DNA of 64,000 nucleotides from Arthrinium phaeospermum (taxonomy: Eukaryota; Ascomycota; Sordariomycetes; Amphisphaeriales; Apiosporaceae): positions 1,488,001-1,552,000 of the forward strand of contig QYRS01000009.1 in NCBI GenBank assembly GCA_006503535.1, written 5' to 3'. The translations under genes were made by a program, and so were the position numbers. Numbering within the stretch: the first letter of the stretch is position 1; every line of letters begins with the position of its first letter. Of the stretch, positions 1 through 64,000 are shown piece by piece. The notes under the pieces were generated by a model, which did no database searches, had not been told where the DNA came from, and saw only the letters and a program-made list of their open reading frames with translations.

Positions 1-1
1 C

Positions 2-961
2 GCCAGTGGTCATCTCTACGAACGTATGCTGGACATCATGATGATATCGGTCATGAAGAACACCAAGCACACGGTCAAGTTCTGGTTCATCGAGCAATTC
101 CTTTCGCCCTCGTTCAAGGAGTTTATCCCTCATCTAGCCGCCGAGTATGGGTTCAAGTACGAAATGGTGACTTACAAGTGGCCGCATTGGCTTCGCCAGC
201 AGAAGGAGAAGCAACGTGAGATCTGGGGTTACAAGATCCTGTTCCTCGATGTTCTCTTCCCTCTGTCCCTGGACAAGGTCATTTTCGTCGACGCCGACCA
301 GATTGTTCGTACTGACATGATCGACCTCGTCAACCTTGACCTGGGAGGTGCGCCTTATGGCTTCACACCCATGTGCGACAGTCGCACGGAAATGGAAGGA
401 TTCCGATTCTGGAAGCAGGGCTACTGGGCCAACTACCTCCGTGGCCTGCCCTACCACATTTCGGCGCTCTACGTGGTCGACCTGAGACGATTCCGCGAGC
501 TCGCGGCTGGCGATCGTCTGCGCCAGACGTACCACACATTGTCCGCCGACCCCAACTCGTTGAGCAACCTGGACCAGGACCTGCCCAACCACATGCAGTT
601 CCAGATCCCGATCCACAGTCTGCCGCAGAACTGGCTCTGGTGTGAGACGTGGTGCAGCGACGAGAGCCAGAAGGAGGCGCGCACCATTGATCTCTGCAAC
701 AACCCGCAGACCAAGGAGCCCAAGCTGGACCGCGCCAGGAGGCAGGTGCCCGAGTGGACTGTGTACGATGATGAGATCGCCGCCGTCCACCGCCGCAGCA
801 AATTGGCTGGGGAGGGGACTGTCAAGGCTGGAGAGACGGCTGATCAGAAGGTTCTTGGGGGGCAGAAGGAGGAAGAGGAGGTCGTCGTCGACAAGAACCC
901 CAAGAGTCGCCGGTTTGAGGAAGAGGCTGAGCCGACGAAGAGGGTCAAGGATGAGTTGTAG
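2..961 (+). CDS. UDP-glucose:glycoprotein glucosyltransferase, C-terminal part
   Basis: This is the 3' end of a gene that begins before the window; the frame is open from base 2, before the first ATG at 26. The product is the catalytic GT24 domain of UGGT, the ER-lumen enzyme that reglucosylates misfolded N-glycoproteins so they re-enter the calnexin cycle. Counting from the ATG at 26, the DAD metal/UDP-glucose motif lies at residues 89-91 ([10 protein letters not shown]). The family blocks [15 protein letters not shown] and the cysteine-bearing [10 protein letters not shown] follow. The last four residues are KDEL, an ER-retrieval signal, after an acidic/basic low-complexity tail. No intron is visible here. 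The family is about 1,500 residues, so only roughly the last fifth is present. Identification is firm; the N-terminal folding-sensor region cannot be judged. Confidence 0.95.
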
Positions 962-1309
962 TTGGACTTGTTTCTTGTCAATTGTGTGAGTAGAAGAATA
1001 TGAGATTATAGAATCTATGAAGAGATGTGTCATCAATTGAGGCGAATGCATGTGTTGGATTAGCGAAGAGCCTGGCGATGAGGCCGTGATGGCTAGAGCT
1101 CAGTCACCACCACATGATCTCGTCGTTCTCGCCGTTCGTAAACAGAACTTCTCGTACAACGGAAGAAGTCCATATGAAGCCTTTATGAAGAGATTCGATG
1201 TCATTCAGAGATCAAAGACTACTCTGCGGGTGTCGGTTTCTTTGTATTCCCTTGGCCGTGTTGACGTTTCCGGGAACTGATGAAGCCCCTTATTCACGTG
1301 AGCTACTTA

Positions 1310-1872
1310 TTCCTCTCCTGCTCACCTACTGCTGGGGGTAATAGAACCACAAAACATGTTAGCCTTTCTAACAGCACATTTCTGGGCCAGCGCTATCCCC
1401 ATTTGCCCTTCGTCGTGCAGGATACCGACCGCGACATGCTCAGCCAAGGAGCGGCAGAGCTCACCGACGACATCCGCGACCGCGTGTCGTTCATAGAGCA
1501 CAGCTTCTTGGAGCCCCAGCCCCCTCTCAAAGGAAGGTCAGCGTGCGCATTCCCCCTCCGCCAACGTGTCCACAATTGGACGCATACCGACGTTGTCACC
1601 ATCCTCAAGGGCCTGGTGTCCAGCCTCAAGCGTGCCGGTCCGGACACGCTGCTTTTGACCAACGAGATCATCCTCCCGAGGCTGAAAGACTGGCTGCGGT
1701 ACCAATAGAGGCTGGCGCGGCAGACGGACCTGGCCATGATGGCCATCCACGGCGCCAAAGAGCGCACCTGGGCGGGTTCGAGGCCTTGCTAAAGGAGGCA
1801 GATTCCCGATGCAAGATCTGGCACTTCTTTGACAATGGTCCACGCGTCGATGATGGGTTCTGTGGTGACTAG
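1310..1872 (+). pseudogene. O-methyltransferase relic (SAM-dependent, fungal secondary-metabolite type)
   Basis: A degraded C-terminal half of a fungal O-methyltransferase. One frame (to 1708) reads GG...HVSLSNS...QRYPHLPFVVQD, then RDRVSFIEHSF, then FPLRQRVHNWTHTDVVTILKG and LLLTNEIILP. These match the SAM-binding and substrate regions of the family (VDVGG-type motif I, 'D' of motif II, the RxxxHNW block, and the NEIILP block). A stop at 1706-1708 follows WLRYQ. The same frame then continues RLARQTDLAMMAIHGAKERT, and the alignment jumps frame near 1769 to FEALLKEADSRCKIWHFF. So there is at least one nonsense codon and one frameshift, and the N-terminal half is absent. No intron pair would explain this. 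It is a dead fragment lying just downstream of the UGGT gene. Confidence 0.75.
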
Positions 1873-3465
1873 AAAGGAACCGTACTGAGAATATATCTCA
1901 AAACAAAGGGGGTCTACTGGCCTAGACATGATACGAACTCGTTTCTCCGACCATGAAGACGTGGGAGTAGTTGTACTGAGATACGATGGTAAGACAATGG
2001 GCTAAGCAGTACCACGGGCCCTGCTGGTCTAGGCGAGTAGATACCCGGCAACCAGAAAGCGAGAACAGGTCGAGATAGGAATGGGAGTCACATTTGTGTA
2101 CATGTTGTCGACACTCTTGGGAAACATCCGGCAGGCAGTAATTTTGGTACACTTGAGGCTCCGGCCTGGTCCAGGATGATTAGTGCTTACCTCATATGCT
2201 GATGGACGTCAAGTCTCCATGCTCACACCCACTATCAGAACCACTATCTCACACCGGCTGAGTTGTCAGATCCTGCGCGTCGACGCACAACCCTGTATGC
2301 CATGCATGTATGATGTCGTAAAGCGCGCATACGCGTTGATGACCAATCTTTTATTGCCCTTCTCCAATGCATGGAATAGCCCCCAACAGTGGGGTCAGGC
2401 TGCGAACGTCAGCCTCAGCCTGCAGCATGTAGCATCGAGGCCCCTGCTGGAACAAACCGGCCGGGTTTCCAAGATGTCGAAAGGCTAATATTCCAAATGA
2501 ACGGCTCCCACAACAAAGGTGTGTCTTTGTTAGAGAAGACTGAATACTTCTGGAATAAACGGAGGCTGAAGATCATTCTGTTTAATTTACTATCATGAAC
2601 GCGACCAGATGGAGTAAGTTCGGTACATAGATTTCAGTAGTACGGGCTATTCCCGCTGTCGCATTCTTACATGCAGCTGAACCAACACAATGGCGCCACT
2701 GAGAGCCTGCTCATTTGCCGCGGCCAATCGAGTAGCGTTTCCATGCACCCTTTTTGCTGCGTGTGAACATCAGCTATGCAAGTAAGAGGGGAATTGAAAG
2801 CATAAGAGTTGGAGTAATTGTTCGTCTAATCGCCTATCACCATGATATTACCAGCAATGTCGAGGAGAAACTTTCGAATGTGAAATGGTAGTGTTGTGGA
2901 GGAGAAACCCAGGGAGTTAGCCCAGCCACGGAAAAGAGGCCGGGGGAAGGAACAACATAATCCAGAGAGAAGCTTTTTACAGCCTTATACCAAAACCTAG
3001 CCTGGTCCAAGGTGCCATGTCGTAATCCCTGCCCACTGTATATCTTACCGCATCATTTCCCCGATAAATGCAGGGTTCATATCAGCCCCCAACGATCTTC
3101 CAGCGTCTTACGGAAGGAGATTCGTTGCACACCGAATTCAGAGCGATCCACGACGATCCTGGGGTCTGAAATGGCAGGCATGACTGGATGTCATGTTTCC
3201 TTCTCCGCGGAGTTTCGAATGATCCCGCTTTCTAGTCCCCATCTACCGTGGCATGCAGCTGAGCCTCTGTATGGATGTTGTAGATCCTGTAGTTCATCGA
3301 GTCCCACACTATAAATATGTAGCTAGTCTCTCCGGCCCATTGTGCTCGGTATTGTAGTTTGTATTTAGACTACTACACAGAACCATATGCAACTTGTGCT
3401 TCTCACTTTAACTTTTGGCTCTACACTTCGTTTCTAGATAGCTTTGCCCCCGTCGAACATCCGCC
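1873..3465. other. intergenic, no gene seen
   Basis: About 1.6 kb without a convincing coding region. Short open frames exist on both strands but have no recognisable domain, no family similarity and poor codon structure. The last few hundred bases are the probable promoter of the CorA-like gene starting at 3466. Confidence 0.5.
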
Positions 3466-6400
3466 ATGTCTGCAGAGCCGGAGCAGCGAGACTCGCCGCC
3501 AGCTCAACCTTCCCGTCTCAGGCCCGTCACATGTCTCAGCACGGAGCCACATGACATAAGCGACCATTTGCTCCACTACCTGGGCTGCCTCGAGTATGAA
3601 GAACGCGGGACACTATTCAATGAGAACACCAAGATTTGGAAAGAGGAGATCGCTCACTTTGAGAAATCAGATGCCGCTTTGAAGGCTTCGGATCCTCGAC
3701 CAAAGCTTTCGCCCAAAGAACGCGTGGGAAAGAAGCGAGAGGCCTGGAGGGAAGACTGCGAGAAAGAGCTCACCCGCGTCAAGATCTTACGCAAGGCGAT
3801 CCGGGCCGACAAGCATGACAAGCATCTAGATGAGTCGATCAGAGCCAGCTCTAAAACGTGGATGGAATACAAAGGCCACCATGAGCGGCTCCCAACCAAC
3901 GACACCGCCGAAGCTTCAGAATACAACTTGGAGAGAGATATCAGTGTCCCTATCATCCAATATCAGCTGAGGGGTGAAGACAATGGAGCGGCCAGCAACA
4001 CGGAAGATCGAGGCTGGGGCCAGGAGAAAAGCCCGGAGAAGCGGGTCTGGGGTGACTTCCCAGATCAGAAAACGAAACTGGATGTACTGGAAAAAGACCC
4101 GGAAGTCAATTTGTTGCACTACGATAGGCACCCTGATCGAATTAGGTACTTTCATTTGCCTTCGAACAATATGATGGTAAGTCGTCTCTACCACGTGTGA
4201 GGTTTATTCTTGACTAACGAGCTTGGGTGCTAGTGGGCCGAGGTAACTCAACCAACTGTGCTACTCATACCCAGTACACTTTCTTATTGATCTGGTACAG
4301 AATGCATTGTCTCGCTACTTTGGGGAAACCCGCCCCGATCGTCACGTTATACGGCGTGAACTAAAGAGGGCCCCAAGAACTCGAGCCTACATGCTGCTTC
4401 GTGATCCCTTCTGGCGAAGTCAACTCCACGGAGGGGAAAGAGCACCGCCACATGCCAGGCATATGGAGCCTATGTGCATCACAGCATCATCAGGTAAGGT
4501 CGTGGCGGCTGCCGTTTCCTGTAGTAGTGGCTAACCAGTATTCAGAAGTCAACACAACGGGCGCTTCCCCTGAAAACATGGTGTTATTTGTAAGTCTTGC
4601 ATCCCGTCCCAGTGCTCTTGACATGTCCACTGAAGCGCTTAGATGCCATTCCTTCATTGGGAGACGAGCCGACAACGCGAGAAGTCCGCGCACACAATCA
4701 TGCAGACTGTGGAGCGTCGCAAACGAGCGGAGAAGGCGCATCTGGATAACATGAAAAAGAATCGTATTGAGGCTCGTAGCGACCATGGCCCGGCCCGTTT
4801 GCGACCTCACATCCCAGAAACGCCCAGAAGAAGCGGTACCAGGATTGATTCCATACAGGCCATTATTCCCCAAGAATACTTCAAAGATGCATTGCCTTTC
4901 GAAGCCAACCACAGACTCAAGCTCAAGAATCCACTCGGTCAATACCTCCTCGACGCCGCCAGGCTGTTCGAAGGAATGTCAAATTACCGCGACAAGAAGC
5001 TTCTTGAAAGGTACCTCGGTGGTGATACGCCTCTCCACCCTCGCCGGACGCTGGACCAGGCATACCATTGGAAGCTCACCACTACCAAGAAGCGAGACCG
5101 AGACCAGGTAGTCTACAGGGCTACTACCATCCCTCCTGACGACTACCATATCTACCATCGGCAAGATGAGAACTGGCCCGACCACGAGGATTTCGACATA
5201 AAGAGAGACTGTGCCGAATGCAGGTCGCATATCAAGAAGGTTTCCAAGGTCGTTATGGTCGACCAACTCTGGATGTGGGTCCTGGACAAGAAGACTATCA
5301 TCACATGCTTCCCCAAACGATATGGAGTCAATAAACACGATTCTTCTGGCGTTCACAAGTCCATCCGACGGCGGCTTGAAGCGAGCCCGCAGATAAGGAC
5401 CGTGTTCGACCTGGGTCTCATCATCTTCGACGAATGTTCAAACGTCTTTTTCGACCGGACCAGCGTCGATCCGAGCCAGCCCGCAGTCATCGACATCTTT
5501 TCAAAGGCTATAGGAAACGTGGTAGGTACCTCCGTAAACTTCTTCCCGTAGAGACGAGACAATCAACACGGTGCTGACCCCAATGACCAAAAGATGCACC
5601 AGCAAACGGCGTCATTCGACCGTCTTTGGAAGTGGACTGAAATCGCTAGCAAGGCGTACCGTTCCAAGAATTTGGTCTCGTCACATTTCGAGATCCCACT
5701 GCTGGACATCAACCCCGAGGGGAAACTACAGCGCGAGATAAAGGACATTATAGAAGAGCTCGACATCATGCTCCACATCACCACGTGCCACCGTCGGATT
5801 CTGAAGCAGTACAAGGACAACGCGGAAAATCTGCTCGACCCGTACAGTGAACACGGACGGGCACACTCGAAGATGGACACCAGCCTTTCTCTACACAACA
5901 AATCCCTCCGCAAGCAAAGGGAAATCACTGAGCTGATCAAGCAGCAACGAGAAAAAACTGAGCAAGCAAAGAAACAGTCGAACGAGGTAAAATTGGAGGA
6001 GAGCCGACTGGAAGAGAAGAAGTTGTTGAAGAAAAAGGAGGAGTGCAACGAACGTCAAGATTACACTTGGTTCATGCTCAAAGCCGATGAGCTAAGTGAG
6101 CTCGTCGAGGCCCGTATCGCGGAATTATACGAGCTACGAGCGAGCGCTGTTAGCACAGCCGACAGTGTAAGCTGAAGCCCATTCTACACGCAACACATCT
6201 TACCCTAAATATGGTAATCGATCGATACACTGAATAACTAACAATTGTCGTCACAGGTCAAGGACCTACTCGAGCTGAAACAACAACAGGCGGGAGTCGT
6301 ACAGGCATGGCAAGCCGTGAACCAAGCTTCCGAGACCATCAAACAAGGTCGCTCCATCATGATGTTTACCTTGGTAACCATCGTATTCGTAAGCCACTAA

Positions 6401-7026
6401 CAGCTTTCACCCTCTCTCCTTACATATTGACAGAAAATAGCTTCCCCTGTCATTCATGTCCAGTATTTTCGGCATGAACAACCAAGAGTTCTCCGGTAGC
6501 GGTTGGCCCATCCGGGAAGAGCTACGACTAATGTGTAAGTACCCGAGAAATCCTTCTTCATTTCCCCCTTACACCCGCGCTAAGGAATCTAGTTCCCATA
6601 TCGGCCGCCGTCATCATCGTAAGTCTCTTTTGGGCCTATAGCAACTGGTCTCGCGTCGCGCTGTGGGCCATCTACAAGCGAGCGACGACGTGGCTCGTCG
6701 TGAAAACGAAAGTCTTTGACCTCTGGCTCCAATTCAGCAAGCCAGAGAAAGACATGATTGAAGATGCGGATAGGGTGACGGAGAAGTTGTTCAACCGGGC
6801 GAGGAAGGAAAGATACAGACGGAATCGAGAAACCAGGGATGCAAAGGAGAAGAAAAAAGAAGAGAAGAAAGCCGAGGAGGATAGAGCTAAGCAGGCTGCC
6901 TTGATGTTGGGCCAAACTCCCAGTCCTGGAACAGCGCCATTTCACAATCAGGGGCAAGAGAGGCGGGGATATCAGAATGGCAAAACTCCCGACGTGGAGA
7001 TGGCCATGCCCTCTCAACAAAGCTGA
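3466..7026 (+). CDS. CorA-like membrane protein of the large fungal family, nine exons
   Basis: Exons: 3466-4176, 4234-4242, 4301-4493, 4546-4589, 4643-5521, 5594-6166, 6257-6388, 6441-6534, 6593-7026. All phases close, giving 1,022 residues. The start has a good context (CGCC-ATG). The long N-terminal part is cytosolic and charged. Conserved blocks are YFHLPSNNM-WAEN, HARHMEPMC, MPFLHWET, RRTLDQAYHW, VVMVDQLWMWVLD, CFPKRYGVNK, LLDINPEGKLQREIKDIIEELDIML and a Glu/Lys coiled coil. Near the C-terminus two membrane helices (about 835-855 and 879-897) flank GMN at 858-860, the pore signature of CorA Mg2+ channels; a charged tail follows. Fungal relatives are annotated as CorA-like or ankyrin/CorA proteins. 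No ankyrin repeats are seen here. Transport activity is inferred from the GMN architecture only. The gene converges on the FAD oxidoreductase gene ending at 7186. Confidence 0.9.
4234..4242 (+). other. 9-nt micro-exon (codes Trp-Ala-Glu)
   Basis: The upstream intron 4177-4233 has GTAAGT, a branch-like CTAAC at 4213-4217 and TAG. The downstream intron 4243-4300 has GTAACT and ends TACAG. The nine bases between give WAE in phase 0. They join NNMM to NALSRYFGE, which is what the family consensus (W-x-E after the FH-P-NN block) requires. Skipping it would keep the frame but lose three conserved residues. Confidence 0.8.
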
Positions 7027-7185
7027 AGAAGCCGTTTTACCATGTCAATATAGTCACTGGTAAAAGATTCTGTTACTTCATGTCAATGTTGGATAAAAAT
7101 AATATTATATCGTTTGAAATATATAATTGGCCTATGCACCAAATATTTTGGGGGATGTGCATTTCCAAAATTGGTAAGAGAGCTC

Positions 7186-8928
7186 TCACATCGAGATTTT
7201 GAAACCCGTCTGTCTCAAGTTCTGGAAGACACCGTCTGGATCATACCGCTTCGAAACCTCCCGCAGAAACTCGACCGACTTCTGGCCGTATCTAGCAATA
7301 GGATCCTCCGAATAATCCGCGTAATTCAGATATTTCCAGCCCCAGTTCATCCCCAGCTCTGTGGCGTGCTCGTCCATATCCCGTTGAAACGCATGACCAA
7401 CACGCTCCAAAGTAGCCAAGTGAGCGGGCTCGGCCACCTGCAGCAACACGACCGAGAGCATGCCCGTGTTATTCTTGCCGGCCTTGGCGAAGTAGTTCTG
7501 CAGCCCGAGGACGCTGGGCCCGTCTCCGTTGCGAATCATGGGCGCGGTGAGCGGCTGGTACTGCAGCAGCGCCCCCACGCTCTTGTCGTTCGGGTATCCG
7601 ATCTGGTCCTTGAGCTCTTGCACGAGCTGCTCGAACCGCTTTAGGCCGTAGCGGAGGATGCGGATGTCGTTGTTGTAGGTTCCGGTGACCCATACGTCTC
7701 TATGGAGCAGTTTTCAGTGAGAGTCCACCCAAAAAGGGGGTGGTCGTGAAGAGTGGTGACATGGTCTACTCACTGAAGGCCATCCACACCGTTACCCAGC
7801 GTGGTGCGATCCAGTACGGTCCTGGACTCGAGGAAGTCGTCATAGGACCCCTCTATGGCCAGGAAGTCCCTCAGTCCCTCAGGAAACGCCTCGTTACGCA
7901 CGTTATCAAGAGAAGCCACAGCATACATCCCACCCGGCTGCTGCGTATTAGTAGGATCCCAACCGAACATAGACTCGACGGAGCAGTCCACGTGATCCTC
8001 AATCGTATCCGTAAACTTGACCGTCGCCTCCAAGACGGCCTCCGACATGTTATACGTCCAGAACCGCCCCCCGCCCCAGGTCAGCGGCTCCGGGATGGTC
8101 CGCATATCGAACCGAGTCACGAGCCCAAAGTTGGCCGACCCGCCGCGTAGCGCCAGCCAGAGGTCCGAGTGGCTGTTGCGGTTGGCGTCGACGACGGACC
8201 CGTTGGCCAGGACGACCTCGAAGTTGTCGACGTTCTGGCAGGCCCACCCGTACGCGGCCGCGTGCAGGGAGTTGCCGCCGCCCAGGAGGAAGCCGCCGAC
8301 GCCGACCAGGTTGCTGCGCGCGCCCGTCACGGTCACGCCGTGCGGGGTCAGGGTCTTGTAGACCTCGGCCCAGGTGCCGCCGGGGCGTACGGAGGCGAGT
8401 TTGGTGTTGGGGTCGTAGGTCGTGTGGTTCATGTAGCCTGGTTACGTACCGCTAGGTCAGAATGTTCTCCGACTGGGAACAGGGCCTGGGCCTCTAAGCT
8501 ATTGAACGTACCGAGGTCAATGGTAACGCCATGGTCGGTACTGCTGGATCCGGCAAACACCATGTGCCCCCCGCCTCGGATGCCAAAGGGACAGTTGTTC
8601 TCGGTTATGGTACGCATGGTCTCCGAGGCGTCCTCGGAGGTCAATGGCAGCACCATGCACCACGGTTTCAGGGCGGCATTCGCGGCGAAGTAGTCTTTGA
8701 TGCGGTCATCATAGGCAGAAGTGTTTTGGTAAAGGACCTTTTCCCCGAGGACGGGATTGCGGGAAAGAGCATCACACTGTGCATACGGATCAGCTGACAT
8801 TACGCAGCGCTCTGAGCCATCTTTAAAGTTTCGAATTGACTCACACAAAGTGTCACCGGGGTCGTCGCTGTAGACACCGCGAGAGCCAAGACAGCTCTAG
8901 CTATGGCAAAAGCTGATGCTCTTACCAT
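7186..8928 (-). CDS. secreted FAD-linked oxidoreductase (berberine-bridge-enzyme-like)
   Basis: Exons on the minus strand: 8928-8847, 8793-8512, 8437-7774, 7699-7186. These give 513 residues, a normal size for the PCMH/BBE family. Exon 1 codes a signal peptide (MVRASAFAIARAVLALAVS), so the enzyme should be secreted. IRGGGHMVF at about residue 104 carries the His that bonds FAD covalently; GVGGFLLGGG and NFGLVTRFDM follow in the FAD domain. The C-terminal YLNYAD is the BBE segment. These enzymes oxidise alcohols, sugars or secondary-metabolite intermediates using O2. The first donor is uncertain: GTGTGA at 8846 closes the frame, while the better GTGAGT two bases on needs an unusually short intron. 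The other junctions are clean. The substrate cannot be told. Confidence 0.88.
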
Positions 8929-9360
8929 CTTAGCCGTATCGTGTAATAAAACTATAGCTGTTTAGAAAGATAGTCAAAGATCAAGACTCATGTCTGTCAG
9001 CTTGAGCAGAGCTGGTGCCTCCTGTAACATGAGCAGTGTTGATCTGTCAGAAGTCACGTGGTCACACATCAGGCATACGCCGTATTCGTTGCACAAGCCT
9101 ACGGCAAGCCAGCGAACCCCGCACGCTGCAGAGTCCTTGTTAGTTCTTTTTAGGTCTTACGTGCAGGTGTGCTAACAGATGTGGATGGTATACCGGCCGG
9201 TGCGAAACGGATCGACATCTTGGGAAGCCAAAAGTTCAATTCCCACCCGTTATCCGGGCTATTGGAAGATCAGCGAGTACAAGGTACTCTACGGATAATT
9301 ACACTAGTGATATTACTTCGAGTCCTTCTTCCCCGTCCTTAGGCCAATGCTCGCCTTCCA
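8929..9360. other. intergenic between two minus-strand genes
   Basis: Holds the promoter of the FAD oxidoreductase and the 3' region of the HET gene. It includes a CACGTG-type palindrome near 9055. Nothing else is seen. Confidence 0.4.
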
Positions 9361-11307
9361 TCATCCCGTGAAAGAAAGCACCTGAGATGTAAGCGAACTC
9401 ACCCTCACTCTCCCCGGTCTCAGCACAACTGGGACACTTGATCCCGCCAGGAGCCAGAGCTCGTCGTCAGCTTGGCAAGTATGATACGCACGTCCAGTAA
9501 ACCCGTTATCGGCCAAAACAAAGGCCCATCTGTAAGTGTAGTCCATTTGGCGATGAGTACGGTTGGCATTATATGCGCTGGATTCAATCTCTTTACTTTC
9601 TCGTGCCAGGTAATTTTGAATTATGCTGACGGGGTCAGTTTCGATTGGCTCGGAATGTTTCGCCACATCATGTAGCGCAATTGAACGACATGCTGGATAG
9701 AGCATGAGATCTTGCCAATGCGGTACCCCTTCGTGAAAGTCATCGTAACCCAGGCAGTATCGCATCACAGCGTTATTGTTCGGTAATGTCGAACAAGTCT
9801 GACACCATTGCCGGCACACTCGAATGAACTCGCGAGCTATGTCTTGTTCCCGATAAGGCTCCTTGTCGGGGTCAAATGCCAAAGCTGTGACCAAGGTGCA
9901 CATCTTCTTGCCTCGCACTGTAAGCTTGTCGGGCGAGCTCGCGGAGACATTAGCCTCTGACCTATTACTCGCACTTCGTCGTCCGAGCGAGAAGATTTGT
10001 ACCAATTTCGAATTCCATACATCCTTGATTTCTTCCTCCTGGCTTATCAGGTAGTCTGGGACCCAAGACGGTTCTCTCGGAACACCAACACGCGGCGAGT
10101 TCGTTGTGATGGGATCGAGACTGCGAGTCCCTGTTACCAGTGACTTAATAAACTCTCGAGCCACTTCCTGGATTGGCTTGGAGTAGTCTGGTTCCGGTAG
10201 CTGGATCTCTAGCTTTCGTAAAATGGAATAGATGCCATATATCTTGTCGTGTGGCAACGTTGAACCTAGATCTTTAATCGATGTGATGAATCTCAACCGC
10301 CGATCACACAAGTCAGACTCAATTCGACCCATAAAGCTATCTTTGAATATCTGAAATGGTGAGTATGGCTCTGTGCTCACTACAGACTGTGGACCGTTGT
10401 CGTATTCGCGCTTGTGTTTCACCAACGATTGTGCATCGTGGCGGAGGCAGATGCGGTTATATGTCTGATCGTCGTTTTCAAACGGTAGAAAGACCAAGGC
10501 GCAGAATTTCAAGCGTCTCCAATCACTCTGTTTAGAGCCAGATAGAAACAAACAGTTTCGTGCAAACGCAAATTCCTGTTATGTTATCAGCATGACGTTC
10601 TTGTATCCTATTACGTATCATCTGAACATGATCTCATACTTGTACTGTCCATATACGCGTAAACCAAGGATCGCATGTTAGTTCATCCAGTACCGATTGA
10701 TGTTTCTGAGCCGTTCGATCTGCGCGGGTCAACAATCAGAATGGTCCAGCACACCGTATCCCGTGGAATAAATACACTTACACACATAGCGGGTCACTTT
10801 CCCCATGGCTTTGTGCATCGTCAAACGACTTAGCATGGCAGTTAGGACGAATCCAGGGATATAAACATTCAATAACCACAGAACATATTCTGTGCCAAGT
10901 GCAATGCCCTCGGGTCCGAGCCAAACCAAAACCGTTGAGGCATTCTCGTAGATTTCGCCCATGTTCTTCACTTGAAGGTTTCGCTCGGCCTCCCTGTCCG
11001 GAGCCTGGTCGATGCAGATGGCATCAATCCACAGTGTACGCTTGCGGTAACGACGGCGCAGTTGCACCATGGCGTCGTGGCAATTGGGCGTCACGAGCAA
11101 CTCGTGCTCATCGCACAGAATTGGACGACTGCCTGCTTTGTCCCCCCATACATAGGACAGCGCCTCGTACTTCGAACGTGCGTCACGAAGCCTTAGCTGT
11201 CGGAGCTGGCATCGCAGGGGCTCGTCTCTTCTTGGAGAGGGGAACAGCGTGATTAGACGGATTGAATCGTTAGATTGGAGAGGGGTATGCTCATAGGGGC
11301 CGGCCAT
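9361..11307 (-). CDS. HET-domain (heterokaryon incompatibility) protein
   Basis: Exons: 11307-10782, 10719-10640, 10575-9361. Phases close, giving 606 residues. The HET domain is complete in the N-terminal half: YEALSYVWGD at 47-56, LWIDAICIDQ at 92-101, VLVWLG at 126-131, and after splicing FTRIWTVQEFAFAR. HET proteins trigger regulated cell death when genetically different hyphae fuse, and are often partnered with NLR or other sensor genes. The C-terminal half has no recognised domain beyond the common HET-family segment SFTG-like end. The donors are GTAAGT and GTATGA; both introns are near 60 nt. No signal peptide. It lies on the same strand as its neighbours but nothing suggests co-transcription. 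Its specificity is unknown. Confidence 0.93.
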
Positions 11308-11860
11308 GGTGTAGCGGAAGCGACTTAGTTATCCAGGAACAATGGTGGTGGTAAACGAAGGAGGTAAGATGACGTGTCCTGTCAGAACTCTCAATCTTGG
11401 GGCGCGATATTGATTAGGCCGGTCCTTGAGTAGGCAAAATCAGGTCAGGCTGTAGCCCCCGCCAATAAAACGAGCCCCTTAAACGCCAGTCAATGCACTG
11501 CCCTCTAGAACAGTGCTTTACGTGGCCAGTGCAGCTAGTTGCAAGCCAGATGGGCGCCTTGCCAATTAGAAGTCGTAAATAGAACGTCGGGCGTTTGAAA
11601 CGAAACAACGATTATTACACCAAGTCATCCCTGGTCCGGATCCTGGCGCTTACTTCAGAGCAGCTGTCAACTGCTGCTTTTCAGCTGTGGCGTATAGAAA
11701 ACGGCTATGCTGCACCATACCCGCATCCTAAAGATGCTTCATTACCCCTGCTACATGACTTAATGCCCATTACATGCTCAGAGAGTTCTCGCCAGATCTC
11801 CCTGCCTCCCCTTATTTACTTGTTACGCATGATCATTAAATTAGAGCTTCTTCAATGGTA
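11308..11860. other. intergenic, no gene seen
   Basis: About 550 bases between the HET start and the 3' end of the secreted-protein gene. It should contain the HET promoter. No coding similarity or RNA gene noticed. Confidence 0.4.
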
Positions 11861-12961
11861 CTAAGCCGCCACGAAAGCCACGGCCAAAGCCGCCGCCCCA
11901 ACGACATGCCTCGCCCTCCCCGTCGCGGTAGGCATCGACGCAGCCGTGACCGTGACCGTGACTACCGGCGCCTGGGTTGGGGTAGGCCTGGGTCGAGGTG
12001 GGACGCTTCCTGCCCGATAGCACCATGGACTGGTCCCCGTGTACTCCCTACCGTCGCCGCCCGGCATATAACGGGTCGTATGCCACACGACCGGCACCAC
12101 GGCCTCCTGCGCGGCCACCAGCGCCGACTCGTCCGCCGGATCATGGGCGTCGCCGCGGTAGGCCCAGAAGGCGTCATACTCCACCGTGAACTCCACGTCT
12201 GTAAGCCAGGTAATATACGTGATGGTCAGTATCAGAGCTTCGCACATAGGTCCCGCGCATAATACATGAAAAGGATTTATCGGTTTGCTAGAGAGGGGGA
12301 GGGGGGCGGAAAACTTGCGATTGAATGAGACGGCTGAGTCGCTTCCCACGCACCAAGCGGAGGAGGTCCTCACAAGAGGTTCCCGTGACCCATTGAGGTC
12401 TCCGCAGATGGCATGGGCTTCCGACATCATGGCGTTGATGCAATCGTCGGAGAGGAAGGACCGGCAGTCGCCAGGGTCGTAACGCGCACGCGCTTGCGCT
12501 TCTTTGCCCAGGTGGTAGACCGTGACGCAGATGTCTTTGATGTCGTCATCTGGGCCCCACGATGGCTGGATATCCTCCTGAGAGGGCTTGTTTGGACTAA
12601 GTGGCTTTTGCTTATCATCTATGCTCATTTCGTGGGTGGTATAACCTTGGCCATGGCGACTAGTATTCGATGAAGAGTGCGGATAGTCGTCATCGTCGGT
12701 GAGGGGCCGGAGTGACATAGCAGTGGCCGAAGATACGTTTGCGCCGTGTTCAGGGCTGGGTACATTGGCGGCGGCAATTCTGACCCAATAACCCGCTCGG
12801 GTCGAATCATGATGGACTATGTCGGGGTCCCCAAAGGCCGCATCCCAGCCCATCTTTTTGAAATCAAGGGTTCCGGAATAAGAGTGGCCGCCATTAGCTG
12901 TCGAGAGAGGAAGACATAATGCCAGGGCGAGGACGGAATACCGAATGGCGGTTGGCGGCAT
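11861..12961 (-). CDS. secreted, possibly GPI-anchored protein of unknown function
   Basis: A single open frame of 366 residues. It starts with a signal peptide (residues 1 to about 23, MPPTAIRYSVLALALCLPLS). It ends with a proline/threonine-rich spacer (PPRPRPTPTQAP then VTVTVTAAS) and a terminal hydrophobic run (VVGAAALAVAFVAA), the layout of a GPI-anchored wall or surface protein. The middle carries several cysteines (DICVTVYH, GDCRSFLSDDCINAM, HAICGDL, WCVGSD, VLCAGPMCEAL). I do not recognise a catalytic domain. An intron between about 12200 and 12280 was considered because the local sequence resembles a branch and acceptor, but no donor keeps the frame. The neighbours are HET and FHA genes; no functional link is evident. 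Confidence 0.72.
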   Translation of the reverse strand: MPPTAIRYSVLALALCLPLSTANGGHSYSGTLDFKKMGWDAAFGDPDIVHHDSTRAGYWVRIAAANVPSPEHGANVSSATAMSLRPLTDDDDYPHSSSNTSRHGQGYTTHEMSIDDKQKPLSPNKPSQEDIQPSWGPDDDIKDICVTVYHLGKEAQARARYDPGDCRSFLSDDCINAMMSEAHAICGDLNGSREPLVRTSSAWCVGSDSAVSFNRKFSAPLPLSSKPINPFHVLCAGPMCEALILTITYITWLTDVEFTVEYDAFWAYRGDAHDPADESALVAAQEAVVPVVWHTTRYMPGGDGREYTGTSPWCYRAGSVPPRPRPTPTQAPVVTVTVTAASMPTATGRARHVVGAAALAVAFVAA

Positions 12962-13699
12962 GGTTGAGGGTCAATGGCCACGTCTTTATTTCCGGGTTAC
13001 ACAATTGGAACAAGGAGTCTGTGCGAGGATGATTGAAAATGCTATGGAAGAAAAGACTCGAAGGGGCTCCCTTTCACCTTTACAGCCAGGAACACGAATG
13101 CATCCATGCAATGAGGTGGGAACAGATGACCCCTCCATCTTACCACCATTATCCTGCCGCTACGGTCTTATTGAGAGTAAGCCAACCCAAGTGTAGCTCT
13201 TCCATGTAGCCAAGACAGCTAGGGCTGAAATATCGCTTGGCGTTTCTTTCTTTCTTTGTTTTCCAGATTCAGCCCATCCTTGGCATGCCTAATAAATGTC
13301 CGGGTTGGTGGATATAATACAACGTGTGTAAGCCGGACGACGGAGAGTAGGTGGGTAAGCATTGCACCAGCTTATATGTTCATCAAATGGTGGACGCGTT
13401 CCCGTGTGCACCTCCCACACTCACACGTAAAGAGGAAATATTGGTCTAAGGCTCGTGCCGAGCTTCCAGCGACCGCATACAATTGGTCGCACTCGACGAT
13501 GGAACCCTCCTGCGCGCCAACCTGGAATGCTTGACAACAACAGGATTCGGGATAGCACGAGCTTGCTCAGTATTATGGGCTGCGCAATAGAATCGATTAT
13601 TCTTGCCGGAGCGGAGAGGAGAGCCCGTTCGGATTCGCCGGGCGGGAAGGTCGTGTTTATTGCTTTCTGTCTGTATCCCCATGTTTTGCGTTCGCCACG
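12962..13699. other. intergenic, no gene seen
   Basis: About 740 bases with short chance frames only. It contains the promoter of the secreted-protein gene and the terminator region of the FHA gene. Confidence 0.4.
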
Positions 13700-14469
13700 C
13701 TATGAAAGAATCACCCTCTTGGGCTTTTTCCCTAAGCTATCCCAGACCTATGACTTGTCAGCGAAGCCCAAAGATCAGTATTGCCAGTTGGACCACCAAT
13801 ACATACCTGTTTACTGAGCACCGCCGCCGGGAAGTCGGCCACTCGCTTGCGGTACGCCACCAGGTTGCTCTCGTACAACTCCGCATGCTCCACCGTCCGG
13901 TGCAGCGGAAACCGCACCGAGAACGTCAAGACGGTTCGCAGCGGCGACAGTTTGAGCTCGATGACGGACCCGTCCCGGAGGGTCCGCCTCCCGCTCCTCT
14001 CTTCGACGGGCTTGGACAGCGGGCCCCCGTCCCCGCAGGGTATAAGGAGTTCCCCGTCGACGATGGTGCCGTATGCCGAATGGTCCTGGAGGACCGGCGC
14101 CCCCGTTTCCTCGTCGAGGAAGATGCGGAAGTGCTCGAGGCTGAGCATGGGATCCTTCTTGATCAACCGGTTCCCCGCAAACACGATGTCGCAGCGGTCC
14201 GCGTGGCGGCCGAACTTGAAGCCCTTGAGCGGGTCCCGCAGCAGCGAGGACAGGCGCAGGGCGATGGCGTGGTCGGTAGGCTGTCTGTCCTCGCCCCTGC
14301 CCTGGGGTCGCTTGAGGAGGTGCTTGGAGAACGACTTCGTTCCTAAAGCCATGTAGTCCACGCAGTGACAGGCGAGAGGGGATGTGGGTACGAGGAAGCA
14401 GACTATGTCGGGTGAGGAAATTTTGTTCCAGGCTCTGGCCTCGTTGATAATGCGTCGGTCCACGGCCAT
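13700..14469 (-). CDS. FHA-domain protein
   Basis: Exon 1 is 14469-13807 and exon 2 is 13747-13700, giving 236 residues. The donor GTATGT, the CTGAC branch and the TAG acceptor are all present and the phase is 0. The FHA fold is clear: GFKFGRHADRCDIVF, then LSLEHFRIFLDEE, then LQDHSAYGTIVDGELL. It has the Gly-Arg of the phosphothreonine pocket and the S-x-x-H of the second loop. FHA domains bind phosphothreonine peptides. The short second exon ends in a basic tail (SLGKKPKRVILS). Many fungal FHA proteins with a similar N-terminus continue into a Ser/Thr kinase. No kinase motif was found downstream on this strand, so this is either a stand-alone adaptor or a shortened relative. Confidence 0.75.
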
Positions 14470-15017
14470 CGTGACAAGCTATGTTTGTATCCAGGCGTCC
14501 CCCTTTTTCGACTACTAGAAATCGTGTCTTGGTGGCTCGCTCTCTCTGTCGGTATGAAGAAGGAACCAGCAACGTTCGCAGTGACAAGGCTTTGACGATT
14601 TAGATAAATCTCCATTTGAATATCCGTCGTGATAAACCGGATCAGGGAGTAGTCTATTGTAATGTGGGAATACATCACTTGACATCTGCGCAACCTGCTC
14701 AAATGGACTTTTTTGAATCTTGGTCATCGTATCTAGCGCATCAGCTGACGAAATAACTTCTCAATGTTGCTCGATAATCTACCATTTCAAAACACAGCGC
14801 AACCAGCCAGTTAGTTGGTCTCTAGAAGCGATGGACGTTACGTAAGTAGTAACCCTTGAGACGTCCCAGCGTCTCAATGCATTTCGATGTGTTATATCAA
14901 CTTCGCACGCAAACGCCAGTACATCAGCAGTATCATGCTGGCAAATTGAAAAGATGTTTGATTCTGCATGCACGGCTGGCGCCGACATGCTACAATTAGT
15001 TGCTACAGAGAGGGGTA
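14470..15017. other. intergenic, no gene seen
   Basis: About 550 bases between the FHA start and the 3' end of the helix-turn-helix gene. Short frames here lack any recognisable motif. Confidence 0.4.
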
Positions 15018-16598
15018 TCAAAACGTATCAAGTATCATCCTAGCGACATCCTTCAGCTTGTATCGCGCAGCCTCTACCTCCTGTGCTGAAGGCGGCATGC
15101 CGGTCAAGCTAGAGGCAGTTGGTCTCATGGCAAGTCTGGCCTCGAGAATATCTCTGGCAGCTTGGGCGGCATTGATATAAGCGGTTGCCGAGTTGACCAT
15201 GTTCACAAGCGAGTCGAGCTCTCTCGGCAGCGGGACAGCGGGGGCAAAGCTGGCCAAAGTATTTTGAGCCGATTGTGGCGCATGTCCAGATGCGTCAATC
15301 CCCATGGGTTCCACGTTCCCGTTTCCACCATCGGATTCCGAGCCCGTGTCATCATCATGGTCTATGCCTTGTGGGAATGAATGAGTGTCAGCCGACAGGT
15401 CTGGGTCAAAGTCAAAATTGTTTCCGAGGGCAGCCTCCGGTTCAAAGTCAGAGTCGTCTGGATCGCCGTCCTCATTGTCAGCAAACGTCGGCTGGGAAGC
15501 AGGCACATTAGTACGTTGCGTCGACCTCAAGGTTCTCCGCGTTGCATCCTGGAGTGCCGCGTCAGGGCTACCAGACTCTCGACCGGCAGAAGTATCGCAA
15601 CTATTACCGTTGCTATTGAGGTTTTGATTGGTTGGCTGTGCTGCATTAGTAGCGGTGTTCGCGCCGGTCGATCGTCTGACACGGCCAGAGCCTGGCGATC
15701 CGGAGACCAGCTCGGGGGCCAGTTCCGTCATCAGCTTCATGGTTTGGTCTTTTCGTTTCTCGAGAATCTGCGGCTCGTTCATCTTGCGCTTGACCCATTC
15801 GGCAGGGTTGTCGAGACCCAGCTCCCGCGCATACTGCGTAAACTCCTTCTCTTGTTGGTTCTTAGCCTGGCGCTGGGCATTGTGGCGTGCATTCCTCCGC
15901 CGCGACGTCAGGTCGAGCTCCCGCAATCCCCAAACCGTCTGTAGCCGCAGGATCGTTTTGGCGCCGTCCTTCAAGCTCATGCCGCGGCCGGCCATAATGG
16001 TGGCAATCTCCTCGGGCGTGAGGCTCTGCTCCGACATGCGTGTGATTTCGGCCTTGCGACGCTGCTGTCGGATCTGGTTGTTGAGGCGCAAATGGTCAGG
16101 CTTCAGGGGCTTGGTCTGCTTTCTGACGGCCTGTCCTCAATCGCGGTCAGCTTCCCTGGTCAGAGGTGTTGTGACACGGTGGAGGAGGGTCTGAAGAATG
16201 CCTACCCTTTTGCGCAGACCCCATGTGATCCTCCAACGGCTTATGGTCTTGTCGGTGACCTGGACGCCGCGCGCGTTCAGGGCGGCGGATATCTGCTCGC
16301 AGCTCTCTCCATTGCGCGTTCGCTCTTCGACCTCGAGTCGGAATTCGTCGGCTTTTGTTCTCCTCTTGCTACCATTGGCCTCTTCAACTAGGATGGCGTT
16401 GGTCCGCCCTGGACCAGTCGGAGTTGCGTCATTGCTTTCGGTCGTCGCGGAGACAGTTGGAACATTCGTGGAAGACGACAGGGCTTGCGACGGAAGTTGG
16501 TGTTGGTATGTCTGCGTCGCGAAAGCTTGAGAGGTCGCGAGCTGGTGAACTGGGTGGGTATGATATTGGTTGGGATGACCGGGATTGGGGTCCATCAT
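15018..16598 (-). CDS. putative DNA-binding protein with two helix-turn-helix-like segments
   Basis: Exon 1 is 16598-16206 and exon 2 is 16130-15018; phase 0, 501 residues. After a Gln/Ser/Thr-rich start, a 45-residue segment runs EFRLEVEERTRNGESCEQIS to ISRWRITWGLRKR. It looks like a homeodomain-like or Clr5-type helix-turn-helix. A second, diverged copy lies just after the intron, ending KTILRLQTVWGLREL. A basic stretch follows (TSRRRNARHNAQRQAKN). The rest is acidic and low-complexity (about 280-400), with a helical C-terminus. No zinc cluster is present. A nuclear regulatory role is inferred from the helix-turn-helix layout and charge pattern. The family is not one I can name with certainty and the target genes are unknown. 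Confidence 0.72.
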
Positions 16599-18316
16599 TG
16601 CCGCGGGGTGTCGATGGGCTCGGGCGTGGAACTTGGAGAGGTTATCTCACTGTCAGAGCGAATTTGGTGTTCAGGGTGGGTTGAAGCTGAGATAAACCTT
16701 AGCCATCTGACTAAGCTGTGGGAACGCCATAATCCAAGCCACAAATGGTTTCACAGGGGGTGGCGCAGGCACTGGTCAAAATCAGCCCGGTATCATCTTG
16801 ATCTTTTTGCTACTTCCTCTCTCAACTCCTCTTGGGAAATGCTCCTTAACCTTTGTGTCTTCAAGGCTCCCATAAATGTTCCTCTCCAAACTCTTGCTCC
16901 TATTCAATAATTGTCAGTTGCGGGAATTGATATCCGAGGTAGTCCCATGGTGAGAGGCTAGTTCATTAGAAATCCAAAATGGGTGACAATGTAATGCAAC
17001 ATAGGCAGTTGCCCTACCGTGTAGTCGGCGCGGAAATGGTAAGGGTGTCGTATGATGTCGAAGCCTTCAACAGGGAGTATATGTCCTGCCCGATGGCAGG
17101 AGATCTTCTAGTGGATATAGATACTAGACACTGAGGATATATAGCAACTAACCCTAACACTCGCCGACGAGCTGTGGCGAGGTAACTGGAAACGAGTGCT
17201 GTCTGGCTATAAGTGCTTTTTGGTCACGAGTATGGCTGTCTGTCTTTGTAAACATGTCATTACCGTCACGCAAATGATCACATGTTATGAGAAACCGAGG
17301 CACCGGCTTCACATTTGTGGTAGTACTATGCTGCTAGGCGTCCAGTCCTGCTGTGGAAACCCATGATTTGGTCCTGGGTATACTTTCAAGGGGCTGGTAT
17401 TGGGATGGCAATTAACCACACCCGTTTTGCCAAGAGGGTGACCATTTCACCTAGGTTTTTATTCTAATTATCTTCTTTCTTTCTTCTTTTTTAAAAGAAT
17501 TGACCTAGATTTTAAACTAACCACCACAGAACAGCCATAAATTAGCCAAGAAAACGCGAGAACTCACCACGGACGAAAGGTATATTTCTATTCCAGCTTG
17601 ACGATAATCATAGCTAGACCAACTATGATGGACAAATAGGTACCTACAAGGCTTTACTTTCAGAGAGAGCCGAGCATTTCTTGCAGAGCATCCCCAAAGA
17701 TCTCATCACCTCGGTCACGTTGGGAAAGTACCTAGACCTCCATCGCGGAAACCCTGCCGGAGCATGTCGCAACATTGCGGAGTGGGTAGCTGAGCAGCAG
17801 AAGCTACAAGCTGCCACTGCGGAGACACAGCCACAAGATGAGCTTGAAAGGACACGAACTCTGGCAACTCGGATACAGGGTCCGTCATCTACGAATGCGA
17901 CGTTTGATTACCTACGAATGTCGCGGAACCCCGAGACTCGTTGCGCAGCTCGCGCCACCACTATTTTGCAGCATGGAAGAGACATTTTGGTTTGTCACCT
18001 CAGGTACACATCTTCTGAATTCTACTGAAAGCTACAATTTCTTCAAAAGTAAATTTCAGGTCCCTCGTAAGATAGTATGGGCCGTCACCGCGACAGAGCG
18101 ATGAACTCGGCCTTTGGTCAAACAGAGGCGAAGCAAACGGCCCTCCTGAGGCATCTGCATTGACATTGCGTATAAACTTCCGTGATTCGGCTTCAGTTAT
18201 TGATTTATACTAAGCTCGCATCCTAGGCAGATGTTTCGGTTCAGGCTGAGAGCTTCTCGGTCACTAAAAAGAGGTCAGCATCCAACACGATAATGCGGCC
18301 AATAGGGACGAGTATG
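16599..18316. other. intergenic, 1.7 kb, no convincing gene
   Basis: Contains the promoter of the helix-turn-helix gene and a pyrimidine-rich tract near 17460-17495. An open frame at 17681-18028 (+) codes a 115-residue helical, glutamine-rich peptide without a recognisable domain. It could be a gene fragment, but nothing supports a start or intron. I do not call it a gene. Confidence 0.4.
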
Positions 18317-19581
18317 TCACATACGCCTGACCTCGCGTTTGTCCAAGTCGAAGACACTGTAAGGCGACTGTCAGTCTACCGAGATCATGTCAAACACGGG
18401 GTCACAGACCTGTAAAAAGCACGGAGAAGCGGAAGGCCAAACACCATGTCCGCACCACCCAGCGGACCCTTCTCGTCCCGGAGCTGCTCACTCTCAAATA
18501 TCGTAAGAAGGCAGACCTCGCGACCATCACGGGCCCGGACAAAAGGCCGCGCATACTGCAGCGCCGTGATGCGGAACTCGTGGTCGCCGAGGCCAACCAC
18601 TATGTCCGGCATGCTGGCGCGGCTCGCGCAGTCCACCTCACAGTGCAGGTGAAGTATGTCGCAGCCCAGGACCACGTCGCGGGCCCAGCGGCGCTCGAAG
18701 GCCCGCGGCACCGCCACGAACCAGTCGGTCGTGATGACCGCCGTCGCGCCGGCCGGGAAGTCCTGGTGGAACGGGTCCGACGCGTCGGCCCAGGTGAGCG
18801 ACCGCAGCGGGACCGACCAGGCCGCGCCGTCCCCCACGAGCGGAACGGACTGAAAGTGGCTAGACGCGTAGGCGGGGTCGATGCCACCGAAAGTGAGCGC
18901 GCCCGGCTCCCCGGCCGCCTCGCTCGGGATGGACATGGCAAAGAGGTTCTTCTCCAGCGTGCCCCGTCGCACCATGCTGGACCACGGGGAAGGGAACGGC
19001 GAGTCGTCCGCCATCTGCGGGCTGAGGCCTAACACGGCGTCGTATTCCATGTAGAAATCGATCCAGTCCGAACTGTAGCGGTCCGCGAGCAGGAAAGGCT
19101 GGTGTGAGAGGTCGAGGCCAGCAATCCGGAATGTGTCAGTAGCTAGCTCGCCCCGGAAGTAGACTCCCCCATGTTTATGCCGAAGCCTCTCGGGCCCCCC
19201 TGATGCATAGGTCGATGACTCGTTAGCGAAATACATATTCAGGTCATACCGGGTCCCACCGGCTTCGTCTTGAATGCCGGCGCCAGGCAGGAAAAAGGGT
19301 CCTTCTAGAAGGTCGACTAAAAGCCGGAAAGGCTGCGGCGGCGTGCCAACGGCCGCAAGGGCCATGATACCAATTGGATTAGCTGTGACTTCCTACAGGT
19401 TTGATTCATTATACGCGTCAGCCGAGCGATGCAAGAAAATAGGCTGTAGATTCCATACCCTGAGCTCGACTGTGGGCAATGCGCGTTTTGGGCGAGAAAG
19501 GATTTGCTGCAGCTCATCTCGGCGCTTAGCAAGAGACAAACCCAGTACACTGAAAGCAAGTATTGAATTAGAAAACCTCAT
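18317..19581 (-). CDS. secreted pepsin-like protein lacking the catalytic Asp motifs
   Basis: Exons: 19581-19459, 19392-18410, 18356-18317, giving 381 residues with closing phases. The last mini-exon supplies the family's terminal SVFDLDKREV segment, the expected end of an A1 aspartic protease. Exon 1 codes a signal peptide (MRFSNSILAFSVLGLSLA). The fold markers GTPPQPFRLLVD, ATDTFRIAGLDL, DAVLGLSP, LTFGGIDPA and FGLPLLRAFY are intact. The first active-site triad, normally DTG, is DLL (residues 68-70). The second, normally DSGTS or DTGTS after a hydrophobic pair, reads ITTDWF (261-266). The flap tyrosine region is also altered. It is therefore probably not a protease but a secreted pseudo-enzyme, perhaps an inhibitor-like or binding protein. 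The gene is uninterrupted and not obviously decaying. Confidence 0.85.
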
Positions 19582-22161
19582 TGTTGATTGTAGGTCCTAC
19601 TGATTATCTCCAATAATAGAGAAAGAGGATGTAACGACGGTAAGCCGCAGAACTTTCAGCGGGAAGAAAACAGCGCGATGATGGCTGCCTGGCTGCATTG
19701 CATCAAGTGAAGCGCCCAATGGGTTTGTTGCGGGAGGCCAATCATCGGTATAAAGAGTCTACCTCTCGTAAGCAGCGGACTTTGGCACCCCGCGAATCCA
19801 CTTGGTAATGTGACGTAACCAATGGGGACTCATCAGGGTCTTGGCCACCATTTGATGATGATGCCGCGGGGCAGCCTCTCAATAAGACAAGACACCATGA
19901 AGCAAAATCGAGCTGCTACTTGGTTGTTGGTGATTATCGCCTACATGTGGACTTTTTCGAATTCAAGAGTGCCACAGCTTCCAGGTCCCGCTACGGGGCT
20001 GGGGAAGGGGCCAGGCCAACCCCGTGGTATGAGACTCTCCTCCCGAACGAGATCAGAACAGCGTAATAAGGGGTCAAGTTGATATCAAGGGAGATGCTCC
20101 AACATGCATGTCAAGATCTATATCCAGTATATGGTCAGGGCAAGGGAGGAGGGTGGATGATTTGTAGTCCTTAATACCACCTCAGAGTCAAGAGTAGGAA
20201 TGAGACACGAAGCCCTCCATTGTAGGAGAGACGATAAAATCTTCTCTTTGGGACATTAGCTCATTAGATACCTTTACTCAAGGGCGTCTTACGCTTCGAT
20301 GGCCGTTTCAGGTAGTAGGCAAGGAGAAGCCACTTGTAAAAAGTTACATTTCCTATGCCTGCCAACGGCGCTGCCCTAAAGCTTCGAGGCGCACTCTATT
20401 TTGCCATTACGAAGATTCAGCTTTAATCATTACCGTCACATCACACAGAGGACCCGCTCTTGATACAGCCGTCATCGCATTTGATAGCTAGAACGGCGAA
20501 TGGATGCATGTAGTTGAGGGAACAGACACAAGTTAGTCATCAAGTGCGGTCGCATTCGGCCCCGACAATGTCTCTCTGACCAACAGATTGGGGGCTGCCT
20601 TCGCAAACCATGTCAGCCTGTCAGCATGCCTTGCATCTCGAATCTCGCAAACGAACGCTAGGGCAATCATCGAATTGACATTGGTGCAACTCACCCGTCG
20701 TCGCGGTGTTCGGCAAGAAAGCTGATTGGCTGAGGAGCGTTTGCAGCGTTATAATAAGGTTGGACATCTAAATTAGCTGAAGTGTAACGGTCAGTAGTCA
20801 GGAGAGGAGTTCATCCAATTTCGTCGTTGGCTCGTTGGACTCAAGGTTAGATGTTGGGGCGATGCCGCATTGGCCAAGGGGGGGCTTTTCTGCTAGGGCC
20901 ATCTTCCCTGCCTTGCATTCTGCCTTGGGCCTCATGTAGTTGTGTTTGCTTAGAGAACAGAGCTTCACCATTGGCTGACGTAGGTATTGTAAGCTCCAAG
21001 CGTCCCGAAATGAGAGGTCAAGAGCATATGTCATATGTCCCGATGATCGAGAATTGGTTCGAAGTCTGGTGATCTACATAGCTTCCTGCATTGAAAGCAG
21101 TCAGCAGCAGCGACTCGCATGCAGTTGTCGCAGTTGAGCGAGTACACACTAATGCAAGCCTATTTACTTGAGGAAGCTGTGCTAGCCTTCGACCCTTGCC
21201 CCTTGCAGCTGCCCTTAGCAGTCTGGGATCGAGGTGACACCAATCAAAAGCCGCCAGGCAGCTGTGGAAAAATTCGCGGGGAGTTATGAATGACCCACCG
21301 ACTGTTTCTCAGACCCCTGCAGACCCTGTGAGCCCCGAAACAAAGCACACAGCACACACCTACACAACCCGTCAGCCGTTGTCCATCCAGCCCTCCAGCA
21401 ATCAGACATGCATAGTGCATGTAATATTTCATCGATGATTTCCAACGTGCAACAAGATGAGCCGAGCAGGACTTTTCTTGACACTACTCCAGAGGCCATC
21501 TGACTGTAATTACATGTAGCATATGACAGTTAGCGAATGCAGGGCGCCATATGAACCAGCCAACGTCGCCTATTAGATCAACCAACTGTCAAAAATGCAA
21601 ACGAAGCGAAATGCACATGCCTACTTTGCTCATGCAATGTCAATAGATGCATGTATTCATGGCAGATGGCAGTTGCATGAAATTCAACGGCCTCTTCTAT
21701 TCAATTGTTCCCTTTCCAATTTTCTCCTATTAATAGAGGGTCCGGCTTCCCCCAGTTTGCACATCCTTTCCATTCCAGAACTCCATCGGCAACGCAATCC
21801 GCTCAAGACCCAGTGATCTTACACGCACCAGTGACCACTGATCATCAAGCAGTCTCTGCTGTCACACATCCCCCCATAACATCAACTCGCACAAGCCACT
21901 CTAATCAAAACAACCTCAACAGGGGTTCTTGATTGCTACGTAAGTCAATTTCCTTTCGTCATCTTTTTTGTCTTTCAGCAACCACGCCGCGATTTTGACA
22001 ACTCCATGTCTTGAAATCCAACCACATCCGTATTTAAGGTTTTGACATTCCTCCGTGCAGATCAATACCACCCACAACCACCACGCTCTTTACATACCAC
22101 TCTTGTCACCAGACTCAAGACCACTTCTCAAGTCAACATCCAACTTTCCTTCACCGCCAAG
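19582..22161. other. intergenic, 2.6 kb
   Basis: No gene recognised. The right end is the promoter and leader of the small secreted protein gene. A possible leader intron (GTAAGT at 21940 to TTTCAG at 21978) would be only 39 nt. Short frames elsewhere have no recognisable features. Confidence 0.4.
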
Positions 22162-22542
22162 ATGTTCAAGACCGTCCTCTTCGTCTGCGTCAACCTCTTC
22201 AGCCTCGCCGTGCTCGGTCTTCCCGCCGCCGGCCTGACCGTCAACGCGAACGGTGTCATCACCGCTGGATTCGACTCGCCCGGCGCCATGCTCACTACCC
22301 ACACGTCCTCGGACTGCAGCGGCGACTCTCAGGGCTCCTACTACCTGCTTAGCGGCCAGCCCATCTGGAACAACCCGTCCAGCGGCACGATGTCCATCTC
22401 CGTCGGCTCCAACGCGGACAGCACCGAGATCGACTACTTCAGCGGTGCCAGCGCCGGCGGCTCCAAGCTGGGCAGCTCCACGGGCAACAACGTTTGCGCG
22501 CAGTTCGGCGCGGAAATCAAGAGCGCCGAGCTTGTCGTCTAG
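22162..22542 (+). CDS. small secreted protein, 126 residues
   Basis: The frame is open upstream, but the ATG at 22162 (GCCAAG-ATG) begins an obvious signal peptide, MFKTVLFVCVNLFSLAVLG, cleaved near residues 19-23. The mature part is small, glycine/serine-rich and mostly beta-type. It has two cysteines (TSSDCSGD and NNVCAQFG) that could form one disulphide. No intron. Codon third positions are strongly C/G, as in highly expressed fungal genes. The size and signal fit a candidate effector or surface protein. I recognise no named family and assign no activity. Confidence 0.8.
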   Translation: MFKTVLFVCVNLFSLAVLGLPAAGLTVNANGVITAGFDSPGAMLTTHTSSDCSGDSQGSYYLLSGQPIWNNPSSGTMSISVGSNADSTEIDYFSGASAGGSKLGSSTGNNVCAQFGAEIKSAELVV

Positions 22543-23185
22543 ATCTGTTCGGGTCCATGGAGTGGGGAGCCATGTCACCTTGTCTAGTCCCACGCAGCAT
22601 TGACGATGGCGGATTTGGGAAGTGTGCATAGAGAAACGATGGCATGACCACCCGAAAGATAGGCAGCGTTACGGCCAACTTATTTGAGCTCATCGAACCG
22701 GGCAAAGTACCGATGAGAGGACTTGCGATGGGTTACTTTCATTCATAATTAGAGCTAGGGACGGACTCCAAGGCGTTTCACTAGTTGCAAGTAGCCTACA
22801 AGAATATACGACGCATTCCTCGTGCAAGAGTACTGCTCTGATTCCTAGCTATTGCCCTTGCACTGCGTGACGTGATGAAGCCGGCTTCCAATCGGGTAAG
22901 ACTTGCCAAAGCAATCATTTGTACGTACCCAGGAACCGATATTTTGGCATTCAATATACGGGCGTGCAGTACAATTTTTCAGCTCGGTCTCACCTAAAAA
23001 CTCATCATCCCCTTCTCATCTTGTGCAATCTAAATGTTACACTTCCAAGAGTTTTGCAGGTGATAAAATGTGATACATATTTCTTGGCACCGAAAAGCAA
23101 AAACCGCAGGAAAGGATGCCCAAGCGGAGATGCTGGAACATAATTGCATTTTCCAGTCCAGATTTTCTGTGAATGACCTAGCCAG
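22543..23185. other. intergenic between convergent genes
   Basis: About 640 bases between the 3' ends of the small secreted protein gene and the methyltransferase gene. No gene or repeat seen. Confidence 0.4.
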
Positions 23186-25136
23186 TTATGCATCACCCGC
23201 GGTGTTATCGGTCGGGGATTGAGTAGGCTTCCTACCAGTGACGATATAACTAGTTGTTAGTCGCAGTAATGTCAGCAATCTGGGCAAAGATAACTACCAC
23301 GTCCCAACCAGACTTTCACCTCGCCCTCCCCATCCCGGGCATTAGACGTGTAAGACTCACGCGGTATGATAGATGTGGTTGTTCTGGTCCAACACCTCGG
23401 CCTTGGTCTCGTCGATCAGCCTCTGCGCCTCGACGGGCGAGAGGCCCGCCGCCCGCAGCAGCTTCCAGGCCGACAGCAGCGTGCCCTCGCAGATGCTGGT
23501 CTGCTGGTAGAGCCCGGCGCGCCGGAGCCGCGGGTGCGCGGGCCAGGGGTTGCAGGGCCACATGAGTTTTCTCTCCTCAACGTCGACAACTACATGATTA
23601 AATTTGTCGTTAGTGCATACCGTGTATTTTAGGGGAGGGGACAGAGAGGGGTAAGGGGAGCATGTATATCTGCACGTACAGCCGGCTTCTACTAACCAGT
23701 CCCGGTAGCGGTGCGATACCTGGATGTCTCGGCCCATGCTGGCGGCTCCGTTGATGACGGCATCTGCCCACCGGCGCAGCGACATACCTGGAATCACATT
23801 CTGGTTAGCACGCCACCGCATATGCAGGTTAGCTTCGGCTGCAGTGGGCATGTCATCTCATGGCTGGCCTAAATGATTGCCCACCTTCCGTCGACCCATC
23901 CACCCGCTGGTGTTGAGCCTCGGTATCGTGTATCTCGATCCAGCCGCCGGGCTTCAAATTGGCGAAGGCAGAGCGAAAGACTTTGAAGGGATCATTGAAG
24001 CACGTGAAGATGAAACGTAGGTGCACGTAGTCGAACGGGTCCGAGAACACCCACTCGGCTTCGGCGTCGTCTTTGAGGAACTCGCAGTTCGCTGGGGCGT
24101 TGGCGGGCTGGATGGCGCTGAGATCGGTCCCGATTACGGTGGCGTTGGGGTGCTGCTTAGCTATACAGCTCTATCCTTTAGTGAGATGACGACTTTACTG
24201 TGGTGTTTGTTCATACCGTATTCCACGGCCCAAATCGCCGTTCCAGTTGCCACATCCAGCACGCGCTTCGGTTCTTCGGTCATGGGTGCGAAAGAAAGGT
24301 TCCCGGCTGTCAAGACCATCCATCCGGCGTGTTGAAAGTCTAGTCGATCTTGCTCCGCCTAGATTTACACGAAGTCAATATCGTCGAACCAAGAAAAAGA
24401 AGAAGAACCTCCATGTAGAGGGGAAGGAAGACGCTCCAAGAACTGGTTGCTCACTCACCGGGTCGTTGGGAAGGAAGTACCGTCCCTCTTTGTAACCCTG
24501 AAAGGTCCGCCCCAGCTCTTCGGCCACGGAGCCCGCTTCCAGCACCGACCCGCCGGTGGGTGTACGCTCCAGCTCCGGCGGCCAGTAGAAACCTTCCGGC
24601 CAGTCCATGCTGCCGGGCACAAGCCTGGGTGCTTGAAGTGGGGCGATGGAGGGATTGGCCGGCGCCGTCGCTGCGTTAGAAACGCCCAAGAGATTTGTTC
24701 TCGGGGCGTGGAACGGCTGAGTTTGCGGCAATGATGCGGCTGGCTCGGGAGGAGGCGTCACAAAAGTGCTAGAGAGATCCGAGTCAAAGGACAAATTGGG
24801 TGGAACTCCTTGCTCTTGGCCAATCAACCCCTGCCCTTCCTGCTCGAACACGAAGGAGAACGGGCCAGGTGGGTGGGTGTCAACCAAGTTATAGTTACCT
24901 TGTTGCGTATAGTCGATCGCGGAGCCACTATACTGTGATGAAAGATTGGTAGAGAACTGCCGTGCTGGAACGTTTGAGTGCGTCTCGTACGAGGCCTCGT
25001 GATGCTCCGCTTCTTGCCCTGGCGGCATCCACCCTTGTCCAGGTTCCCCGCCGCTGCCAGAACGCATGGTCGGATCATCATTGGCTGGCCGGCCGTGCGG
25101 CGGGCACGAACTGCTGCCAAACCAGGAATACGACAT
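23186..25136 (-). CDS. LaeA-like SAM-dependent methyltransferase
   Basis: Exons: 25136-24459, 24358-24217, 24160-23885, 23787-23680, 23589-23361, 23249-23186. All phases close, giving 498 residues. The first 200 residues are disordered and Ser/Pro/Gln-rich. The methyltransferase core starts at GRTFQGYKEGRYFLPND. SAM motif I is VLDVATGTAIWAVEY (about 259-273), followed by VIGTDLSAIQP, FDYVHLRFIFTCF, NLKPGGWIEIHD and GRDIQVSHRYRDWL. The last exon gives YIVTGRKP, the usual C-terminal block, using a CTAAC branch six bases before the AG. This is the family of LaeA and LaeA-like methyltransferases, which affect secondary metabolism and development or act as pathway tailoring enzymes. It is divergent from the FAD oxidoreductase at 25704, which suggests a shared promoter. 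Which LaeA-like role applies is unknown. Confidence 0.9.
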
Positions 25137-25703
25137 AACGCGTTCCGGTCCTTGAGCCTCTCGAGAGTGGTATCGCCCCTCTGCGTGGCTGTGGTTCAAT
25201 AGATGTTTCAGCTGCGAGGGACTTTGGTAACAGGTTTGTCGGTTTGATAGAGAGACTCGTTGGTAAACGTGTGCGTGGCTGTTGGACACGATTGATCCAA
25301 CAAGCCAATCAGTTTGCCTTGCATCACCCGCCACCCGAGCATCGGTACCAGCGCGCCGGGTCATCCATCTTGATCGTACGAACGTCCGATTTACTCCAAT
25401 CCAGATGCGGCTCTTCGATTCCACGAAAACACGGCTATTTTTAGGCAGGGCAGAGGGCCAGAACCTCCTTTTGCCGCGGCAGACCCGCAACTTGCCGTTA
25501 TCGTACGAGATAATCAAAGACGCCCCGTTAATAATGTCCGGTTTTAACGGCGTTCGTTGCATCTGTGTAACCCTGAGAGCCCCTCCCGCTCAGTCAGCAA
25601 ACCCGACATCCAGTTTATATATATCGCCCGCCTTCAATACCCACCCACCCGCAATGCTCGAACTAGTCCCCCTTCATCACTTTAGCAAATCTCCCTTTCC
25701 GCA
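25137..25703. promoter_or_regulatory. shared divergent promoter region
   Basis: 567 bases separate the start codons of the LaeA-like methyltransferase (minus) and the FAD oxidoreductase (plus). A TATA-like TTTATATATAT element sits at 25614-25624, about 80 bases upstream of the oxidoreductase ATG. The region is the natural place for a common regulator to act on both genes. No specific operator was identified. Confidence 0.5.
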
Positions 25704-27218
25704 ATGGCGTCTACCCGAGAATCCGTGATCGCCAGCCTGCAGGAGGCGGGCCTCGGCGAGGTCCTGCTCCTCCCCGAAAAGCCGCTGTACCGAATGCGCA
25801 ACGACACGTACTGGTCCCTCGGCGCCCGCCTGCAGCCCTGGGCCATCGTGCAGCCGCGCAACACGGACGAGGTGTCGAAAGCCGTCCAAGCCGTCGTGGC
25901 GGTGCCGGGCGCCCAGTTCGCGATCCGCAGCGGCGGGCACATGTGGTGGCCCGGCGCCAGCAACACCGCCGACGGCGTCACCCTCGACCTCGGCCGCTTC
26001 AAGCAGACGACGTACGACCCGGCCACGCGGCTGGCCTCCGTCCAGCCGGGCGCCCGCTGGAACGATGTGTATCCCGTCGTGGAGCGGGCGGGCGTCATGG
26101 TCACGGGCGGCCGCGTCGGCGACGTCGGCGTCGGCGGGTACCTCACGGGCGGCGGGCTGTCGTTCCACAACTGCCGCACGGGGCTGGCGTGCGACTCGGT
26201 CGTGCGGTACGAGGTGGTGCTGGCCGACGGCCGGGTCGTCGAGGCCGACCGGGACCACAACGCCGACCTGTTTCGCGCGCTCAAGGGCGGCGGCAACAAT
26301 TTCGGCGTCGTCACCCGCTTCGACCTCGAGACGTTCCCGGCCAAGACTTGCTGGGGCGGCTTCGCTATGTACTCGGACGAGGCCGGCCCGGCCCTGATCG
26401 ACGCGTACGGGGACTACATGCGCCACGCGGCTGAGGAGCCGGACGGGGCTTACATGCTGTTCTGGACGTACGACTCGGCCCGGGACGAGGTGTCGTGGAT
26501 GGCTGTCGTGATGCAAGTGGACGGCGACGCCGAATCGAAGCTGTACCAGAAGACGTTGGAGGTACCGTCCAATTTCTCGCAGATGGGCCCCACTTCGATA
26601 TACAAGATCGCCAGCTCCATCAAGGTGCCAAACGGGAAATAGTAAGTGAACATAAGCGTGTGTGTGAGAGATATTAGAGGGATTTGACGTTTACAGCAAC
26701 TGACAATCATCGACAACAGCACCGCGTGGCGAACGCTCTGCTACAAGAACGACGACCGCGTCATCCACAAGACCCACGAGCGCTCCGCGCAGCTGACACA
26801 GACGATCCGCGCCCTCGCCCCCGCCGACGCCAAGTTCTCTTTGGGCTACGTCATCCAGCCCGTGCTGGCCAACATCGGGACGCAGTCCAAAGCCAAGGGC
26901 CTGGACACGATGGGCCTGGGCGGCGAGGAGCAGGACTCGGTCATGTTCCTGATCATGGCCGAGTTCGACACGCCGGCGCTGCACGCGGCGGCGGCGCCGC
27001 ACATCGCGGCCGCGTTCGCCGACGTCGAGGCGTTTGCGGCGGGGCTCGGGGCGGGGACGCGCTGGTTGTATCTGAATTATTCGGATCCGTCGCAGCGGCC
27101 GTTTGCGAGTTATGGGGAGGAGGCGGTGAAGAGGCTGAGGGAGGTGGCGGCTAAGTACGATCCCGAGGGGGTGTTTCAGACGAGGGTGCCGGGTGGGCAT
27201 AAGATATCTCGGGCTTGA
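25704..27218 (+). CDS. intracellular FAD-linked oxidoreductase (berberine-bridge-enzyme-like)
   Basis: Exon 1 is 25704-26641 and exon 2 is 26720-27218, giving 478 residues. The intron starts GTAAGT; the second of two possible acceptors (AACAG at 26719) avoids a stop. FAIRSGGHMWW carries the FAD-binding His79, and GDVGVGGYLTGGGLSF and NNFGVVTRFDLETFP complete the FAD domain. The C-terminal RWLYLNYSDPSQRPFASYG is the BBE segment. Unlike the 7186-8928 paralogue there is no signal peptide, so the enzyme should be cytosolic or peroxisomal. No Cys occupies the second flavin-bonding site, so linkage is likely through His only. It is divergent from the methyltransferase, which suggests a tailoring role in a small metabolite pathway. 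No polyketide synthase or peptide synthetase is in the window. Confidence 0.92.
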
Positions 27219-27628
27219 GGTCGGTCTTTGCAAAAGGGGTAACTTGGCTATCATGGATATATCGCTTTCATATTTGGCGTATTCAGCATTGAATTGAAGA
27301 AATGAGATTTTACGACCTTCAGGCATACACGTGAAGCAACAAATTTATTCAAAATCCTTGTGGACTTTGATGTAATGCGGAATGTTGTTGCGTGTATAAA
27401 TTTCATGCCGAAGTACAAAACCGTGCTCTGAGCTCCTTCACCAATGCAAATTCTCCTTATACCCATCATCATCGATGTCCATCGAAGATTTCCAATCCAC
27501 TTGAGTTCCTTCGTCCCCAAGTAATAAGGGGCAATGCCGCCAGTTTCATAGCAGCCCGCTGCCTGGGAAACCCCCGCCCTAAAGAGTATGTTGAATCCCT
27601 TTGTGGCACGCCCCCCTCAGCGAACCAC
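27219..27628. other. intergenic between convergent genes
   Basis: About 410 bases between the 3' ends of the FAD oxidoreductase and the NLP gene. No feature seen. Confidence 0.4.
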
Positions 27629-28617
27629 TCACTGAGCCTTATCCAAGTTCCCCTCAAACTTTTCGTCGTTGAACGGCACGATCGCGTCCCCAAAGTCGGT
27701 GTGGCGCAGCGCCTCGCGCGCCGGGACGCCCATCGTCTCCCAGTCGATGAGCGGCTGCTCGCCGCCTTTCGTGTTCGTGGTCTTGACCGAGTGCGTGATG
27801 CCGTCGAGGTAGTAGGCGATCTTGGGCCGGGACCCGTCCAGCGGCGGCTCGTTGTCCCGACGCCACTTGCCGTGGGCCGAGGTCGAGACGCCCTTGACCT
27901 TGGGGCTCGAGGCGTCCACGTCGTCGAGCCAGACCACGATGCCCTCCCAGTCGTGGCGGTGGCCGGTGCCGGGGCCCAGGTGGTCTTTGGGCATGTACCT
28001 GAGGCGGGGAGCAGTTAGACCTTGGGTTAAAGGTTGTGAGGGGGGAGAGTGGACAAACGTACCAGGAATACATGATTGCGTATTCGTTTCCGTGCTGGGC
28101 GCCGCGGGCGTAGACTTGACCCGTGTTACTGCTGCACTTATCGTTGGGCGCGCCGGTGTCTTTCAGTCCACCACTGAATTGCAAATGCAGACAGGTCAGC
28201 CATCAAAGCTTTACTGCTTCACCAGGCCGGTACTTGGGAGGGGTTTCTTACCTGGTGTTGCCGTCCTTGTCGACCGCGGGAAAGGGTACGCATCCGTGTT
28301 CCACCTTCAAGAAGGGCTTGAATTTCAACACTGACAAACGGATAAGTTATCTGCTCATAAGAGATGCAAAGTGGACATGTTGCACACCCAATCAAGGGCA
28401 ATGGATGTGTGGCTTACTGCATGTCTGTTAGTATTGCATATATACTAGTGTCCATGGACGGAGGGAGTACTTACCTGGCTTTTCCAACGGCACCGTCTTG
28501 TACGGATTCTTTGAAGCCTTGTACCTTGTCATGGCCAATTGTACCGCGCTTTTCGACGGAGGGCGCGGCCACGGTGAGGGTCGCTGCGAGCGAGACGAGG
28601 AGCTGGCTAAGACGCAT
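27629..28617 (-). CDS. NPP1-type (NLP) secreted protein gene; first splice junction unresolved
   Basis: Coding blocks: 28617-28475, about 28330-28252, 28173-28063, 27998-27629. Block 1 codes a signal peptide and a KR site. Blocks 2 to 4 splice in phase and carry the NPP1 domain. It includes the family heptapeptide as GHRHDWE in block 4 and two cysteines in blocks 2-3. NLPs are secreted fungal, oomycete and bacterial proteins; many disturb dicot plasma membranes, others are non-toxic. Block 1 ends in phase 2 at a GTAAGT donor, but block 2 needs phase 1, and I found no canonical pairing that closes the frame. The one intervening segment with plausible borders holds an in-frame TGA. The gene may therefore be broken, mis-assembled, or spliced in a way I cannot see. 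A TATAAA lies near 28750-28755 on this strand. Confidence 0.75.
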
Positions 28618-29802
28618 TTTGTCTGATGGGTGTTCGGGCAAGTGTGAGGAAAAAGTGTTTTGTTTATTTGTGTTCAAGTGTGTCTGTGTTTGTGTACTTT
28701 GGGGGTGTGCATCTGATCGGATGGTTGAAAAGGTCGAGGCAAACGATCTCTTTATACCTCGTGTAACCGGTGATTGTAGCTGCCTCAGGTTATACTGTTG
28801 TGTGACAGCAACCAACGTATAAGTAGAGCCAAGCTCCGATGCAATACTGAATACGGCGTGTTGGCGTGTAAGCAGCATCGACTCTTGGCGAAATCGACAG
28901 CTATAAGCATATTGACGAAACACGGCACCCATGTTTTCTTTTGCCCCCGATCCCGTCAGATGCCAAGCCCACCCATCAGAGACAAACAGCCCAATGGATC
29001 ATGACACAGCCAGGAATAGCATATAAACTTAATCTATTTCGATCCTCAGTCAGCTCCCATAGCCTCATCGCCAGCCGCGACATTACGACGTCAGCAACCT
29101 CGGACGCATCCAGCCGCATTGGTACTGGCCATTCTATTTACACATCAAGTCTTTGGATCTCGAGGTGGTCCCAATCTACCTTTTGCGCTATTCGTGGGCC
29201 GTGAGCCGTCTTGGCGGGCTACTCAGCCTACTTGGTGCCGTAGGTAGGTTGTGCTGGTGATAGGACGGGCTTTGAGGTGCAGAACACCCACCGGACCTGC
29301 AGTATATCAAGACTGCTTACAGATGCATATCGCAAGACCAGTTCAGCTCATCAGCAAAAGCAGGACCATTTAACTGGACAGATGCCCCATTTTGCAGCGA
29401 GTTTGCCAGCTGGGAGAAGACGCTAGTACCACCCGGTAGTCACAAAGCCACTTGGCAATATCCCAAGAGATCATGAACATCTGGAAGCATTGCTGCACTC
29501 TAGGACTACGAGTCGTAGTAGACACCGCTATCATTCCATTCCCGCTACAGCTGATTCAATCTGAACAGTCAAGGGCACCGAACATCTCGTTAACACCATC
29601 ATCTGGCCCAGTCAAGGCTGATTCAATCTCATTAAGTACTTAAATGATTACATTACATCTGTTGCATCCAAACTGGATGTTATCCGTACACCCTCAGCCC
29701 TCCAATATGCGCACAGTAGCTCTGTAGAACCCGTACGATGGTCATTGATGATTCCAACAAGGAGGCTTATCCCAACAGAATAGTAGGGTGCGATAAATCC
29801 AC
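28618..29802. other. intergenic, 1.2 kb
   Basis: Promoter of the NLP gene at the left, then sequence without recognisable genes. The right end is downstream of the lipase gene. Confidence 0.4.
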
Positions 29803-31173
29803 TTAACCCGTCCGGCCGTGCTGGTAGCGGAAGTTAGTCGGCTTGACGACGGTCTTCTTGCAGCTGGGCTGGGTAGTCTCCCCCGCGAACAAGCGGGCGA
29901 TCCAGGCGCTGAAGTAGGCCTGGCCGGCCTGGAAGCCAGGTCCGTGGCCGAGCTCGGGGACCATGTACAGCTCGACGCTGGACTCGGGGTAGGCGCCGCA
30001 GGTCTGGTTGAAGTCCCACTCGCAGTTCTCGGCGTAGGTGAGCGAGTCCGCGTCGCCCTGCACGATGAGCATGGGCGCCGCCAGCGCGTGGGGGCCGGCG
30101 CCGTTGTACTTGGTCAGCCAGTCCTCGGCGAACTGAGGGCTGGTCAGCCAGGCGGTGCTCTTGTACGTCTCGTCGACCGTCATGTTGGCGAACAGGGCGG
30201 CGCCCGTGTCGAGGCAGCCCTGGTCCAGCAGCGGCAGCAAGGCCAGCGACTTCTCCGTCAGGATCTCCTCGAGCTTCAGCTCCGGGTAGATCTGCACCAG
30301 GTTCTGCAGCAGATAGACGGAGACGGGGGCGCCGAGCGGGCCGCCCTTGGCCAGCTCGATGGAGCGCGGGATCAGCTGCGTGGGGCGCAGGGCCGGGGAG
30401 CCGGCGACGGCGCCCAGGAACTTGCCGGCCTTGAGGAGCTCCTCCTGGCCGGGCATGGCGAGGCGCTCGTTGGTGCGCCAGGCCGTCATGCCGCCCTCGC
30501 TGTGGCCGGCCACGACCCACTCCTCGGACAGGAGGTGGCCGATGACCCGGCGGGCGGCGACGAGCGAATAGGCGACGTCGGCGGCGTGCATGTAGCCGGC
30601 CTCGTAGTGGAAGCCGGCCTTGATCTCGGTGCCCTGGCCCGCGTAGTCGGGCGCGACGACGGCGTAGCCCTGCGAGGCGAAGAAGAAGGGGCCCAGCCAC
30701 TCGTAGTAGAGCTGCTGGTTGTTGCTGGGCGCGCACTGGCGGGCGCGGCCGGCGGTGCCGTGCGTCCAGGCCACCGTGTTGTAGACGCCCGACGCGGCCA
30801 GCGGGGCGATGGGCAGTAGCACGAAGGCGCTGGCGGGGATAGGCTTGCGGTCGGCGTCCTCGGTCACGTACAGGAAGCGCGACAGCGACATGCCGCCGGG
30901 GATCTTGGTCCAGTTGGTGCCCAGCTGCTCCGCGCTGAGGTCCTGCCAGCTCAGCAGGTCGCCGGGCTTGGCGCCGGTGAAGTTGTCGGGCGTGTTGTAG
31001 AACGGGTCGTCGGCGAAGTTGGGCGTCGCCCACATGGCGCGCTCGCCGGCCAGGGCGCCCTCGAAGGCGGCCATGCACGCGGCGTCGCAGGCCGGGTTGG
31101 GGGTCGGGGTGGCCAGGACGGCGGCAGATGCCGTCTGGGCGGCGGCCCACACGATGGGAAGGAGGAGACGCAT
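29803..31173 (-). CDS. secreted alpha/beta-hydrolase lipase (secretory-lipase / CAL-A type)
   Basis: A single exon of 456 residues. The frame is open further upstream, but the ATG at 31173 begins a signal peptide (MRLLLPIVWAAAQTASA). The nucleophile elbow is GHSEGG with Ser225. A QGDADS block supplies the acid and ELGHGPG the catalytic His. The oxyanion-side block is AWTHGTAG, and cysteines near the N-terminus (PACDAAC) and later pairs suggest disulphides. The layout matches the fungal secretory lipase family (LIP, related to Candida lipase A), which hydrolyses extracellular triglycerides or esters. A TATATA-like element about 110 bases upstream of the start (near 31284-31290) may be the promoter. 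Codon use is strongly G/C-ending. Function is confident at the family level. Confidence 0.9.
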   Translation of the reverse strand: MRLLLPIVWAAAQTASAAVLATPTPNPACDAACMAAFEGALAGERAMWATPNFADDPFYNTPDNFTGAKPGDLLSWQDLSAEQLGTNWTKIPGGMSLSRFLYVTEDADRKPIPASAFVLLPIAPLAASGVYNTVAWTHGTAGRARQCAPSNNQQLYYEWLGPFFFASQGYAVVAPDYAGQGTEIKAGFHYEAGYMHAADVAYSLVAARRVIGHLLSEEWVVAGHSEGGMTAWRTNERLAMPGQEELLKAGKFLGAVAGSPALRPTQLIPRSIELAKGGPLGAPVSVYLLQNLVQIYPELKLEEILTEKSLALLPLLDQGCLDTGAALFANMTVDETYKSTAWLTSPQFAEDWLTKYNGAGPHALAAPMLIVQGDADSLTYAENCEWDFNQTCGAYPESSVELYMVPELGHGPGFQAGQAYFSAWIARLFAGETTQPSCKKTVVKPTNFRYQHGRTG

Positions 31174-32929
31174 GGTGAAAAGGTCGATGCAGGCAGGGAG
31201 ACGGACAAGAGACCTGTGTAAGTGGTAGAGGACTCCGGGAAGCTGCTCTGTTTGTTTCGATTTGTACGCGCAGCATGCATACCCTATATACTCATGACTT
31301 ACACGGCGTGCCCATTGTTTGTTTGTTGTCACCCTGCAATGATCATTCCGCAAAGGGGCAAGGTGGAGTTAGACGGGAGCACCACACCGTCGACCTGCAG
31401 CTGCAAGCCGCCACGATTCCAGCCAACTGAATCATGTCCCCTGCAATACTCAGCCGCTTGTCGTGCAACCAGAGGGTGCGTGACTAAGTTTCGTTCGGAT
31501 TGGGTAGGTTCGTTACGTACAGAGAACCATCATTAAGCTTAACGTCTGCAAGGTATTGCCCAAATCGGGACACGATGTAAATAGGCACCCACACTGCACG
31601 GCTACCCGAGGTAGTGGTAGTTCTGGCGCGACGCACCGGCAGATCTTCATCTCGCGGGTTTTGGTTGAGCTAGGCGCATCGGGGCCTTGGGGGCCCGGGC
31701 CCGAAGCCAATTGGGGTGGAGACCTATATATACCTTGCCGTCGCCAAGCGTCGGCGGCATTCGATCTAGGCTTATTGGCATTGATCATATTGGCGCGATT
31801 TGGACATGGTATTGTTTTCAAGTAAATTGAGCATAATATTTCGTCTGAACTGGCTTCGGATGAACATCGCATACTAGGTGACCCAACATTTGACTAACCT
31901 CAACTTACTGTTTCTATTTACTGTAATACAATCAAGCCATGATAGATCTGCATTGAATTTGCCGGGAATCTCGATATCTCACAACAGTACATCATGGATG
32001 CTTCCAGTATGGACGTGGCTTGTGCCACGGATAAATATTTTCCAATGAATGTTCCTCCAAATTCAACCTACTCCCTGTGTAGTGTTGCAAAAGCGGGGAG
32101 TCGGTGTGGCCTGCAAGATACTGGCGATTCGGATACTAATAACTTGCGCTCCGCAACCAGAAGAACCATACCACGTTTTATCTGCCAAAGTTGGAGACAT
32201 GTGCGTCATGTGTAACATTCAAGATGCTATGACCTATCAACATTTAGTGACCCCGATGGCATGCAGATGCTTGCGTTCGAACAGTGCAGCCTGATAACCG
32301 GGATGTAGACCGATATGTTGAAGACGACGAAGTCCAGGGACAACGTCCTCCTCATGCCTTGAGCGAAGCTGCGCGCTGTCCTCAAGGCACTCTTCTTTAG
32401 AGTGTGGCACAACGGCGGCAGGGACCGCGTGGTCATCTTCATCAAATCCGAGTACACGGTTGGTGGCACTACGAACTGGCTGTGGAGTGAGCCAACCCCT
32501 GGTTGCGGCTGGCAGACTTTGCACGACATGCTCGCAATGAATCGCGATGTCGGGAGAAGCTTTTGGAAGTGGTTTGGAACAGGCTTTGTCCGACTTATAC
32601 GCATATATAAGTTCGCCCCTTTGTCTCAACGTACATACCCTCAGCGTTTCCCGGGTGCGTGGCCTGTCGACATATCCTGTCTGTTGATGCTGGGTGGTTA
32701 ATCACTGATTCTACATCGTCCATACCATTTGCAGAGATGCGAAGCGCCTCGTGGTAGCAGATCAGAAGTTCGAGATTCGATCCTGGGGTTTATGGCGACT
32801 TCAATCACCAGCAACCGTGTAACCGGCTGGTGTTGCAAAACGTACGAGATAGCGATCTACTTGGATGAAGATTGATTGAGATAGAACATACATAGTAGTG
32901 CTTCCTGAATACCTGTCTCCTTTGTATGT
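31174..32929. other. intergenic, 1.75 kb
   Basis: Lipase promoter at the left. Frames near 32237-32629 (-) and 32402-32701 (+) overlap each other and show no domain. The right end lies just past the ankyrin part of the broken NLR gene. Confidence 0.4.
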
Positions 32930-33770
32930 TCATGCGTTACGCAGATGGTAAATTGCGTCATTAGAACCCGCTGAAACGTCCGATCCCGAATACTTTTCAT
33001 TATCGTCGTCAACGATACCCAGTATTTCGCGCAATTCGTTGTCAAGCCTTCCGGGAGGGACCTTGGCTCTGTCATACACCGCCCCTGCTTCCCGAAGCGT
33101 CCTCACAAGTTTTGGATCTCTACGCTGGGAGCTGAGCACGATTTGCAATGGTGTCCCGCGCACCCCACAGTCAGCGTTCACGTTGACCCCCCATGCGATC
33201 AACAACTTTGTTATGAGCAAGCGCTTCGTGAATCCTCCTATGTACCTTTCCGGACAACCGATCATGGTACAAAACAACGGTGAGCGTCCCTCTGGTAGAT
33301 TTGCATCAGCGCCGGCTTCGAGTAGGACTCGGCTGGTTGCAACGTTGTACCTAATCGCAGCGCTCGCAAGCGCCGTATTAGCCCTTCCTCCAAGGTAATC
33401 GCCCAAAATGATAATATTAGGATCCGCGCCATGTTCTAGCAACATCTCAGCAAACTGAAGCCGATTCCGGTCAGAAGCCACGATCAGGGCAGTTTTAAGA
33501 TGGCTGCAGTCTATGAGGTTTGGGTCTGCACCTCCTTTAGTGAGCAAGAGTTTCCCGATGCTCAGGCTATCTCTGAGTACGGCTGCCACCAACGCACTGC
33601 CGGAGCGTACGGATCCATGAAAATTCGCGTCAGCCCCCTGATCAAGCAACAGCTCTGCGAGCTGTTCATGGCCATCCGTGATTGCGATGCCTAACGCGGT
33701 GTTGCCGTGGACATCCTGGGCATTGGGGCTCAGGCAGCCGCTTCTTAGCCAGAGACGAACAGCGTCATGA
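32930..33770 (-). pseudogene. 3' part of disrupted NLR gene: ankyrin repeats
   Basis: Minus-strand open frame of about 280 codons, cut off at its 5' side by the retrotransposon. It reads GLHDAVRLWLRSG across the junction, then ankyrin units such as DVHGNTALGIAITDGHEQLA with ELLLDQGADAN, GSALVAAVLRDS, TALIVASDRNRLQFAEMLLE with HGADPN, and RVLLEAGADANLPEGRSPL. There are about six repeats, then a non-repeat tail ending at TAA/TAG near 32930. An in-frame ATG just inside the LTR could in theory start a truncated product, but it has no promoter of its own. Joined to 42099 after excision of the element and one target copy, the frame continues exactly (see the insertion entry). In an intact NLR these repeats would be the ligand-sensing C-terminus. 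Confidence 0.88.
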
Positions 33771-33775
33771 AGACC
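33771..33775 (+). repeat. target-site duplication, left copy (AGACC)
   Basis: AGACC directly precedes the TGTTG start of the left LTR. The same five bases follow the right LTR at 42099-42103. Five-base duplications are typical of LTR-retrotransposon integrases. Confidence 0.88.
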
Positions 33776-33898
33776 TGTTGGAGTGTAAAACATCGACTTA
33801 CATATCCTACGATATATAAATATATAAAAATAAACTTCCTCCTATATATATAGTAATAATTTTTTTAATTAATTCAATCCCTTTACTTTTTTATAACA
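33776..33898 (+). repeat. left (5') LTR
   Basis: Starts TGTTGGAGTG and ends TATAACA. It aligns along its full length with 41971-42098. Its outer end is nearly unmutated while its inner end shows C-to-T changes relative to the right copy (for example CCTTTACTTTTTT against CCTTCACCTCCTC). It contains the shared core ATCGACTTA and the TATAAATATATAAAAATA tract. Confidence 0.9.
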
Positions 33899-33913
33899 AA
33901 TTATAAGCCCGGG
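33899..33913 (+). other. primer-binding-like site (initiator tRNA-Met anticodon arm)
   Basis: AATTATAAGCCCGGG follows the left LTR directly. Allowing RIP G-to-A changes, it matches GGTTATGAGCCCGGG, the complement of the initiator tRNA-Met anticodon stem-loop. Copia and Ty5 elements are primed by such half-tRNA fragments. The match is by eye. Confidence 0.6.
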
Positions 33914-36900
33914 TAATTTATATTTAATTTATTTTTTAAATAAAAAAAAATTAATTCTATACCTTCTTATATAATAATTATTTATTTATTATATAAATAT
34001 AAAAAAACTCGTCGTTTTAATCTTTATTATATAAAAATTAAATCTTTTAATTATTATTCTTTAAAATATAAATTTAATATTAATCGATAAGTAATTTCGA
34101 TATAATATATAATTAATATCCTTTAAAATCTATATTTTTAAAATAATTAATATAATTATTATCGCTTTAAAAAAATAACGATATAAATTATCTCGCTATA
34201 TTATTTATTAATTATTAATTAAAATATTAAACGTTATAACTTATTTTATTTTATTAAATTTTTTTTTTACGAAATTTATTTTTTTTAAAAATTATAACTA
34301 TAAAACTTATAAAAATTATTAAAAATAAAAAAAAGTTTTTATTTAAAATCTCGTAAATTTTATAAATAATTTTAAAACCTTTAAAAATTATTTTAAATAT
34401 ATTATAATTTATTAAAATTAATTTTTTAACCCTCGATATAACTTATAAATATAACTTATAGTTACGATTTATATAAAAAATAATTCGTTTTCGATTTATT
34501 AATAAAATACGTTTTTTATATATTATAAAAAATTTTTTAAATTTTTTTAAATTAAATTCGGATTTTTTAAATAATTTAAATAATATTTTTTATATCTTTA
34601 TTTTCTTTTCGTTATTATTATTTTCTATTTCCCGATTTATAAAGTAATATTTTATTTATTCCTTTTAAATTCGACCTTTTTAATTATAAAATTAATATAC
34701 CTTTTTTTAAAATTTTAAAATTTAAACTTATTATTTATAATATAATTCTTTTTTTAAAATTATCTTTTAAATTAATTTTATTTAAAATAAAATTTAAAAA
34801 ACGACTTATTTTTAAATAATTATTTAAATAATCTTTTTTTAAACGATTTATCTTTTTTTTTATTTATAATCTATTAATAATTAAACTTACGATTAAAAAA
34901 TTTAAAAATAATTAATATTATATAAAATTAGGAATTAATTAAAAAAATATTTAAATTTTATAAAACCTCGAGGTTTTCGAAATAATATAAAAAGATATAA
35001 ATCGTATTAAAAATATACGATTTAAATTAATATTTCGAAAATAAAAATTAAAATAAAAAATTAAAATAAATTAAAGTTTTAATAACCTTAACCCCTATAA
35101 TAATTTTAAAAATATTTCCGATTATAAAAAAAATAATACTTTTAATAATAATAATATTATTATAATTAATACGCCTTTTACTATTATCTTTAATACCTTT
35201 ATAAATAAAAATAAAACGGTTATAAAATAATATAAACAATATTTTATTTAAATAAAAAAATAAAATAAAAATATTTAAATAATTAAAAATAAATATAATA
35301 TTAATATATTAACGTTTATCGAAAATATATAATATAATATTATTTTTAAAATATTAAAAAAGTTTTAATATAAATATTAATTAAAAAATAACTCCTCTTT
35401 TTAATATTAAATAAATAAATAAAATAACGTTTATTATAATAAATATTTTAATATTAAAAAACTTTTCGAAAAATTTTAAAAAATTTATATAAAACTTTCT
35501 TATTTAAATATAATATTAAAGTTTTTAAATCTTTATTTTATTAATAAATTTTTTATTTTACTTCCGCCTATTTTTAATATTTTTAAAACCTCCTTTTTTA
35601 AATAAATATAATTCTTTTAACTTATAAAATTAATAATACCCTAATTAATATCGAAATTTCCTTTAATAATATTATCTTTAAAATTATAAAAAAAAAATCT
35701 TCTTTAATAATTAATATTAATTCTTATAATAATATTAATTCTTATATTTCTATAATTACCTTTATTTTAACCTTAAATATTATTATTTACTTTTATTATA
35801 AAAAAAAAAGCTATAAAAAACTTAAATATTATTAAAAATACCCCTATTTTATATTTAATAATATTTAAAAAAAAAAAAATTCTAAATAAAACGAACGCTT
35901 TAAAAAAAAAATTTAATAAAAAAAAGTATATAAAAATAAACCGAATAATAAAATATTATAATACGTTAATTTCGCTTTTTAAATAATACTTATATTTATA
36001 CCTTTAAATAATATCGATAAATTTTATATTTTCTTCGCTATTTATTAAAATAATAATAATAATAATAATAAATTATTTATATTTTATATCTTTTCGATTT
36101 TTATATTTCGATTTTTTATTTTAAATATTATTTTAAATTTAATTAAAATTAATTTATAAAATAATTACTTTATAATAATTACTTTATCGATATTTATTAT
36201 AACCGATATTTTAAATAATTTATTTAAAAAATTAAAAATTATTTCTATTTATTTAAATTTTTTTTAATATATATTATATATAATTAATATAAATAATAAA
36301 GAATAAATAAATAATAATATAAATTAATAATAATTTTATATTAAAATAAATAAATATTTTAAATAATAAAGTTAAAAAAATTAAACTTTTAACGATAATA
36401 AATAATAAGTATTAAACTATTTTTTTATTATAACCCTCGATTATAATTATTTATTATTCTTTACGGTATAAAATTTAAAATAAACTCGGAGCTTGTAATA
36501 ATATTATATTTAATTATTAAAAAAAGAATTATTTATTTATATTATATAAATTTAAAATTTATTAGAAATTATTTATATCGAATAATAAAATTTTTAAAAT
36601 TAACGTATATAAATATCGATTTTATATAAATTTTTAAAAAAAGTTTTCGAAAATAAATATAAATTTTCGTAATAAACGCTCTTTAAAATTTATAATTAAT
36701 TTCTCTTTTTTATTATATATATATATATACGTTATTATTTATTACTTTAATTTTTTATATATTATTAAATATATATAATTATTTAAATTTTAATATTTAT
36801 TTATATATATAATAAATATTAATATTAATAATAATATATTATACGCGTTTATAAAAAATATTTTTAATAATTTCGAAGAAATTATTTTATTAATTATACG

Positions 36901-39900
36901 TTATAACGCTTTAAAGCCGAAATATTTCGTTAAATTTATTAATTCGTTAAAATTAAAATACCTCGATATCGTTAAAACTATTAATAATATAATATTTTAA
37001 AAATCGAAATAAGAAATAATTTTATATTTTTATTTCTTTTTTATCGTTTAATAAAAAATAAAAGCGAAAAAAAAATCGAAAGAAACGATAATCGGTTTTT
37101 TTACGATTTTGATAACGAATATCGCATTTTTATAAAATTAAAAAAAACTATATAAATATAAAAAAAAAGGTCGCGTTAATTCTTAATCGTTATTTAAAAA
37201 TTCGCTATAACGAAATAACGAAATAAATAATATTAAAATATTAATAAATAAAAAATAAAGCGAAATTAATAAATAATTTTTTAATAAATATATTATTATC
37301 GATTTATTATTAATTAATTATTATATAATTAATTAATTTATATATTTATTTAATTTAATTTATTATATAAAAAGTAATAAATTTTATATAAATTTTTTTT
37401 TAATATAAATAATAAATTAAAAATTATTTCTATTATATAATAATAATTTTTTAAAATAAATTTTATAAATATAAATAATAAAAAAAAATTATTTAATTAA
37501 TTTATTTATATTTATTATTTAAATATTAATATTATAATATTTAAATTATATTAAAAAAAACTTTTATAATTTTAAACTTTATAAAAAAATCGATTTCGTT
37601 AATATTAATAATAAATATATTATATTAAAAAATTTAACGATTTAATTATTAATTTATTAATAAAAAAAAAAATATAAATCGTTTTATAAAATATAATATA
37701 CTTTCTTTAATTTAAATATAACTTAATTTTAATCTTTTAATTAATAAAAAAAAAAAAAATTCTTTTTCTTTTTTTATCGAATTTTTAATATTAAAAATAA
37801 ATTAACTTTTTTTTATTACTTTTTAAAATAGTTTATATTTAATTAATTAATTAAATAAAAAATACGAATTTATAACTTTTAATATAATTTTATATTCTTA
37901 TTTTATTAATTTTAATTTATAAATTTAATATAAATAATTAAGTTATTTAAATAAAAATATATTAAAAAAAATAATAAAATATTTTATTAATATTAAATTA
38001 TTAAAGCTTTATTATATATTTTAAATATATTAAAAAAAAAATAAAAAATACTTTTATAAAAAATATTAAAACGAAATATATATAATTTTAAATTATTATA
38101 TATAAATTTCACCGATATATTAAAAAACGTTATAAATTATAATAAATTTATATAATAATAATTATTATAAATAATAAATTATAAATAAAATAAATTTTTA
38201 TAATAATTAATATAAAGAAATTTTTTTAATAATTTAAATCGTTTTTTAATTATTATAAATTATTAAAATAACGTTATTAATTCGTTATTATTAATTAAAA
38301 ATTAACTTTTATAAATTATAATTTAAAAAAAATTCTTTTTAATAAAAAAATCGTTTTTATTATTTTCTTTATCGATTAATATTAATCGAATAATATAATA
38401 AAATAAACTATTAAAATATTTAAAAAAAAATTACGAATAATTTTTATTTAAATTAAATTATAACTTAATATTTAACTTAAACTTTTAAAAATTATTTATT
38501 ATATATAATAAGTTTTATAATAAAATTATCGATAAAACGTTATAAAAAACTTAATATATTATTAAACTAAATTAATAATATTTTTTAACCCTTAATATTT
38601 ATAATTATTTTAAATTTATAAAAAAATTAATACTATTTAATCGGAATATTTAATATAAATTCCTAAATTATATTAATAATAATACCTTTAATTAAATAAT
38701 TTTAATCGAAATTAAAAAAATTAAATAAATTAATAATATTATTTAAAAAAAAAATACCTATATATCGGCTTTATTCTATATAATAATAACGAATTAATTT
38801 CGAAATAACTTTATACCTTTTTAAAATTTAAAAGTTTTTAACTAAAAAAAAAATAATATAAATAATTTTTATATTATATTTAAAAACCTTTAAATTTTTT
38901 TAAATATTAATAATAACTATTTATAATAATAATAAAAATAATTCGTAATAATACGCTTCGTAATATATTATATAACGACTTTTACTTTTCGAATTATATA
39001 TAAAAATATTATATCGATTTTAAAAATTAACGATATATATAATAATAAAAAAATAAATAATAATAATATTAATATAATATAATATATATTATCGCCCTCG
39101 GCTTTAAAATTATCGATTTTTAAAATATTAACGTTTAATATACCCGTATTAGAATTTTTTCTATTATTAAAACTTAAAATCGTAATAATAAAATTAAAAA
39201 AAATCTTTTAAAAATATCTTTTATTACGCCCCGGGTTAAAAAATATCTTTTAATAATACCTTAAATTAAAACTACGTTTAAATTAATAAAATATAAAAAA
39301 ATATATTATATTTATTATTAATACTGTTTTTTTTTTAAAACCGTTAAATCGAATAACTTAAATTTATTTAATTTTTATTATAATTTTTATTATAATAATT
39401 ATAATCGTAATTAAATTAATAAAACCTTTTAATTATAAAATAATTAAATAAAACCTATAATAATTTAAATAATTTAAAACTATAAAAAATAAAATTACCT
39501 CGCTTATATAAAATAATATTTATACGCTCGATAAATTACTATTTAAATAAAAAATTTTTAATTTAAAATAAATATATAAAATAAAATTATAAAAAAAATT
39601 TTTACGGTATAAAATATAATAAGTTATATAAAATTTTAAATAAATAAAAAAAATCAATTATAATAAAACTTTTACTTTAATAATTAAATTAATAAATTAT
39701 AAAATATTTTTTATTATTATTACGATATAAGAATTATATTTAAAATAAATAAATATTAAAATAATTTTTTATATAATATTATTATTAATAAAATCTATAT
39801 AAAATAATTAATAAATTTTAATAATAATTTCGAAAAAATTTATAAATTTAATAAAACTTTATATAATTTAAAATAAGCTCCCTAAATTTAATATAAAATA

Positions 39901-41961
39901 TTAATTAATTTTTTTAAAATAATTAAATTTAAACCGTTAAATATTAATATAAAAATCTTTATTAATAAAAAAATTTATATTATTATTTATATAATAATTT
40001 ATTTATTATAAAATTTTTAATATTTAATATTAAAGCTTTAAAAATAAAATTAAATTAACGTTTTAAAATATTAAATTTTAATCTATACTTTTTTTATTTC
40101 GATATATTTATTTAACGCGAAAAAAATTAATTAATAATTTTCTTTAATTAAAAAACTTATTTTAAAAAAGTTTTAAAAAACTTTAATTTATTAAGAAATA
40201 ATAATTATATTATACTTATAAAAATAACTCTTTTTAACCCTTTTTTAAAAAACTTTAAAGCTTTATTTATAAATAAAATATAATACGTTAAAGTTATTAA
40301 ATTATTAATATATTATATTTAATATATATTTAAATATTATATACGCCGTTTTTTTTTATAATCGATTTATAATTAAACTTAATAAAATATATATAAAAAA
40401 GGTTAAAAAAATATTTCGATACTTTAACGGTATTTTAAAATATAAACTCGTTTATTAAAATAATTTATAATTATTTTTTAAATTTATTAATATCGATTAA
40501 ATTAAAAACCGAAAAATAAAACGTTTAATTATAAATTATATATTTAATATAAATAATAATATATTAATTAATATTTTAAATAATTTATAATTATTACTTT
40601 TTTTTTTATAAAATAAAAATAATAAAAAAGATTTAAATTATTAAAAAAATAATTTAATTATAATTATTATTTATCGAATTATAAATTTATTAATATAATA
40701 AATTATTACTTATTATAATTATTTATAATAATAATTAAGGAATTATTATTTTAATTAAAAATCCCGAGTTTTATATTTATATAAAATATATAAATATTTA
40801 AAATAAATAAATTAAAGAGAAATAATTATTAAAGGAAATTAATATATTTTATATTAATGAAATAATAAATAATTAATAACTTAATTAAACCGCTCTTTCA
40901 ATTTATTTTTAAAGTATTTAAAAATACTTTAAAACTTATTAAATAATAATTTTTAATTATTAAAATCGATCCTTAAATATTTTAATAATTATTAAAAAAA
41001 TTTATAACCGTTAAAACTTAATTTATATTATATTATAGCTTCGTTATATAATAATAATTTTATATATTTTATATAAAAAATACCTTATATTATAATAAAT
41101 ATAATTATTTAATATTATAAAAATAATAATAATATAATTATTTTATATTATATAATTTTATAATTTATATAAATTAATTTTTTATCGATCGACGAACGAT
41201 TTTATTATTTTTTTAATAAATTTTATTTAAAATAAACGAAATAATTTCGATTTTAATTATATTATTAATCGTTTTAAATACTTATTTTATTAATTTTTTT
41301 ATATAAACCTTTAAAATTAACGCTTTTTTTTAAAGATATAAAATATTAAAAACTTTATATATTTATTTTTACGTCGTATTATTTAATAACGCGGTTAATA
41401 AAAACGGTTAAGAATTATAAATAATTAATATTAAAAATAAAGATATATTTTTAACGTTTATTTATATATTTAAAAATAATTATATAATACGATTAATTTT
41501 ATTTAATACTTTTAAAAAATTTTAATTCGGAAATTTTTAATAAAGATATTAATATATATAAATAATAATCGAATTAATTAAGGTTAACGGCGATAAAATT
41601 TTTATATTTTAAAATATTAATATTAAAATTTTAAATTCGAACTCGATAATTCGCTTTTAAAACGCCTTAAATAATCGATAACGAACTTTTTATAAAAATT
41701 ATAAAAAAAAGCGGGAATTTAATTTTAAAATAAGCGAGATTTATATTAATAATAATTAAATATAATACGGAAAAAATTAATACTTATATTAAATAATTAA
41801 AAAAATATATTTAAATTATCGTTAAAAATATACTTTTTTAAAAGCCCGATAATTTACAAATCGTTTATTATATATATTATAAAAAAATAAAATAAAAAAT
41901 ACGAATTACGATTATAAGGAAATTAATATAAAATTAAGAATATATTATAGATATATAATTT

Positions 41962-41970
41962 AAAAGGAAA
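41962..41970 (+). other. polypurine tract
   Basis: AAAAGGAAA ends at the base before the right LTR. It is the expected plus-strand primer position and fixes the element's orientation. Confidence 0.6.
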
Positions 41971-42098
41971 TATTAAAATATAAAATATCGACTTATATAT
42001 TTTATAATATATAAATATATAAAAATAGACTTCCTCTTATATATATATAATAATAGTCTCCTCATCAATCAATTTAATCCCTTCACCTCCTCACAACA
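41971..42098 (+). repeat. right (3') LTR
   Basis: Starts TATTAAAATA (the left copy has TGTTGGAGTG, so G-to-A changes) and ends CCTCACAACA. The last 50 bases are of normal base composition, in contrast to the matching part of the left LTR. Confidence 0.9.
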
Positions 42099-42103
42099 AG
42101 ACC
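42099..42103 (+). repeat. target-site duplication, right copy (AGACC)
   Basis: Identical to 33771-33775, and immediately follows the right LTR inside the NLR coding sequence. Confidence 0.88.
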
Positions 42104-44724
42104 CATAAGGATACAATACACCCAACAATTCTGCCGCCACCACTGTGGATTATCCAAGTCCGAGTACTCGATTATAGTGCCGGGATAAATCCGACGGCTG
42201 ACCAGACTTTGTACTTGGGCCCCTGCGTGCGGAAGGCTGCAGCCCCAAGCTTGAAACGAAGAACTGCCTTCATTGGGGTCACCCAGGAATTCAAGAAGGA
42301 ACTCTGTTGTCCCTGACAAGCATCTTCCGTCAAAGAATGCGCATTGCTGATCCCATTGACGCATCCTGTCGTTCTATAGTGGGAAGGCGCTGGACTCCTT
42401 ATCCAGAGTGTGGGTGCAGTAGCGTATGTGGGTTCTTAGTATCATGTCGTTGGCTACTTCCGGGTGCCAGTGATTCTGTTCGAAATATTCTCGGACTGAT
42501 AAGTGCACGAACTGGCAGGTCCGCCTGCTGCCCTCAGACTCGGTAACTATGTGGATGAGGTTCTTGCAAGTGGCAACGATGAAATCAATATCAAACTTGA
42601 TTTCGGGCGAGAAAGAAGCATCAGATGGCTGACTGACTGCAACTTCCAGCTCCTCTGGTGTAAGTTCGGTCCATGAGCCGATGATCCACTGAAATGCTGT
42701 GTCAAAAACATGTCGTTTTCGTTTACTAATGCTGTTGTATATTTGGGCGTACGTGGCCGTCAGCCCCTCCGGCAGGGCGTCGAGGTAGTCTGAAACAAGT
42801 GTCTCGGATTCCAGTGCCAGTAAGTCGTTGATGTGCAGGGCTGCCCATTGGAACCTTTTGAAGGGTCAGTAAAACATCGAGTCAGTGACAACAGGACCAC
42901 TTACATTCCGTTACTCTTCCTCGAAAAGACCTCTTCGATCTTGTCTTTAGTTTGGTGAGACATCTTCTCTCTGCACCATTTTCTCTGTTCCATCTTCGTC
43001 TTGACGTAAGTATTGATATCTCCCTGATTATCACACGCACGGATGCTCAGGTTCTCTCCGCCTTCATATTGTTCTTTGATATCTTTATCGTCGCGGCTGG
43101 CAACAAATACCTTTACTAGCCGATGGGTCTGCCTAAAGATATGATCAATAGTCTCCATAAGCGAGTGGCGCGTCTTTTCGTCACACTCATCTAGCCCGTC
43201 GACGATGATCGTACTTTGAGAATAGATGCATGTGAGCTCCACCAGTAGTTCGCGGCATTCTTTCAGAGTGAGTCGATCAGACGCAAATCCACTGTTTTTC
43301 TTGTCCAGATACGTGGCTTTTGCGCAGGGCATAATTCTGTTGCCCTCTCTACAACATGTCAGCTGACGAATCAAGCTGCGCAATATTGAAACGGGCTCGC
43401 GTCTGTCCTCTCGGGTTCGATCGCAGAAGAAGTAAGCCACACCCTCATCTGCCAGGGCTTTGTCCAATGTGTCCTCAATGACCTTGGATGTCAGTCGGGT
43501 TTTCCCTGCACCGGCTACACTTTGTTAGTGAATCTTCCCAGACCGAGACGGAGTCAGACATACGTATGCCGTGAAGCCACAGGATTGTCGACGAGTTAAT
43601 ATTTCTCCAGTGCTCGTATTGAGAATGAGTTATCAGCCATTCGCAAGTACCGTCAAGTCTGGAAGCACTGACATTTTCCAGATCTGACTGAAATGGAACT
43701 TCTGAAATCCATTTTAGCATGTGATACCGTTCATCGTCCTTGATTGTGGTCCAAATGGACGCAACAGCGTCATCGAGGCGAGAGAACCGCTCACCCAGTA
43801 GACCCAGTAAGCCCTGGTGAGCAGCCTCATTCGAGTTTTGAGCCTCTTTGCTTGTCTCTCGATGGCAAATGTCAGCTGCAATTTCCACCTCCTTTTCCAG
43901 CCTTGTAACTTCGGAAAGCTTGTGTGTAAATCTTTCGGGTGTTGTAATGCTGACCAACGCCGTCTTCAAGCCCTGTTTGTCCGCAATCCTAGCTGATGAT
44001 ACAGCTAGGAATGAAAGTACACTTTTGAATACCGTGATGATGGAGGACTCTAGGGCCTTAGAGGACTCTTTACCCCGAGAATTCGGGCCAAGGTAGAGTT
44101 TCTCGTAGATTCGACAGTGCAAGCAAATCTTAGCTGCTTGCTCCAGCCCCAACAGTATTTCTGCTGCATGCTGATTCATGATAATTGCAGCCTAGTAGTT
44201 ATTCTTGCTGTCAGCCCCAGTTCTAGTTCGTTTTCTTCGCGGTGCTTGCCGCCTACCTGTAGCAAGAACCGAAACGCAGCCCAGGGCAGTGCCGCATGTA
44301 CTGGATCGAAGCTCACGGCAATGTCCCCAACCTCCTTAAACTTTCCTAACCAAGTCAGGATTTTGTCCGTCACGTCGCGCAGGATCCATGTACGGGTGCC
44401 AATCTGCACTTTCCACGAGTTTTCATCGGCCTCGTTTCTCCTCTTTTGGGACTCAAGCAAGAGACTGGCAAGAACATCCTCCCCGGTACAAAAAGAAGAC
44501 TGCGATCCTATACCAAATAGGTCTTGAAGTTTTTGGTCATCTTCCTGCTCCTGCTTAGTGCCTTGGGAGAGGCTCTCAAATGCTCGTTCCCAGAGCTTGA
44601 CATAGCCGTCTTGTGGTGTCGCCTGTGGCTGGCGAATAGCCAGTGGTGCGCCATGTCCCGGGGCAGTCGCATTTCCTGTGGCTCTCTTGGCGCGCTTCTT
44701 GCGCCATGAGGAAATACTGGGCAT
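42099..44724 (-). pseudogene. 5' part of disrupted NLR gene: NWD-type N-terminus and NACHT domain
   Basis: Exons: 44724-44257, 44191-43564, 43514-42905, 42854-42099 (interrupted). All junctions close in phase. The N-terminus resembles the NWD NACHT-NTPase N-terminal domain (KLWERAFESLSQ, LPWAAFRFLLQ, LEQAAKICLHCRIYEKLYLG). Splicing at 43564/43514 creates the Walker A WLHGIPGAGKT; TIIVDGLDECD is Walker B. GMFQWAALHINDLL and FVHLSVREYFEQ are typical post-NACHT blocks. In exon 4 a TAG at 42376-42374 interrupts the frame, which otherwise reads straight through to the LTR. With the ankyrin piece the ancestral protein would be about 1,100 residues. Such NLRs sense non-self and trigger incompatibility or defence-type cell death. 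The gene is now doubly broken; a truncated NWD-NACHT product is conceivable. Confidence 0.9.
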
Positions 44725-46055
44725 GTTGCCTAATTTTGTTTGCAAAATATTGCAATTGATGAGTCTTGTAGAGTATAATGCCTGGCCTGTTCTTCGTGTC
44801 TGCTAGATTGTCGGGAAAGCTTGGTGATGAAGCTTCACTGTAATTAAAATGCGAATGCGGGGTGCTCCCTGGTGCTGCGTTCAGTTCATACCACCTGGGA
44901 AACCAGAAAAGCCTGACGAGGACTTTGTGGCATATGCATCTGTGCTGGATTGGAGTCCCGTCAGAGTCTGCCTTGTGAGCACCCGCAGCTGCACAGAATT
45001 GTGGCTAAGCAAAAACGTGGTGAGCTATCATCCAATTGTTATTGCCGGTTCGGAGGCTGTGAAACGCAACGCCATGCGAAGTCACCCCAAGTCTGCCCCC
45101 CTACCAATTGTAACAAATCAGCAAGCGCAAGCACCCTCTTTGGTTCTTTGCCACTCGAACACCAAGCGTTCCTATGTTGTGACCCCCGAGAAAGATAGCT
45201 TGACGTTTGGTTGCCGTAAGTTATATTGGCAAAAGCCCTATCTGAATATTAAGAAGATAACGGTATTGCGTACTAGATTCGCGGTTTTACCTGTTTTGCT
45301 AACAGAACTTTGGAGTACTCGACGGTAAGTTGGGAGTCACCTAGCATAGATAGGCGTATGTGAGTCTGGAGACTGCACACGATTGAGCAAGTGGTTGAGT
45401 TGGGAGGAATTGTAGACCCCCTGTAACCCAATCCGTGGCAATCTGACGATGTAACATCAAATAGGCTGTGATGAAGAGCAGATTGGATGTCGAGTTCAGC
45501 AAGGAGGTTTTGGTACAGGGGTAGGGTTGTGAGTCTACCTACCTAGACAGTCGCAGCTCTGCCAGCGTAATGGGAAAACAGCTGGTTTTCACTGGAAATT
45601 GCAGCAACATGGGCCAAAGAAGCACAATCTCAAGAATGAGAACTGACTCACAAGAAGGCAGCTTCGCATTAAACACTAGATTATTAATATATTACCATAG
45701 CTGGTGTTGTTGTAAACTGCACTGGATTTTCGTAGCTTTCCAATTGAGCTGACCTGAAAGGGGGAGAGGGGGGTCTCGGACAGACATTTGCTAGCCGTTT
45801 TTTACCACCCCCTTATCCGTCCGTAGCGCCGCCCCTCTTCGCGCCTTCACCTACTCAAGATCCCTTGCCGTCCAAGTATACACACCATCTGACTCGCAAC
45901 ACGTAACCGGCAGGAATCGGCACCAATACGCTCAAGACGTAACGGCGTTGTTACAAAGAGGAAAGAGAGTACGATGGAGAACTGCGATAGAAACAAGTGA
46001 CCGCACTCTTGGATATGTGCCAACTGCTTTTTCTGTGTCTTGCTAATCATCTTCA
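44725..46055. other. intergenic, 1.3 kb
   Basis: Promoter of the NLR gene at the left, 3' region of the HET gene at the right. A 159-codon plus-strand frame at 44849-45328 has no domain or convincing start and is not called. Confidence 0.4.
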
Positions 46056-48337
46056 CTACTTCAGCAAGTATTCAGCATGTGGGCATTTCTCGAATAGCCT
46101 CAACCCTCCGCCATTTGTAGGATCAGAATAGAAAACTCCGATCCGGACGTAAGCCACTGGATCGATTTCCGGGGCCGCACAAGTTACGATGCCCCATGCA
46201 TATCGCTCTTTCGTGTTTGGCGGTTCATCGTCGTCTTCCGGCTCAGTACAACTTCCGAGTAGGAGCAGGGCCAAGTCCCTTTCCCCGCTCATCTGGGCGT
46301 CCCCGTTCCCGTCTACTTCCCCATATCGGCTACCTGCCTTGTTTCCTCCCTTCTCATCGACCCAGTCTAGTTCACAATCTGCCTCATACCCCATGTGATC
46401 GTCCTTAGTTTGCCACCGTGGGGATTTCCGGTCCATCATTGTCGCGTACGGTATCGGCATGAACCGAGAGCAGACTAGCAACGAGGCATTCCGAAGTTTC
46501 CCAGTTGGGTCTAATCCATCCGGCGTGACTGAGGACCTCACATAGTTGCATTCGGACCTGTAATCCGCATAATCGTCCATGTTGAATTTGTCATACCCGA
46601 ATGAAATGAGGTCTTTCTTTCGCATCCAGCTCCAGGATGGGGCAATGTAGAGGCCGTCGACCGACCCGAAAGATGAGACGAGGTCGTCAAGGCTTCCGTA
46701 AGATGTTCCCGAAGTATTCCAAAACAGCTGACGGTGTATGTCGCGCTCCCACAGCCCCGCAAGGTATGTATCCAGTGGCAATGCTCTCTTGAATAACGAT
46801 GCGAGCCCGGAGAGGGCCGGAAGTCTGTCTGTTTCATAGCTTAACTCCCGAATGCCGTAAAGCTCCACCATGGCCATCCACTGGTCATGGTAGACACGTT
46901 CGTTGAGTCCCACCCCGTCCCGGACATACTTGTCCAGCATTGGAATGACGGGATCTCCGAATCCTGATAGCTGTAGGCTGTCCTCACTAGCGCCTTCGAC
47001 TATCACGCCTTCCGGGGTAATGATCTGGATCTTCCGTGGACCGAAGATGATCATGAGCCTGGACGAGTGGAGCTCCTGGAAACACCATCCCCTTGTCTTC
47101 CATTTGCATCCGGCAAAGTCTTCTGCGGCTGGATTACCGACATCCATAAAGCTAAACTTGGTATTGGTGTATCTCAGCGCGTATTCGCCCTGGATCGCCT
47201 TTTTGACGTTGGAACGAAAAGGAACTTGGACGGAGTGGCTGGTCCGATGCAGGAATCCCCCCAGGCAAGAGTTTGATGAAATGGGGCAAATGGTGGCTGC
47301 GGCGTTGTGGTAAATGGAACTCATCTTCTGTGACTCGCGCTCCCAATCGTCCTTGTCCCCTTGAACGATACAAACCGCGTCCACCCACAGGTACCGTATT
47401 CCCAGGGCCCTGCAGACTTTGGCGGCATCCTGAACCACTGCTGTGGTATCCGTGATGTCAAATCCGGACAGTCGCTCTACAATGCTATGTGGTTCCGTCT
47501 TGAATTGGCAGGCGGCCTCGGCCGCGTTACCCCAGCAGTAGCTCAACGCGGCATAACCCGATTCTTGGGGGCCCGGGCTACTGCTGTGTTCTGCATTTGT
47601 AAGGACGAGGCGACAACGCGAGGTATTCTCCCCATTACCCAGATCAATGAGTCTGGCTGGAAACAGGCTCTCGTCTCTAGGTTTGCCATGCTGCTGTATC
47701 AATGGTCTCTGGCTACCTATAGCTTGGCGCATCATGGCGACATTGGCTGCATCAAGCACGTCTGGGCGGGGCGATGTCTCTAGACGTAGCCAGGATTGGC
47801 AAGGGCCTGGAAGTAGGACTGTTAGTCAATGAGGGATTTGAAGCTCGATACGGAGTTTGGAGACGTACCAGGCTCTGAGTCGACGTCCAAGGAGATCTTG
47901 GACACGGATAGGGGCTGTTGGCTAGCTGCTGAGTCCACTGGCATAAACTCGATTTGCACCACCAACGCCACGAGACCTCGATCGGGATAACCGTGGAAGT
48001 TCAAGCGATAGCCGTCGACATCCAGCGTCTTCCAGACATAGGCCAGGCTGATTACTACCTGCGCCGCATCCGGGGCCTTGGCAGCCACCACTCCAGATTC
48101 CAAGAGAGACTGCCGGAGCAGTCTACAGAAGCCACAACCATGGCGGCCAGACTCGGCAAGGCGAGGGAGGTCGGGAAGCCAGTCTTCGAGGCGGTAATCG
48201 AGAGGGATATCTCGGGCGCCGTCTTCTTCATCAAACACCAGAAAGGACCGATCTGCGGTGGATGACCCGTCGAAGCCGCCGAGGCTGGCGTCGTCTAACT
48301 CGAGACATTTGCATTTTTCACAGAGAGATGTACCCAT
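46056..48337 (-). CDS. HET-domain protein, cysteine-pair N-terminus
   Basis: Exon 1 is 48337-47869 and exon 2 is 47818-46056, giving 743 residues. The intron has GTACGT, a CTAAC and CAG; phase closes. The ATG at 48337 starts MGTSLCEKCKCLELDD, and a second pair, GCGFCRLL, follows near residue 70. This N-terminal cysteine arrangement is common in fungal HET proteins. The HET domain follows: YAALSYCWGN near 245, YLWVDAVCIVQGD near 297, ATICPISS, and WKTRGWCFQELHSSRLMIIFG. The C-terminal part contains APSWSWM, also usual in the family. It is the second HET gene in the window and lies 1.3 kb downstream of the broken NLR, on the same strand. Role: cell-death effector in allorecognition; specificity unknown. 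Confidence 0.92.
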
Positions 48338-48823
48338 ACTGGGAAACAAGTCTCGGGTCGGTCGTGTCCACGAAAGTGGTGCGGGGTAGCCACTGCGCGT
48401 CAAAGAAGATGGTTACTAATTTGTGCTTTGTATCAAGTGGGAAGAAATGCGCGAATTGCTGTAGTTTGTTCAGTCAATTGACTAGAACGTCAGAATGCAA
48501 CATGAGTCTGTGTCAATGACTTGCTCAATATAATGATACTGCCGGTGTACTACACCAGCATCTATTCTGGTAGCGCTGACAGGGGTGGCCGCCCGCGCGA
48601 TGCCCGATTGGGAGGGGGCTGTTGGGAGTGCATAAGATGTACCCAGGAGGTGTGACAGCCCTTCTCCACTACGCACGGCGCCGCCCTCAACCAACACATC
48701 CATCATTGGGGAAAGGAAGGTCAGTAACATCTTTGAGTTTCACGGCGGCCGGAGGCAATGAGATCATGTATACGGTAAATTTCTTCTTTTCATATTAAGG
48801 CTTAGCAATAGGTAATTACTCTA
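48338..48823. other. intergenic, HET promoter region
   Basis: About 490 bases between the HET start and the end of the metallopeptidase gene. No other feature noticed. Confidence 0.4.
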
Positions 48824-50122
48824 CTACCACGAATCGGTCTTGGCCGCATTCTGGCGGTCGACGCGGATCGTGTACTTCTGGTCCTCGACGCCCAACAACG
48901 TCACCTTGACGCCAAAGTCGGGCACATCGTACGAGCTGACGGGCGCCCACGCGAGCGACTTGCTCCCCTCGAGGGACAGGGACAGCGGGGCGTCGACCAG
49001 ATCGTCGAACAGGCCGACGCAGCCGTTGGAGCCGGGCGTCGCGTCCAGGACGCGGATGGGCCCGTTGCCGCCGCCGGTGCGGGTGTTGACGACGGTGAGC
49101 AGGACGCCCGGGGCGCAGGCCGCCGCGTCGACGCCCTCGGCGATGCGGACCTCGGCGATGAGGGCGCTGATCTCGCTGGCCGCGACGATGACGGCCTTCT
49201 TGCCGGGCCCCTTGACCGCGAGCGGCGTGAGGACGTGCTCCGAGCTGCCGGCGTCCAGGAGGCAGTCGACGGCCGAGTCGCCGATCCAGCCCAGGCGGTA
49301 CTTGTCCCAGGCGAAGAAGTCGGGCGAGGTACCCGAGGTCAGGGCCATGGCGCTGTAGCCGCCCACGTAGAAGCCTTGGTACTGGTTGAACGAGTAATAG
49401 TCGGGCACGCAGAAGGTGTGGCCCGTCTCGTGGACCATGACCATGGGGCTGAGGTCGTAGACGGGGTCGGCGGCGAACATGACGGTCTTCTTGGCCACCT
49501 TCTGGCCCTGGCGCGTGGGGATGAGGTCGAACGCGGTCCAGGAACGGGAGAACCAGCGGTGCGCCTGGACCGTCGGCACCACGTACAGGACGTCGACCTC
49601 GGGCGGGGGCGGGCGCGTGCCGTTGGCGGTGAAGGCGTCGAGGGCGTCTTGGATGTAGCCCTTCTCGCTCCAGTTGACGCCCTGCCAGTCGTACGCGGCG
49701 GCCGTCTTGGGCATGCGGTGGTAAGCCGAGGTGTCGGCCGCCACGTCCAGGTTCAGGGCGCCGTAGCTGGCCTGGGCGTACCACTCGGCCGCCGGGCGCG
49801 CCATGCTGTCGTACCTGGCCTGGGCACTCTCGTTACCGGCCTCGGCGTCGGGGAAATCCACAAACAGCATGAAGGCCCGTAACGTGCCGGTGCCCGGGAC
49901 GCAGCCGTCCGAGTAATTGAAGCCCATGTTGAACATTAAATCTGAGGGGGACGGCAATTTGCAGGTGGGCGTCCAAATATAGTCCCCGCGCACCGGGCCA
50001 GTGTAGTTGCCGGTGTCGTTGCCCGACAACATTGTGTCGTTGAGGTCCCGGGGAATGACATGGCCTGCAGCCGTGGCGGCCTGCCAGACGGAAGACAAAA
50101 GGAGGGTGCCTAACGCCAACAT
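48824..50122 (-). CDS. secreted M6-like zinc metallopeptidase
   Basis: A single exon of 432 residues. The signal peptide is residues 1-19 (MLALGTLLLSSVWQAATAA), with a possible KEX-type region after VIPRD. The zinc site is MVHETGHTFCVPDYY, with HETGH at 231-235 and the third ligand Asp in PD at 240-241. FAWDKYRLGWI is the M6 post-metzincin-type segment (compare immune inhibitor A). LRAFMLFVDFPD near 81-92 is the usual start of the catalytic domain. The C-terminus is a beta-rich domain. Several N-glycosylation sites (NDT, NYT, NYS, NES, NWS, NGT) fit secretion. It would degrade extracellular protein; a host or competitor target is possible but not shown. Confidence 0.88.
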   Translation of the reverse strand: MLALGTLLLSSVWQAATAAGHVIPRDLNDTMLSGNDTGNYTGPVRGDYIWTPTCKLPSPSDLMFNMGFNYSDGCVPGTGTLRAFMLFVDFPDAEAGNESAQARYDSMARPAAEWYAQASYGALNLDVAADTSAYHRMPKTAAAYDWQGVNWSEKGYIQDALDAFTANGTRPPPPEVDVLYVVPTVQAHRWFSRSWTAFDLIPTRQGQKVAKKTVMFAADPVYDLSPMVMVHETGHTFCVPDYYSFNQYQGFYVGGYSAMALTSGTSPDFFAWDKYRLGWIGDSAVDCLLDAGSSEHVLTPLAVKGPGKKAVIVAASEISALIAEVRIAEGVDAAACAPGVLLTVVNTRTGGGNGPIRVLDATPGSNGCVGLFDDLVDAPLSLSLEGSKSLAWAPVSSYDVPDFGVKVTLLGVEDQKYTIRVDRQNAAKTDSW

Positions 50123-51432
50123 GATGTCGGATGATGATGCTATTATGAACGAGGGTAATAGCTCTATTATGTAACGAGTGTAATAGTTGATGAGGGAAGC
50201 AGAAAAGGGAAAAAGTCTTCACGGGATGCTCAACTACATATAGCAATTGAGCATCTCCCGATCCGACTGACAGCGATCGTGCCTCGGCCGACGCTGCTTC
50301 CCACAAGGGGGACTTAGGCGAGAGGCTGAGTCTCGGCTCACCCCCTTTAGGCCTTACGGGACCCCCGTCAATCCACCCATTTCTCGTATGGCCATCTTTA
50401 GTCCAATGGGGGTGGCCGAAGAGTGGGGGCTGTGCGGATCTTTCCCCGAAACTGAAACCTGCCTATCCCAGGCACAGGGACCTTGAACGACCCGAAATGG
50501 CCGGACGCCAAGAACACTGCACCTGTCGACGCTGTCATGCAACCTGGATACCCTGGACAATGAAGAGAGTGACAGCTAGGAACGCATCCATCCTGTTTGT
50601 GCCGCGAAGAAAAGCTATGCCCAGCCAACAGTGTGCGCCCCTAAGTCCGGGGGGTGTAATAGCAGCGCTTTCGCTTTTACGCGGGATTACATACCTAGAT
50701 ATGCATGTCGGACGCTACATCAGTCTGCAGAACTTCGTTGACTTCGGTCGATAGCTGGCGCGGGTCGAACCAGACTCACATCTAAAAGGTATCGAGAAGA
50801 TGTGAACGCGGCCTTGACACAAGAGCGTATGGCTATTGCTTTTGCAATGGAGGACGAATAGATAGGTACAGACCCCTTTGGTACTCCTGAGCAGAACCGT
50901 TTGATCTCGTCGGCCGAGTCAGTACATACAGGGTCATCAATTGGACCCAGACATTGTGCGCATTCCCCTTTTGGGCCCTGGCAGTTTTGACACTCGGTTG
51001 GGTCAAAATGACTAGCCTATCTTAGCCTAGACCGCCGGAGGGTGCTCCTCTGCCCGCAGCCCCATCGAAAAGCCGTGAAAAATCCTGTGCAGATCACGGC
51101 AACATTAGCGAAGGCAATAGGTACATAGGTAGAGACAGCAGATGGATCACGAGAAGCCGATTTATTTCGCATTGCATTTGCCACTTGATCTGTAGGCTTG
51201 AGACTGGAACAAGTGTACGCCTAAGGCCAGGCCAGGTGTAGTTGAAATAGCGTTGCGCACAGCCCAACTTTTCGAAATACTTCAACGTTCTAATTGCAAG
51301 GGAAGCTATCAGCACTTTGCAGATATCAAAAGTTTGTTATGTTTTCATGCACACCTCTTGCTGTATTCAATATAGTCATTCGTACGCAGTGATCTCCTTA
51401 TCGATTGGCTGAGTATTCAATACAAGTCAGAA
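50123..51432. other. intergenic, 1.3 kb
   Basis: Promoter of the metallopeptidase at the left, then sequence without recognisable genes up to the tRNA. Confidence 0.4.
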
Positions 51433-51540
51433 GGCGCGATGGCAGAGTGGTCTAATGCGATAGACTAGAATTGAGTCCATAAGTCTGATTCTAGGTATCT
51501 ATTTCCTTCGGGAGCGCAGGTTCAAATCCTGCTCGCGTCG
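51433..51540 (+). tRNA. tRNA-Ser(AGA) with intron
   Basis: The acceptor arm GGCGCGA pairs with TCGCGTC, followed by discriminator G, as in serine tRNAs. The D arm is GCAGAGTGGTCTAATGC. The anticodon stem ATAGA pairs with TCTAT, and loop CTAGAA places anticodon AGA at 51467-51469. A 26-nt intron lies at 51471-51496, one base 3' of the anticodon, the canonical nuclear position. A long variable arm (TCC-TTCG-GGA) and T arm GCAGG-TTCAAAT-CCTGC complete a type II tRNA. It reads UCU. Confidence 0.93.
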
Positions 51541-53288
51541 TACGATATTTCTTTTTCTTCCTCCCACATTTTTGGGAGTCCTCGATCGCCTGGTAGGTTC
51601 CTCCGTGTCTGCTTTTTTATTTGGACATCAGAGTCAGGATCGTCGCTGTAAAAGACAAAGTGAGTTCAACCTGGCCTGAAGTGCGGGGGAAGGATTGGGC
51701 CGCGCTCGAGAATGTGGGGGTCGCCTCGAGTGTTCTGTTAAAACGGCGCATCGGCATCACTGACAACTGTCAGCGGGCTATCATTCAGCAAATGCAACGC
51801 TGGTGATATACCGGCCCAATCAAGAGGTGCGCCATGTTCTTGTGAGTATGTACCTAGCCATTAGCCGCGCCAAGAACCGCCATTGCTTCTCTATCAATCT
51901 GCAAGATGCCTTTCTGCATCGAACCTCCAGATCAGCTCAACAACTCCCTGCTCGAGAGCTAAGACCCCTAGAGTTGTCCTAGCCAATAATCATTACTTCC
52001 CCCACCTTTCTTTTCACTTGCAAGGAAAGAGTTACCTCTGGGTACGATATTTTCACGCGTATCAGACCTTCTGCGGGACTAAATTTGCCGGATGCATTGC
52101 AATCACTGCAGCAGCAGGTCTCTCTGGTGGTGTGGCTTGCCTCTGGAAGCAGCCACCTGCTACTAGCGTCGATTGGCCAACGTACGAGCAGACGCCAAAT
52201 GGACGCCAAGCGTTGAAATGCATCATAACGACTTGTCACACAAGAGTTGGCAGTCACAAGTTTTACGCGAGGACGACAAGCTTCCAGAGATTCGGCATGA
52301 CAAAACGCCTGGTACCCTGACCTGACCCATATGCCTGCACCTGTTTGAGTTGTAGAACTCCATAGAATTCAAGCTGGTTACTGAATACTAACACAAATCA
52401 ACATCAGCGATGTGTGGCGCTTGAATTTGCAACATGAATGCAAGTAAGGCGGCTTGCTGTGATGGAGTGTGTGCTAACGCATACCCCCAGACCGTGACTG
52501 GTCAAACGCCTGGAAGACTTCCTCGGCACCGGGAGAATGTGACAAACATGCATATCACTCGTATTTGATTCATGATCATGATCCGCGAAGCAAGGGAAGG
52601 CAATACTGTGGGCCAATCAGTTAGCAATTGTCACTTGGCATACGGTGTATAGACACAGAAGTAACGTCATGTGTTTCATGAATATTTAATCGATCAACAT
52701 ATGCCACCACCTACATGCATCTGAATTGAATGTCAGCTGGATCAAGGGCGAATGGGGTCATCGAGATAAGGCAGGAGGGCCTTACCCGTCTGCATCGACT
52801 GGTTGGCGGAATGCGGGGTGCCGCATACCCAGCATCCACTGCATGACAGTTTAGGAAGGACCGTTACAATGTGCAGTTGCCAATGTATAATTGTTGCGTC
52901 AGTGCCTCGTTTTGGAAGTAATCACTCATGTCCCGTACATACATCTCCGCTTAAAGAGGTGGTAATTGCCGAGGCTGACTTCAATTTTCCTGGGCAGTTG
53001 CAGCCCCCAACCTCATAACCTTTATGTTTCTTCGCCCGGCTGTCAGAACACGCTCTCTGCCAGGCAGATCGACCAGAAGAAATATCTAGATCAACCGAAA
53101 CACTCCGCAGCTAAGACCCTAGCTACCAGCTCTTCTCTGCCCAACCAAATATCTTACTGACACAAGTTGCCCAAAAGTCCACCACTTCAACCTACCCACC
53201 TCGCTAGGCAATCACTCTAGCAAAGGCCTTTCACGATCTTCAACAGTTTACAACATCAGCTGTGTCTTCACGTTGGCACATCAGCGAA
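51541..53288. other. intergenic, 1.75 kb
   Basis: Between the tRNA and the P450 gene. A T-run just after the tRNA (TTTCTTTTTCTTCC from 51546) may be its polymerase III terminator. Remaining frames show no domains. The right end is the P450 promoter. Confidence 0.4.
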
Positions 53289-54989
53289 ATGGAATCACTC
53301 ATCTTGATCATCATGCGGCTTGCTGGGGTCTTCGTACTCTATCGCCTGGCCATCGCTCTGTACAACATCTCACCGTTCCACCCTCTGTACAAGTTCCCAG
53401 GTCCCAGACTCGCCTCGATGACCTATGTGTACGAGGCATACTACGATCTCTGGCTCGATGGAATGTATACCCGACAGATCAAAGCAATTCATGACAAATA
53501 TGGTGGGCTTCATTTGAAACGACATGCAGACTGGCATTGATGCTGACAAAAACACGCTAGGTCCCATCGTGAGAATCAATCCAGATGAACTCCACTGCGC
53601 TGACCCGGACATGCTGGACGAGATCTATGCCGGAGGCAACCGCCCTCGTGATAAGTGGGAGCACTACGCGGGTTTCATGATAGGGCCACTCTCACTTGCT
53701 GGCTTAGCGACCATCTCTCACGATATCCACCGCGTCCGCAAGGGGGCCCTGGCCCGTTACTTCTCCCGCGGTCAGATGCTCAAGCTGGAAGGCGAGGTTC
53801 GCGATTTCATCGTGCGCACCGTTGACAAGATGCTACGGCGTTCCGGCACTGGCGAGTTTGACGTCAAAGAGGTCTTCAACTGTCTCACTGCCGACATCAT
53901 CTCGCAATACTGCTTTGGCGAGTCGATGGGCTTCACGGACCAAAAGGACTTTGAGCCAAACTTTGGAACTTGGGTCAAGTATGCACACAACCTAACCACT
54001 GACTTCGCGAGCCGGTGGGGGCTAATTGTTTCATGGCAGATCGTTCCTGGGCACCAGCTACCTGGTCAGACACATAAACATGTCCATTCCTGGGTTCGGT
54101 GCTCTCGCAAATGCGGCCCCTTACTTCATGGGATTGATGGGCGAAGATCTCCGTAACGTGTATGACCAGCAAGAAGTACAAATCCCACGTCATATCAATC
54201 GAGCGATATCCAACAAGGATGACGGCAGAGTGTTCGCAGAGTTGCTGGAGTCGCCTAATCTTCCCGAGTCAGACAAGTACATGAGGCGACTTGCCGGCGA
54301 AGGGTTCACTCTGCTCATAGCCGGCACGGAGACGACTGCGGCCACCCTTTCGTACATTGTCTACCATCTGCTTTCTGAGCCCTTCGTGTTGAAGCGTCTA
54401 CAGTCAGCTCTCCAAGGCATCGGTATGTTTCTTACAGCTGGCTGGCCTCTTGCCACTTGAAGCCATAGCTAACTTTCAACCAGATCTGAGCAATCCCAAG
54501 TGGACGAGCCTCGAGCGCGCCCCCTATCTCTGGGCTGTCATCCATGAAGGCCTGCGCCTCACTCCGGGCATCGCCCACAGATCCGCCAGGAAAGCACCAG
54601 ATGAGGATCTGGTCTACAGCAAGGGCAGCACCCACTACGTCATCCCCAAAGGAACCCCAGTTGGCATGAGCTCTATGATACAGAACCGGCACCCCATCCT
54701 GTTTTCGGATCCGGACGCGTTCAAGCCCGAGCGCTGGCTTCTTTCCAACGGACAGCCGAACTACGCCCTTGAGAAGAAGTTGCTTTCCTTCAGCCGCGGC
54801 AGCCGGATTTGCCTCGGCATGGACCTCGCCTACTGTGAGATGTACTTGATGATCACCGAGCTGGCGCTACGGGTTCTGCCTCGTACCCGGCTTGTCAACA
54901 CAACCACTGATGATGTGGAATACGACCATGACTGCGTCGTGCCCTCCCCAAAGAAGGGTTTCATGGCGGTTCGTATTGCCATTGACTGA
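53289..54989 (+). CDS. cytochrome P450 monooxygenase
   Basis: Exons: 53289-53502, 53561-53978, 54040-54422, 54484-54989. Phases close, giving 506 residues. The start ATG begins a membrane anchor (LILIIMRLAGVFVLYRLAIALY) followed by the proline hinge YKFPGPRLA. Helix I is LIAGTETTAA (AGTETT at 305-310). ExxR is EGLR at 360-363, the PERW block is FKPERW, and the heme loop is FSRGSRICLG with the ligand Cys448. Everything needed for activity is present. The style (PHPLYKFPGP-like start, HEGLR, SRGSRICLGMDLAY) resembles the E-class fungal P450s related to trichodiene oxygenase/CYP58-type and other secondary-metabolite enzymes. The clan cannot be set without a search. It is flanked by 0.8 to 1.7 kb of non-coding sequence, so it is not in a tight cluster. 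Confidence 0.93.
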
Positions 54990-55815
54990 TGAGCCGTGGA
55001 GGACCGGCATATTCAGTAAGGAGAGGAATGTGCATTTGGTGTTGAGAGGTGAAGTACGTATCAGCTTGAAGCTGAGACGGCCAAAAAGCTACCAAACATC
55101 ACGAAAGTATACCTAGATCTAGATGAATTGATCATACTTTGCGTCGCCTAGTCTGAGGATTGATTATCGATGCAATCTGTGAATAGAGCAATGACGCGAG
55201 AGACTAGTGTTTTGGTTACAATACGGGACCCCGTATGATTTGGAATTTCACCAGTAGGCCTTCCGCCAATGGATGAGAACGGGCTGCATATATAGGTCGG
55301 GGTCACTACTCGGAATATACTCCGTAAGAGTTCCGGCCCCCAACGTGCTAGCTACGTCAGTCGGCTGTGCAAACGCATACAGATCAGATTGTCCATCAGC
55401 GAACAGGTGATGAAGAACGACGACATTCTCGCTGACCACCCTATAGGGATCGTCATAAAGTTTCAGACCAGTAGTTCACAATCCAGGCGAATAATGAAAG
55501 TCATTGAAATGGGGCAGTCAGCAAAAGGGGGGCGAAAACTTAGCTGAGCCGCGCTTGGCACCCCCAATAGCCCCCCTGCCACCTCCACGAGATACCGGCT
55601 GGGCGTAAGCCCGGCAGGCTACGAGCATAAGGCATCCAGGGTTACCGCTCAGGCGGTCGCTTGATTTGAATATTTGTTGACTGCCGTGAAGGCCCTTCGG
55701 GTATTTGTTTTTCTTCGACGAGAAAGAAGGTTGATGTCCTAACACTCACCACGCCGTCAAGCGTGACAAATCGTTGTTCGCCCTGTCGTGTACTTTTAGA
55801 CCAACTACATTGAAC
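54990..55815. other. intergenic, about 0.8 kb
   Basis: 3' region of the P450 and promoter of the DUF3176 gene. No gene seen on either strand. Confidence 0.4.
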
Positions 55816-57958
55816 ATGCACCGCATTGACAATCGAGGTCCCCACAGATATACCCTTACTCGTGGACTGGTACCCGAGGAGTTTCGGGAAGAACCAGCAG
55901 CAATCGACGAGGAGAACCGAAGGTTCGTTATCCAAAGCCGGCAAACTGAACCACGAGCACCAGAACTTTCACCATTCCCGAGCCAGTCGGACAGTGTCGC
56001 GGATACTGGCCCTGAAGCAATGTCGAAGAATCCTGCCACAGGTTCACCAAAGCTTTCCAAAAGGGGCGCTCGAACGCGCCGGTTGGAGCGAGCCAACGAG
56101 AAGTATTGGCTGACCGAGAGCGGAAGCTGCGCGGTCGCGCTCGGGGCCTTGGCGGCCCTCGTCGGCATCCTAGTGCAGCACGATGGGCAGCCGCTGCCCG
56201 ACTGGAAGTACGGCATCACGCTCAACGCGCTGGTCTCGGTGCTGTCGTCGGTTCTGAAGGCGGCGGCGGTCCTGCCCCTGGCCGGCGGCATCTCGCAGGC
56301 CAAGTGGCTCTGGTACAAGGAGCCGCGCCCCCTGAGGGATATGGAGACGTTTGACGACGCCAGTCGGGGGCCGTGGGGCTCCCTGCTCCTAATGTTTGAT
56401 TTCCGCTCGCACTACGTGGCTTCGTTCGGCGCCTTTCTCACCGTCGTCGCCATGGCGGTCGACCCGTTCACGCAGCAGGTGGTGCAGACGCAGCCCTGCC
56501 TGCGAGAGGATGAGTCGGCGGTCGCCCTCATCCCCCGCGCCAACATCTACAACGTGACGACCTCTGTCATGCCGAACTGGGACTCGGGGCGTCAGAACAT
56601 CTACCCGGCCTTGGCGGTTTCCATCTACAGAGGCCTCATAACCCCGCCCGAAAACGCGTCTTCCGTCATCACGCCCGTCTGTCCAAGCGGCAACTGCACC
56701 TTTGCCGATCACGACGGGGCGGCGTACCAGACCATCGCGATGTGCCACAAATGCGAGAACATCACCGACCTGGTGGAGATCACCCACAGCCCCAGGAACG
56801 GGGAGAAGTACTACACCCTCCCCAGCGGGATCAACGTGACGTACGACCACCCCCTCTCCACCACGAGCAGCAACAGCACCCCGATGGCGGGAGACTCTCA
56901 GGTGTTTTATGTCGAAATGGCCATGTACACCAACCAGAGCGACCCGCCATGGGACGCGAGTAATGATCCGATGGGTGGCATTCACGTCTTCGGTGCCCGC
57001 TGCCGACTCTTTCCGTGCGTCAAAACGTATGGCGCGCAGATCTCGCGAAACACCCTAGAGGAGCGCGAGTTGGCCAGCGAGGATATCAAAGTGCGGCCCG
57101 ACGGCCTGTCCATCATGGTCACGGACCAGGCCATTCGCAACGGGGTGCTGCGGAACTGCTCGACGACCCCGAACCGGACCGCGGACAACGTCATCCCGGT
57201 CATCTTTAGGGAGGACCAGGTCAACACGACGTGGGCAAGCGAAGATTGCTACTGGTAAGTGACACACCTACGACGCACGACGCCGCAATGAACGGCTCTC
57301 GAAAATGCGACCCGCTAACGTTGACGAACCTTTCCTCCACCCACCCAGGGAGTTCTCCCGAACCCTGCTGTACCAAGCCGACCGCCTCCTCAAGGAGCTC
57401 TTCGACGGCAACAGCCTCTCGAGCGTGCGCAAGAGCCCGACCCCCGTCGGCGACATCTGGCTCGTCAACCTCTACCGCGCCGGCACCGCCGACCTGGCCT
57501 CCGTCGACCGCTACATGGGCGCCCTGGCGGACTCCCTCACGCAGCAGATGCGGACCGAGGGGTTCCGGGGGTCCGCGGCCTGGGCCGAGGGCGTGGTGAT
57601 GCTGGAGCGGACCTGCGTCCAGGTCAACTGGCCGTGGCTCGCCCTCCCGGCCAGCCTGCTGCTACTCGTGCCCCTGTTCATTGGGCTGACCGTTGCGGCG
57701 ACGCGGGGGACGCGCTGGCGCGAGGAGCACGGTCTCGGGGACGGGGCGGCGACGGCGGCGGCGGGCGTGGGGTTCTTGAAGGCTAGTCCCCTGGCCTTGC
57801 TGTTCTTTGGACTCCATCGCGACGTTGTGGATGAGAGGGACCGGCCCGGGGATGCGGTGGCGATGCGGGAGGTGGCGCAGAATGTTGACGTTTCACTGAA
57901 ATGGTGTTGGATCGACGGACAGTGGCAGTTTGTGAAGAGCGAAAAGACTGGACGTTGA
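55816..57958 (+). CDS. DUF3176-type multi-pass membrane protein
   Basis: Exon 1 is 55816-57254 and exon 2 is 57349-57958; phase closes, 682 residues. The frame is open upstream, but the first ATG is at 55816 (MHRIDNRG). The N-terminal 95 residues are charged and disordered. Three membrane helices follow at about 103-120, 133-158 and 200-216. A large outside loop has cysteines and many NxS/T sites (NVT, NAS, NCT, NIT, NQS, NCS, NRT, NTT), then a last helix at about 574-596 and a cytosolic tail. The blocks KWLWYKEPRPLRDMETFDDASRGPWGS and DPFTQQVV are the signature of fungal DUF3176 proteins, which are abundant but uncharacterised. Glycosylation sites put the loop in the lumen or outside. Function unknown. 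Confidence 0.88.
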
Positions 57959-58582
57959 TCGGCTAGTATAGCCCTTCTTCATGGGATTCACAGCCTCCGG
58001 GTGAGACTGCTATCGAGCACTTGACGAGAACGCACCAAGCTTCAAGTAACCTTTTCGGTATTGTTTTGGGATACCCCAGCGGCGACTCCCCTCTTGATGA
58101 CCATTCATAATTACATACTAGACTGAAATCAAGCACAATATCCGTACACCGGTCTCTAATCAGGGGCTTGTCCGACACACGGCCATCTACTGTATCAGGC
58201 AGATCTCTGCGGTTAAAAAGAGGAGAAAGATAACGCAGAGTGGAGAATATTCTTTGCGGGAAACCTTTGGGGTCAGTCCTTCTCCACACCACCCAATGGG
58301 TCACCATCCCCGCCGGTTCGGCCCCTAGACCGGCCGTCGACGCCCTATCCCTAGTTTGACTCATGCTAATGCCCATTCGGAATGTCCTGGCGCGGCCCCC
58401 GGACGGCGATTACTCACAGAAGGCCTACATCGGCATATGATCTGATACTCATCAATGTCAAATACATGTGGCGTTCTGCTTAAATACATGGGAATGTCGT
58501 CTTCATTCCCCTATATGTGACGAGAAGTATCAAAGAGCCCAACAGCTCCATGATAAGAAGCATAGGCAAGATCATTCCTGTC
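57959..58582. other. intergenic, about 0.6 kb
   Basis: Contains the promoter of the MFS gene. A minus-strand frame at 57963-58376 has no recognisable features and is not called. Confidence 0.4.
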
Positions 58583-60070
58583 ATGGATGCAGCGGCGAAC
58601 CCCACTGTGCACCTCCAAAACATGCCGCCGGGGGTGCACCCGGAGCCCGATGCGACCTTCGAGCAGCTGCGACGGAGCTTGTCGCGCGTCGCATCGCGGG
58701 GCTCCAAACGAGCCGGTGCTGGTAATGACGAACTCGAGGCCGGGCCGTTACAGCCGCCCTTGGAAACCTACACAGTCGCCGCCGACGACGCCTTCCCCGA
58801 GGGCGGCCTCCGCGCCTGGCTCGTCGTCGCCTCGGCCTTCAGCATGGCCTTCGCCTCCTTCGGCTTCATGGTCTCCATCGGCACGCTGCAGGACTACTGG
58901 CACACGCACCAGCTATCCCACCTGTCCTCGCGCGACGTCGGCTGGATCCCGTCCGTCTTCACGTACCTGAGCCTCGCCCTCGGCCTGTGGGTGGGCCCCC
59001 TCTTCGACCGCTACGGCCCGCGCTGGATCGCCCTGGCCGGGTCGGCCGGGTACCTGGCCATGATCTTCCTGCTGGCCGAGTGCACGCGGTTCTGGCACTT
59101 TTTGCTGTGCTGCGGCGTCCTGGGCGGCGTGTCGGCGGCCGCGCTCACGACGACCCCGCTCGCCGTCGTGGCGCACTGGTTCGAGCGCCGGCGCGGGTTC
59201 GCGCAGGGCGTCGTCATGATCGGGTCCTCGTTCGGCGGGCTCACCCTGCCCCTCATCCTGCAGGCCGCGCTGCCGCGGTACGGGTACGCCTGGTCCATCC
59301 GCATCCTGGGCTTCATCTTCGCGGGCTGCCTGGTCATCAGCAATATCCTGATGAAAGCCCGGATCCCGCCGCTACGGTCCCGACAGCGCCGTCAACGACG
59401 ACGAAGCGGCTCCCAAGGGCAAGGAGAAGAGAAGAAGGAAAAGGAACAACCCATCATCTCCCTCGCCATCTTCGGCGACCTCCGCTTCAGCCTCCTGACC
59501 GCCAGCGTCTTCGGCTTCGAGATCGTCCTCTTCAGCGCCCTGGGCATCCTGCCCACCTACGCCACCCTTGTCAACCCGTCCTACCCCGCCGCGACGACGG
59601 GCTTCTACCTCATCGCCATCCTCAACGGCGCCAGCTGCCTGGGCCGCCTCGGCCCCGGCTGGCTCGCCGACAAGGCCGGCCGCTTCAACATGCTGCTCCT
59701 CATGACCGTCTTCACCCTGCTCTGGATGCTCGTCCTCTGGCTGCCCCTGGGGCAGCGGTCGCTGGGCGCCCTGTACGCCTTCGCGGCCCTGTTCGGCTTC
59801 GGCACGGGCGGCTGGATGGCGCTGACCCCGGCCTGCGTGGGCCAGCTGTGCCGCGCCGACGAGTTCGGGCGGTATTATGGGACCATGTACTTTGTCGCCT
59901 CGCTCGCGACGCTCGTCTGTATCCCGATCAGCGGCGAGCTGGTCGAGAGCGTGGGACCCACGGCGTACGTCGTGTTCCTGTGCGCCGTCTTGGCCCTCAG
60001 CTTGCTCAGCTTCGTCTTCAGTCGGTGGGCGTGCTTGGGCCGGCGGTGGGTCATAATGGCCAAGGTATGA
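58583..60070 (+). CDS. MFS transporter, monocarboxylate-permease type
   Basis: A single exon, 495 residues from the ATG at 58583 (GTC-ATG-GAT, good context). An in-frame ATG at 58550 would add eleven residues. A cytosolic N-terminus precedes FPEGGLRAWLVVASAF, the conserved start of fungal monocarboxylate-transporter-like MFS proteins (the DGG-x-x-W-x-V block, with P-EGG here). About twelve membrane helices follow, including GWIPSVFTYLSLALGLWVGP with LFDRYGPR, which is motif A of the superfamily. A basic/acidic cytosolic loop sits between helices 6 and 7. Substrate is not predictable; members move carboxylates, vitamins or metabolites. It is convergent with the CYP505 gene, whose stop is only 280 bases away. 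Confidence 0.92.
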   Translation: MDAAANPTVHLQNMPPGVHPEPDATFEQLRRSLSRVASRGSKRAGAGNDELEAGPLQPPLETYTVAADDAFPEGGLRAWLVVASAFSMAFASFGFMVSIGTLQDYWHTHQLSHLSSRDVGWIPSVFTYLSLALGLWVGPLFDRYGPRWIALAGSAGYLAMIFLLAECTRFWHFLLCCGVLGGVSAAALTTTPLAVVAHWFERRRGFAQGVVMIGSSFGGLTLPLILQAALPRYGYAWSIRILGFIFAGCLVISNILMKARIPPLRSRQRRQRRRSGSQGQGEEKKEKEQPIISLAIFGDLRFSLLTASVFGFEIVLFSALGILPTYATLVNPSYPAATTGFYLIAILNGASCLGRLGPGWLADKAGRFNMLLLMTVFTLLWMLVLWLPLGQRSLGALYAFAALFGFGTGGWMALTPACVGQLCRADEFGRYYGTMYFVASLATLVCIPISGELVESVGPTAYVVFLCAVLALSLLSFVFSRWACLGRRWVIMAKV

Positions 60071-60350
60071 AGAGATAGAGAGAGGTTCTAATAGAAAATT
60101 GGTATTGTGTTGAGTTGATAATGATATATACGTCCATCTTTTTACATGCTGAGGCACCGAATGCTCGTCCTCCCTAATTCCATCCTTCATCTAAGCTCAA
60201 AATGCCCGACCGAGACGCCATGCCAAAATGTTGCCCGACTCGAAAACAACATGCTGACCGCTAGCCAATGAATGCGAGGCTACAAGAATCCCCAAAAATC
60301 GCAGAAACCTTTTCTTGTGAACGAACGACTAAGCACGCACGCACGCACAT

Positions 60351-63300
60351 TTAGTCAAAGACGTCCGTGGCGTAGCGAGCATTGCGCAGATCATTCCACC
60401 ACACCTTGGCCTCCTCCTCGGAAATATCCCGCCCCTCGAGCTTCTCCTTGGCCATGTGCATCTTGAGCGCGCACTCGGTGACGGCGTCGCCGACGGCCTT
60501 GGAGCCGCAGATGTAGAGGCGCGCCCCGTTGGCCCACGACGTCTTGACGTCGAACCGGTCCTCCCAGATGGCATCCTGGACGTACTTCTGCCCCGCGCTC
60601 GCCTCGGGCGCGCGGCTGTAGACGCGGCGCACCGTGACGGCGCCCGCCTTCTCCCAGTCCGCCAGCTCGTCCGAGTACAGGTCGTCCTTGCCCTGCTCGC
60701 GACAGCCGTAGTACAGCGTCGCGGGCGCCAGCTTGCGGCCGGCGCCGAGCATCGCCGCGCGCTCCTGGATGAAGCCGCGGAAGGGCGCCAGACCCGTGCC
60801 GGCCGCGACGCAGATGATGGGCGTCGTCTCGCTGTCGGCGGGCAGGTGGAAGGCCGTGTGCGAGGGGCGGATCGAGACGTTGAGCCTGTCGCCCGGCTTC
60901 AGGGCGGACAGGTAGCTGGACGCGACACCGACGTACTGGCCCTGGCCCGACTTGGACGGGGCGTCCAGGATGGAGAACGTCAGGGTAACGTGGGACGGGT
61001 TCCAGAGCGGCGACGACGAAATGGAGCTAGAGAAATAAGGTTAGTTGACAACGTTTGAGTAATTAGAGCGGGGTAATGGGAAACACTTGAACTTACTATT
61101 GACGCACGCGCATGGGCGGGAGCATGGTCAGGAACGATGCCAGAGGCAGGTTGACAGCCGGGTACTTCTCCAGCAGGTCAAGCACGGACACGCGCTTGGC
61201 AATGACTTCGGTCGCGAAATCGTCAGCGGCGAGGCGCTGGAGCTCGGCCTTGACCTTCTCGTCCATGGTGGCCTCGGCCAGCATGGCAATGTTCCTCTTG
61301 GTGGCGGGCTGCGCCAGCTCGACGTACGCGCCGAAAATGTCGTTGGCGGAAACCGGCATGTCGGTAGGCAGCGAGGTCTGGGCCTCAGTCTTGATGGTGA
61401 GACTCGCGTCCCAGGCAAGACCGAAGCGCTTCAGCGCGCGCTGGACGGTGACGGCGGGGTTGATGGGCAGGACGGACAGGTAGTCGCCGGCGCGGTAGGT
61501 TGAGGAGCTGGGCAGCTTGATCTCGAGATGCCTCTTGACGGGCTCTCCCTCGGCCGTCAGCGACTTGCTCTCCACCACCTCGGCTTCCATCAGGTCTTGA
61601 CGGAGGGTGGACAGGCGGGGCTTGTCCACCGTGACGCTGAGGTTAGATGCGAGGAAGGGCTCATTCTCGCTCTGGGCAGCGCCAAAGCGCTTGGCAAGAG
61701 CGGGCCACAGCTGCTCGTCCTCCCAGGCCTCGAATTCGGTGAAACAATCGCCGCTGGCGACATCAGCGAGACCGATGGGCGCAAGTCGCTCGGCGCCTGC
61801 CTCAGCGAGCTTCTCGTTGACGAGCTTGGGGATGCGGTGGAAGGTCTGGGCCCACTCGTGGTGACCGCAGCCGAACACAGCGTACGAAGAGTCCTTCAGA
61901 GTGCTGTTGTCCTTGATGCTTTCAACCCAGTTGACGAAAAGCCCAGCGTTATCGGGAGGCTGGCCCTCGTACGAGGCAGTGATGACTACGACGGGCTGGT
62001 CCTTGGGCAGGCTTCCGAAAGAGCTGTCCATGCAGTCCAGCTTTTCCACCTTGAACCCGTGACGGGGCGCATCCGAGGCCAGGCGTTGAGCCAAAGCTTC
62101 ACAGGTGCCGCTGTTGGAGCCGTAGAGGACGGTCATAGGCTTTCCGGCGCCGCCACCGGTAACCGGTGCATCGTTCTTTGCTGCCTTGGCAATCTTCTCC
62201 TGGCTGGTGCCAGACAAGCGATGCTCGAGCTCAGTGGGGGTCATGCCATCGCGGAGAATGGCTCTCATGTAGAACTCATCCGGCTTGATGGTCAAAGTCT
62301 GCTTGATATCGCCGTCGTACCGGTCCATGACGAAGTTGAAGTTCTGCAGCAGCATGGCGATGGCAAGCAGCGCTTCCTGCCAGGCGAAAGGCCGGCCGAT
62401 GCAGCCACGAGCGCCATTGCCGAAGGGCTTCCAACCGTTCCGCGGCAGCTTCTCGAAGTTCTCGTCCAGCATGCGCTCGGGCTTGAACTGGTCTGCGTCG
62501 TCTCCGTAGACACTGGGGTCCAAGTGGGACTTGGACAGAAGGAGCAGCAGTCTGTCGGTGGACTTGACAGGGTACTTGCCACCCATGAGCGTGTCTTCCT
62601 TGGCATGCACGCCGAATGCCGGGATGGGCGCGTCAAGACGGAGAACTTCACGAAGGATGGCATTGATGTAGGGAAGCTTGGACAGGTGGTCCACGTTGAT
62701 CTGGCCCTTTCCGATAACGTCATCGACTTCTTGCTGGGCTCTTCGGTAGACTTCGGGATGCTTCAGCAGCTGCGCGAATGTGAAAGAGAGCAAGCCACTG
62801 GTGGTCTCGTGTCCGGCAATCAGGAAGGTGATCAAGTTGTCGGTGATGGACTGGTCGGTCATCTTCTTGCCAGTCCGGGAGTCGGTGCCGTTCAACATGG
62901 CTCCCATCAGATCCTTCCGATCGCTGGGGTTCGCCTTGCGCTCCTGCAGCACCTCGTCCGCAGTCTTGCGGAGCGTCTCGATGTCCTCGTAGTACTTCTG
63001 GTTTTCCTTGCTGTAGAACCACGAAGCGACGGCCGGACGGCGAGATCGGTTGCCAGCCTCCACAAGGAAGTCACCCATGGCCTCGACGAACGGGTGCATC
63101 TCGGGCTTGTAGAAACTGTTGAAGCGGTAGTCCATGGAGCAGAGCGCTAATGTGTCGAGCGCAAGACGGGTGAAGTCGTCTGTCACCATGATGGGTGTGT
63201 TGGAGCCGTAGCGGGCCCACTTCATGGCCAGCTGACCGGCGATGTCTCGCATCTCATCGAACATGCCCCGGATGCTCACGGGGCCGAACGCGGGGACCAG

Positions 63301-63615
63301 CACTCGGTGGGCGATGCCCCAGTTCTCCTCGTCGATGAAGGCCGAGAAAAGACCGTCGTGGACGGCATCGCGGATCTCCTTCAAGGCGGAATCCGGGATC
63401 TTGATGAAGCGCTTCTCGTCGCACGCCTCATCGACCAATTGGTGAGTGTTGAGAACGACGAGAGGGCCAGTGGGGAGATTCAGCTTGTAAATCTCGCCAT
63501 ACTTGTCCGCGAGGGACTTCAGAGACTTCAGAGGGCACCGAGGGTCGATTTCGCTCACGTTCCAGCCCAAGAAGGGCAGTCCCGGAGGCTCAGGGATCGG
63601 AGTGCTTTCCGACAT
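60351..63615 (-). CDS. CYP505-type self-sufficient P450:reductase fusion (fatty-acid hydroxylase)
   Basis: Exon 1 is 63615-61097 and exon 2 is 61026-60351; phase 2 closes at GTAAGT/CTAG, giving 1,064 residues, the usual size. The ATG at 63615 (MSESTPIPEPPG) has no membrane anchor, so the enzyme is soluble. P450 part: helix I LIAGHETTSG (AGHETT 267-272), ExxR in REVLR, heme loop FGNGARGCIGRPFAW with Cys405. A linker leads to the FMN domain (TVLYGSNSGTCEALAQRLA near 498). The FAD/NADPH reductase part has TYRAGDYLSVLP, AAGTGLAPFRGF, YYGCREQGKDDLY and the terminal WWNDLRNARYATDVFD. This is the eukaryotic counterpart of P450BM3 (P450foxy), hydroxylating fatty acids near the omega end. All cofactor motifs look intact. 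Confidence 0.96.
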
Positions 63616-64000
63616 TCTGAACACCGGCAGACCGATTCAGATGTGGGGTAAGATCAATGATGTCAAACTGATATATGCCAGTCGATCGAGGTCGGCTGGA
63701 GAAGAAAGAACTGTTTGGTGAAATGGGTATAGAAAATGAAGAGGGTCAGAGAAGAATAAGTAGTAGGAAGGAGATTCAGCTGAACTGATCTGCAACCAAG
63801 GACTCGTAATAGTAGATATATGCTGCTTCAGCTCTGGGATGATCTTGTCGCAGAAGCCAATGGGCATGAAATAGATTTATAGATGTGGCGCTTTCCCCAT
63901 TCCTCTTGCATGCCCGGAGGTGCTGGCAGCTGGGCTACTCCCTCCCCCTAAGTTTTTAGCGGCCAGAGACCCTGGAGTCGTCGGCAGGCCCACTTACTGC
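63616..64000 (-). promoter_or_regulatory. CYP505 promoter region
   Basis: Upstream sequence of the CYP505 start to the window edge. It includes a TATATA-like run near 63812-63820. No other gene is visible. Confidence 0.4.

What the first reader, a model, noticed from the sequence alone, without database searches (positions are those of the whole stretch)
32930..44724. NLR gene split by an LTR retrotransposon, with the frame restored exactly when the element is removed
Direct reading shows an NWD-NACHT frame ending at the right LTR and an ankyrin frame beginning at the left LTR, both on the minus strand. Removing 33776-42098 and one AGACC copy joins ATC-CTT-ATG-GGT-CT to T-CAT-GAC with no frame change, giving CILMGLHDAVRLWLRSG. 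This is the kind of transition from NACHT to ankyrin seen in intact NLRs. It converts two apparently separate genes into one dead sensor of about 1,100 residues. It may record loss of an incompatibility specificity in this strain.
Basis: seen in the sequence. Interest (0 to 1): 0.9.

Follow-up and report, generated by a model that had tools for sequence, protein, structure and literature searches.

The report
Fungal immune-receptor gene split by retrotransposon
A fungus carries a broken immune-type sensor gene because a jumping element, itself later mutated beyond recognition by what looks like the fungus's own genome defence, sits inside it; this is a clear example of something already known to happen.

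Summary
The split gene is real. One 1,074-aa A. marii protein matches both sides: residues 1-809 on the right, 809-1070 on the left. The single shared residue is encoded by the duplicated site. The element looks like Ty1/copia (half-tRNA-Met primer site, purine tract, sub-threshold RVT_2 match), lies antisense to the gene, and is RIP-mutated to 9% GC. The flanks are not.

Two corrections. The frame is in phase across the junction but not open: an in-frame TAG at 42376-42374 ends the NACHT half at 728 aa, where A. marii has tryptophan. And nothing tested here shows an incompatibility role; no same-species isolate was found. An intact HET-domain gene lies 1.3 kb upstream.

One unexpected result: lineage-specific changes against A. 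marii are 25:33 in the NACHT part but 22:3 in the ankyrin part, so the halves may have had different fates. One of four outgroups does not show the ankyrin skew. Transposon-inactivated NLRs are known (Podospora nwd2), so this is a new member of a known kind.

The parts
44257..44724 (-). NLR coding exon 1 (ATG at 44724)
   Evidence: P0001 1-196 matches 44724-44182
43564..44191 (-). NLR coding exon 2
   Evidence: introns 44256-44192 and 43563-43515, GT-AG
42905..43514 (-). NLR coding exon 3: NPHP3_N/NACHT nucleotide-binding domain, P-loop across the intron
   Evidence: NPHP3_N 1.9e-39, NACHT 6.6e-7
42099..42854 (-). NLR coding exon 4, from intron 42904-42855 to the right LTR; carries the premature stop
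42374..42376 (-). in-frame TAG stop; NACHT half ends at 728 aa
   Evidence: W in A. marii
42099..42103 (.). target-site duplication AGACC, right copy
41971..42098 (+). right (3') LTR, 128 bp; last ~60 bp hardly RIP-mutated
41962..41970 (+). purine run AAAAGGAAA directly before the 3' LTR (polypurine tract)
   Evidence: read from sequence
39760..39999 (+). weak match to RVT_2 (Ty1/copia reverse transcriptase), 4 stops inside
   Evidence: 27 bits, cut-off 31.6
33899..33912 (+). primer-binding site: complement of the tRNA-Met anticodon arm, 11 of 14 identical, 3 G-to-A changes
33776..33898 (+). left (5') LTR, 123 bp
33791..33793 (-). ATG inside the LTR, in frame with the ankyrin half, 6 codons upstream of it
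33771..33775 (.). target-site duplication AGACC, left copy
32930..33775 (-). NLR ankyrin half, 281 codons and stop, no internal stop
   Evidence: (Ank_2 4.4e-21)
46056..48337 (-). neighbouring gene with a HET domain, intact over the whole length of its A. marii counterpart P0241 (726 aa), two exons
   Evidence: (PF06985 4.9e-30)

Best explanation
An autonomous-size (8.3 kb) Ty1/copia-like LTR retrotransposon, primed by a half tRNA-Met, integrated antisense into the last coding exon of a single-copy NACHT-ankyrin (NLR/STAND) gene, at the first ankyrin repeat, and duplicated 5 bp of target. RIP-type C-to-T mutation then riddled the element up to the outer parts of its LTRs and left the single-copy gene around it alone. 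The full-length receptor can no longer be made: the coding sequence stops at a premature TAG after the nucleotide-binding part, and the ankyrin part is cut off by 8.3 kb of AT-rich sequence. Shown: element limits, target duplication, phase, stop, homology of both sides to one protein, RIP composition. Inferred: order of events, silencing, loss of function, and that the ankyrin part has since been under less constraint than the NACHT part.
For: One A. marii protein (P0001) matches 1-809 on the right and 809-1070 on the left, sharing exactly G809, which the duplicated AGACC encodes. Phase agrees. LTR ends, target duplication, primer site, purine tract and RVT_2 match agree on a + strand element. 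RIP: inner GC 0.094, (CA+TG)/(AC+GT) 0.04, against 1.1-1.7 in the flanks. The 23 mismatches between the two LTRs are all transitions, 23 of 23, beside 7 gap positions. The gene is single copy: one DNA match, best other NACHT match 38%, best other ankyrin match 34%.
Against: No empty site at DNA level was available and no same-species isolate was found (best NLR hit 79%; best HET hit 86%). The RVT_2 match is under its cut-off. A first, longer form of the primer-site pattern matched the genome once, outside any tRNA. The NACHT half shows no acceleration, which a gene dead as a whole for long should show. The split was not checked against reads, so an assembly error at the stop or junction is not excluded.
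Confidence: 0.93

Rival explanations
1. The NACHT half lives on: the 728-aa product (N-terminal part, NACHT and the stretch behind it, without ankyrins) is still made and under selection, while the ankyrin part decays or diverges.
For: Lineage-specific changes, ours against A. marii: NACHT 25:33, ankyrin 22:3, Fisher p 2e-4. Single outgroups for the ankyrin part: P0002 31:6, P0003 23:5, P0005 21:8. Strictest count over five rows: NACHT 11:19, ankyrin 11:2. Tree branch lengths: ankyrin 0.67 ours, 0.061 A. marii; NACHT 0.077 and 0.12. No stop or frameshift in the first 728 codons.
Against: Outgroup P0004 gives 18:21 for the ankyrin part, no skew. The stretch between stop and LTR is not skewed (5:5), though it is short. 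The ankyrin half has no stop or frameshift either. Diversifying selection on the ankyrins before the insertion would give the same counts. No transcript data.
Confidence: 0.2
2. The ankyrin part diverged by selection on the recognition domain while the gene was intact; the insertion is recent and unrelated to that divergence.
For: ANK and TPR repeats of some Podospora NLRs are reported under positive diversifying selection (PMC4986451, passages). LTR differences are transitions only. One disabling change besides the element in 3.3 kb of coding sequence.
Against: The matching A. marii branch is slow (3 changes against 22), so the pressure would have to act in one lineage only. The LTRs are too short (123 and 128 bp) to date.
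Confidence: 0.35
3. Two separate neighbouring genes (a NACHT gene and an ankyrin gene) with a retrotransposon between them.
For: The ankyrin half has an in-frame ATG six codons upstream inside the LTR, so an automatic annotation could call two genes.
Against: A single protein spans the site in A. marii and single proteins with both parts exist in A. hydei and A. rasikravindrae; the target duplication lies inside one shared codon in phase.
Confidence: 0.02
4. Natural knock-out of an allorecognition (heterokaryon incompatibility) specificity in this strain.
For: A comparable case is known: nwd2 in Podospora het-s isolates (PMC3321046, passages).
Against: No population data. No HET domain in the NLR itself. 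No near-identical repeats. For A. hydei and A. rasikravindrae the listed contig lengths of NLR and HET hits differ, so linkage is not shown there. [quoted passage not shown]
Confidence: 0.07

Closest known systems
Podospora anserina nwd2 inactivated by the REPA transposon in het-s isolates (PMC3321046, passages seen)
   Same: A fungal NLR gene made non-functional in natural isolates by insertion of a transposon, with a cell-death gene next to it.
   Different: There the repeats are WD40, the partner is het-S and several isolates were typed; here the repeats are ankyrins, the neighbour has a HET domain, the element is a copia-like retrotransposon, and one genome is known.
NWDp1-p3 pseudogenes of Podospora anserina (PMC1805685, passages seen)
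   Same: NLR pseudogenes shaped by RIP and, for NWDp3, by a break next to a transposon relic; there too part of a dead gene (the WD repeats) looks different in history from the rest.
   Different: There RIP hit the NLR copies themselves; here RIP is confined to the element and the gene's halves are clean.
Apiospora marii PG991_008689 (P0001) and relatives P0002, P0003
   Same: Same protein family with NACHT and ankyrin parts; 585 of 705 aligned residues identical in the NACHT part to P0001.
   Different: Uninterrupted proteins; P0002 and P0003 have about one ankyrin repeat more than P0001 and this gene.
Ty1/copia LTR retrotransposons with half-tRNA-Met priming
   Same: 5-bp target duplication, primer site next to the 5' LTR, purine tract, RVT_2-like stretch on the same strand.
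   Different: So heavily mutated that the coding part cannot be read; RVT_2 match under cut-off.

Membership tests
Fungal NLR/STAND proteins (NACHT-ankyrin architecture) | STAND nucleotide-binding domain with P-loop | tested here: met
   NPHP3_N 136 bits (cut-off 24.8), NACHT 29.8 bits (cut-off 26.7)
Fungal NLR/STAND proteins (NACHT-ankyrin architecture) | C-terminal superstructure-forming repeats | tested here: met
   Ank_2 75.7 bits in the left half
Fungal NLR/STAND proteins (NACHT-ankyrin architecture) | Recognisable N-terminal effector or adaptor domain | tested here: inconclusive
   NACHT_N 22 bits (cut-off 30) and DUF7708 23.9 bits (cut-off 25), both under cut-off
Fungal NLR/STAND proteins (NACHT-ankyrin architecture) | All parts in one open reading frame | tested here: not met
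   Broken in this genome by the element and a TAG; continuous in P0001-P0003
Ty1/copia LTR retrotransposon | Terminal direct repeats with TG...CA ends and a short target duplication | tested here: met
   Left LTR starts TGTTGG, right LTR ends CAACA; AGACC on both sides; inner LTR ends carry transitions
Ty1/copia LTR retrotransposon | Primer-binding site complementary to a host tRNA | tested here: met
   11 of 14 positions and 3 G-to-A differences to the tRNA-Met anticodon arm, first base directly after the LTR; 8 of 8 scanned loci of the tRNA pattern are tRNA-Met genes. That half-tRNA-Met priming is typical of copia elements is recalled
Ty1/copia LTR retrotransposon | Reverse transcriptase of the RVT_2 type | tested here: inconclusive
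   27 bits at 39760-39999, cut-off 31.6
Ty1/copia LTR retrotransposon | Integrase before reverse transcriptase | not tested
   coding region too mutated; not read through
RIP-mutated repeat | Loss of CpA/TpG with gain of TpA, confined to the repeat | tested here: met
   10 CA+TG left in 8,071 bp; substrate index 0.04 inside, 1.1-1.7 outside
Heterokaryon incompatibility NLR | Repeats with high internal conservation | tested here: not met
   no direct-repeat family of 24 nt or more in 32930-33775
Heterokaryon incompatibility NLR | Allelic polymorphism controlling fusion compatibility | not testable with these tools
   one genome only

The most novel reading that the evidence does not exclude
The insertion did not simply kill the receptor but split its fate: the NACHT half persists as a constrained 728-aa protein freed from its ankyrin sensor, next to an intact HET-domain gene that could be its partner, while the ankyrin part drifts or is re-used from the ATG that the LTR supplies.
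Probability: 0.15. Interest if true: 0.6.

Novelty: new member of a known kind. Interest (0 to 1): 0.3.

Why it matters
It is a clean record of how fungal immune-receptor repertoires lose members: insertion, target duplication, RIP of the element and a secondary stop are all readable, with intact relatives at hand. It also warns annotators, who would call two genes here. If the unequal evolution of the halves holds on DNA data, it would be a natural test of whether an NLR core keeps a function without its sensor.

Tried and rejected
Two separate genes: rejected, one relative's protein spans the site. The stop lying in an unrecognised intron: unlikely, the alignment to A. marii runs ungapped through it. 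RIP leaking into the gene as cause of the stop: the change is of a kind that RIP can make, but flank indices are normal, so not claimed. Near-identical ankyrin repeats as a sign of an incompatibility gene: none found. A same-species annotated copy: the ankyrin-half search gave no close hit (best listed identity to the query about 42%, over short stretches), but that search cannot return proteins longer than 1.75 times the query. A bacterial-type promoter and terminator scan of the LTR gave nothing and would not apply to a fungus. Ankyrin acceleration was tested with four single outgroups; one (P0004) does not show it. The longer primer-site pattern CCCGGGCTCATAA matched once, not in a tRNA; the pattern taken from the tRNA anticodon loop then worked. 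Structure prediction was not used.

Full report
Where this is. The window is G000:C9:1488001-1552000 of a genome of 48,449,939 bases in 19 contigs. The closest proteins are from Apiospora: 79% for the NLR (A. marii) and 86% for its neighbour (A. marii).

The gene. On the minus strand an ATG at 44724 opens a coding sequence with three GT-AG introns (44256-44192, 43563-43515, 42904-42855) that runs for 728 codons to a TAG at 42376-42374, then 91 more codons to the right LTR edge at 42099. Pfam gives NPHP3_N 1.9e-39 and NACHT 6.6e-7 over their cut-offs, and NACHT_N and DUF7708 under theirs. On the other side of the element the frame 33775-32930 gives 281 ankyrin-rich residues without a stop.

One gene, not two. 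A. marii P0001 (1,074 aa) aligns to the 91-residue piece at 720-809 and to the ankyrin half from 809 to 1070; tblastn of P0001 against the window places 1-810 right of the element and 809-1070 left of it. The one residue claimed by both, G809, is encoded within the duplicated AGACC. A. hydei P0002 shows the same arrangement at G797, and A. rasikravindrae P0003 has the same motif at 778. The codon phase agrees on both sides.

The stop that the finding missed. The TAG lies where A. marii has W and the alignment is ungapped around it. So even apart from the element the frame is not open. In the flanks RIP indices are normal, 1.1-1.7, so I do not claim RIP as the cause.

The element. LTRs of 123 and 128 bp differ at 23 aligned positions, all transitions, and at 7 gap positions. 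Directly after the left LTR, 14 bases match the complement of the tRNA-Met anticodon arm at 11 positions, the other 3 being G-to-A; the tRNA pattern has 9 places in the genome, of which 8 were given as loci and 8 of 8 are tRNA-Met by ARAGORN. A purine run precedes the right LTR, and an RVT_2 match of 27 bits (cut-off 31.6) lies at 39760-39999 on the same strand. So the element is + strand, antisense to the gene, and most like Ty1/copia. The inner 8,071 bp have GC 0.094 and 10 CA+TG. The genome search found 5 RVT_2 matches, 3 over cut-off, 5 of 5 with stops inside, and 3 LTR places including this one; both counts are lower bounds.

Copy number and relatives inside the genome. The NLR is single copy: one DNA match; apart from itself the best NACHT match is 38% and the best ankyrin match 34%.

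Unequal halves. Counting sites where this gene alone or A. marii alone departs from P0002 and P0003 that agree: NACHT 25:33, piece between stop and LTR 5:5, ankyrin 22:3 (binomial p 1.6e-4; Fisher NACHT against ankyrin p 2e-4). In the NACHT part no run of 25 successive informative sites has more than 12 of ours. With single outgroups the ankyrin counts are 31:6 (P0002), 23:5 (P0003), 21:8 (P0005) and 18:21 (P0004). Demanding that P0002, P0003 and P0004 all agree gives 11:2 for ankyrin and 11:19 for NACHT. Trees put this gene with P0001 in both parts, with ankyrin branches of 0.67 and 0.061 and NACHT branches of 0.077 and 0.12. P0004 is the result against; it may reflect exchange or parallel change in the ankyrins. 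The pattern fits either continued constraint on the NACHT half after the insertion or divergence of the ankyrins before it; DNA of relatives would decide.

Neighbourhood. 1.3 kb upstream, on the same strand, a HET-domain gene (PF06985 4.9e-30) is intact over all 726 residues of A. marii P0241 in two exons. P0001 and P0241 are listed with the same longest contig, 1,806,740, which suggests linkage in A. marii; the A. hydei and A. rasikravindrae pairs are listed with different contig lengths. HET domains execute cell death in several incompatibility systems and fungal NLRs are often clustered with partner genes (PMC12881547, passages), but partnership here is inference.

Known or new. In Podospora, nwd2 is inactivated by the transposon REPA in the het-s isolates analysed (PMC3321046, passages), and NLR pseudogenes broken by RIP or next to a transposon relic are described (PMC1805685, passages). 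So the kind is known. Four text searches for such a case or for RIP in Apiospora listed no paper on this gene; the library lacks most subscription journals. The incompatibility reading is not supported by anything tested: 10% of fungal NLR ankyrin domains have high internal conservation (PMC4986451, passages) and this one does not show it.

Noticed in passing
33900-41970; also L036-L040, L042: RIP here is very deep: GC 9% in the element, with C left mainly before G (376), T (264) and C (107) and hardly before A (10). LTR comparison shows changes at CpT and CpC too. In 6 of 8 sampled 10-kb stretches (5 chosen as AT-rich or with RVT_2 hits, 3 at arbitrary places, of which 1 had such a part) the AT-rich parts have GC 9-20%. 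A passage of PMC7882544 gives averages of 21-23% for large RIP regions of one genome; CpT targets are known in Botrytis, Sclerotinia and Magnaporthe (PMC4352252, passages).
   Followed up: partly
33791-33793, minus strand: The LTR supplies an ATG in frame with the ankyrin half, so a 287-aa ankyrin protein could be read from there.
   Followed up: partly
46056-48337, minus strand; 10927-11178, minus strand: Intact HET-domain gene next to the NLR, and a second, weaker match of the same protein (34% over 95 aa) at about 11 kb.
   Followed up: partly
L022 6906-8779; L023 about 5778-8805: Two other places with LTRs of this family: one with two LTRs about 1.7 kb apart, one lacking a clear left LTR; both are AT-rich and sit against normal-GC DNA.
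   Followed up: partly
L034 (G000:C7:2091257-2092249): One of four C5-DNA-methylase matches in the genome has three stops inside the match; could be introns or a broken gene. Whether any of the four is the RIP enzyme was not tested.
   Followed up: no
32930-33775: This gene and A. marii P0001 lack about one ankyrin repeat that P0002 and P0003 have (alignment), a shared change that supports their sister relation in the ankyrin part.
   Followed up: partly
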